The notes below the pieces were generated by a model that searched no databases, was not told where the DNA came from, and saw only the letters and a list, made by a program, of their open reading frames with translations. Made by a program: the position numbers and the translations under genes. From an uncultured Thermogutta sp. (GTDB lineage Bacteria > Planctomycetota > Planctomycetia > Pirellulales > Thermoguttaceae): a stretch of 40,182 nucleotides of DNA. Numbering within the stretch: the stretch's first letter is position 1; each line of letters opens with the position of its first letter. Of this stretch, positions 1 to 40,182 are shown one piece after another. Location of the stretch: positions 1 through 40,182 of the forward strand of contig CAKZMM010000127.1 in NCBI GenBank assembly GCA_937128505.1, in the 5' to 3' direction.

Positions 1-142
1 GCACATTCCACGGAGGCGCGGATAACCAAACGGCCGCCAATCTATCCGCCAAAATATCGATCCATCCGCCAAAAATTTCAGGGGCATTATCGCAGTTCCG
101 TGCGCAAGCCGCCTAGGGCTGCTGATCGTGCCTTAAAAGACC

Positions 143-2146
143 CTATAGGGAAAGCATGAATTCCACAAGATCGTTAAGCTCCTCCTCCGTCAAGCTCTCC
201 ACAGCTCCCATGGTCGCGCCGTGTTTACCGATCTTAAAGACGTCTTTCATGTTTGTGTATCGGCCATCGTGCATATACGGGGCGGTTCGCCAGCATTCGA
301 TCAAACTGGGCGTGTCGAAGTCGTCCCGGCCGCTGTACTGCCCCCGGGATCCGACGTCGTGCATTTTCAAGTCCGTATATAGGGGCTCAGGATGGCACTT
401 ATAACAACCGATCCGCTCGCTAAAAAATAGTTCTTTGCCCCGCTGTGCCGACTCGCTTAATTGCCCATTCACCAGGTAGGGACTTGGTACCGGCTTCAAG
501 GCCTTCAGATACTCGTCCACTGCTATCATCTCTTGTTCCGGCCTTACCGCGAATTGAATGTGAATGAAACCCGATCGCACGGCAACTTCTGCCGTGGGAC
601 GCACTCCCGAGGCCATGCTCGGCGGAGTGGCATGGCTAAGAAGCATGCTTTTGGTGTTCTTCGGGGTGCCTAAGCCATCGTTCATCAGATCCCAGTTCAG
701 TCCATCTACCCGGGCATCCGGATGGCAACTCGCACAGCTTTGCCAGTGCTGAAAACAAAGCCAGGCATCGAAGAAATGCATTTCGCCCCGGCGTTGGATG
801 GTCAGTTCCGGCTTAGGCCCCAACGGAATGAGCGTGAGTTCCCGTGCCGGGTGAGCATCCAGATCCACCACGGCGAGCTTATCACTGAAATAAACCGCGA
901 TATAAACTTTTCGCCCGACGATCGCCATCCCTCGCGGCCCATTGGCTTCGGTGTAGTCGGCCCCCAGCCATCCCCAGGGACCCCGACCTTGCAGCCGAAT
1001 CCGTCGCCGCACGTCCACTAAAAACGCAAGGTCGTTCGGGATATCGGCCTGCACTGCTGACGAGTACAAGTTGCGATCATCGTATCGTCCCGCCGCTCGA
1101 GCTGCTTCGACATCGGCCGGGATACTTGCCAATTTTTCGTGCAACGCTTTCGCGTCGATCACGCTAAGCTCGTGTGTCCCCGCGTGGGTAACACAGATGA
1201 ATTGCCCATCCGGCGTGCAAGCAACTGCCCATGGATTGGCCGCGCCCAAATCCACCTCATCCAGCAGAACCGTATTCACCCATTTGCGGTTCGGTACATC
1301 GAGAATGCTCAGGGCGTTGGTATTCATCCAGCCGCGTTCGAGCTGGGTGGTGGGCATCTGATATCTCGAAAGTAAATGAACGGCGTAAGCGTATCGCCCA
1401 TCCGGCGAAACACACACGCCGTACATGCTCGTGCTTCCGTTCGGAAGCCGTATGTGTACCGTGCTCAAATCGGCGGTGTTGATCAATGTGACTGCCGCTG
1501 CTACATCGTAACTATCCGAGGGGTCTAAAGGCAGATGATTGGTGACAAGCACCGTCGATCCATCCGGCGTAATTGCCATGCCCATGGGCTCGCGAATGAC
1601 TGGCACCCGAGACACCGTTTGTCCGGTGGATAGATCGACTACCGATACATCATTATTAAACCGATTTCCCACAAAAAGTCGTTTGCCGTCGGGGCTAATG
1701 GCCATGCATCCCGGGGTGTGTCCCACGGCAATCTCCCCCGTGATCTGTCGACTTGCCACATCAATTATCTGCACACTTCCTGAACCAATACCGCAAGCGA
1801 CGTACATTTTTTTCCCGTCCGGACTCAGCACAAAACCGTTCGGGACATCGGGTAATTCGACCCGGGCAGTAATCTCACCGGTTTCCCTATTCATGAAGAC
1901 GACCTGCCGTGCGTCCTTGGCCAGGACAATGATGGAAGTCCCCTCCTTGCTGGCCAAGACATCCCAAGGCCCTACGTATTTTCCCAACTCGCTGCCGGGA
2001 GACTCATTAGCCATCCCAAAGTGCCCACTCCAATTAAAAATTAACAGGAGTAGGAAAAGCCCCAAAAGCCTTTTGAAGGTCGCGCCTGTACCAGCGTTCA
2101 AATGTTTCCCGATAACTCGCGGTTCTGAGCAATTGCCAGCAACCAT
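143..2146 (-). CDS. Secreted YVTN-type beta-propeller protein fused to a di-haem cytochrome c domain
   Basis: A 667-residue exported protein. The N-terminus has a long basic stretch and then a hydrophobic signal segment (about residues 26-40, LLGLFLLLLIFNW), so the mature protein should lie outside the cytoplasmic membrane. Residues about 55-440 carry repeats of the form SPDGKxxYVA, IDVASRQ and AISPDGKRLFVGN, typical of a YVTN/surface-layer seven-bladed propeller. The C-terminal third has two c-type haem motifs, CASCH (471-475) and CYKCH (581-585), and a later APYMHDGRY segment like the axial-Met region of cytochrome c peroxidase/MauG proteins. A redox or electron-transfer role is inferred; the substrate is unknown. 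The ATG at 2146 follows AGGAG with an 11-nt gap. The gene stands alone, with about 0.8 kb of non-coding DNA upstream. The domain assignment is firm, the function is not. Confidence 0.85.
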   Translation of the reverse strand: MVAGNCSEPRVIGKHLNAGTGATFKRLLGLFLLLLIFNWSGHFGMANESPGSELGKYVGPWDVLASKEGTSIIVLAKDARQVVFMNRETGEITARVELPDVPNGFVLSPDGKKMYVACGIGSGSVQIIDVASRQITGEIAVGHTPGCMAISPDGKRLFVGNRFNNDVSVVDLSTGQTVSRVPVIREPMGMAITPDGSTVLVTNHLPLDPSDSYDVAAAVTLINTADLSTVHIRLPNGSTSMYGVCVSPDGRYAYAVHLLSRYQMPTTQLERGWMNTNALSILDVPNRKWVNTVLLDEVDLGAANPWAVACTPDGQFICVTHAGTHELSVIDAKALHEKLASIPADVEAARAAGRYDDRNLYSSAVQADIPNDLAFLVDVRRRIRLQGRGPWGWLGADYTEANGPRGMAIVGRKVYIAVYFSDKLAVVDLDAHPARELTLIPLGPKPELTIQRRGEMHFFDAWLCFQHWQSCASCHPDARVDGLNWDLMNDGLGTPKNTKSMLLSHATPPSMASGVRPTAEVAVRSGFIHIQFAVRPEQEMIAVDEYLKALKPVPSPYLVNGQLSESAQRGKELFFSERIGCYKCHPEPLYTDLKMHDVGSRGQYSGRDDFDTPSLIECWRTAPYMHDGRYTNMKDVFKIGKHGATMGAVESLTEEELNDLVEFMLSL

Positions 2147-2968
2147 CGTGAAGTAACTCCTATCGACCCAGAGGTTTGCTTAGTTACATCCAACTGAGGC
2201 TCCCCACGAATTCCGTTTCCGAGAACCTTTCAGAGTTGTTCCCGTGAATGCCAAATTCACTCCGTGGTTGCAAAAGGTTCGCTCGCAAAACGCAACTATT
2301 GAGGCTACTATCCCGCGGGACCAACGGCCCTCCTATGCGTCTTTTCCGTCGTCTTTTTCCTTCGGAGAAATCTTGCCTCACCAAGCCGGAGAGCCCCTAC
2401 CCATTCATTTTCATTCTTCCACCTTCCGCGCTCATTCATCCGCTTTGAAATAGCCGCCTTGACGGTGCGTTTCATCCAGGGAGTCGCGGTTACGCACATT
2501 TTTCGCCGCCGATCTGAGTCACGCGGGGCGCTCTTGCGCGGATAAAAACCGCTCTCCTCGCGGCATCCCTGCGGGAAAGGAATCGGCTCCGTGCCTTCAT
2601 TTCTCGAGCACTATATTTAACTTTTACCTAAGGGATCACCTAACTTCAACCAATCTGAGCGGCGTTCAAAAAGGGTGTTTTTTCAAGAGGCTTTTACTAT
2701 TTTGCCCAAACCCAAGGAAAGAGAAGCTTGGTGTCCTTCACCCGAGTGTGTCATCTACCCCCAACTCTTGATATCCTTCCGCCACGCGATCCTGCCGAAT
2801 ACCTAGAGAATCTCAGCGGGCGGCCGGCTCACGAGCGCTTTTAAAAGCCATTTCAAAAGTCGTTTCGCCTGGGTGATAACTTTCGAAAGTGCGAAGCGGG
2901 GAGTACACTTTTCCCAGTTTTTCGCGACCTCGCATGCCTATCCGGAGATTTGCCGCTGCCAGATTTTT
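2147..2968. other. Non-coding stretch between two minus-strand genes
   Basis: About 820 bases with no ORF that looks coding. It holds a 10-bp palindrome TCCCGCGGGA at 2311-2320 and GC-rich, partly repetitive text around 2519-2580. It must contain the 3' end of the inositol phosphate synthase transcript and the promoter of the propeller-cytochrome gene, but I could not assign boxes. Confidence 0.5.
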
Positions 2969-4186
2969 TCAATTCTCCGCAGTTCTTAAGCGGCAAGTTG
3001 CAGCCCATGCTTCCAACATCTGAAACTGCTTATGAAAGTCGTGCTCCTCCACGCCGTAAGGGCTTTTGAAGAAACTGGCCAAAAAACCCAGAGGCCCCTT
3101 TTCGCCACATCGAACCGCCAAGTCGGTCCAGCGGGCCAAATCGAGCACTAGCGGAGCCGCGAGCACCGAATCGCATCCCTGCCAAATGAACTGCAAGATC
3201 ATTTTCGTGCCGAAAAACCCGGCGAAATGGATATGGTCCCAGGCCGTTTTCCAATCCCCGAGGCTCTCAATGTATTCGATCGAAACATGAGTCTGAGGTT
3301 TATACCCTAGCACTCCTTTAACAACGCGATCCTTGCTCGAGACCTTCGCCGCTTTGTTTCGGGGATCGTCCAACACTTTGCCGTCCAGATTCCCGAAGAT
3401 ATTGTGCCCCACCCAACTGAGCACTTGAAGATTCCGTTGAGCAAAAAGCGGTGCCAAAACGCTTTTGAGAAGGGTTTCCCCGGTCTTGCCGTCGCAACCC
3501 ATATATGCGGTGCCGCAAGACTCGGCCAATTGCTGCACCGCCGAAAGTGCGGGCCCAATGGAGGGAGTGAAATTGAGATACGCACATCCAGCGCGGATCG
3601 CTGCAATCGCATACAGGGTGCTTGCGGGTACGGGGCTCGGCTGCCGCTGTTTAAGACGACTTTCCAATGCGTTCCAATCTGGCGGAATAAGATGCGGATC
3701 CACCGGCGGCTCCGTGGAGGCCACATTAATAACGATGGTCCTCTCAATGTCACTTTCGGCCGAAAATGTCTGCAAATCGGACTCAATCCGCTCGATGGCA
3801 TCCCAAGGGTATTCTTCCCGGGGTACCTGATGACTTGCCAGGGATTCGATCGTTGGCCCCACTCCAATCAGCGTTCCCCAACGAATTCGCTCTTCGGCTT
3901 TTTCGAGGTCTTCGCGGCAAAGCTCAACCAGCTCAGTAGGAAAGGCTCCCGTTTGCCGTGCGAATTGCTGTAATCCATCAGCGAGGCGAGTATCGCGCAC
4001 TTCGTGCCCGCCCACGACAAACTGCGCCCAATCGGCGAAATCGAGCCCCACGAATTGGGGCAAACTGCTCACCAATCCCCAATTGGGGACAGCCCTTCTT
4101 TTTAGGGCGGCCAGTCCGAGAATAGCCGTGCCCCCCACACCGCCGCGAGCACCCACCAACCATAGTCCGATTTTTCCCGATGGCAT
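2969..4186 (-). CDS. ino1: Inositol-3-phosphate synthase (myo-inositol-1-phosphate synthase)
   Basis: Converts D-glucose 6-phosphate to 1D-myo-inositol 3-phosphate in an NAD-dependent oxidation, aldol cyclisation and reduction, the first step of inositol synthesis, in the cytoplasm. The N-terminus has the Rossmann motif GLWLVGARGGVGG. The family's conserved blocks follow: YLNFTPSIGPA, GCDGKTGETLLKSVLAP, GHNIFGNLDGKVL, KDRVVKGVLGY, and WDHIHFAGFFGTKM, which is close to the catalytic-domain signature. From ATG 4186 it is 405 residues, a normal length for the shorter prokaryotic type and well below the roughly 530 of eukaryotic enzymes. An upstream TTG at 4216 is in frame, but the Rossmann strand begins directly after the ATG, so I prefer the ATG. 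The gene is divergent from the aminotransferase. Inositol in a planctomycete could feed inositol lipids or compatible solutes; that is inference. Confidence 0.88.
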   Translation of the reverse strand: MPSGKIGLWLVGARGGVGGTAILGLAALKRRAVPNWGLVSSLPQFVGLDFADWAQFVVGGHEVRDTRLADGLQQFARQTGAFPTELVELCREDLEKAEERIRWGTLIGVGPTIESLASHQVPREEYPWDAIERIESDLQTFSAESDIERTIVINVASTEPPVDPHLIPPDWNALESRLKQRQPSPVPASTLYAIAAIRAGCAYLNFTPSIGPALSAVQQLAESCGTAYMGCDGKTGETLLKSVLAPLFAQRNLQVLSWVGHNIFGNLDGKVLDDPRNKAAKVSSKDRVVKGVLGYKPQTHVSIEYIESLGDWKTAWDHIHFAGFFGTKMILQFIWQGCDSVLAAPLVLDLARWTDLAVRCGEKGPLGFLASFFKSPYGVEEHDFHKQFQMLEAWAATCRLRTAEN

Positions 4187-4670
4187 TGGCTCATTCTTCA
4201 ACGTTTGCTGTCTCAAGCCTGAAAACCGCTTCTTTCCAAAAGATAATCTGCTTGCACAGGTTCAGAATCCCATGCAAGATGTTTAAATAACCTGTGCCTG
4301 GGATGCACTCCCTTGGCCTCCGGGGAATGACGATTTTTTCAAATACGCCCAAAAGATTACACGCTACAACACTTCAAATTGGGGCCGGCAAGTTGCGCGC
4401 ATCTTGTCAAAAAAATCGGCTGATTTTACACTTAAGGACCTGTCAGAGTAATTTGCCGCCAAGAAAGTATGCGGCTGTTGGACATTTGGCTCCCGGTGGG
4501 CGCGAGAATTTTTCGTAATCGCGGCAATTCAGTGTCAGTATTTGCAATCTCATTTGAGAGTGATTTTGATCAACACAAAAAGCGCGGTCAACTGAAGCAA
4601 CTTTCCGCTCGCAAAATGTTGTAAGTCGTATCACTTCTGGGGTAACCTTAGAGCCGTTCTGGAGTTGATT
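4187..4670. promoter_or_regulatory. Divergent intergenic region between ino1 and the aminotransferase
   Basis: About 480 bases that must hold the promoters of both divergently transcribed genes. I see no clear operator palindrome or sigma-70 pair that I would defend. The only decisive element is GGAG at 4661-4664, placed six bases before the ATG at 4671. Confidence 0.4.
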
Positions 4671-5870
4671 ATGGCGATGAATGTCTCTCGGCTTGTGCAG
4701 GCGCTCGAGCCCTCCGCAACTTTGGCGATGTCGGCCAAGGCCAAGCAATTAAAAGCAGCCGGCAAGAAGATTCTGGATCTTAGCGTAGGAGAGCCCGATT
4801 TCCCTACGCCGTGGCATATTTGCGAGGCCGCTATCGCGGCTATGAAGGCCGGGCATACCCATTACACAATCGCCAGCGGTATCCCCGAACTGAAAAAAGC
4901 GGTAGCGGACCAATACCGTTCTCGGTATGGGCTAGAGTATGCTCCTTCTCAGGTCGTGATCGCCAATGGAGCAAAACATGCTCTGCATAACGCCTGCACA
5001 TCCCTGCTGAATCCTGAGGACGAAGTGATCATTCCCGCCCCTTACTGGGTTAGCTACTCGGAGCTGGTCAAGCTCACTGGGGCTAGACCCGTGATCGTTC
5101 CCACCGAAGAAGCTCACGGATTCAAACTTACTCCGGAGCAATTTTGTCGGGCTATCACCCCGCGAACCCGGGCCCTATTGCTTTGCAGTCCCTCGAATCC
5201 TACTGGCACCATGTATAGCCCGGAGGAGCTGGGCCAGTTGGCTGACATCGTTTTAGAGCACAATCTGTTTGTAATTTCCGACGAGATTTACGACCAACTT
5301 GTTTACGACGGCTTACCTTTTGCCAGCTTTCCCACGCTACGATCGGGGCTTCAGGAACGGACGATCGTAGTCAACGGAGTAAGCAAGACCTACGCCATGA
5401 CCGGGTGGCGAATTGGCTGGACCTTATCCCCCGAAAACCTCGCCACGGCCATGGGCGACCTCCAAAGCCAGGAAACATCAAACCCATGCAGCATCAGCCA
5501 ATACGCAGCGTTGACGGCGATTACCGGCCCACAAGAGTGCGTGGCGGAGATGCGGGAGCAGTTCGCCCGGCGTCGAAAGTTCGTCCGGGAACGATTGTCT
5601 AAGATACCTCAAATCAGCTTCCCGGAAATGCAAGGAGCCTTCTACGCTTTCGTCAACATCTCTCAATATCTCGGGCGGAATTATGGGCAAGTGCTCATCA
5701 AGGATTCGGCCCAGTGGTGTTTGGAGCTTCTGGCTCAGGAAGGCGTAGCGACGGTGATGGGTTCGGCCTTCGGTGCCGAGGGCTATGTGCGGCTGTCATT
5801 CGCCACGGACTTGGCGACCCTTGAGGAGGCCTTGGATCGAATCGAACGTTTTCTGGGATCGGCTGCTTAG
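4671..5870 (+). CDS. Class I PLP-dependent aminotransferase (aspartate aminotransferase-like)
   Basis: Fold-type I aminotransferase of 399 residues, the usual length. It has the N-terminal LSVGEPDFPTPWHI segment seen in aspartate aminotransferases of subgroup Ib/Ig and the cofactor loop NGAKHAL. It also has the SNPTGT motif, the ISDEIYDQLVYDG motif with the PLP-binding Asp and Tyr, and SKTYAMTGWRIGW with the Schiff-base lysine at about residue 239. The likely reaction is aspartate + 2-oxoglutarate to oxaloacetate + glutamate. Other substrates (alanine, aromatic, prephenate) cannot be excluded from sequence. GGAG at 4661-4664 is correctly spaced for ATG 4671, so the in-frame TTG at 4665 is not the start. 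It stands alone; the neighbour downstream is on the other strand. Confidence 0.9.
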   Translation: MAMNVSRLVQALEPSATLAMSAKAKQLKAAGKKILDLSVGEPDFPTPWHICEAAIAAMKAGHTHYTIASGIPELKKAVADQYRSRYGLEYAPSQVVIANGAKHALHNACTSLLNPEDEVIIPAPYWVSYSELVKLTGARPVIVPTEEAHGFKLTPEQFCRAITPRTRALLLCSPSNPTGTMYSPEELGQLADIVLEHNLFVISDEIYDQLVYDGLPFASFPTLRSGLQERTIVVNGVSKTYAMTGWRIGWTLSPENLATAMGDLQSQETSNPCSISQYAALTAITGPQECVAEMREQFARRRKFVRERLSKIPQISFPEMQGAFYAFVNISQYLGRNYGQVLIKDSAQWCLELLAQEGVATVMGSAFGAEGYVRLSFATDLATLEEALDRIERFLGSAA

Positions 5871-5945
5871 TACTCGGGTTAGTATTCGGGTGATCCAAGC
5901 GGCGGGGTCTTTTCGAGCCGGAGCTGCGGCCCGGTAACATCCCCA

Positions 5946-6302
5946 TTACTCGGAACTAACCACCACTTCGTCGGTAGGATCGAATTTCGGCACGACGATA
6001 TTGAGAATGGTCATCGAGCCAACGGCACGGTGAATAACACCCGGCGGTATCAAGATCACTAAACCGGGGCGAAGTTCCACCCGTTGACCGTCGAGCTCCA
6101 AATAGCTGCCTTCTTGACATTCGATTACGAAGTAGGTCTCGGTGAGCCGCCGGTGGTAGTGCGCTTGGGCGGCCCCTTGAATCCGCGTGCGATGTACGCT
6201 CAAGGGGGCCTCGGGCAAATCGACGAACGCTCGTCGGGCCTCACCGCATGGACAGGTAACGGGTTTCAACCGGTCAAAATCTACGGCTAAAAAGCGTCCC
6301 AT
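5946..6302 (-). CDS. Small single-domain cupin protein
   Basis: A 118-residue protein with one cupin (cupin_2) barrel. Motif 1 is seen as AHYHRRLTETYFVIECQEG, supplying His, His and Glu metal ligands, and motif 2 as PPGVIHRAV with the last His. A metal-binding fold is therefore likely; the substrate is unknown. Small cupins of this kind include isomerases, dioxygenases and sugar-binding regulators, and the sequence does not separate these. It faces the aminotransferase tail-to-tail with a 75-bp gap. No Shine-Dalgarno is visible before ATG 6302. Confidence 0.75.
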   Translation of the reverse strand: MGRFLAVDFDRLKPVTCPCGEARRAFVDLPEAPLSVHRTRIQGAAQAHYHRRLTETYFVIECQEGSYLELDGQRVELRPGLVILIPPGVIHRAVGSMTILNIVVPKFDPTDEVVVSSE

Positions 6303-6402
6303 GGGAAAGGAGTCTCTTTTTTCTCAATTGTCCCTTGAAACAAAAGTATTGGTCGCAGGAATTGTTGCAGGTTTTGCAGAGATAATCCTCAATTGATGCG
6401 GT

Positions 6403-6430
6403 ACGCCTATAGGATTACGCCTATAGGATT
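6403..6430. repeat. Perfect 14-bp tandem duplication
   Basis: The unit ACGCCTATAGGATT occurs at 6403-6416 and immediately again at 6417-6430 without a mismatch. It is non-coding, 100-130 bp upstream of the cupin gene start. Confidence 0.9.
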
Positions 6431-6841
6431 AGGGAAAAATCATTCACGGATCTAGACCCGCCCGGCAAATTGTCTCTCGCAGCCCTCCCCGCAAATTCTT
6501 CCTATTGGCCTTCCCCGCAAAAGCCGCCCCTCATTAATGCTTACCTAACTTGTGCGATTCTTCATCTTGTGTTTTAGCCAGCAAGTGAGATTCTCCCCAT
6601 CATGAGGCCCCCAAAGTGTACCGGTGGAATGCAGTGTGAGAAATCTAAAAACCCCCCACTATTAGGGTACCGGATCATACTCATTCGGGAATTCACAAGC
6701 AACTTTTCTTCCTTTTGCCCACCTTACCAGATTTCACGCGATATTCCGCATATTCTGCCAAGTTTTGCGGTTTAGGACGGCAGTTTTTGCAATTAGGCAA
6801 GTGTAAAAAACGTGCAGATTCAAGCGCCTGAGCTCGTTGCG

Positions 6842-6944
6842 GACCCCGTTAATTGGTACGCCTAATCGGCACTCGCTTTAAAGGATGTCTTACAGGAGAG
6901 GCACGAAGTCCCTTTCCGGCCGCTGACCCCATCAATTGGTACGC
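6842..6944. repeat. Imperfect 20-bp direct repeat, 83 bp apart
   Basis: GACCCC(G/A)T(T/C)AATTGGTACGC appears at 6842-6861 and 6925-6944 with 18 of 20 matches. The core AATTGGTACGC is shared exactly. A related GCGGTACGCC lies at 6399. It could be a binding site pair or a degraded repeat. Confidence 0.55.
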
Positions 6945-7345
6945 AATTTGCTCAAGAGCTTCTTCCTCTGAAGTGCTTAAATGGGTCATGGAGGGCGCAT
7001 TGCCCAACCCATCGAGAGAATAACGAAACGATCAGCAGAAAGCGGTACAAAACCATCGGAGCCGAGAGGGAAGTTCCGCAAGGTCGCGGAGCGGAACGGC
7101 AACTTGATCCTGATATCACGGCGAAAAACACTTTCCACGGAATCATTACGATTTAAAAGATCTTTCTGGCTCTCATCGTTGCGAAAAAGATCGTCGGGCT
7201 AAGCTCCTTTTTCGGATCCGTCATCACAGGTTTTGGTCGTAGGGGTTTGACGAGGCATGCCTTTCCCGGAAAAAATCGGCTAATACCCGGTTTCGTTGGT
7301 GGGTCGCGTTATCCTGGTGCATTGGGCAAATTGGGGTTATAAGCG

Positions 7346-8209
7346 TTGAGCTGCACGAATCAAACGGAGGAAACACAGATTCTGAGCACTCAGACAACCG
7401 TACAGGAAACGTCTCGTCCGATCTCGGGGGATCACTCACCTATTGGTTCCGCCCAGAAGGCCGCTGTTGAGGTTCGTCAACTCGTGAAGCATTTTCCCGA
7501 CGCTCGTCATGGGGTGCGGGTGGCGGTTGCGGGAATTAGCTTCTCGGCGTCTTTCGGCGAGATTTTCGGTCTTTTGGGGCCGAATGGGGCAGGCAAAACG
7601 ACCACCTTGCGGATCCTGAGCACGGTGCTCAAACCCACCGCCGGCTCTGCCCGGATCATAGGCTACGATGTGCTGGCCCAGCCCGAAGAAGTTCGCCGAC
7701 GAATCGGCTTTGTTTCCATCAGCACCGCGGTGTACGATCGAATGACCGCCTGGGAAATGGTGGAGCATTTCGGCCTTCTTTACGGCATCCCCAAGCACGA
7801 ACTCCACCGCCGGATGGTGGAGCTTTTTGACCGGCTGAGAATGAACGATTTTCGCGACCTCCTCGGTGGGAAGATGTCTTCTGGGATGCGTCAGAAGGTC
7901 TCCATTGCGCGTGCCCTGGTCCATGATCCGCCGGTGCTCATTTTTGACGAACCCACGACCGGACTAGATGTGTTGGCAGCCCGAGCTGTGCTGGAACTCA
8001 TCGCGGGTCTCCGCTCACAGGGTAAATGCATCCTGTTTTCTACGCATATTATGCGGGAGGCCGAGAAACTTTGCGATCGTTTGGTGATTATCCACCGCGG
8101 TCGCATCCTAGCAGAGGGAACTCGAAGCGAACTCGCCCGAGAACACGCTCAGGACGATCTCGAAGAGTTATTCTTCGACCTAATCACTCGCGATGAGTCG
8201 AACCGCTGA
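7346..8209 (+). CDS. ABC transporter ATP-binding protein, NatA-type
   Basis: ATPase subunit of an ABC-2 type exporter. Walker [11 protein letters not shown] (Lys about residue 84), the signature [14 protein letters not shown], Walker [13 protein letters not shown] and the H-loop STHIM are all intact. The C-terminal [21 protein letters not shown] is typical of NatA/drug-resistance ATPases. The start is unclear. The given start is a TTG without a ribosome site, while GGAGG at 7366-7370 is followed at proper spacing only by ATT (7379) and CTG (7382), both in frame. The first downstream GTG (7484) would cut into the domain. No permease gene follows, so the membrane partner must be elsewhere. The product acts at the cytoplasmic face of the membrane; the substrate is unknown. 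Confidence 0.88.
7366..7370 (+). promoter_or_regulatory. Strong Shine-Dalgarno pointing at a non-canonical start
   Basis: GGAGG sits eight bases before an in-frame ATT (7379) and eleven before CTG (7382) of the ABC ATPase gene. No ATG, GTG or TTG lies at usable spacing. It suggests initiation at ATT, as known for infC, or at CTG. Confidence 0.45.
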
Positions 8210-8526
8210 AAAACTTTTGCGCTTCGATCCGCTTCAGACCGCTCCGAACGCCGGAGATTCCTGAAAAACGCTCCCGAAAATTCCGAAAAACGATAAAGCT
8301 GCACGGATTCGTGCCGCGCTTTTGTCTTTGGTGCCGCTGTCTGCCTCTTCCCTCTGCCTCTTCCCGCGGATATCCATCTGCCACCGCACCGCCTGCAAGC
8401 CATTTAAATTTCTTCCGATCGCGCCGAGGAACTGTGCCGGCACTCGGCAAAGCTTTGGATCGCGTCGCAATAGCCCCGAAATGCCCGTTGAGTTTTATCT
8501 TTTTTGCGGCGGCATGCTTAATGCTT

Positions 8527-8564
8527 ACAGCCTTGTCAAATTTCTACAGCCTTGCCAAATTTCT
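8527..8564. repeat. 19-bp tandem duplication, one mismatch
   Basis: ACAGCCTTG(T/C)CAAATTTCT at 8527-8545 is followed directly by a second copy at 8546-8564, 18 of 19 identical. Confidence 0.85.
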
Positions 8565-8713
8565 TCGAGAGGAATATTGGAGGGCTAAGATTTTACGGGC
8601 CCGCCCAAGGCAATCTTGAACCGAACCCAAAAGCGTTGGGATTCCCGCCTGCATCCTGAGGGGCAAGCGGCCGAAATCTTCCGTGGTCTAAACAGCCGGA
8701 CCGCCTGGCCGAA

Positions 8714-8748
8714 TCTACTTTGTAAAGCTTTGTAAAGTAGACTTTTTT
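8714..8748 (+). terminator. Possible rho-independent terminator
   Basis: TCTACTTT (8714-8721) pairs with AAAGTAGA (8734-8741) around a 12-nt loop, followed by CTTTTTT (8742-8748). The stem is AT-rich and 500 bp downstream of the ABC gene, so strength is doubtful. The loop also forms a TTTGTAAAG direct duplication. Confidence 0.35.
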
Positions 8749-9331
8749 GAAGGACCTCCGTGGTTAAGCACTCCGGCGAAGGTTACTTACGGAGTTGGCA
8801 CGTGGGTTTGCCCCGCAAATTCAATTTCATCGGCGCCGAAGGACTTTCCGAGTTATTAGGAAGGTTTTGTAAACCACCGGTGTTACCGCTTTGTCGCCAA
8901 GAAGCAACTGTATGGTCGTCAATAATCAACCTGGGGTCTTAGGGCTTTGTGCTGTAATAGACAGGGGGCTTGAAGGTTTCGTGCGTCCGGTATCGGCTGA
9001 AGGAGCAGTTCCATTCCGAGAGTATTGGCGAACAACAGAATCAGCAAAACACCCAATTAACAACCGGCAGACTCAGCAAACTGTTGAGAAAACCAGAAGA
9101 GTAAAGAGGTAGAAACTAACCGCGCTTTAGATCTGGAATTTACCGGTTCAACGGGCGTTCAAGACGCAGAAACGAGCGAACACTGGCCGGATGAACGCAG
9201 AATTTGTTTGTTCGGAAAAGCAAACTCGCTGTTAGTTCGAAAAAGCAAGCCTGAGTGATATTTGCCCCGACGCAACCGCAATAAGCAAGTTCTCCATTGC
9301 AACATAGGACTTGCCGCAAGGGATAGGCAAC

Positions 9332-11248
9332 ATGGACTCCCCCCAAGTGATTCTGGAGCAACTTGTTGACCGGACAAGCCAGCTTTACAGCTTACCGGGC
9401 GTGGCGATCAAAGTGCTCCAACTTGTAGAAGACCCCAAGTCGGATGTATCCCAATTGAAGTCTGTCCTTGAGACGGACCCCGCCCTGACCGCGAAAATTC
9501 TTCGTGTGGTGAATAGTGCGCTATTCGGACTTAGTTCTGCCGTCTCCGATTTGAACCAGGCCCTTGCGCTCCTTGGGGGCAAACCCCTAAAACTTTTGGT
9601 CTTGGGATTTAGCCTTCCGGAGCGGCTATTCTCGAATTTGGAAAGCGATCTTTTAATTCGATATTGGCGGCACACACTGACCAAGGCGGTGGCGGCCCGA
9701 GAACTGGCGACGGCATGTAAGAGCCGCAATGCGGACGAGGCCTTCATCGCGGCGATGCTCCAAGATATAGGGATCATGGTGTTAATCCAGCAATTGGGGG
9801 AGCCCTATTGCCGGTTCTTGCGTACGGTTTGGGCGCACGGTGCTTGCCCCACCGATTGGGAACTTCGGACCCTTCAATTCTCCCACGTGGAGCTATCGGC
9901 CCGGCTACTCGAGCGCTGGGGATTGCCGCCGGCCATCGTGTCGGCAATCCGTGGCCAACCGTATCCACCCACCCGCGGCGGCGAGCAATCAGGCGACAGA
10001 GCAGCCGGCACACAGTCCCCTCATTCAGCAGAAGCCCATGAGCCCTGGATTCCCCGGGCTTCTCTTTTGGCAGCCATCGTCGCGGCAAGCGAAGTCATCG
10101 CAAATCATGTCCTCGCTACTACGAACGAGAAAACAGCAGAAAACACACCGCCCCTGGATCTCCAGCGATTGAGTCGCTTAGGCCTCACCGCGGAGCAAGT
10201 AAGTCGTCTCCTTCAAACCCTTCAACAAAAAGTGGAACAACTTGCGGAAATCCTGGCCGTTCCCATCGGAGCGCCAGAAAGTCTTTATCCGGTCATTCAT
10301 CGAGCTCAGCAGCTCCTGGCGCAAACAGCAGCGGATGCAGCCGCGGCTTTGCTCCATTTGAGAACCGAAGCACCGCCATCAGCATGCCTAAGCTTTGGTC
10401 GCGAACACGGGGAAGATTTCCGGGCGTTGCCTACGCGGGTACGTGCCCCTTCTGTCCCACCGGAAAATATCCGGGAATCGGGATCGCAAGCTCCGGGGCA
10501 AGGGCCGGCTTTGTTTCCGCTCTCTGATGAGACCTTCCCAACGGTCCAAGATGGCCAACTTCGGGCCGAAGATACTCCGTCGGGGTGGGTTGACGCACTC
10601 TTCAGCTCCCCGATGCAGTCGCGCGATGGGAAGTCGCACCCGGGCCACGTCAGTCTCGCAGCGGAAGAGGATGGATTTTCCCACCCGGCTAAGCACTTTC
10701 CACAAAGGGAGGTCGCTGCGAGGAAAACCGCATGGTGCTTTGGGGGGAATTCTGCGAATTCCATGGCAACAGAAGTCGAGCCGGGGCTATTGGGAGCACT
10801 AACTGCCGCCATTCTCGCCTGCCGACAGGCGCGGCAGAGTCTCTCCCTTCTCCTTGCTGAGCTTCACGGAGTACAGGAAGTCGCCACCCATTTGGGCTTA
10901 AACCGCGTCAACGACCTCAGAGTGTTGCTTGAGCGGATTTGCCGATCGCAAATTTCGCATCTTGGGCGCATCTGCCCTTACAGCGAATTCGGCCTGGGCA
11001 TGATTTTGCCGGAGGCCGACCGGCAAGCCGCGACCGATGTGGCCCATCAGATTCTGCGGCATTGGCGCGAGTCCACCCCGCGGGACCCGGTTTCCGGCCA
11101 TCCCCTGGTGGGAGTTGCCGTGGGACTGGCCTCGGTCAGGACGCCTGCCAAAACCCTGTACTCAGAGGACATGCTGCAAAAGGCAGAACGGTGTCTATTC
11201 GGTTCGCACGCCGCCGGAGGTGGGGTTCTCAAATCGATCGAATTATGA
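9332..11248 (+). CDS. HDOD-domain signalling protein with degenerate GGDEF-like C-terminus
   Basis: A cytoplasmic protein of 638 residues from ATG 9332; the upstream TTG at 9311 has no better support. Residues about 8-225 form an HDOD domain: LPSLPGV-like SLPGVAIKVLQL, ETDPALTAKILRVVNSALFG, AFIAAMLQDIGIMVL and FSHVELSARLLERWGLP. HDOD domains resemble HD-GYP phosphodiesterases but lack the catalytic HD pair and act in signalling. A long low-complexity linker (about 330-480) follows. The last about 155 residues resemble a GGDEF fold: an RVNDLRVLLERICR helix, YSEFGLGMILP in the place of GGDEFxxxLP, and a C-terminal LYSEDMLQKAERCLF like the usual ALYxAKxxGR helix. The catalytic GG(D/E)EF is missing, so cyclic-di-GMP synthesis is unlikely. 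The GGDEF relationship is my inference from pattern. Confidence 0.8.
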   Translation: MDSPQVILEQLVDRTSQLYSLPGVAIKVLQLVEDPKSDVSQLKSVLETDPALTAKILRVVNSALFGLSSAVSDLNQALALLGGKPLKLLVLGFSLPERLFSNLESDLLIRYWRHTLTKAVAARELATACKSRNADEAFIAAMLQDIGIMVLIQQLGEPYCRFLRTVWAHGACPTDWELRTLQFSHVELSARLLERWGLPPAIVSAIRGQPYPPTRGGEQSGDRAAGTQSPHSAEAHEPWIPRASLLAAIVAASEVIANHVLATTNEKTAENTPPLDLQRLSRLGLTAEQVSRLLQTLQQKVEQLAEILAVPIGAPESLYPVIHRAQQLLAQTAADAAAALLHLRTEAPPSACLSFGREHGEDFRALPTRVRAPSVPPENIRESGSQAPGQGPALFPLSDETFPTVQDGQLRAEDTPSGWVDALFSSPMQSRDGKSHPGHVSLAAEEDGFSHPAKHFPQREVAARKTAWCFGGNSANSMATEVEPGLLGALTAAILACRQARQSLSLLLAELHGVQEVATHLGLNRVNDLRVLLERICRSQISHLGRICPYSEFGLGMILPEADRQAATDVAHQILRHWRESTPRDPVSGHPLVGVAVGLASVRTPAKTLYSEDMLQKAERCLFGSHAAGGGVLKSIEL

Positions 11249-13176
11249 CGAATTATCCCAAGCGCGTTTGAAACTTTTTCGTGTGCCGCTCAAGGTCTTC
11301 TGGGGATTCCCTTTCCCCTATCAATACCTTATTTCGCTGTAGCAACAACCTGTTCCGCCGTAGCACGTTCCCGAAAGCCGACATACCCATGTTCACCACC
11401 GATATAACGGGATCGTCGTGGGTGCGGAATTGCTCGGATATCCAAGAGAGATTGCCGTAGTGGTTTCTCATGATGCCTATTGAGGCACTCGGTTTTTCCC
11501 TTAAACCGGATGGTTCCCGGCAGCTCATCTATCTGTAATGCATCCCGGTTTTGGGCTTGGTGCGGCCCGAACTTCCGTCTAGTACTCTTTGCTCCCGGTA
11601 ATGCGCAGTGGGAGCGGCTCCATCCTCACTGGCTGCGTGCTGATGCAGTGTGCTGCCTGCGTGGATGAGGAAGGTCCGCAGATTCAATTGCCGCTACTTT
11701 ATTGGATATAGTGCTGCCTGCCTGGATGAGGAGGGTCTGGCTCTGCCGCCCAGGGAATTGATCCGGACGAGGTGCTGCCTGCGTGGATGAGGAGGGTCTG
11801 CCCAATCGCTGAAAGCCCAAGGATAGCGCTCCTCCCGCTTCTACGCGTGGGGAAGGTGTGTCCCCTCGGGGTGGAATTCCCCTTTGGGTCGGCTCCCGCG
11901 TGCATGCATGCGGAGGGTGTCCTGAAGGAAGCTCGATTGAGAACCGCTCATTGTTTCCCACTGCGCGCATGAAATGCATGTTGAAGGATCGACCGAGCGG
12001 AGACAGCCGTATCGCTCCCCCCTCGCTCAAGATGAGGGTCCGTGCCTATCCGCATGCTCGGAACGCTGAACGTGCTCCCTCTCCTAATAAAGACATCATT
12101 TTTCGTCCGAAGTTCACGCAATAATGATCACTTTGTTGGTAATGTCGTTGACCTAACGGCATGCCTGTTAGTGGGTGGGCGAGAGGTTCTCAAGAAAATG
12201 CGGGCGAGAGGTTCCCAAAAAATAAGGGAAAAAGCGGGAGAAACAGGAAAAAAATATAAAAGAGAATGGCACAACAAGAGAAAGTTTGGAAAAGGAAAGT
12301 TCATCTAAATCAAAAACGCGAAAGATTACTGCGGAACTGAGGAATGTTCAGCCATAAGAGTCACCTTCCAGGCAACCGGTCAACCTCCTGAAAAAAACCT
12401 TAGTAAACCCATTTGAAAATTGGCATACGGGACCGAGGGCAAAATTTCGGTTTTCCCTCTCTGTCAAATCTGTGTCAGCGTCAAACCTCAAATTCGCGTC
12501 AGCGGCCCTTTGAAACTCGAAATCAAGACGCTCAAAACCCTCTGCCGATGCGGTGTAACGATCGTCGCTCAGCAGGAATCGCACTGCACCCGTCACCATA
12601 TTTACCGCATTTGTGCAAATCCTGTGTGGAAATCGTCGCTATTCTCGAGAAAAATACTCGGCAATGTTATATTGAGGCAGTTCCTCAGGAATTTGGTGAA
12701 CTCGTCTGAATCCCTTTTACGTCAGCGTGCGGACAAGATGCGGATGTTACCGACAATCCCCTAAGCTTTGTTCCCACAGCCTTTTTGCCCGGCGGAATCC
12801 TACCCGTTTTCCGTTTCTGCAAAATTGTTTCCCCAAAACCTTATCCGGACTTGGGATTGCCTGTCGGCCCCTTTCGCAGCGCGAAGCTCAGCGAGCTCCA
12901 GCCGCATTCTCCTGCACCCCACAGGAGCGTAGCAAAATTTGGCAATCTTGCTTATGATTAAACTGGGGACCCCGGCGATTTAGTCAGGTCGCCCTTAGAT
13001 TCACCCTTTCGAACGCTCCGAGCTTGAACTCCGGGCAGCTTAGCGCGGCGGAACCAGGAGCTTGAAAACACGGAAAGGATAAATTCGGAGCTAACCCCGA
13101 ACTCGTTTCATCGAAGCCGACTTTTTCACAAGCCGTTAGGTCGTAGCCAAATCGTTTTGTGGGCGGAGGGCCGAGT
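11249..13176. other. 1.9-kb gene-free region holding a decayed CRISPR-like array
   Basis: The largest gap in the window. The array at 11590-12043 is listed separately. From 12160 to 12310 the sequence turns purine-rich and lower in GC than its surroundings. No ORF here is credible. Confidence 0.55.
11590..12043 (+). CRISPR. Decayed CRISPR-like array, 29-nt repeats on a 61-bp register
   Basis: Three near-identical 29-nt repeats lie at 11650-11678, 11711-11739 and 11772-11800, all beginning GTGCTGCCTGC and containing TGGATGAGGA or a close variant. Pairwise they differ at one to three positions. They are separated by two unrelated 32-nt sequences (11679-11710, 11740-11771). The period is exactly 61. 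By eye I counted, against copy three shifted by one base, further in-register copies starting at 11590 (15/29), 11833 (16/29), 11894 (21/29), 11955 (15/29) and 12015 (16/29). Copies at 11833 and 11894 match each other at 20/29. Most contain a C-rich left arm and G-rich right arm. A 29/32 geometry is usual for type I-E. No cas gene is in the window, so this would be an orphan, inactive remnant. A minisatellite is the main alternative, but the interval sequences do not resemble one another. Confidence 0.6.
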
Positions 13177-16100
13177 ATGTCGCCTGTTGCTCAGAACGTG
13201 ATTCGCAGACTTGACGCGGTACGTCAGCAGTGGTGGCTTTTCAGCCTGATGACTACCGTCGTTTGGGGCTGTCTAATCTCGGCAAGTACGCTTTTGGCCT
13301 TCATTCTCGCCGATGCTTTATTCCGCTTTCCGCAGGGGGTTTTGCTAACCATTCTGCTGGCTTGGTTGACAATAACGGCGGGGGTTTTCGCCTGGGTAGT
13401 TCGGCGCGTGGGAAGGTTCCATCGTTCGCTGGAGGCGACTGCCCGACGGATTGAGGAAGAATTCCCGGAATTAGGAAGCAATCTCATCAACGCGCTTCAA
13501 CTGGCTTTTGACACCAAGAACGTTAATCGCGATTTCTGCGAAGCGGCGATTGCCGATGCGGCAGCCCGATTATCGCCGGTACATCTCGAGGAGGCAGCTT
13601 ACCGCGAGACGCGATGGCGGCGGTTCCTTTACTGCATGAACACTCCGCGCGATTTCGGCGAGGCTCTTCTCCTTTTCGGATGCGTGTTAGCTTTGGGGAT
13701 CGCGTGCCACTTGCTTTTACCGACGTGGGGCTCTGCCGTAAACCGGCTGATGCAACCATGGGAATATGTGCCGGTACTCGGCTCGGTAAAGATCCTGCAA
13801 GTTCTTCCCGGCGACTCGGAGGTCTTGTTGGGCTCTAGTGCCACTATTGTAGTGGAGATCCTCGATAGTGCAGGCGAAGAGCCGCCGCGGGGTTCGATTT
13901 GGGTGCAAGCGGAAGGTGAAGCCGGCCAGTGGCTCCCGATGGCCCCCGGTGAGATGTACGAAGTGGCGGATAGCTCAGGACACAAGCAGGGGCGAAGGAA
14001 GTATCAATTTGTCATCCCCACGGTTTTGAAGCCGTTGGAATATCGTGTAGAAATCGGCGACTCCCAAAGCCGGATTTATCGGCTGACGGTTCGGGAAAAA
14101 CCCACGGTTTCCGAAGTGGAAGTCACCCTAAATTTCCCGGCATACATGAATCGCTCCCCGCAAACTTTCGTGCAACAAGAGGCTGACTTGGAAGCCCCGC
14201 AATACACTGTGGCGGAGCTCCGGATCCGGGCGACTTCTCCCATTGCGAAAGGCCATCTCGAGGTAGGAGGCGAGGCTTACGCCGGACGAGTAGAGCATCA
14301 CGATCGGGTATTGCGGGTCAATCTGCCGCTGCTTCGTGATGGGACGTTTACCATTCATCTATTCAATGCGGCCGGACACACGGACCCGAATCCGCGTGTC
14401 AACCGCATCAAAGTGATTCCCGACAGTCCGCCCCGCGTGGAGTTGATAGCTCCGCCGCGGCAGGTCACCGCAGCCCCCCGGGCCACCATGCTCGCGACGG
14501 TTCGCGTAGCCGATGATTATGGAGTGGGTCGGGTTCGTCTGGAGATGAAGATCAGAAAACAAGGGGCCGAAAACCCCGGCGATGCGGGCTCGGAAGAGCG
14601 GGCCAGCCTTCTGCATGAGTGGACGAATGTTCCCGGCAACACGGCAGCAGCTTTGCAGCACAGCTTTGCCATTCCCGCGGAGGGGTTGGAGGCAGGGGAC
14701 GTCGTCCTGGTGCGCGCGGTGGCGTGGGACAAGCGGTTCGTCAAGGATTGGGGTTTAGATCTTCGGCCTCAGGAGTCCGCTTCCGCCTGGCACGAAATCC
14801 GAATCGTCGATGCCGAAAAGCAAAAGCAGGAAAAGCTTGCGGAATTGACCAACCTAAGGACGCAAATCTACAGATTGCTGGAAAAGCAGATTCGCGCGAA
14901 TGTGTCGGCGGTCCGCATCGCGACGGGGAAGTCGCTCGAAGATTGCGTGCGGCAAAGTCAGTCGGTCCGCGATCAGCAAGTCGATGTTCAGAAAAGTTGC
15001 TTGGGGGTCATTAAATCGATTCCACCCACCGCCGGCGAGGCGGAGCAGCTCACGAAACGGGTGCTCAACCAGTTGGCCTTCGGGGAGATGTTGGAGGCGG
15101 TAAGCCGGTGCGACGATTTGACCAAACTGAAAGCGTGGGAAGCCTTTGCCGAGCCGGTGGCCGAATTAAGCCGGCTTCAGCAGCGGATTATTGATTCTCT
15201 ACGCAAACTTCTGGACGGCATCCGGCATGCGGAAGCGGAAGTGGTAGGTGAAATAGACCGCCGGGCGGTCGGCGATCTGCCGGATGAGGCGAGAAAGAAA
15301 TTTGAGGATTTGCAAAGCAAGTTGGAAGCTGCATTGGAAGCTCAGAAAAAGGTGATTGAGGCGGCGGAAAACCTGGCGAAAGCCCCCGTCGAGGATTTTG
15401 CCGAGGCCCAGGAGCAGTTGGTCAAGGCCCTGGAGGCAGCCGAGGATGATTGGTCGCGTTTTCTCACCGAATTGAACATGGATTTGAGCAAGCTTCCGGA
15501 GCAGGATTTTGCTAACCCCTCGTTGCTCAAGGAGCTCATTGAAATTCAAACCGAAATCAAAATGGCCGAAGATGCCTTGTTAAAGAAAACCGTCGACATC
15601 GCAGTTCCGCTGGAGCAGCTCGGCTACGAAATGGCCGAGGAATTAAAAACAAATTTCGAAAAGTGGCTCCCGGATACGCCAGATCGCGAGCGATGGAGTC
15701 AAGAGGAATCGTTGACCGATGCCGATAAGGAAGCCCCAATGGCCGAGCTTCCCGGCGAACTTGAGGATTTGATCGGTGAGCTCATGGAAGAGGAGGAGGC
15801 TCTTTTCGATGAGATGGAGGACGTCTCATCAAGTGCAGCCGACTCGTTGGACGCCGGAGCCGGGTGGGATGCGTTGGACGGGCCAATTTCCAACATGAGT
15901 GCTAAAGGGGTCACCGGCAATCGGCTGCCCAACACCAATGAAATCGGAGGGCGTTCGGGCGAGGGGCGGCAGGGAAAATCGAGCGGCGAATTCGTAGGCG
16001 AGGAGGCGGTGGGTAAGGGCGGCAGACGCACGCCAAGCCGGCTAACTCCGGATCCGTATATGCAAGGGCAAATCAAGGATCACAGTCGTGACCCCGTGGG

Positions 16101-16560
16101 CGGGGCCACCGGCGGAGGCAAAGAAAGTGGTGAAGGCGGGGCCGGGCTGGAAGGACCTGCTCCCGCGGACCGGGACCAAAGAGAGCGGAATCGATTAGCC
16201 GGCAAACAGGCCGCTTTGCGAAACAAAGCGGAGGGGATCGATCTTCAGTTCCAAATTATGAATTTCCACCGCACCGACTTGCGGAAGCTGATTGAGCTCA
16301 TGGCTCAGATTGAGCAGGACGTCCGCGCAGGTCGCTATCAGAACGCTTTACGGCAGCGGCAAATCATGCTCGAGGGGTTGAAGAACGTGCAGGATTATGT
16401 GTCAGGCGAATTTCAGATTCGGCGCGATACATCGCTGAACCTCCCCGCCGATATCCAGAAAGAACTCCTAGGAAGCATGCAGGAACCGTCACCGGTCGGC
16501 TGGGAGGAACTCAACCGACAATATTTCGAGCGTCTGGCTACCAGTGGACAATCGCAATAA
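13177..16560 (+). CDS. Very large DUF4175-like membrane-anchored protein
   Basis: An 1127-residue protein. Two hydrophobic helices near the N-terminus (about residues 20-45 and 53-75) and a third at about 162-184 anchor it in the membrane. A long exported region with beta-rich, Ig-like segments follows (for example EVEVTLNFPAYMNR and VADDYGVGRVRLEMKI). Then come long heptad-like helices rich in Glu, Ala, Lys and Leu (about 540-830), an acidic low-complexity stretch (EELMEEEEALFDEMED), a Gly-rich linker, and a final helical segment. The order of three TM segments, then VLGSVKILQVLPGDSEVLLGSS, then coiled coil matches the DUF4175/TIGR02302 type known from alphaproteobacteria and planctomycetes; I assign it by pattern only. 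Function is unknown, probably in the envelope. GGAGGG at 13165-13170 is well placed for ATG 13177, so the upstream GTG (13159) is not needed. Confidence 0.75.
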   Translation: MSPVAQNVIRRLDAVRQQWWLFSLMTTVVWGCLISASTLLAFILADALFRFPQGVLLTILLAWLTITAGVFAWVVRRVGRFHRSLEATARRIEEEFPELGSNLINALQLAFDTKNVNRDFCEAAIADAAARLSPVHLEEAAYRETRWRRFLYCMNTPRDFGEALLLFGCVLALGIACHLLLPTWGSAVNRLMQPWEYVPVLGSVKILQVLPGDSEVLLGSSATIVVEILDSAGEEPPRGSIWVQAEGEAGQWLPMAPGEMYEVADSSGHKQGRRKYQFVIPTVLKPLEYRVEIGDSQSRIYRLTVREKPTVSEVEVTLNFPAYMNRSPQTFVQQEADLEAPQYTVAELRIRATSPIAKGHLEVGGEAYAGRVEHHDRVLRVNLPLLRDGTFTIHLFNAAGHTDPNPRVNRIKVIPDSPPRVELIAPPRQVTAAPRATMLATVRVADDYGVGRVRLEMKIRKQGAENPGDAGSEERASLLHEWTNVPGNTAAALQHSFAIPAEGLEAGDVVLVRAVAWDKRFVKDWGLDLRPQESASAWHEIRIVDAEKQKQEKLAELTNLRTQIYRLLEKQIRANVSAVRIATGKSLEDCVRQSQSVRDQQVDVQKSCLGVIKSIPPTAGEAEQLTKRVLNQLAFGEMLEAVSRCDDLTKLKAWEAFAEPVAELSRLQQRIIDSLRKLLDGIRHAEAEVVGEIDRRAVGDLPDEARKKFEDLQSKLEAALEAQKKVIEAAENLAKAPVEDFAEAQEQLVKALEAAEDDWSRFLTELNMDLSKLPEQDFANPSLLKELIEIQTEIKMAEDALLKKTVDIAVPLEQLGYEMAEELKTNFEKWLPDTPDRERWSQEESLTDADKEAPMAELPGELEDLIGELMEEEEALFDEMEDVSSSAADSLDAGAGWDALDGPISNMSAKGVTGNRLPNTNEIGGRSGEGRQGKSSGEFVGEEAVGKGGRRTPSRLTPDPYMQGQIKDHSRDPVGGATGGGKESGEGGAGLEGPAPADRDQRERNRLAGKQAALRNKAEGIDLQFQIMNFHRTDLRKLIELMAQIEQDVRAGRYQNALRQRQIMLEGLKNVQDYVSGEFQIRRDTSLNLPADIQKELLGSMQEPSPVGWEELNRQYFERLATSGQSQ

Positions 16561-17301
16561 AAGTTGGGGCAGCCGGCCGAGTTTGCCGGGGTTTGACCTT
16601 CTCTTGCGCTATTGCGCTTGGATTCAGCCCGGTTGCCCTAAGCCAACCTGGTGCGCTAAAGAGTATCACTACCCAAGATTTCGCTAAGCTTTCATCCAGT
16701 TTAGAATTCGCCGGAAAAAGATGTGGGACAGCAGGAGCAGCCCTTTAGGGCCGCAGTGGGTAGTGGTCAAAAGCGCGGTTTTTGCGCTGGCACCCATCGG
16801 AGGCCGTGCTTCCGAAGGTTTGCCGGCCGATAACGCCCGAAGCCGGAATGGCGACGCCCGCGGGAAACCGGCCCCACAAAACCTCTTACGTCTGTAGCGG
16901 AATAACGCCTAAGGTGGAATAAGGACGAAGTTCATTATTTCGAGAAACACAGCCGTCTTACCGCAACATCATTCACCTTGAGCGATCGAATCGTCGAAGG
17001 CTTTGCATCAAAATCGTGCGCATACTTTCCCGTCTGGGTTTTCGGCGGGGCTCCCGATCGGTCGGCGGGATCGCGAAAAAGAGGTCTATAGATTCAGTGC
17101 TTAAGGACCGCTAAGGCTCGCTCGGAAAGGTTGGAGTGCATCAGAGGCTGCAATCTGCTGATTGTGATACTCTTTAGGGGCAGGCTCCACGGGATGGATG
17201 GGTCTGGGATCTGTTGGGAAGGAGTTTAAGAATTACCGGTGACATCTCTTCAATAGACTTGCGTGAAAATGATTTTCCCGAATTCGGAGAGATTGCTGAA
17301 C
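16561..17301. other. Intergenic region with an inverted-repeat-bounded segment
   Basis: About 740 bases between the DUF4175-like gene and the SHD1 lipoprotein gene. It has no coding signal. Most of it lies inside the 14-bp inverted repeat described separately. Confidence 0.5.
16656..17177. mobile_element. Candidate MITE-like element bounded by 14-bp perfect inverted repeats
   Basis: CTAAAGAGTATCAC at 16656-16669 recurs as its exact reverse complement at 17164-17177, enclosing a non-coding 522-bp unit. A perfect 14-bp inverted match is not expected by chance in 700 bp. I see no clear target-site duplication (left flank GGTGCG, right flank GGGCAG) and no transposase. It may therefore be a non-autonomous element, a paired regulatory site, or an old remnant. 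Confidence 0.35.
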
Positions 17302-19182
17302 ATGGGTCGCATAACCTCGAACACGGCGATGGGGTGGGTTTTCATAGCGGCGATTGCGTTGCCTTTTCTCGCCGGGTGCAGCTCGGGACAGCCTAACCGT
17401 GCAAACCCGCAGGAAGCCGCTGGCAGTGGTCCCCCTTTGGCCAAGCCGGCTAATGGCGGGCAAGGGGCTTCGCGCGGGGAGGTTGCGGGGCTATCCGCCC
17501 GAGAGCCTCAACCTGGGGGTAAAGCCGGGGGTGCTCCGGCCCAAATGGGAAAAAACGTTCTGGGCGAAAAGCCGGAAGACAGCTCTGCCGAGCAAGAGGG
17601 GTTTCGAATTTGGCGTACGACTGACGGAAGGAAACAAATCCGCGGCCGATTTGTGGATCTGTTGGACGGAAAAGTATGTCTGGAATTGCCAGACGGGACC
17701 GGAACGGTGTTACCCCTCGAGGAGCTGGCCTCGGAAGATCGCGAATTCGTACGGCAGGGACTGGCCAACTCTCAAGGACTAGGTCTGGTGGGTGAATCTG
17801 GCCAGCGATCTCCTCCATCATCCCAAGCAGGGATCGAGGAGATCATTTTTGAGGACGAATTGGTGACAGAAGGATCCGACTTGTCATCGCCAACCGGGCA
17901 AGCGGTGGCCCGCGTGGACACGCAGTCGGGTGGGGAACACGCGGGAGCCGGTCTTTCAGGTGGGGGATCCGGGAAAGCCGAAGGGGTGGAAAGCACCGAT
18001 CAACGGAAGGTTGTGATTCCGTTTGATTTCGTTTCCCGTTTCGATAATGGTCGCTATGGCCAGATGGTCAGCGATATGATTTGGAAAAAACTGCAAAGGG
18101 AAGGCGGTTTCATCATCCCCGACTCCATGCTTGAAGTCCGCGACTTTTGCGAGTCGCAGCAGATACAGATTGACCCGGAGACTCCGTTGGCGGAAGTGGC
18201 TCGAATCGTCCGCGGCCAGTTTGGTGCCCACATTGCCATCTGGGGAAGCGTGGAACGTGCCCCGGGGGCCATGTGGGACATTTACGATCTGGTGATCAAA
18301 TGTGCAGATTTTTCGGGAGCAGAACCAAAAGTGCTTTTCGATCTAGCGGCTCGGACGAATACGGTCAGCGAGATTCCGCACCTGTATACAGAGCGACTTC
18401 TCGACAAGCTGTATGACCGGCAACCCGGTGCGCCTCGGCCCCCCGATCCTGTCGCCGAAGAAAACTGGAAGAATAATCCGAATTTGCTTTCCGGCGGGGA
18501 TTTTCAGCGGGGCCAAGCGGGAGTGCCCTTAGGCTGGGAATCTAGAGCCGGACAAGAGCGGGAACCCTTGGGGCGATTGGTACGCTGGGTGACCGACCCC
18601 GATAACCCAGAAAACAAAATGATCCGTTTCCAATTCGGAGCTGATGTGGGCGACACGGCCGGCGTGATGTATTACAGCGAGCTCTTCCCCATCGAAGAGG
18701 GGGCCACGTACCGTTTTCAGTGCCGCTGGAGAACTAGCGGACCGGCCGTCAAAGTTTTCATCAAGTGTTACGACTCCATGCGGTCGGAATACCGGCCCAC
18801 GTCCGCTCGCGCAGGTGGAGCCGGCGGTGCCGGAAGCCAGTATGTACCGGAAGAGTCTCAACTTCGCGAATGTTACCGTAGCCAGCAGAATCTGAAAGGG
18901 CCCGCGAGCGTTTGGAACGTTCACACGGAGGATTTCACGCCGCGCCATACAAAATATGATCCGCAATGGGGCCGGGTGATGCTCTACGCCTACTTGGGCG
19001 CCGGAGTTGTGGAATTCGACGATGTCGTCGTCAAACAGATCTTGCCCGCTTCGCCCGGCGAGACGCAAAAGCAGCGGCGGCATTCCATGGCTAGTCCCGT
19101 CACGCTGGAAGAAATGAAAGAAAACGAGCGTCGGGGCCAGGAGGCACGCGAACGGCTGCGCAATCCCGTAGGCCGCGAGTAA
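17302..19182 (+). CDS. SHD1-domain lipoprotein with C-terminal jelly-roll-like domain
   Basis: A 626-residue predicted lipoprotein. From ATG 17302 the N-terminus is MGRITSNTAMGWVFIAAIAL and ends in the lipobox LAGC, a textbook type II signal. That favours this start over the GTG at 17263. Residues about 100-150 (FRIWRTTDGRKQIRGRF to LPLEELASEDREFV) match the SLA1 homology domain 1 that is widespread in planctomycete proteins. The middle part (about 225-340) contains the YGQMVSDMIWKKL and FGAHIAIWGSVE segments, reminiscent of LpoB/CsgG-like envelope domains; this is inference. The last about 200 residues (NLLSGGDFQRG to GVVEFDDVVVKQI) look like a CBM4/9-type jelly roll. It lies downstream of the DUF4175-like gene but separated by 0.7 kb. 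Its function is unknown, probably envelope-associated. Confidence 0.75.
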   Translation: MGRITSNTAMGWVFIAAIALPFLAGCSSGQPNRANPQEAAGSGPPLAKPANGGQGASRGEVAGLSAREPQPGGKAGGAPAQMGKNVLGEKPEDSSAEQEGFRIWRTTDGRKQIRGRFVDLLDGKVCLELPDGTGTVLPLEELASEDREFVRQGLANSQGLGLVGESGQRSPPSSQAGIEEIIFEDELVTEGSDLSSPTGQAVARVDTQSGGEHAGAGLSGGGSGKAEGVESTDQRKVVIPFDFVSRFDNGRYGQMVSDMIWKKLQREGGFIIPDSMLEVRDFCESQQIQIDPETPLAEVARIVRGQFGAHIAIWGSVERAPGAMWDIYDLVIKCADFSGAEPKVLFDLAARTNTVSEIPHLYTERLLDKLYDRQPGAPRPPDPVAEENWKNNPNLLSGGDFQRGQAGVPLGWESRAGQEREPLGRLVRWVTDPDNPENKMIRFQFGADVGDTAGVMYYSELFPIEEGATYRFQCRWRTSGPAVKVFIKCYDSMRSEYRPTSARAGGAGGAGSQYVPEESQLRECYRSQQNLKGPASVWNVHTEDFTPRHTKYDPQWGRVMLYAYLGAGVVEFDDVVVKQILPASPGETQKQRRHSMASPVTLEEMKENERRGQEARERLRNPVGRE

Positions 19183-19576
19183 TTTCACACAGCGGTGGGG
19201 ACCTCGCAAAGCGGTGCTCAATCCACACAAGGGTACTAAGTGCACAGAGCTCCGCGCTGGGCGAGTTTCAAACCTCCCAAGTGCTTCGGATTGCGGGGCT
19301 AATCGCAGCACGCCCGTACCTTTTTTCAACCTTGTTGCCCAAAGCCCGCCCCTTTTTGGGGGGCTTCTTGTCCGAAACCGTCGGCCAGCCCCTCCCCGGG
19401 TAAAGCCCGAAGAAAGCAGCCCGAAAAAAGTTGAATTAGTTGGCCTTGGGGAGTTCCCTTAAAGCTCTTGAAGATTTTAATGGTTTACGTTACGGGGGTC
19501 TTGCGCGGAATTTCGTTTCCGCACTCAGCGAGCTTTTGAAGAACTTTAATCGTGTAGGCCAAAGGGAGTTCAACGG
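19183..19576. other. Intergenic region with a GC-rich hairpin
   Basis: About 390 bases without a gene. AAGCCC (19342-19347) and GGGCTT (19361-19366) with extra CCC/GGG pairing form a strong hairpin with a T-rich loop. No T-run follows, so a terminator role after the lipoprotein gene is uncertain. Confidence 0.4.
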
Positions 19577-19993
19577 ATGGTGTATCAGGAGAGAATCGAG
19601 CTGGAAACCCGCGGACACGGCCACATGCAGGATATCACCGGGCGGGTAGCTGAGGTGGTAAGACGCGCGAAAATTCGCACCGGCCTTGTCCACGTATTTG
19701 CCATCGGAAGCACGGCTGCTGTCGGGCTGATCGAATTTGAGCCGGGTTTGCAGCGCGACTTGCCGGAGCTATTGGACCGCCTTATCCCGCCCAGCCGAAA
19801 CTATGGCCACGAACAGGCCTGGCACGATGGCAACGGACATTCGCACCTGCAATCCACCCTGTTAGGCTCCTCGCTCCAATTGCCCGTGGGCGAGGGAAAG
19901 CTCCTCGTGGGAACCTGGCAACAGATGTTCCACCTTGAATGTGATATCCGGCCGCGACAACGCACGGTGATTGTCACGGTCTATGGCGAATAG
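19577..19993 (+). CDS. yjbQ: YjbQ family protein (UPF0047)
   Basis: A 138-residue cytoplasmic protein covering the whole family. It has the family landmarks: DITGRVAEVV, TGLVHVFAIGSTAAVGLIEFEPG in place of the usual H-x-T-A-x-L-x-I-N-E-x-E block, the NYGHEQAWHDGNGHSHLQSTLLG segment with several conserved histidines, and LLVGTWQQMFHLECD near the end. Family members can show weak thiamine-phosphate synthase activity, and their true role is unsettled. GGGAG at 19564-19568 precedes the ATG. It stands alone. Confidence 0.9.
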   Translation: MVYQERIELETRGHGHMQDITGRVAEVVRRAKIRTGLVHVFAIGSTAAVGLIEFEPGLQRDLPELLDRLIPPSRNYGHEQAWHDGNGHSHLQSTLLGSSLQLPVGEGKLLVGTWQQMFHLECDIRPRQRTVIVTVYGE

Positions 19994-20426
19994 CTAACCT
20001 ACAGTTAGGCCCGAGGTTGACTCCGTTGGTTCCCAACTTAGATTTTGGGCACCGTTGCCGCGCGCCGTGTTAGAGTCTCGGAGATTTTCTGCTAATCGAT
20101 CGTAGCTACCCTTTGCCAGCTCGTACCTTCCCCCGCCCTGCTGCCGGGTTGCCGCTCCGAGAAAAGGGAATCGCTGAAGCGTAGCTACCATTTGCCGGCT
20201 TACATTTTTGCCGAGGCCCCGGCAAGATAAAAACGCAAGAGGCAGGGCAGTAGCTCGATGGGGGCTTGGAGTTTTGCCCCAGAAGAGATTGCGGTCTATG
20301 ATTGGCCAATGCGTTATTCCGCCAAAATTTAATTCGGCTTTTCGGGCCAAGCTCGCGCGGTGTTTTACCCTTGAGGGGTATGAGGAGCTTAAAGGGGCAG
20401 GAGGGGCTTATAGAGGCAGTAAGAAC
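19994..20426. other. Convergent intergenic region
   Basis: About 430 bases between the plus-strand yjbQ and the end of the minus-strand ATPase gene. It has a loosely repeated CGTAGCTACC(C/A)TTTGCC(A/G)G(C) word (20102 and 20180). Nothing else is apparent. Confidence 0.4.
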
Positions 20427-21197
20427 TTATTCACGCGGAATGCGACGATAAAACTCGAACACTCTTTGGCGAACGATTTCCGCCTCCGCCTCCCCCTCCT
20501 TGACGATCCGGTCTATGAAGCGCTGATACGGGTCCAATGCCGCCAAATCTTCGGCAGTAAGGAGACTTTCGAACCGATCCCCTTCCTTGTGCCAACGAAA
20601 AACCAACCGGTGACCTCCCTTTCCGTCCGCCTGATACACCGTGCTGACACGGTGGCGGAAACGCCCTTCGATTATCCCCGCGAACATGAATAGGATAAGC
20701 CCGACCCTTGCAACCAGCTTCCGACTGGCATGAATGGGGGGCCCGGTGAACATCTCCCTCAGTTCCTCGAGCGTATCGGCATGAAGGCACGAGGCGATCC
20801 GTCGCTCCCCCTGAATCAACGACAAGAAGCTCACGACATCCCGACCCCATATGTACGCAAACCATCGACCCGAACCGATTTCGTGGGCGAGATAACAAGC
20901 CGGCCGCTCCGGCGGGCGCTTTAAGCCCTCAGCAATCACCTCCGATCGGGCGACCGTTATGATGGGGACGCCTGGGGGCAAAAAGTGCAGTAAAGCCGCT
21001 AGAAGCGTGGTCTTTCCGGCTCCACCTGGTTTTGCCGCTGTAAGGATCGAAGCACCGTTCTCGATGGCACGCATCGCATAGGCGGCCATCACGGGAGTAA
21101 TTGTTCCTGCGCGAATCAGGTCCACGATGGTCAGGGTTCGTCCCCCTCGCTGGTTTAAAGCCTCGATTTGTCGATGATTCTGAGCTTCCAGATCCAT
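20427..21197 (-). CDS. Secretion/pilus-type (GspE/VirB11-like) ATPase with altered P-loop
   Basis: A 256-residue ATPase resembling the catalytic domain of type II/IV secretion and type IV pilus ATPases. The P-loop reads KPGGAGKTT (residues 56-64): Lys62 and Thr63 are present, but the first glycine of GxxxxGKT is replaced by Lys56. A CLHADT motif (His139) fits the His box, and YLAHEIGSG may be the Walker B/Glu region. The N-terminal domain of full-length GspE/VirB11 is absent or very short, and no pilin, secretin or inner-membrane gene lies nearby. ATG 21197 is preceded by AAGG at fitting distance; the longer frame to 21299 overlaps another ORF and adds an unlikely N-terminus. The role is unknown. 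Confidence 0.7.
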   Translation of the reverse strand: MDLEAQNHRQIEALNQRGGRTLTIVDLIRAGTITPVMAAYAMRAIENGASILTAAKPGGAGKTTLLAALLHFLPPGVPIITVARSEVIAEGLKRPPERPACYLAHEIGSGRWFAYIWGRDVVSFLSLIQGERRIASCLHADTLEELREMFTGPPIHASRKLVARVGLILFMFAGIIEGRFRHRVSTVYQADGKGGHRLVFRWHKEGDRFESLLTAEDLAALDPYQRFIDRIVKEGEAEAEIVRQRVFEFYRRIPRE

Positions 21198-21273
21198 CGC
21201 GGCACCTTCATGGTCGGGGATAAGCGGCAACTTTGGCCCCCATAATAAGCAGGTATTCCTTCCGAAAAAAGAG

Positions 21274-21489
21274 TTACCTAATTTGTCTATTTTCCTCAAT
21301 AAATTGAGATGCTAGCACACCATAAGTTACTACGACAACAAATGGAATCGAAGCTCCGTCACCCTCGCAGCACGCATTAGTCTTATGCCCCACTAGATTT
21401 ACGAATCCAAGCACATGATCTAATTTTCCAAATTGCTTTAACACTTTAAAGAGCGCATTCTTCATGCACGAAAGATTTTGCGCAATCAA
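21274..21489 (-). CDS. AT-rich small ORF of unknown function
   Basis: A 71-residue ORF (TTG start at 21489, or ATG giving MKNALFKVLKQFGKLDHVLG). The open frame continues upstream about 18 codons to a stop. The amino-acid mix (KVLKQFGKLDHVLGFVNLVG, SIPFVVVVTYGVLA) looks protein-like, and the local base composition is clearly richer in A/T than the neighbours. It may be a small transferred gene or the tail of a degraded one. It lies 76 bp upstream of the ATPase gene in the same direction. I do not recognise the family. Confidence 0.3.
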   Translation of the reverse strand: MIAQNLSCMKNALFKVLKQFGKLDHVLGFVNLVGHKTNACCEGDGASIPFVVVVTYGVLASQFIEENRQIR

Positions 21490-22188
21490 ATCTTTTTTAC
21501 AAAAATTCTCAAACTCTTTAAGTTGATGAGGCAGTCGGCTGATCAGTAGCTAAGGAAACCGTCCCGAATCTTCTCGAAAAGCCAGTTCGATATTTGCACA
21601 TAGCCTTTTGAATCTTTTGGACACCCTTCGGCCACCCGTTTCATTCTCAGCTGGGCGCACGTGGATAAAAGTGAATGAAACCGGAATATCCGGGCATCCC
21701 GGTCGCATCCCCTTGCCGCTTCGCATCCTTAAGTTGGGCGCCGAGCCCAAGTTCGAAGGGGTTTCCGCAGACTACTTTTCGATGCGGTCTCGGTCCTCAT
21801 GAGTGTCGGGCTTCCGAGATTATCGGTCCCGTTCGACCGGTAACCTCCGCGGGGGAAACTTGAGCTGGCCGAACCGGCAGCAGTTTCACTGCCGAAAGGC
21901 TCATCTTGACACAAAGGCGGGTAATGAACCAAGTCGCGGTGGAAAGCCTTGTTTTGAAAACCCCGCTTATGAAAGCAAATAGATCGAGTTTCCGCAGGGA
22001 AAAGGAAGAAATCCCCTAAGAATTGAAGGGAATCGCCGCCATTTGGCCAACCGTTTTTGGAGGATGCAAACCAATCCCCGGGAACGGGAAGCATTGAGTT
22101 TTGGTTCCGCGCTTCTTGAGCCAGGCGGAGTTAACCCCCAGTGGGCATCGGGCGGCTTCGAGAAGTTCCCGTGCTCACTCGGGGCGCA
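21490..22188. other. Non-coding stretch downstream of the FG-GAP gene
   Basis: About 700 bases. The AT-rich part (to about 21540) belongs with the small ORF. The rest is of normal composition, with no coding or structural signal I can support. Confidence 0.4.
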
Positions 22189-23475
22189 TCAACGGGAGAT
22201 ATTTTCCAGAAACACCACGAAAGGTTTCCCGCCCAAAGCGTTTTTCGGATGAGCATTCCAGGGCTTACTAATGATGTCCAGCTTCCCATCGCCTGTAAAA
22301 TCGGCCACCTTTGCTTCGTGTCCCCCGAGATTAGCATCCAGGATAACATGTTCTTGCCATTGAAGCCCCTGACCGTCGAGCTGAATCCAAATGTACCACC
22401 GAGGATTCGATTCGCCGCGAACCGCCTCCATCTCCGCGGTGAAAATATCTAAGTGCCCGTCGCCATTAAAATCTTGCACGGCCAGCGAGTGGAAGGCCCC
22501 CCGTCGGGGTTCACCCTTCCGGGGATTGAAAACCTCGTGGCGTCGCCAAGCAGTGCCTTTCCCGTCTTGATTTTCCATCCACCAAACTTTCCCACCAGGA
22601 ATTTCGGCATCGGTGAAGACGATATCATTCCACCCGTCTTTGTTCAAATCTACCACAGCGGCTTTGGTCGCGTTAAAGGCGAATTTCGGCTGAAAATCGG
22701 GCGGCGGTGGGGTATTTGGACCAATCTTTCGCTGTCCCCACTGAGTGCCTTTACCGTTGAGATTCTCGAACCACACATCCGTCCGCACAACGTCCGTGTC
22801 TCCGTCGTGATCTAAATCCCCTACGGCTAACCCCGCGTGAACAGCAGGCCCAATGTCGAATTTTGGCCAGGGTTGTCGGCAATCCTCAGGAATACGGTAC
22901 CACCTGAGATTGTGGCGATCGGACATCATCACGATATCGGGTTTCTCATCGCCATCCATATCCGCGATTGCGATATCATGAACATTGCTGATGTTTGGAT
23001 CGAAGACGACCTCTCCAAAAGTCTCGGTCAAACGACCGGGATTTCGATACCAGACACCGCCGCTTACCAAGTCGACCCATCCGTCTTGATCGACGTCAAA
23101 TGAAGCCAAGCCCACATCGTTTTTTGAAGCTTTCCCAATGACGAAGCGTTTCCATTGAGCGGGGCTTTCGCACTGATAAGCCTGAAGGACGCCGTCCCAG
23201 TTTCCCAACACAAATTCCGGCCGGCCATCCCCGGTTAAATCGGCGACAGCGGTCTGCCCGAAATTCCTTCCGACAAGCTCGGTGTCGATCACGAAATGTC
23301 GGAAGGCGAGCTCCCCGCCGAAAACGGGAACTCGCCCATTGAGACTTGACAGGCAGATGCATAACAGGATAAAAGCTGTCCAGCAGCCCCGTTGAATGAC
23401 CGCGTCTAGCCCCTTGCGGCCAAAGCCGATTTCGCGAGCAACATTGCTGCGATCCAATCTAAAGGTTCCAGACAT
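22189..23475 (-). CDS. Exported FG-GAP/VCBS repeat beta-propeller protein
   Basis: A 428-residue protein. After a basic N-terminus there is a hydrophobic stretch CWTAFILLCICLSSLNG (about 32-48) acting as signal or anchor. The body is a series of Ca-binding FG-GAP/VCBS blades with DxDxDG-type loops: VADLTGDGRPEFVLGNWDG, FDVDQDGWVDLVSGG, IADMDGDEKPDIVM, GDLDHDGDTDVV, VDLNKDGWNDIVFT, QDFNGDGHLDIFTAE and ADFTGDGKLDIISKP. That makes seven blades, enough for one closed propeller covering the protein. No enzyme domain is seen. ATG 23475 follows GGAGGGGAG closely. It sits 73 bp behind the PQQ lipoprotein gene on the same strand, so the two are probably co-transcribed. Confidence 0.88.
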   Translation of the reverse strand: MSGTFRLDRSNVAREIGFGRKGLDAVIQRGCWTAFILLCICLSSLNGRVPVFGGELAFRHFVIDTELVGRNFGQTAVADLTGDGRPEFVLGNWDGVLQAYQCESPAQWKRFVIGKASKNDVGLASFDVDQDGWVDLVSGGVWYRNPGRLTETFGEVVFDPNISNVHDIAIADMDGDEKPDIVMMSDRHNLRWYRIPEDCRQPWPKFDIGPAVHAGLAVGDLDHDGDTDVVRTDVWFENLNGKGTQWGQRKIGPNTPPPPDFQPKFAFNATKAAVVDLNKDGWNDIVFTDAEIPGGKVWWMENQDGKGTAWRRHEVFNPRKGEPRRGAFHSLAVQDFNGDGHLDIFTAEMEAVRGESNPRWYIWIQLDGQGLQWQEHVILDANLGGHEAKVADFTGDGKLDIISKPWNAHPKNALGGKPFVVFLENISR

Positions 23476-23548
23476 ACTCCCCTCCACGTTTTAACAAAAT
23501 TTTGATGCGAAAAGGACGACTCCGCACTTACACGAAGCGATCCATCTC

Positions 23549-26254
23549 TTACGGCGCACTGAGGCAAAACAATTCGCCGGTTGTCGTTCCGATCACCAAA
23601 CATCCTTCCGCCACTGCCGGTGATGCGACAATCGGTCCGCCCAGCTCTTGCTCCCAAAGGAGCTCTCCCGTTTGTCGCGAAACCGCGTAAAGGCGACCGT
23701 CATCAGAGCCGAAAACCACCCTATCGCCCACAATTACCGGGGAACTATCCACCTTGCGCCGGGCCTCGAAAATCCATAAGGCCTTTCCCGTCAAGCGTTG
23801 ATAAGCCCGGACGTGCCGATCCCGCGCTCCAAAAATAACCAGCTCGTTATCCACCGCCGCAGAAGTCCGGATGGACAGTGGCTGACGCTCGTTCCCGGCC
23901 CGCCAAAGCACTTCGCCTTTAGCCCAGTCCAGAGCCCAAAAGGCTCCGCTCTCGGTGCCGATGAATACTGAGTTTTCCCAAATCGCGGCGGCATTGCCGG
24001 TGGGACCTTCCAAGGGTATTTTCTCGCGGCAACTTCCGTCCGTCAAATCGACCAAATGGAGTTGGCCATCACACCCTGCGACAAAACACCGGTTACTGGC
24101 GATTGCCGGAAAACAACGGATCTGATCACCACTTCCATACTTCCATACGAGATTCCCGTTTCCTAAATCCAAACAGTACAAATACGAATCTTGAGAACCG
24201 AAAATCACACGGCCATCCGCGAAATTGGCCGACGAATCAATCGGTCCATCCGTGGCAAATTCCCAAACCAAGACTCCTTTTTCTCGATCCAAACAATAAA
24301 ACTTGCCTTCCACATCACCCAAGCATACGAAGCGGTTATCGACGGAAGGGGAGGAGCTAAAGCCCGATTGCGTGTCGAATTCCCAGCGAATCTTCCCGCT
24401 GGCCAAGTCTAAAGCAAGCACTTTGCCCGCACTTGAAGCGGCATAGACCATTCCCCCCACAATCGCCGCCGTACTTTCAAATCCGCCCTGATCGATCGCC
24501 ACCCGCCAGCGTAACGCGAGCTTTTCAGGAAGCGAGGTTCGCGCCAACCCCGTAGCCTGGGGATTCCCCCTAATCAGTGGCCAAGAATCCTCGGCCACCG
24601 CCACTTCGGGGACTTTTGCCAGGGAGATGCTGGGGGAGGCAGCCCGGGCAGAATCGGTGCGATTGCTAGTCACGGCTTTCGTCTGCACCCGCGGTCCAGT
24701 CTCCGGTAAGGAACCCTGATCCTCTGAATGACCGAGATCCACCGTTTCCGCCGAGTGTCGCCGCCCTCCCGAGTCGCCACTTGCATCAGAGGCATCTTCG
24801 TCGTTTTTAAATCCTTGGGAAACTCTTCCGGACGCAAAGCCGAGATGAGTGGTTCCGTTTGCCCCGGACGGAGATGGCAAAGAGCTCTCCGCCAATTCCG
24901 TCGAAATCCCGTGTGAACTTTCCCCGGGAAAGCAAAAGAGGTGTTTTTCTGTACGAACAATAAGCTCCCCATCGGCCACCGCCGGAGTGGCCAGAATACG
25001 CTCCCCCAAGTCATTCCGGCCAAGGAGCCGAAATTGTGGCTGCGCATCGAAGACGAAAATCCGACCGCGTTCATTGGCGGCGTAGATTCGCCCGTTTGCC
25101 GCAATAAGGCTAGCCGTAAACGGCCCTTCAAGCTTTGCCTGCCAAAGGACTTCGCCGGTTTCGGGTACAAAACATGCTAGTTCACCCCCATCGCGGAGCA
25201 AGAAAAGAAGACCCCGATAAAGTAATCCCGTCGGGATGTAAGGACCGGCACGATCCCGACGCCACAAAACCTCCGGTGGATGGGGAGTCAACGTACCGGG
25301 CATCCGCAGGACCAATACGGGACCATTGCGGCCGCTGGCACAGATCACAAGGCTTTCGCTCACCAAAGGGGTGGGGGCGACTAGCTCGGTGGTGCCGGGG
25401 ATTTCCCAAAGCAGCCGACCGTTTTCAAGGTCGTACCCAGAAACACAGCCGGTGGTTCCCGAGGCGGGTTTGCCACCGTTGACCACGATGATTCGCCGCT
25501 TACCATTTCCCGATCGATCGCTCGGAAAAACCACCGGAGTCGACCAGCACCCGCTTGTTGTCCGCGGTGTGGCCCAAAGCCGTTTTCCTGTTTGAAGGTC
25601 GAAAGCCGCCAGATAGGAATCGCCTTCACTTTCGCAAATCTGAATCACCCGATCGCCGCAAATAACCGGACTTGAAGCCAATCCCCACTGGTGATGCAAA
25701 TCGCCGAGTTCCTGGTGCCACAATAGATGCCCTGCGAAATCGTAGGCAAATAGTCCGGTCTTGCCGAAAAATGCGATAAGCCGTGTTCCATCGGTCGCCG
25801 GAGTGGCAGACGCATACCCGTTTTTTCGGTGTGTTGGCCCGACCGCCTTCCCGGCTTCCTGACTCCACACTAACCTTCCTGTGCTTCGAGAAAGACATAG
25901 GACGAGAAGCCTCGGCGGATCTTCGCTTTCGTCGGCCGCGGTCAAAAAAACTCGATCCTCCCAGACCACAGGGGAACTATTCCCCGCTCCCGGCAAGGGG
26001 GTTTTCCAACGGTAGCCCTTCCAGGCCGAAAAGTGAATAGGGGGATTTCCGGCGGGTGCAATACCCGCACTATGCCATCCTCTCCACCCCGGCCAGCAGT
26101 CGGCCTTTTGGCCCGTTTCAAAAAAATCTTCTTTCGTTAATTGCTCAGGCAACTCTGCCGGAAGCTTAACGCCCGAGTCTCGACAGCCGCCAACTGCGCA
26201 AAAAGCCGCCGCAAGAAGGATCAAAACGCTTTTCGTTAATGGTGACGGTTTCAC
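23549..26254 (-). CDS. Lipoprotein with two PQQ-type beta-propellers
   Basis: From GTG 26254 the protein has 901 residues and begins MKPSPLTKSVLILLAAAFCA, ending in the lipobox VGGC. AGGAG lies 11 nt upstream of this GTG. The longer frames to ATG 26299 and 26374 add an unlikely N-terminus. About residues 60-440 and 555-901 each contain many PQQ/outer-membrane-YfgL (BamB)-like blades, such as ALDLASGKIRWEFDT, YCLDREKGVLVWEF, YCLDLGNGNLVWKYG and YAVSRQTGELLWEQEL. A Ser/Gly/Glu-rich linker of about 110 residues separates the two propellers. No quinoprotein dehydrogenase catalytic residues are evident, so a scaffolding or binding role is likelier. The protein is membrane-anchored and probably expressed with the FG-GAP protein that follows. 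Confidence 0.88.
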   Translation of the reverse strand: MKPSPLTKSVLILLAAAFCAVGGCRDSGVKLPAELPEQLTKEDFFETGQKADCWPGWRGWHSAGIAPAGNPPIHFSAWKGYRWKTPLPGAGNSSPVVWEDRVFLTAADESEDPPRLLVLCLSRSTGRLVWSQEAGKAVGPTHRKNGYASATPATDGTRLIAFFGKTGLFAYDFAGHLLWHQELGDLHHQWGLASSPVICGDRVIQICESEGDSYLAAFDLQTGKRLWATPRTTSGCWSTPVVFPSDRSGNGKRRIIVVNGGKPASGTTGCVSGYDLENGRLLWEIPGTTELVAPTPLVSESLVICASGRNGPVLVLRMPGTLTPHPPEVLWRRDRAGPYIPTGLLYRGLLFLLRDGGELACFVPETGEVLWQAKLEGPFTASLIAANGRIYAANERGRIFVFDAQPQFRLLGRNDLGERILATPAVADGELIVRTEKHLFCFPGESSHGISTELAESSLPSPSGANGTTHLGFASGRVSQGFKNDEDASDASGDSGGRRHSAETVDLGHSEDQGSLPETGPRVQTKAVTSNRTDSARAASPSISLAKVPEVAVAEDSWPLIRGNPQATGLARTSLPEKLALRWRVAIDQGGFESTAAIVGGMVYAASSAGKVLALDLASGKIRWEFDTQSGFSSSPSVDNRFVCLGDVEGKFYCLDREKGVLVWEFATDGPIDSSANFADGRVIFGSQDSYLYCLDLGNGNLVWKYGSGDQIRCFPAIASNRCFVAGCDGQLHLVDLTDGSCREKIPLEGPTGNAAAIWENSVFIGTESGAFWALDWAKGEVLWRAGNERQPLSIRTSAAVDNELVIFGARDRHVRAYQRLTGKALWIFEARRKVDSSPVIVGDRVVFGSDDGRLYAVSRQTGELLWEQELGGPIVASPAVAEGCLVIGTTTGELFCLSAP

Positions 26255-27035
26255 TCCGAAAAAATCTCCTATTCTTTCCAACCCGGGGTTCTTCAACATG
26301 AAATTTGCGATGCCCGTGCGTTCACTTTTCCTGTGAGGCGAAGACAGGCCCCCAAAATGGCTACACCGAGCCATGATTGTTCGCCGTACGGCTCCCGAGA
26401 TCCCGCGGGGTCCGACATTTACCCCATGTAATAGCGTATGAGCCGACGCGCGAATCCCGGATTTTGGTGAGCTCTAAAAATCATGGCGGGATCATCTGAA
26501 GATCCCCCGGACAAGGTGATATCAACCGGCAGTCCCCATCTGAGACCCACAGAACGTCGCTCTCTCAAGGCCTCAAACACCCATTGTAACGTCACAAGCT
26601 GGGTTCCGCCCCCTGCGGAAGCCAGCTTCCCCGATACATTGGAAAACCCAGGCCTTAAGCCTACGCACTTCCCCGCTGCCGATCGATGCTGAGCGATCCC
26701 ATGTCGGCTTAGCCTTCTAGTCCCCTCGCACCCATCCCGCCTTCAATGACCGAAAGAACTCCCCGTGGTGCCGACCCAATTAGTTACCTCACCCCGTCGC
26801 GAACATGAAATGGCTGCGCAGTTTCATGCGGGAGTCTTTCCGCCTCCCGATTCCGCTTTGCCCCCCATGCTTGCCCGGTTTACTCGCGCTAAAAGCACAG
26901 CTAAAAGAGGAATACCTTTTTGGAGTTGATCACCAGATAGCAACCAACGGCCTGAGGGGGATTTTTTCGTTCCCCTACGTATAAAGCCATTCCCCTTTGC
27001 CGCAATATACTATACACCATACACCTAAGAGCACC
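26255..27035. other. Intergenic region upstream of the PQQ lipoprotein
   Basis: About 780 bases. The minus-strand frame remains open to 26374 but lacks a coding rationale beyond the lipoprotein start. A weak AGGGG/CCCCT hairpin (26955-26976) with a T-run in its loop lies just downstream of the YbjN-like gene. Nothing else is supported. Confidence 0.4.
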
Positions 27036-27440
27036 TTATAGATCCGTCGGCTCCCGCATTTTTTCGGCAAAGGATTGAACCGCCACGTTGAGGGCCCGAA
27101 TCGAGCGTTCGAATACCGGTTTGAAATTTTCCAAGGGCGAGCAAAACATCTCAATCGACGCCCAAACGTTGTCCCTCACAGTAAAGACTTTTGCCACCTT
27201 GGTTTTTGCTGAGGCATAAAGAGCAGCTTTTTCGGCTTTTTCTCGCTCAAACTCATTATCGATGCTCCAGAAATTGGGAAAGACAAGTCGGAAAAACTCG
27301 TCATCGTCTTCATCCACGAGGATAAGGTAAACCCTCCCCTCGCGACGAAAGAGAACGTCTCCGTCCTCGTCGATCTCCGGCCGATATCCCTCCGAGACGA
27401 GAAAGTCGAAAAACATTTGGGCCTGGTTATACTTGCCCAT
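27036..27440 (-). CDS. YbjN-like domain protein
   Basis: A 134-residue soluble protein. The sequence runs from a helix (QAQMFFDFLVSEGYRPEIDEDGDVLFRREG) to strands (YLILVDEDDDEFFRLVFPNFWSI), a helix with KAALYASAKTKVAKVF, and a C-terminal helix. This order matches the YbjN/type III secretion chaperone-like fold, including the aromatic/acidic strand and the N-x-x-K-x-x-K-like helix. Such proteins act as chaperones or modulators; the partner is unknown. AGGAG is placed seven bases before the ATG. It is followed by recG on the same strand after 182 bp in the upstream direction, probably a separate unit. Confidence 0.6.
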   Translation of the reverse strand: MGKYNQAQMFFDFLVSEGYRPEIDEDGDVLFRREGRVYLILVDEDDDEFFRLVFPNFWSIDNEFEREKAEKAALYASAKTKVAKVFTVRDNVWASIEMFCSPLENFKPVFERSIRALNVAVQSFAEKMREPTDL

Positions 27441-27622
27441 AATCTTGCTCCTATGAGTTTTGAATCAACTGAGTGGAGGGCAACCAAATCTTCCGTCTGC
27501 ATGATCTGCTAACAGGCCGCGGCCGGCATCTATATCATGTTGCGAGTGGGACAAAACTGAAACGGTCGGAATTGAAAACCTATTTTACTCCTCAGCCGGA
27601 AATTGGCCTAGGGTACCCGGCC

Positions 27623-29710
27623 TTAGCCCACATCACCCAGATCCAAAACCCGGCCATATCGGGCAAGCATTTGCCGCCGCAAAAGTGCGAAAGCCGGATT
27701 TGCAAGTCCCGGATCTCGTTCCACTAATTTGCGCGCATCATCCCGGGTTTCCAGCAATACAGAGTGATCGCGTTCAAAATCGGCAATCTTCATGGGGGGC
27801 ATACCGTGCTGCTTGGTGCCGAACAACTCGCCGGGGCCGCGTAAGGCGAAATCAATTTCCGCAAGCTCAAAGCCGTCGCTGATCGCTGCAAAAGCTTGCA
27901 GCCGTTTCTTGGCTTGCTCGTTTATTTCGCCGGTGAAAAGGCAGCAATAGCCCGGGTAGGACCCGCGGCTGATTCGTCCCCGCAACTGGTGCAATTGAGC
28001 TAAACCAAATCGCTCTGCATTTTCGATAGTCATTAATGTGGCATTAGGCACATCAATTCCCACCTCGATCACCGACGTGCAGGCAAGCACCTGAATCTTA
28101 CCCCGGCGAAAAGCCTCCATGACGGACTCTTTTTGCTCTCCTGGCATCCGCCCATGGATAAGCCCTAAACGAAAACCCTCAAGCTCACCATTGCTTAAAG
28201 CCTCGTAGGCTCGCTCGAGACTGACTAGGTCCAGCTCGTCGTCATCTTCCACCACGGGTGTGACCACATAACCTTGTCGGCCTTCGCGAAGCTTTCGCCG
28301 GAAAAACTCCCACCATTTGGCCCGTCTGCTCTCATCGGTCAAAAACGTGCGGACTTTCTGTCGACCCGGCGGCGAATCACGCAGTGTGGAAACATCCAGA
28401 TCTCCGAAAAGCGTCATCATCAAAGTTCGGGGGATCGGTGTGGCGGTCATCACCAGGTAATGCGGGTCCTCGCCGGAGGCCTTTAGTGCCGCCCTCTGCC
28501 GCACCCCAAATTTATGTTGTTCATCAATGACGACCAGCCCAAGCTTCTTAAATTGCACGGTTTGTTGAATAAGGGCTTGGGTCCCAATGACCATATCTAC
28601 TTGACCAGCAGCGATCTTCGCCAAAATCGTTTCACGCTCTTTTGGAGCCAGACCGCCGGTCAAGAGAACCTGCCGGACACGGCTGCTTCGAAGAACTCGT
28701 TCAAAAGTTCGGGCGTGTTGACGGGCCAAAACCTCCGTGGGAGCCATTAGCGCCGTTTGATACCCGTGTACCACCGCCAGGAGCATTGCGTAAGCGGCAA
28801 CAACGGTCTTGCCGCTACCTACATCTCCTTGAAGGAGTCGAAGCATAGGCTTGGTTTGGCCCATGTCGGAAGTAATCTCGCTAATCACCTGGTTCTGACC
28901 CGGAGTCAACTCGAATGGGAAAAGCCGCCGAATCCGCCGATCAATCTCGGGGCTAACCAGCAAAGAAGGAGCCCGGCGTGCCGCCTGCTGTTGCGCTCGC
29001 TTAATGGCCAAAGCCAATTGAAGCAGAAAAAGCTCCTGATAGATGAAGCGACGCCGTGCCATCTCGAGGTGCTCTCGGCTACTCGGGAAGTGAATCTCAG
29101 CCAAAGCTTGGCGAATCGGCCAAAGCCGATGGGCCTCGCGGTATTCAGCCGGGAAGGCATCCTCAACCAACTCCAGCGCAAGCTCCAACGCATTTCGAGC
29201 CACTTGTCGCAATTCCCACTGTTGGAGCCCCTCGGTGGACGGATAGATGGGCAGTAGGCCCGATCGCGGCGATTCGTCTTCCCCCAAAACCTGAACAAGC
29301 GGATGGGCCATTTCCCAAAGAATTCCTTGTTGCCGCGGCTTGCCGGAGAAAACCACACGTTGACCGACCGAATATTGGTCGCGAATATGCGGCAAATTGA
29401 ACCAAACTCCCCTCAAATAGCCGCTACGACAACGCAGCAAGATGCCGACCACCGTTCGAGCGCGGTATCCACGACGCGACTCGATCTCTTCGATCACTCC
29501 TTCTACCGACTGGACCTTACCTTCCTCCAAGTCGGGGACTTCCCGATAGTCGGTCAAATCGAGATAATCACGGGGGAAATAGAATAGCACGTCGTGCACG
29601 AACCGCAGTCCTAGTTTTTCCAGCAGTTCGGCCCGATGGGGTCCCACCCCGCGAAGATATCGCACGGGAAGCGAAAGTGTTTTCAGCGACGGAGATTCTT
29701 TGGATGCCAT
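27623..29710 (-). CDS. recG: ATP-dependent DNA helicase RecG
   Basis: Branch-migration helicase acting on stalled forks and Holliday junctions in the nucleoid; 695 residues, full length. The N-terminal wedge/OB domain starts with YLRGVGPHRAELLEKLGL, followed by FYFPRDYLDLT. The helicase motifs are all present: Walker A GDVGSGKTVV (Lys301), motif Ia LMAPTEVLARQH, motif II DEQH (396-399), motif III VMTATPIPRTL, and motifs V/VI SVIEVGIDVPNATLM and QLHQLRGRISRGSYPGYC. No truncation is seen. A TATAAT box lies only seven bases before the ATG (see separate entry). It is divergent from pyrE. Confidence 0.96.
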   Translation of the reverse strand: MASKESPSLKTLSLPVRYLRGVGPHRAELLEKLGLRFVHDVLFYFPRDYLDLTDYREVPDLEEGKVQSVEGVIEEIESRRGYRARTVVGILLRCRSGYLRGVWFNLPHIRDQYSVGQRVVFSGKPRQQGILWEMAHPLVQVLGEDESPRSGLLPIYPSTEGLQQWELRQVARNALELALELVEDAFPAEYREAHRLWPIRQALAEIHFPSSREHLEMARRRFIYQELFLLQLALAIKRAQQQAARRAPSLLVSPEIDRRIRRLFPFELTPGQNQVISEITSDMGQTKPMLRLLQGDVGSGKTVVAAYAMLLAVVHGYQTALMAPTEVLARQHARTFERVLRSSRVRQVLLTGGLAPKERETILAKIAAGQVDMVIGTQALIQQTVQFKKLGLVVIDEQHKFGVRQRAALKASGEDPHYLVMTATPIPRTLMMTLFGDLDVSTLRDSPPGRQKVRTFLTDESRRAKWWEFFRRKLREGRQGYVVTPVVEDDDELDLVSLERAYEALSNGELEGFRLGLIHGRMPGEQKESVMEAFRRGKIQVLACTSVIEVGIDVPNATLMTIENAERFGLAQLHQLRGRISRGSYPGYCCLFTGEINEQAKKRLQAFAAISDGFELAEIDFALRGPGELFGTKQHGMPPMKIADFERDHSVLLETRDDARKLVERDPGLANPAFALLRRQMLARYGRVLDLGDVG

Positions 29711-29716
29711 GCGCCG

Positions 29717-29743
29717 GATTATAGTGGTTCACTGCGGTGTTGC
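29717..29743 (-). promoter_or_regulatory. Probable promoter giving a leaderless recG transcript
   Basis: On the minus strand a perfect TATAAT (29717-29722) ends seven bases before the A of the recG ATG (29710). A TTGGGC hexamer lies 18 bases further upstream. Transcription would then start at or next to the start codon. No Shine-Dalgarno exists in the gap, which fits a leaderless mRNA. Confidence 0.45.
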
Positions 29744-30058
29744 CCAAGAGTGGGACGACGGTTCTTCGGGGCCACTGAAGCCCAGAGGGGTTCTGAAGTG
29801 AGACTCCTCCCAAATCTACCCCCAAAATTGTCAAGCTCGGCCGAAAAAAGGTCCCCAAGCTTCGCCAAAAAAAACGGTCGATTTTAAAAGCAAGTTTTCC
29901 GACTTTTTCGCCCTTACCGCCTCCCGAAGGGATAACCCCCGCGGGGCGTACAAAGGAAAAGGAGTTTCCACCGAGCAGAGAACATGGTTTCCGCGATTGG
30001 TTTTGGGAGGTGTCTTCGGCTAACCGAAAGTTCTTCAGCTCTTTGGGGAGGTTTTGCT
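29723..30058. other. Divergent intergenic region of recG and pyrE
   Basis: About 340 bases. The recG promoter is at its left edge and the pyrE ribosome site GGGGAGG at its right edge (30045-30051). The middle contains an A-rich run near 29868. No pyrE promoter could be assigned. Confidence 0.4.
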
Positions 30059-30634
30059 GTGTACGATCGCGACGCACTCGTAAGGCTTATTCGGGAGAAA
30101 GCCCTAAAATTCGGGGATTTCACACTGACTTCGGGGAAAAAATCCTCGTATTACTTGGATGCAAAACAGGTTACTTTGCATCCCGAGGGAGCGCGGTTGG
30201 TGGGCGAAGGAATCCTGGAACTGATGGAACAAATCGGGCGGCCAGATGCCGTCGGCGGGATGTCGGTCGGGGCTGATCCCATTACAGCGGCAGTGGTGAC
30301 AATCTCTGCGATCAAGGGCAAGCCCGTTTTGGGCTTCATGGTCCGAAAAGAGGCAAAAGGACACGGCACAAAACGTTTCATCGAGGGACCGGTCGAACCC
30401 GAACAAACGGCTATCATTGTTGAGGACGTCATTACGACGGGGGGATCCTCGCTCCAAGCGGCGGAACGAGCTGCCGAATTCGGCCTGAAGGTCGTAGGGA
30501 TTATCGGGATTATCGACCGCTTGGAGGGAGGGGCGGAAGCCTTTGCCGCAAGAGGGATTCCTTATCGGTCCCTCCTCACGATTCGCGACTTGGGGATCCC
30601 TATGCCGTCGCCCGAGGCGAGCCAGATCTCGTAA
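30059..30634 (+). CDS. pyrE: Orotate phosphoribosyltransferase
   Basis: Transfers ribose 5-phosphate from PRPP to orotate, giving OMP, the fifth step of UMP synthesis. The protein has 191 residues from GTG 30059, the usual length. GGGGAGG at 30045-30051 sits seven bases upstream, so the ATG at 29984 is rejected. It carries the N-terminal DFTLTSGKKSSYYLDAKQ block, the GGMSVGADPITAA substrate segment, VRKEAKGHG in the flexible loop, and the PRPP motif IIVEDVITTGGSS (about 119-131). It stands alone, apart from other pyrimidine genes. Confidence 0.93.
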   Translation: MYDRDALVRLIREKALKFGDFTLTSGKKSSYYLDAKQVTLHPEGARLVGEGILELMEQIGRPDAVGGMSVGADPITAAVVTISAIKGKPVLGFMVRKEAKGHGTKRFIEGPVEPEQTAIIVEDVITTGGSSLQAAERAAEFGLKVVGIIGIIDRLEGGAEAFAARGIPYRSLLTIRDLGIPMPSPEASQIS

Positions 30635-30706
30635 CAAAAAACCGCGAAAAGCTCTCACAGGGCTGTCGACGTGAGTCTGAAAGCCGGTAATGTAAGTCGG
30701 TCAACC

Positions 30707-31357
30707 TCACCGAAAGATAAGTTCACGGAAGGACTCGGCGACTATTTCCGGGGAACCCAATACCCCTAAGATGCCGCCAAGAGCCAATAGGGATCCCATG
30801 GCCACCAAAGCGAGGCCACTCCAATTTCGGGAGCTACGAACTTTCGCCAACTGAAGGCGAAGTTCCCCCTCTAATTGCTTCCACCCCTCGGGGTCCTGGC
30901 GACTGCCGACAGCCACGAGCAAAGCATTCTTCATTAATGCCGAATATTCCAAGTGAAGTTGCACGCCGAGATTCGGCAAAAATAAGCTCTCTCCAGCCCA
31001 CCGGGCATCCTCATCCAGAGAGACGGCCGTCTCGGAAACCAACGGCCGCAAATCCGTGTAGCCAATGTTGTAAATAACGAGTCGGGGCCGCGCCCAAAAT
31101 AACACCAGGACGACAATCAACCCATAAAGGGCCAACAAGAACACCCAAACCCAAGGCCCAAACCGCAAAAAAGCGGCGACAGGAAAGAAAAGGTTGAGGG
31201 GACCCACCACCATCAGACCGGCAAGCCCCAAGGCCATCGCCAGGGTATCTTGCCAGCCGGACAAAATCACCGGTCGGCGGAGTAAATTGATCACCCCGAT
31301 AAACACAAGATAAACTGCTAGCGGGCCAAATCCGAGCAAAAAGCGAAATGGATCCAT
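30707..31357 (-). CDS. Polytopic membrane protein of unknown function
   Basis: 216 residues with four likely membrane helices: about 8-24 (FGPLAVYLVFIGVINLL), 36-59, 67-90 (WVWVFLLALYGLIVVLVLFW) and 184-204 (LALVAMGSLLALGGILGVLG). Between helices three and four is a soluble domain of about 90 residues with YTDLRPLVSETAVSLDEDARWAGESLFLPNLGVQL. The four-helix arrangement with a domain inserted in the last interval does not match a family I can name. No Shine-Dalgarno is seen near the ATG. It is convergent with pyrE, 72 bp apart. Confidence 0.65.
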   Translation of the reverse strand: MDPFRFLLGFGPLAVYLVFIGVINLLRRPVILSGWQDTLAMALGLAGLMVVGPLNLFFPVAAFLRFGPWVWVFLLALYGLIVVLVLFWARPRLVIYNIGYTDLRPLVSETAVSLDEDARWAGESLFLPNLGVQLHLEYSALMKNALLVAVGSRQDPEGWKQLEGELRLQLAKVRSSRNWSGLALVAMGSLLALGGILGVLGSPEIVAESFRELIFR

Positions 31358-31835
31358 CTCAAACTATCGTCACCCCTGATACCGGAGGTTTACTCTTTGC
31401 GAACTTTCAAGTAGTACGGCGAACACTTCGCCCCCATCAACGAGCCCCGATCAACAAGAGGCGTCAAATCCGCGAAAACGGTCGCGGCCACCCCAGGGAA
31501 TCTTGCACCCTGTAAAGCGCGTCAAACGTTTTTTAAACTTGCCCAAAATTTTGAAATGTCGACGCTCCGCCGCTGAAATGGTTAGCAAAGTAATGTCAGC
31601 TTTTTTGTCTGGATACCAGTATTGCAGAATTACCCAAGGCTTTCGACCCGCTCATCCCCCAAACCGCCGCGAACCTGATGGTTCACATTCCCTCAGCGAA
31701 CCGGTGGGTGGAAACGTTACTCCCCATTTTGTCGAGAACTCATTATATTCCGGCGAATTGCTGAGATGAATATTTCCCAGCCGGAAACGACCTGCACCCT
31801 GCGACCATTGCCGCGGGAGCCTGAGGTTCATCGGA

Positions 31836-31865
31836 CCTGTCGGCAGATGGCCTGTCGGCAGATGG
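31836..31865. repeat. Perfect 15-bp tandem duplication
   Basis: CCTGTCGGCAGATGG at 31836-31850 is repeated without gap or mismatch at 31851-31865. Confidence 0.9.
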
Positions 31866-32589
31866 GGTTCAATCCGCACCGTAAATTTGCGGGCTTTCTT
31901 TACCGCCTTTCCTTACCGAATTCACCCAAGCTATGCCCTTCGCCCAGGCTACAATACCACCCCATACATCCCTTTATTTACCCCCTGCCTTTACCATCAC
32001 ATGCTGTTCGGGAAGGCGAGGAAAAAGCTAAGAGGTGAGGTGATCACAGCGGGTTCAGAATCCTCGTTCCATCTACCATCTCCAAGGTTCACACAGAGAT
32101 CGCGACCGACAAAGCCCGACAGGTTTTTTAACCGATTTTGGCTGATTGATTGATGCGTCTGCCCAGTTGACGGGCTCCACGCCCCTCAGTTTGCCGGAAT
32201 TGAGATGCGGCAGAATGTGTCTGCTCGGGTGGTGTCTCACCATACTGGTCAAAGTATTCCGTTACACTCCCCGGTTCCCGACTTTGTTTCCGTAGCCTTC
32301 ACATCGTTCAGCGTCGTGGCCGTATACCCTGCCTTGAAGCCGCGGTATAGTAGCGAAGCGTGTGCGTCCGCCTTCGGGCATAAACACATTCGGTGTTGGA
32401 CGCGCTTGGCTTAGCCAACTTTTTGCTTGCCGGAAACTTAGCCCTGAGGTTAAGCCGCTTGATTGGTTTAAGATCATAAAACTTGATTGTTTAAGTTCAT
32501 AAAATATTCAGGATTGCTGCTTGGCTTTCCCGAGCCAGCATCTTGAGCGTTTAACTCAATGGATGTTGCTGCAAACGGGGTTGGGGCTG

Positions 32590-32674
32590 TATCCTCACCC
32601 CAAGCGGGGAACCGCCTTCAGGATATGAAATATGAGGACTTTTATTACGATATCCCTACCCCACGCGGGGAACT
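32590..32674 (-). CRISPR. Two-copy CRISPR-like repeat pair, 61 bp apart
   Basis: A 24-nt motif TATCC(TC/CT)ACCCCA(A/C)GCGGGGAAC(C/T) occurs at 32590-32613 and 32651-32674, 20 of 24 identical, exactly 61 bp apart. Both copies contain a CCCC..GCGGGG hairpin. Read on the minus strand they become (G/A)GTTCCCCGC(T/G)TGGGG, which resembles both type I-E repeats and the array at 11.6-12.0 kb. With two copies only, a chance or regulatory repeat is possible. The second copy ends 42 bp before the HDAC gene start. Confidence 0.4.
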
Positions 32675-32716
32675 ACGACAAACTCGGCTTTTTAACGTTT
32701 TTGAGGGCGCGCTTCA

Positions 32717-33712
32717 ATGAACACGACTTTATCGGACAAGACCGGCTTACTATTGGAGCCAATTTATCGCGAGCATCGTACCACACCGGGTCATCCGGAG
32801 CGCCCGGAGCGATTGGACGCCATCGAAGGTCGATTACGCGAGACAGGCATGCTGGAGCAGGTGGAACGGATTGCCGCGCAGCCAGTCGATCAAGACTATC
32901 TGCACCTCGTGCATACACCGGAATATGTGCGGCGGGTCCGGCGTGCGGCAGACCGGGGCGCGGGTTATTTGGATAGTCCGGATACGCCGGTATGTGAGGC
33001 TTCCTTTTCAGTGGCGTTACATGCAGTTGGCGGCGTGTTGGCGGCTGTCGATGCCGTAATGAGCGGAAAGCTGCGTAATGCCTTCTGTGCGGTGCGACCG
33101 CCGGGACATCACGCTCTTCCGGACCGCGCCATGGGCTTTTGCCTATTTAATAACGTGGCCGTAGCCGTCCGATACCTTCAGCAGCGTTACGGGTTAGCTC
33201 GGGTTCTCGTGGTCGATTGGGACGTGCACCACGGCAATGGCACACAAGCAATTTTCTATGACGATCCGGATGTCCTTTTTTTTAGTGTCCATCAATATCC
33301 TTTTTATCCCGGCACTGGCTCTTGGCGGGAAACGGGCTGGGGACGCGGCCAAGGAGCCACCATTAACGTCCCCTTACCCGCGGGCACAAGCGAGGCGGAG
33401 TGGCTTGAAAGTTTTTACCGCTACCTGTTGCCGAAGGCTACCGAATTTCGGCCGCAGTTTGTACTCGTATCCGCGGGTTTCGATGCCCATCAAGATGATC
33501 TGCTGGGAAGGATGGAGGTAAGGGAAGCGGGTTTTGCCGCCGCCACCCAACTGGTTAAAAAGATCGCCGACGATTACTGCGGCGGAAAATTAGTCTCCGT
33601 TTTGGAGGGTGGCTATCACTTAAATGCGTTAGGGAGAAGTGTAGAAGCGCATCTTCGGGCCCTAATGGATCACGAGCTAGCGGATAGCCACGCGATTAGG
33701 CCCCCGCTTTAG
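32717..33712 (+). CDS. Histone deacetylase family protein (class II/AcuC-like)
   Basis: Zinc-dependent deacetylase of the arginase/HDAC fold, 331 residues, cytoplasmic. It has HPERPERLDAI at the N-terminus, RPPGHHALPD with the catalytic His pair (His131, His132), and DWDVHHGNGT with the zinc ligands Asp169 and His171. SAGFDAHQDD supplies the third zinc ligand Asp256, and EGGYHL the transition-state Tyr300. All catalytic residues are intact. In bacteria members act on acetyl-lysine proteins, acetoin utilisation intermediates or acetylpolyamines; the substrate here is not determinable. GAGGG at 32703-32707 lies nine bases before the ATG. Confidence 0.93.
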   Translation: MNTTLSDKTGLLLEPIYREHRTTPGHPERPERLDAIEGRLRETGMLEQVERIAAQPVDQDYLHLVHTPEYVRRVRRAADRGAGYLDSPDTPVCEASFSVALHAVGGVLAAVDAVMSGKLRNAFCAVRPPGHHALPDRAMGFCLFNNVAVAVRYLQQRYGLARVLVVDWDVHHGNGTQAIFYDDPDVLFFSVHQYPFYPGTGSWRETGWGRGQGATINVPLPAGTSEAEWLESFYRYLLPKATEFRPQFVLVSAGFDAHQDDLLGRMEVREAGFAAATQLVKKIADDYCGGKLVSVLEGGYHLNALGRSVEAHLRALMDHELADSHAIRPPL

Positions 33713-33943
33713 TCTGTAACAGCACTGCTCTTCAACTTTTGAAACGGGCGGTCTGAACACGGTTCCGCGCAACGAGTGGCCCCAAGCAAAATCTGAGAGA
33801 TTAAATATCAGAATGTAACGCATCAAACGTGAGGTAGCGGTAAAACCTCTCGTAACAACAGATGAGGAATATCGCGACCGGGCTGGAGAAGACGCTGCGT
33901 GAGATATATCCCGTTTTCCCCCCTTGCCGGATTTCGGTTTCTG

Positions 33944-33965
33944 ATTCTCTACTTATTCTCTACTT
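33944..33965. repeat. Perfect 11-bp tandem duplication
   Basis: ATTCTCTACTT occurs at 33944-33954 and again at 33955-33965. Confidence 0.9.
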
Positions 33966-34173
33966 GCCCACCGGTTTACGCCAAAGATTTGAAAAGATTT
34001 AAGAGACCAGCGTAACGTTGGCCTAGTTACGTGGCTCCCCTTCCTGCCGACTCTGAATGTCAAATCCCAATTGTGGCAATTGCGGCAAAAATTCGCACAA
34101 AATGCCCCCGCAAGATGGACTTAAACACGATCGAGCTACTGATTTTTATCAAATGGGGGTTTTATCAAATGAG

Positions 34174-34211
34174 GCTGAACTTCCGAGGGTAAGCTGAACT
34201 TCCGAGGGTAA
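34174..34211. repeat. Perfect 19-bp tandem duplication
   Basis: GCTGAACTTCCGAGGGTAA at 34174-34192 and 34193-34211, identical. Immediately upstream TTTTATCAAATG occurs twice at a 16-bp period (34144-34155, 34160-34171). Confidence 0.92.
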
Positions 34212-34269
34212 TCCGAACAATCTTCACAAACAATTTGACATCCTTGTCTGGCCGGCTAAAACTAAAGTT

Positions 34270-34491
34270 CTAAGGGCGTAATCCGGGGGATGTGAGACAA
34301 CTTTCTAACGTTATATCTTCCTTTTTAGTGAGACCATCTTTTTTCTTTATTCTATTTTCGAGCTGCTTTTGTAGTTCTCTGTTTTCAGATTTATCAGACT
34401 TATTTTCAGATTTATCAGACTTATATGTACCCCGATCAGAATTAACTGCTTGAAGAGCTGGCTTAAATTGCGATAGCGGTCGGCGACGCAT
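34270..34491 (-). CDS. Doubtful AT-rich small ORF with a Ser-Asp-Lys repeat
   Basis: A 73-residue ORF whose middle, SDKSENK-SDKSENR, comes from the perfect 21-bp in-frame duplication at 34382-34423. A charged helix-like tail (QLENRIKKKDGLTKKED) follows. Base composition is unlike the neighbours. No Shine-Dalgarno or family is recognised. It may be non-coding. Confidence 0.2.
   Translation of the reverse strand: MRRRPLSQFKPALQAVNSDRGTYKSDKSENKSDKSENRELQKQLENRIKKKDGLTKKEDITLESCLTSPGLRP
34382..34423. repeat. Perfect 21-bp tandem duplication
   Basis: The 21-bp unit at 34382-34402, beginning TTTTCAGATTTATC, is repeated exactly at 34403-34423. Its length is a multiple of three and keeps the minus-strand frame open. 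Confidence 0.92.
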
Positions 34492-34828
34492 GAGCTATTC
34501 TTCAAAAGTCTTACTAGCTGCGAGGCTGTAATAAGTACTGATGCTCTTTTTCTTCCATTGCCGAACCTCGATGTTCTTACAATGATTCTCGTGCTGAAGC
34601 TATCAACATGTTATAGTTCATCTTGTTTGTAGACAAATAGCACATCCTAGATGGGGCTCACTGAAAATTCTTAGTTCAATTCAAGCGTTTCAATCTACCA
34701 TTCTGGAAAAAGCGCGGTGCCTTTATTCTTCGGGGTAATTCAGTAACACAATTTTTCATTCGATTTTCATCCGAGCCGCATGGAACACGGGTTTACGAGG
34801 ACAGCATTTGTTTACCGGGGGAGTAAAC

Positions 34829-36529
34829 ATGCCAACCCACATCGAAACTCTTATCGCCCAGATGTCTGAATCGGGGGTCTTATCAGCTCCAGAAATCGAG
34901 CAACTGGTGAGTCGGTTGCCCGAAAACAAACGCCCTACGGACGCCCAGCAACTCCTTCGCGAGCTTGTTCAACAAAAGAAATTGACAAAGTTTCAAGCCG
35001 AGATGATCGCGGCGGGAAAAGCAGCAGCTCTCGTCCTGGGGAACTACCTGCTTCTGGAGAAGTTGGGCGAAGGGGGGATGGGGCAGGTCTTCAGAGCCCG
35101 GCATCGGCGAATGGACCGACTTGTGGCGCTAAAAGTGCTATCGGCTGCCGCAACAAAATCCCGGGATGCTATCGAACGCTTCCATCGTGAGGTGAAAGCG
35201 GCTGCCAAACTCCTCCATCCCAACGTGGTGACCGCTTATGATGCCGACGAGGCGGGTAAGACTCACTTTTTGGTTATGGAGTATGTCGAAGGAGAAGATC
35301 TCGCCTCCAAGGTGCGGCGCGATGGGCCGTTACCGCTTGATCAAGCTATTGATGCTGTTCTTCAGGCTGCACGAGGTTTGGAATACGCTCACAAGCAGGG
35401 TGTAGTGCATCGCGACATTAAGCCGTCAAATTTGCTCATCGACAAGCAGGGTACCGTGAAGATCCTCGACCTGGGGTTGGCTCGCTTGGCTGAGCCGGCC
35501 GCTGCGGATGATGTTCAAACCGAAGCGGGCTTGACTCGGGCCGGTCAGCTCATGGGGACCGTGGACTTTATGCCGCCTGAGCAGGCCGCCGATGCACGCC
35601 ATGCGGATCATCGGGCCGACATTTATAGCCTTGGAGCGACGTTATACTTTTTGCTGACGGCTCGCCCGATGTATGAAGGGAACACCCTGGTTGACCGGCT
35701 AATCGCGCACCGCCAAAAGCCAATTCCTTCCTTGCGTCAAGCTTGCCCGCAAGTTCCGCCAGCCTTGGACCTGCTATACCGCAGCATGGTGGCCAAAAGT
35801 CCAGAGGATCGACCTCAATCGATGTCGGATGTCATCGCCACGCTCGAAAAGCTCCGTCCGGCGGCGGGGCGTTCCGCGCAGCCTCGGCCGGTCTCCCCGG
35901 TGGTCGCTTCCGCTGAGACCCTTCCCCCTGAGCCCGCGTCGGTCACGACATCGCCGGGTGTGCATCCCGGGCTTTCCCGCATCGTTCGGGAGCAGCCGCC
36001 CCCTGGCTCCGGCAAGGTCGTCCAGAGAAATCAAAAGATGCGTCAAGCTTGGGACCGAACGATTCGGGCGGCAGACCGCCAGTACAAGCGTCGGCATGGC
36101 CTAGGATTGATTGGGTTTCTTTCGCGATTAGCAGAAAAGACACTCAATCTGGTCATCGGTTTAATCATAGTGGTCTTCGCTCTGGGGAGTGTATACGCCG
36201 GTTGGAGCGTTTGGCGTACCCAATCGTTGCTTGCGGACAGTAGGCAGGCCGTTCAGGACGCACTCAACCCGGCCCTGCGGCAGAGGCAATTGCAAGATTT
36301 GTCCTCGGTGGAGTTTGATAACGTAACATGGCTTTCGTGGTTTGTCGGCTTGCCCCAACAGTTGGAATTCGTTACCGAAGTCTACGAGCTTTCGGCATCG
36401 GGGGGTAATGCAGTGGGAACCCTGCGTGGTCAATTCGACCGGACCAAGGGTCGGGTTGAAATGACCATTGATTACCGCAGCGGGGTCCGCCAACCCCGTG
36501 TCGAGCTCGCCGCTAAAAAAGTGCCTTAA
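34829..36529 (+). CDS. Membrane-anchored Ser/Thr protein kinase
   Basis: A 566-residue Hanks-type kinase. A helical N-terminal part of about 60 residues (IETLIAQMSESGVLSAPEIEQLV) typical of planctomycete kinases comes first. The kinase domain (about 70-340) follows with the Gly loop LGEGGMGQVF, ALKVL (Lys102), HRDIKPSN (Asp196, Lys198), DLG instead of DFG (Asp214-Gly216), MPPEQA in the APE position and DIYSLGATLYFLL. A Pro/Ser-rich linker leads to one membrane helix (about 442-465, LVIGLIIVVFALGSVYAGW) and a short outer domain of about 100 residues. DLG is common in this group, so activity is likely. GGGGGAG (34817-34823) lies five bases before ATG 34829, so the upstream TTG is rejected. The target is unknown. 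Confidence 0.92.
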   Translation: MPTHIETLIAQMSESGVLSAPEIEQLVSRLPENKRPTDAQQLLRELVQQKKLTKFQAEMIAAGKAAALVLGNYLLLEKLGEGGMGQVFRARHRRMDRLVALKVLSAAATKSRDAIERFHREVKAAAKLLHPNVVTAYDADEAGKTHFLVMEYVEGEDLASKVRRDGPLPLDQAIDAVLQAARGLEYAHKQGVVHRDIKPSNLLIDKQGTVKILDLGLARLAEPAAADDVQTEAGLTRAGQLMGTVDFMPPEQAADARHADHRADIYSLGATLYFLLTARPMYEGNTLVDRLIAHRQKPIPSLRQACPQVPPALDLLYRSMVAKSPEDRPQSMSDVIATLEKLRPAAGRSAQPRPVSPVVASAETLPPEPASVTTSPGVHPGLSRIVREQPPPGSGKVVQRNQKMRQAWDRTIRAADRQYKRRHGLGLIGFLSRLAEKTLNLVIGLIIVVFALGSVYAGWSVWRTQSLLADSRQAVQDALNPALRQRQLQDLSSVEFDNVTWLSWFVGLPQQLEFVTEVYELSASGGNAVGTLRGQFDRTKGRVEMTIDYRSGVRQPRVELAAKKVP

Positions 36530-36944
36530 GGGAAGATAGAAGATACAAGCCTCCGCTGAGCCGCTTGCACTCTTTTTGAGCACCCTCACACTCACGTTTG
36601 CTCCAGATCCCGAAATTGCGACGGGCTAAGGATCGAAGCGGACCTAATTTCCTTGGCCATTTCCCCCTTTGGTAGGCTAATAGGCGGGGGTGGGATCCCG
36701 ATTCTTCCGACGACCGGCACCGCTTTTTGCCTCAAAAAGATGGGATGCTCCAGTTTTTGCCTCAAGAGAGGTCAAAGGGCAGGAAAAGTAAAAAGTTAGC
36801 CACACGAAATCAAAGATCATTTTTCCGCTTGGAACTACCCACTATTGCTCACAAGAGGTTATAGGGGCTTAACCCCATTGGTGCGAAGGATTAATGTGCG
36901 GCAAACCTAGGCTTTTTTCACAGCCAACCTTTTCGGCATTTTCC
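36530..36944. other. Convergent intergenic region between the kinase and rsmG
   Basis: About 415 bases. TTTTTGCCTCAA occurs twice at a 30-bp period (36724 and 36754). I see no clear terminator. Confidence 0.4.
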
Positions 36945-37853
36945 TCAGGTATTCGTCGCGATTGTAGGCGGAGGCGTTGAATCTTCCTCCGTAGATCCTT
37001 CTTCCCGGCCTACCGGGCCTTTTGCTCCGTTGCGAGCATCGCGAACCTTTCCGGCAATCCGCGACTCTTCAGCCCCGACTACGGTCACCAACTGAAGTTT
37101 GTATTTCCGCAAATCACGCAGTCGGCAGCCCTTCGGGGGGATGAGACGATCTTCCGGACAAATCTGCAAAATGACGTTTTCGGCCCCGGTGGAAGGGGTC
37201 GTGTATTCCGCAAGGCACCGTAGGGCCAAAGAGCGCATGAGACCATAGTGTCGTGCTTCCCCGCGCTCGGCGAGCCATGTTCGGCCTTTGATCACCAGCA
37301 GCCGATCGAAAGCCGCCCAATGCGGCTTCAACCAACCGAGCGTTTCCCGCAACCGACCCACACCCCGGGCCACGAGCGTGTTAAATTGGGCCGAGCCTAA
37401 AAGGTCTTGCACGCGCCCCGCCACGACGGGGACTTTCAGTTGGAGTCGCTCGACCATATCGGCCACTGCCCGGGCCTTTTTCCCCACCGAGTCACAAAGC
37501 ACAACCCTAAGATCCGGGCGCAAAATCGCGAGGATGATGCCCGGCACTCCACCGCCGGTACCGACGTCCAACACCAATTCCTCCGGTTGGAGTAAGTGCG
37601 CCAAAGTTTGGCTATCTACAATATCTCGGGTGACGAATTTCTCGTAATCGGTATGGCGGGTCAGATTGATCTTCTCGTTCCACGCCCACAGAAGTCGACA
37701 GTAAGCCTCCAGCCGGGTTATTTTTTCCCCCTCCAATTTAAGGCCGTAATGTCGCACGGAGGAAGCTAGAGAGTCGAACCTTGGGGGTGATCCAGGCCGC
37801 GAGGAACAGCCTTCACTTCGAGCATCGTTCGGGGCGAATTCTTCATTCATCAT
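36945..37853 (-). CDS. rsmG: 16S rRNA (guanine-527-N7)-methyltransferase RsmG
   Basis: SAM-dependent enzyme that methylates G527 of 16S rRNA. 302 residues, longer than the usual 200-240 because of a low-complexity N-terminal extension of about 35 residues and an acidic/Pro tail (EEGSTEEDSTPPPT). The core is typical: YCRLLWAWNEKINLTRHTDYE, RDIVDSQTLA, the SAM motif LVLDVGTGGGVPGIILAIL, VVLCDSVGKKARAV, VARGVGRLRETLGW, and VIKGRTWLAERGEA near the substrate loop. It stands alone here rather than next to mnmG or parA. The start could be either of two adjacent Met codons at 37853/37850. Confidence 0.93.
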   Translation of the reverse strand: MMNEEFAPNDARSEGCSSRPGSPPRFDSLASSVRHYGLKLEGEKITRLEAYCRLLWAWNEKINLTRHTDYEKFVTRDIVDSQTLAHLLQPEELVLDVGTGGGVPGIILAILRPDLRVVLCDSVGKKARAVADMVERLQLKVPVVAGRVQDLLGSAQFNTLVARGVGRLRETLGWLKPHWAAFDRLLVIKGRTWLAERGEARHYGLMRSLALRCLAEYTTPSTGAENVILQICPEDRLIPPKGCRLRDLRKYKLQLVTVVGAEESRIAGKVRDARNGAKGPVGREEGSTEEDSTPPPTIATNT

Positions 37854-38303
37854 TGATCATGCGATGGAAGAACCGTTCGCTTCTCTAATCATTTAGGCTC
37901 ACTTGAACACAACTTGGCCGAGACCAACACATCCGCCTTAGCATGTGTGCTGACCGGTCAGCTTGGCCAAAAATTCACTTCCACATTCTTGCAAGGTCAA
38001 CATCGCCAGGGTAAGTTCAACCCATGGAATCAGAAAGCGGCTCAATAGCTAAAGAGCAGCTCTCTGGTGTATTGCGTAGTCTTTATGTTTAAGCTGATGA
38101 TGTGCCCTTCTCAACGAAACAAACTGCCGGGGGTCAACTCCCTAAATTTACGCTTTACACAAAGCACGTTCGTTACCGTTGGGTTGTTGGCGTTCGACTC
38201 ACGGTTCATGAGATCGGTCGGGCTGTGCCTGGGGGCAAGCCGGCTTTATGGGCTTATATCATTCTAAACGCTAGTCGGCTTAGATTTCTTGAAGGGATTA
38301 GAC
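37854..38303. promoter_or_regulatory. Divergent intergenic region of rsmG and the oxidoreductase gene
   Basis: 450 bases holding both promoters. The only distinct element is the 14-bp palindrome at 37949-37962. Confidence 0.5.
37949..37962. promoter_or_regulatory. Perfect 14-bp palindrome, possible operator
   Basis: GCTGACCGGTCAGC is its own reverse complement. Its TGACCGGTCA core resembles operators of dimeric TetR/GntR-type repressors. It lies 95 bp upstream of rsmG and about 340 bp upstream of the oxidoreductase gene. No regulator is encoded nearby. Confidence 0.4.
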
Positions 38304-39608
38304 ATGACCACTTGCTCGACGAGGCGGCATTGGTTGCGGAACACGGTATACGCGGGTGTAGGAATATGGGCCCTCAAAGGTCGCCTTGCTTGGCCTCAAG
38401 CCGAAGCCCCGAACGAGCGCCTCAATATCGCAGGAATTGGCGTCGGCGGCCGAGGGGCGGATAATGTTCACGGATGTAATTCCGAAAATATCGTAGCCTT
38501 GTGCGACGTGGATGAGAAGCGGGCCGGACCTACATTTGAAAAATACCCGCAAGCAAAACGGTATCGCGATTTCCGCAAGCTTTTCGATGAAATGGCCGAC
38601 AAAATCGACGCCGTCGTCATCAGCACGCCCGATCATACGCATGCTGCTCCCGCTGCCCAAGCCTTACGACTGGGAAAGCACGTTTACTGCGAAAAGCCGC
38701 TCACACATTCCGTGTACGAAACCAGAGTGCTTACCCAGCTTGCCACCGAGAAAAAGCTCGCAACCCAATTGGGTACGCAGATTCACGCGGGGGACAACTA
38801 CCGGCGGATTGTGGAGTTAGTCCAAAGCGGGGCCATCGGCGAGGTTCGCGAGGTACACGTTTGGTTTCCCGGGGGTTACGGGGGGATGGATCGCCCCACG
38901 GATACCCCACCAATACCACCGGGACTAGACTGGGATTTGTGGTTGGGACCGGCGCCTTATCGCCCCTATCACCCGACATATGTTCCGGGGGGATGGCGAG
39001 CTTGGTGGGATTTTGCCAACGGCACTCTGGGTGATTTCGGGTGCCACTACATGGATTTGCCATTCTGGGCGCTGAAGCTTTCCCACCCCGTGACGATCGA
39101 AGCCACCTCTCCGTTGTCTCCTCACCCGGAGACAACAGCCCACGTGCTCACTGTCCGGTACGAATTCCCTAATCGGGGCGACTTACCACCGGTGACTATG
39201 ACCTGGTACAACGGCAACGGAAATCGCCCTGAAGTGCCCGAGCTCAAGGACGCGGATCAATGGTCCGCTGCGGTCCTGTTTGTGGGTAGTACCGGCAAGT
39301 TGGTAGCCGATTACACACGACATCGGCTCCTCCCAGAAGAAAAATATGCCGAATTCGTACGGCCGGAACCTTCCATTCCCCCATCGATCGGGCACCATCA
39401 GGAATGGATTCGTGCTTGTAAGACTGGTGAACCGGCGCTATGCGATTTCAGCTATTCGGGGCCGCTAACCGAGACTGTTCTCTTGGGTAACGTCTCTTAC
39501 CGGGCTCAAAGCAAATTGGTTTGGGATGCTGGGAATCTTCGGGCTACCAATTGCCCCGCCGCCGAGCAATTCATTCGCCGGGAATATCGGGCAGGATGGG
39601 AGCTGTAA
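38304..39608 (+). CDS. Tat-exported Gfo/Idh/MocA family oxidoreductase
   Basis: 434 residues. The N-terminus MTTCSTRRHWLRNTVYAGVG carries a twin-arginine motif (TRRHWL) and a hydrophobic segment ending near AWPQA, so export in folded form is likely. The NAD(P)-binding domain follows: LNIAGIGVGGRGADNVHG, VALCDVDEKRAG, IDAVVISTPDHTHA, and the family signature YCEKPLTHSVYE with the Glu-Lys-Pro motif. The C-terminal alpha/beta domain includes WFPGGYGGMDRPTDTPPIPPGLDWDLWLGPAPYRPYHP, typical of the large planctomycete/Bacteroidetes subfamily. Substrate is probably a sugar or sugar derivative, not further definable. ATG 38304 is chosen over TTG 38289 because it starts the Tat signal and follows GAAGGGA. 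Confidence 0.92.
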   Translation: MTTCSTRRHWLRNTVYAGVGIWALKGRLAWPQAEAPNERLNIAGIGVGGRGADNVHGCNSENIVALCDVDEKRAGPTFEKYPQAKRYRDFRKLFDEMADKIDAVVISTPDHTHAAPAAQALRLGKHVYCEKPLTHSVYETRVLTQLATEKKLATQLGTQIHAGDNYRRIVELVQSGAIGEVREVHVWFPGGYGGMDRPTDTPPIPPGLDWDLWLGPAPYRPYHPTYVPGGWRAWWDFANGTLGDFGCHYMDLPFWALKLSHPVTIEATSPLSPHPETTAHVLTVRYEFPNRGDLPPVTMTWYNGNGNRPEVPELKDADQWSAAVLFVGSTGKLVADYTRHRLLPEEKYAEFVRPEPSIPPSIGHHQEWIRACKTGEPALCDFSYSGPLTETVLLGNVSYRAQSKLVWDAGNLRATNCPAAEQFIRREYRAGWEL

Positions 39609-39896
39609 CGAATCTTACGCGGTCAATAATTTCCACTTTTTAAATCCGCAAACCTTACGATTGACCCGGACGGGGTTGAGAATTCGCCAGCGCTGCGGTC
39701 GATTTAGGCGGGGCAAAGGCTTTAGCATCGGGCGAACACTCACATGCTCCGGAGCCCGATGCGGAGCTGATTGATGGACGGGATAAGCTTCAAAGGCCGC
39801 CATGGGTAAAAACCTCACTGCTGTGCTGGCAACAAGCTTCGATCGCCGAAGGCAATCCTCCCTCGCACGCTGGCGAGCCATCGCATATTCCTCATT
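39609..39896. other. Convergent intergenic region
   Basis: About 290 bases between the oxidoreductase and the MFS gene ends. No coding or structural signal is supported. Confidence 0.4.
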
Positions 39897-40182
39897 TCAG
39901 CTACGCGACCCCGAGTCCTCCGGCGGTTTGAGACCTCGGAAGGCAAAATACAAAGCCACGCCGTGGCCAATCTTCAGACCGGCTCCGATGACCAGCGGGG
40001 TAGCCAGCGACGACTTTTCCATAAACAGGCCCGCCAGCGCTGGGGCGACCGCCCAAGCCGCCATGCGGACTAGGTTGGTGACGCCGGACGCGATTGTTCG
40101 CTTCTCGGGACGGACGATGGCCATGATGTAAGAGTGACGCGTCGGGACGTCCATTCCCACAAGGTAGCCGTTCACGGGGCAG
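39897..40182 (-). CDS. MFS transporter, C-terminal fragment (continues beyond the window)
   Basis: About 95 residues of the end of a membrane transporter whose 5' part lies past 40182. MAIVRPEKRTIASGVTNLVRMAAWAVAPALAGLFM is typical of the loop and helix 11 of major facilitator proteins, followed by TPLVIGAGLKIGHGVALYFAFRGLKPPE as helix 12 and tail. The substrate cannot be judged from this part. Confidence 0.75.
   Translation of the reverse strand, partial: CPVNGYLVGMDVPTRHSYIMAIVRPEKRTIASGVTNLVRMAAWAVAPALAGLFMEKSSLATPLVIGAGLKIGHGVALYFAFRGLKPPEDSGSRS

Follow-up and report, generated by a model that had tools for sequence, protein, structure and literature searches.

Must a degenerate array of repeats that stands apart from cas genes be the remnant of a CRISPR system that was lost? 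The question is raised by a locus in a 40,182-nucleotide stretch of DNA from an uncultured Thermogutta sp. (contig CAKZMM010000127.1 of assembly GCA_937128505.1), referred to here as the window, in which a preliminary description had recognized a decaying, CRISPR-like array in the intergenic region 11249-13158. Neither of the genes that flank this region overlaps the array (Table 1), and the region itself contains no reading frame longer than 134 aa; two frames within it were scanned in Pfam and gave no match. Among 60 genomes searched, the array-bearing intergenic DNA aligns to none except its own, and no empty site was seen. In G001 and G002, two genomes of the same genus, the right-hand neighbour gene is preceded upstream by a different gene, and no array is apparent by eye at this syntenic place. 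A scan of the window at Rfam gathering scores returned nothing. Positions 12177-12222 hold a 21-nt direct repeat (GGGCGAGAGGTTCTCAAGAAA) spaced at 25 nt, which has no relation to the 61-bp array.

The three near-identical repeats from which the locus was recognized are real: units R0, R1 and R2 have 26-28 of 29 bases in common pairwise and follow one another at a period of exactly 61 bp. Drifting copies had been described on both sides of them, and those on the right hold up. Scored by their best match to the unit consensus with a slack of ±3 nt, the four right-hand units reach p values of 0.004 (R3), below 1e-4 (R4), 0.015 (R5) and 0.0016 (R6). On a type I-E profile, a weight matrix built from six intact I-E repeats of this genome and five relatives, the corresponding values are 0.015, 0.022, 0.14 and 0.014, and we grade R5 as weak because of its profile value. 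Over positions 11801-12110, the self-identity at a lag of 61 is 91 of 249 as compared with 63.4 ± 7.0 in shuffled sequence, and none of 2000 shuffles reaches 91. The left-hand copy, placed near 11590, fails. At 11589 it matches the consensus at 14/29 positions (p = 0.0066 when the position is fixed, 0.045 when slack is allowed), the I-E profile gives it no support (p = 0.52), and the segment 11521-11649 displays no clear lag-61 self-identity (p = 0.16). The best copies thus sit at one end of the array, and not in its middle as had been thought. Greedy extension with a lax threshold reaches 11526 and 12074; these units were not counted, and the supported array comprises seven units from 11650 to 12041. 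Its six intervals are mutually unrelated, with 4-12 matches of 30-32 over the 15 pairs compared.

Table 1. Features of the window array and its surroundings, in window coordinates.
Feature	Positions	Strand	Remarks
HDOD-domain gene, left flank, outside array	9311..11248	+	
Claimed left copy, not supported	11589..11617	+	
Unit R0	11650..11677	+	28 nt; leftmost supported copy
Interval 1	11678..11710	+	33 nt; 31 nt of it occur once in own genome (≤3 mismatches)
Unit R1	11711..11738	+	
Interval 2	11739..11771	+	33 nt; 31 nt of it occur once in own genome (≤3 mismatches)
Unit R2	11772..11799	+	
Unit R3, decayed	11832..11859	+	16/29 vs consensus; 21/28 vs unit R4
Unit R4, decayed	11893..11920	+	20/29 vs consensus
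Unit R5, decayed and weak	11954..11981	+	15/29 vs consensus; I-E profile p 0.14
Unit R6, decayed	12014..12041	+	17/29 vs consensus
Large gene, right flank, outside array	13159..16560	+	1133 aa; without Pfam match

The geometry of the locus is that of a type I-E array, with regular repeats of 28-29 nt and unrelated intervals of 32-33 nt. Across about 80,000 window positions on both strands, the I-E profile ranks 11650 first, 11772 sixth and 11711 seventh. A covariance model of nine repeats (model R1), three of them from the second C102 array described below, places the window array second in its list for the window without significance (E = 2.1), and the array is absent from the 13 hits that this model gave genome-wide, with 150 out of 1048 candidates scored. 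Hits in the window to a further covariance model (model R2) prove nothing, since this model includes window units. The earlier assignment to type I-E is supported by the geometry and by the first rank of 11650 on the profile, but not by the covariance model. A viral source for the intervals, which would have counted as support in the earlier reading, did not emerge. Two window intervals gave best E values of 0.3 and 3 against phage records, which is the level of chance; three compared with IMG/VR using 22-nt seeds gave two matches, 23/32 and 20/32 overall, again about what chance would give; and two intervals of fresher arrays elsewhere in the genome had no exact 21-nt match in IMG/VR. In phage records, IMG/VR and the genome itself, no insert found a convincing source.

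The array had been supposed to have lost its cas genes, which is wrong for the genome as a whole. Contig C102 carries a complete type I-E operon (cas3, cse1, cse2, cas6e, cas7e, cas5e, cas1e and cas2e), in which the matches of the predicted cas1e and cas2e cover their models almost completely, together with an intact array of three repeats at the contig end, whose repeat differs from the window unit. The operon is not adjacent to the window array, as it sits on this other contig. Directly upstream of its cas3 gene we observed a second degenerate array (L015, G000:C102, 10250-10451) with units like GTGGTATCCGCGCGGATAGGGATGATC, three of them at 61 bp and a fourth 52 bp further, in a position that recalls creA loci. 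Another CRISPR type is represented by three repeats of ~37 nt (CGCGCAATTCGCGGGATCATTTGGATGAGATTGAAAC) at ~12100-12290 of L016 (G000:C122:19001-34745), on a contig with a further cas1. For comparison, ordinary trailer decay is seen in an intact I-E array of G001 (L088, G001:C8 array, contig 21-902), where the right arm shows one and three changes, respectively, in the two repeats closest to the trailer.

The preliminary description had taken recurrence of the 61-bp unit across the genome without a link to cas genes as a point against a CRISPR array, and here the outcome is divided: the geometry recurs, but the repeat sequence does not. At up to three mismatches, the window unit has no copy in its own genome beyond the three known ones, so that the search for the same repeat elsewhere came back empty; it also has no exact match in GTDB genome contigs, among which its own record may be absent. 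Covariance model R1 led instead to a 61-bp array with a different repeat on contig C6, and model R2 to further 61-bp arrays on C105 and C89. Contig C6 holds three different lag-61 arrays within 5 kb (L056, G000:C6:8001-17039, 4043-8990), one of them with three identical 28-mers. Because these targeted models had found further arrays with other repeats, we scanned the genome in a model-free manner. The blind sample consisted of the first 20 kb, or the whole if shorter, of 40 contigs taken by number (C1-C41 without C6, whose arrays were known beforehand); one piece made up entirely of N (L120) was excluded, and 38 usable pieces totalling 557,501 nt, or 10% of the genome, were scanned. In this sample, pairs of similar 28-mers form 24 loci at a lag of 61, whereas 20 other lags give 2.9 on average and 8 at most. 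When the sample is split in two, the count of three-unit arrays at lag 61 is 9 for one half (249,865 nt) and 6 for the other (307,636 nt), and no lag in 40-58 or 64-90 gives more than 2 in the first half or 3 in the second; lags 59, 60, 62 and 63 partly pick up these same arrays, since the spacing was allowed to differ by one. One of these arrays (L200:16310) was later dropped because it repeats at lag 60 with a block of 58 nt, and is still included in the 15 three-unit arrays and in the 19 profile-scored arrays below. By linear scaling of the pair count, we estimate ~210 loci per genome, or ~85 when the count is restricted to three-unit arrays that lie away from contig ends.

The dispersed loci share a common plan. 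When 14-nt seeds identical at lag 61 are extended (14 seeds in 11 loci, the window included), the repeated block has a median length of 28 and a range of 20-32, which gives the family a plan of 28 + 33. Half of the lag-61 loci (12/24) possess only two units at 17/28 or better. In one of them (L196, G000:C28, 2443-2531), a perfect 28/28 duplication surrounds 33 bp with nothing similar beyond, and this looks like one fresh integration event. The repeats are specific to each locus: over 25 arrays, targeted ones included, mean unit identity is 22.2/28 within a locus and 12.6 between loci, with 10.5 for random 28-mers. The units have a weak motif in common, its left arm rich in C and its right arm rich in G, with variable ends. 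On the I-E profile, the 24 lag-61 loci score 0.63 versus -9.08 for 58 loci at other lags (p = 5e-9), and 19 blind three-unit arrays (15 from this genome, 4 from G001) stand out from random sites (p = 2e-8), from shuffles of their own composition (p = 2e-8) and from pairs at other lags (p = 8e-8). The resemblance to a CRISPR repeat thus holds for the loci as a group and not for every locus, single-locus scores lying near chance (p above 0.05) for 10/24. Thirteen of 26 arrays overlap no reading frame of at least 120 aa, and neither ten array-overlapping frames nor the overlapping frame of the window have a match in Pfam.

The blind arrays are enriched at contig ends, with 6/14 (L113, L116, L121, L123, L196 and L204) within 500 bp of an end, where 5.4% would be expected (p = 5e-5). 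This may mean that cells of the sequenced population differ at these places, or it may reflect where assemblies break.

Relatives served as controls. Two genomes of the same genus carry cas7e. In G001, of the same genus, 373,344 nt, from which its intact array (L137) was excluded, yielded 5 lag-61 loci versus 0.15 per other lag; on the I-E profile, the scores of the G001 units are not significantly higher than those of its 3 loci at other lags (p = 0.20). In G002, also of the genus and with cas7e, the count is 1 versus 0.4 per other lag (399,991 nt). Of two genomes from the same family, G019, which has cas7e, contains 3 loci versus 2.5 per other lag (363,502 nt), and G026, which lacks it, contains 0 versus 0.45 (400,000 nt); sampling was within the single contig for G026 and at the starts of contigs for the others. 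The phenomenon, then, is strong in the present genome, weaker in G001 and not clear in G002 and G019, and since the latter two have I-E without a clear excess, a type I-E system alone does not predict lag-61 loci.

Type I-E Cas1-Cas2 duplicates a 28-bp target and inserts 33 bp, and a duplication and insert of these sizes are observed at the scattered sites. We consider it probable that the window array belongs to a large set of small neo-CRISPR arrays seeded by off-target integration of the type I-E Cas1-Cas2. In such a process, Cas1-Cas2 encoded on the other contig would be the agent, placing 33-bp fragments, presumably derived from invaders, into places in the chromosome with a weak likeness to a CRISPR repeat, rich in C in one arm, in GC in the middle and in G in the other arm. 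With each insertion the 28-bp site would be copied, which would create a repeat specific to that locus; later insertions would copy the adjacent unit, which would leave neighbours most alike, and older units would then drift through disuse. The window array would have started by one such integration and grown to about seven units, of which the three on the left would be the youngest.

The dispersed loci, the window array among them, could also be relics of ordinary arrays from several past I-E systems, with their cas genes lost and their repeats decayed. The I-E-like palindromic motif among the units fits this origin, as does unit R0, which matches the active repeat at 17/29 places, and orphan arrays are already known, as a review describes (PMC8616872). 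The relationships among units within a locus argue against it. A uniform array that decays should show star-like relationships, whereas adjacent units are more alike than distant ones in 16/16 arrays with at least four units, by a mean difference of 2.92 of 28 that 0/10,000 permutations reach; star-like simulations passed through the same procedure (n = 300) give 0.37 ± 0.37 with a maximum of 1.27. One rule was applied over the 25 listed arrays, 16 of which have four or more units; registers were picked by similarity to neighbours and the lax threshold adds doubtful end units, effects that the simulation covers in part. Mantel tests on single arrays are not significant (p = 0.08, 0.13 and 0.42, the third with a misplaced unit). 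The loci are also many, with a different repeat at each, and relics fit poorly with the two-unit loci, the 28/28 identity and the similarity of neighbours. Nor do the flanks of the 25 arrays reveal a shared leader (six matches at E ≤ 0.1, only one below 0.03), and the leader of the active array matches none of them; against the window it gives one 11-nt match (E = 0.28). A tblastn search of the window with eight C102 proteins, cas2 not among them, found no cas remnant (best E = 0.053). We regard an origin of the family as relics as rather unlikely.

Some arrays, that of the window included, might instead be retained as crRNA-like guides whose degenerate repeats steer Cascade, as in CreTA. Degenerate ectopic repeats do guide Cascade in that system (PMC9458426), and the I-E effector genes are present here in trans. 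Such guides would need to be reconciled with the loss of the Cas6e hairpin: for the three good units, 133, 57 and 144 of 200 shuffles fold as well, as compared with 0/200 for the active repeat, and the decayed unit R4 folds somewhat better than its shuffles (16 of 200 as good). Together with the dispersal and drift of the loci, which seem unselected, this makes the guide function improbable. A tandem or mobile element of 61-bp period unrelated to CRISPR would account for the dispersal and is very improbable, given that the window intervals are unrelated, that the repeats differ by locus and that the units bear an I-E-like motif.

Seeding by off-target integration has a precedent. Nivala, Shipman and Church reportedly described, in Nat Microbiol in 2018, 28-bp duplications around 33-bp inserts at non-CRISPR sites resembling the native locus, chiefly when Cas1-Cas2 of E. 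coli was overexpressed, together with a few natural cases. The loci described here are similar in having a 28-bp duplication around a 33-bp insert at repeat-like sites; they differ in that ~85-210 are extrapolated for one natural genome and in that many are multi-unit and drifting. Canonical I-E arrays share with them the 28-29-nt repeat, the 32-33-nt intervals, the presence of I-E cas genes in the genome and, at many loci, a C/G-rich palindromic core, but here the repeats are locus-specific and drifting, no cas genes were found beside the window array, no similarity to the active leader was found, and the good copies of the window array have lost the hairpin. The creA repeats of CreTA are likewise degenerate and outside the main array; the window array, in contrast, has seven units, and no cas genes were found in the window. 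Non-canonical Cas1-Cas2 integration outside arrays has been reported from E. coli, as cited in PMC11788318 and PMC9456107, and a type II Cas1-Cas2 is described in PMC6895254 as having a sequence preference at off-target sites too. In the titles and opening lines of abstracts that our searches of the open literature turned up, we found no report of a genome with large numbers of such arrays; because subscription papers fall mostly outside that search, this is weak evidence of novelty.

We further suggest, quite tentatively, that arrays are born continually in this lineage, with the I-E integrase seeding hundreds of sites, some of which grow into a dispersed and possibly active memory, and with the enrichment at contig ends reflecting differences from cell to cell. 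How new CRISPR arrays originate is an open question, for which off-target integration has been proposed from laboratory work. If our reading of the window array and its counterparts is correct, a natural genome here displays the whole series of stages, beginning with a lone, perfect 28-bp duplication and ending with long arrays that drift. The process would then be visible in nature, its site preference and growth pattern could be obtained, and comparison of strains would put it to the test. Lone degenerate arrays, in that case, need not be relics of lost cas systems.
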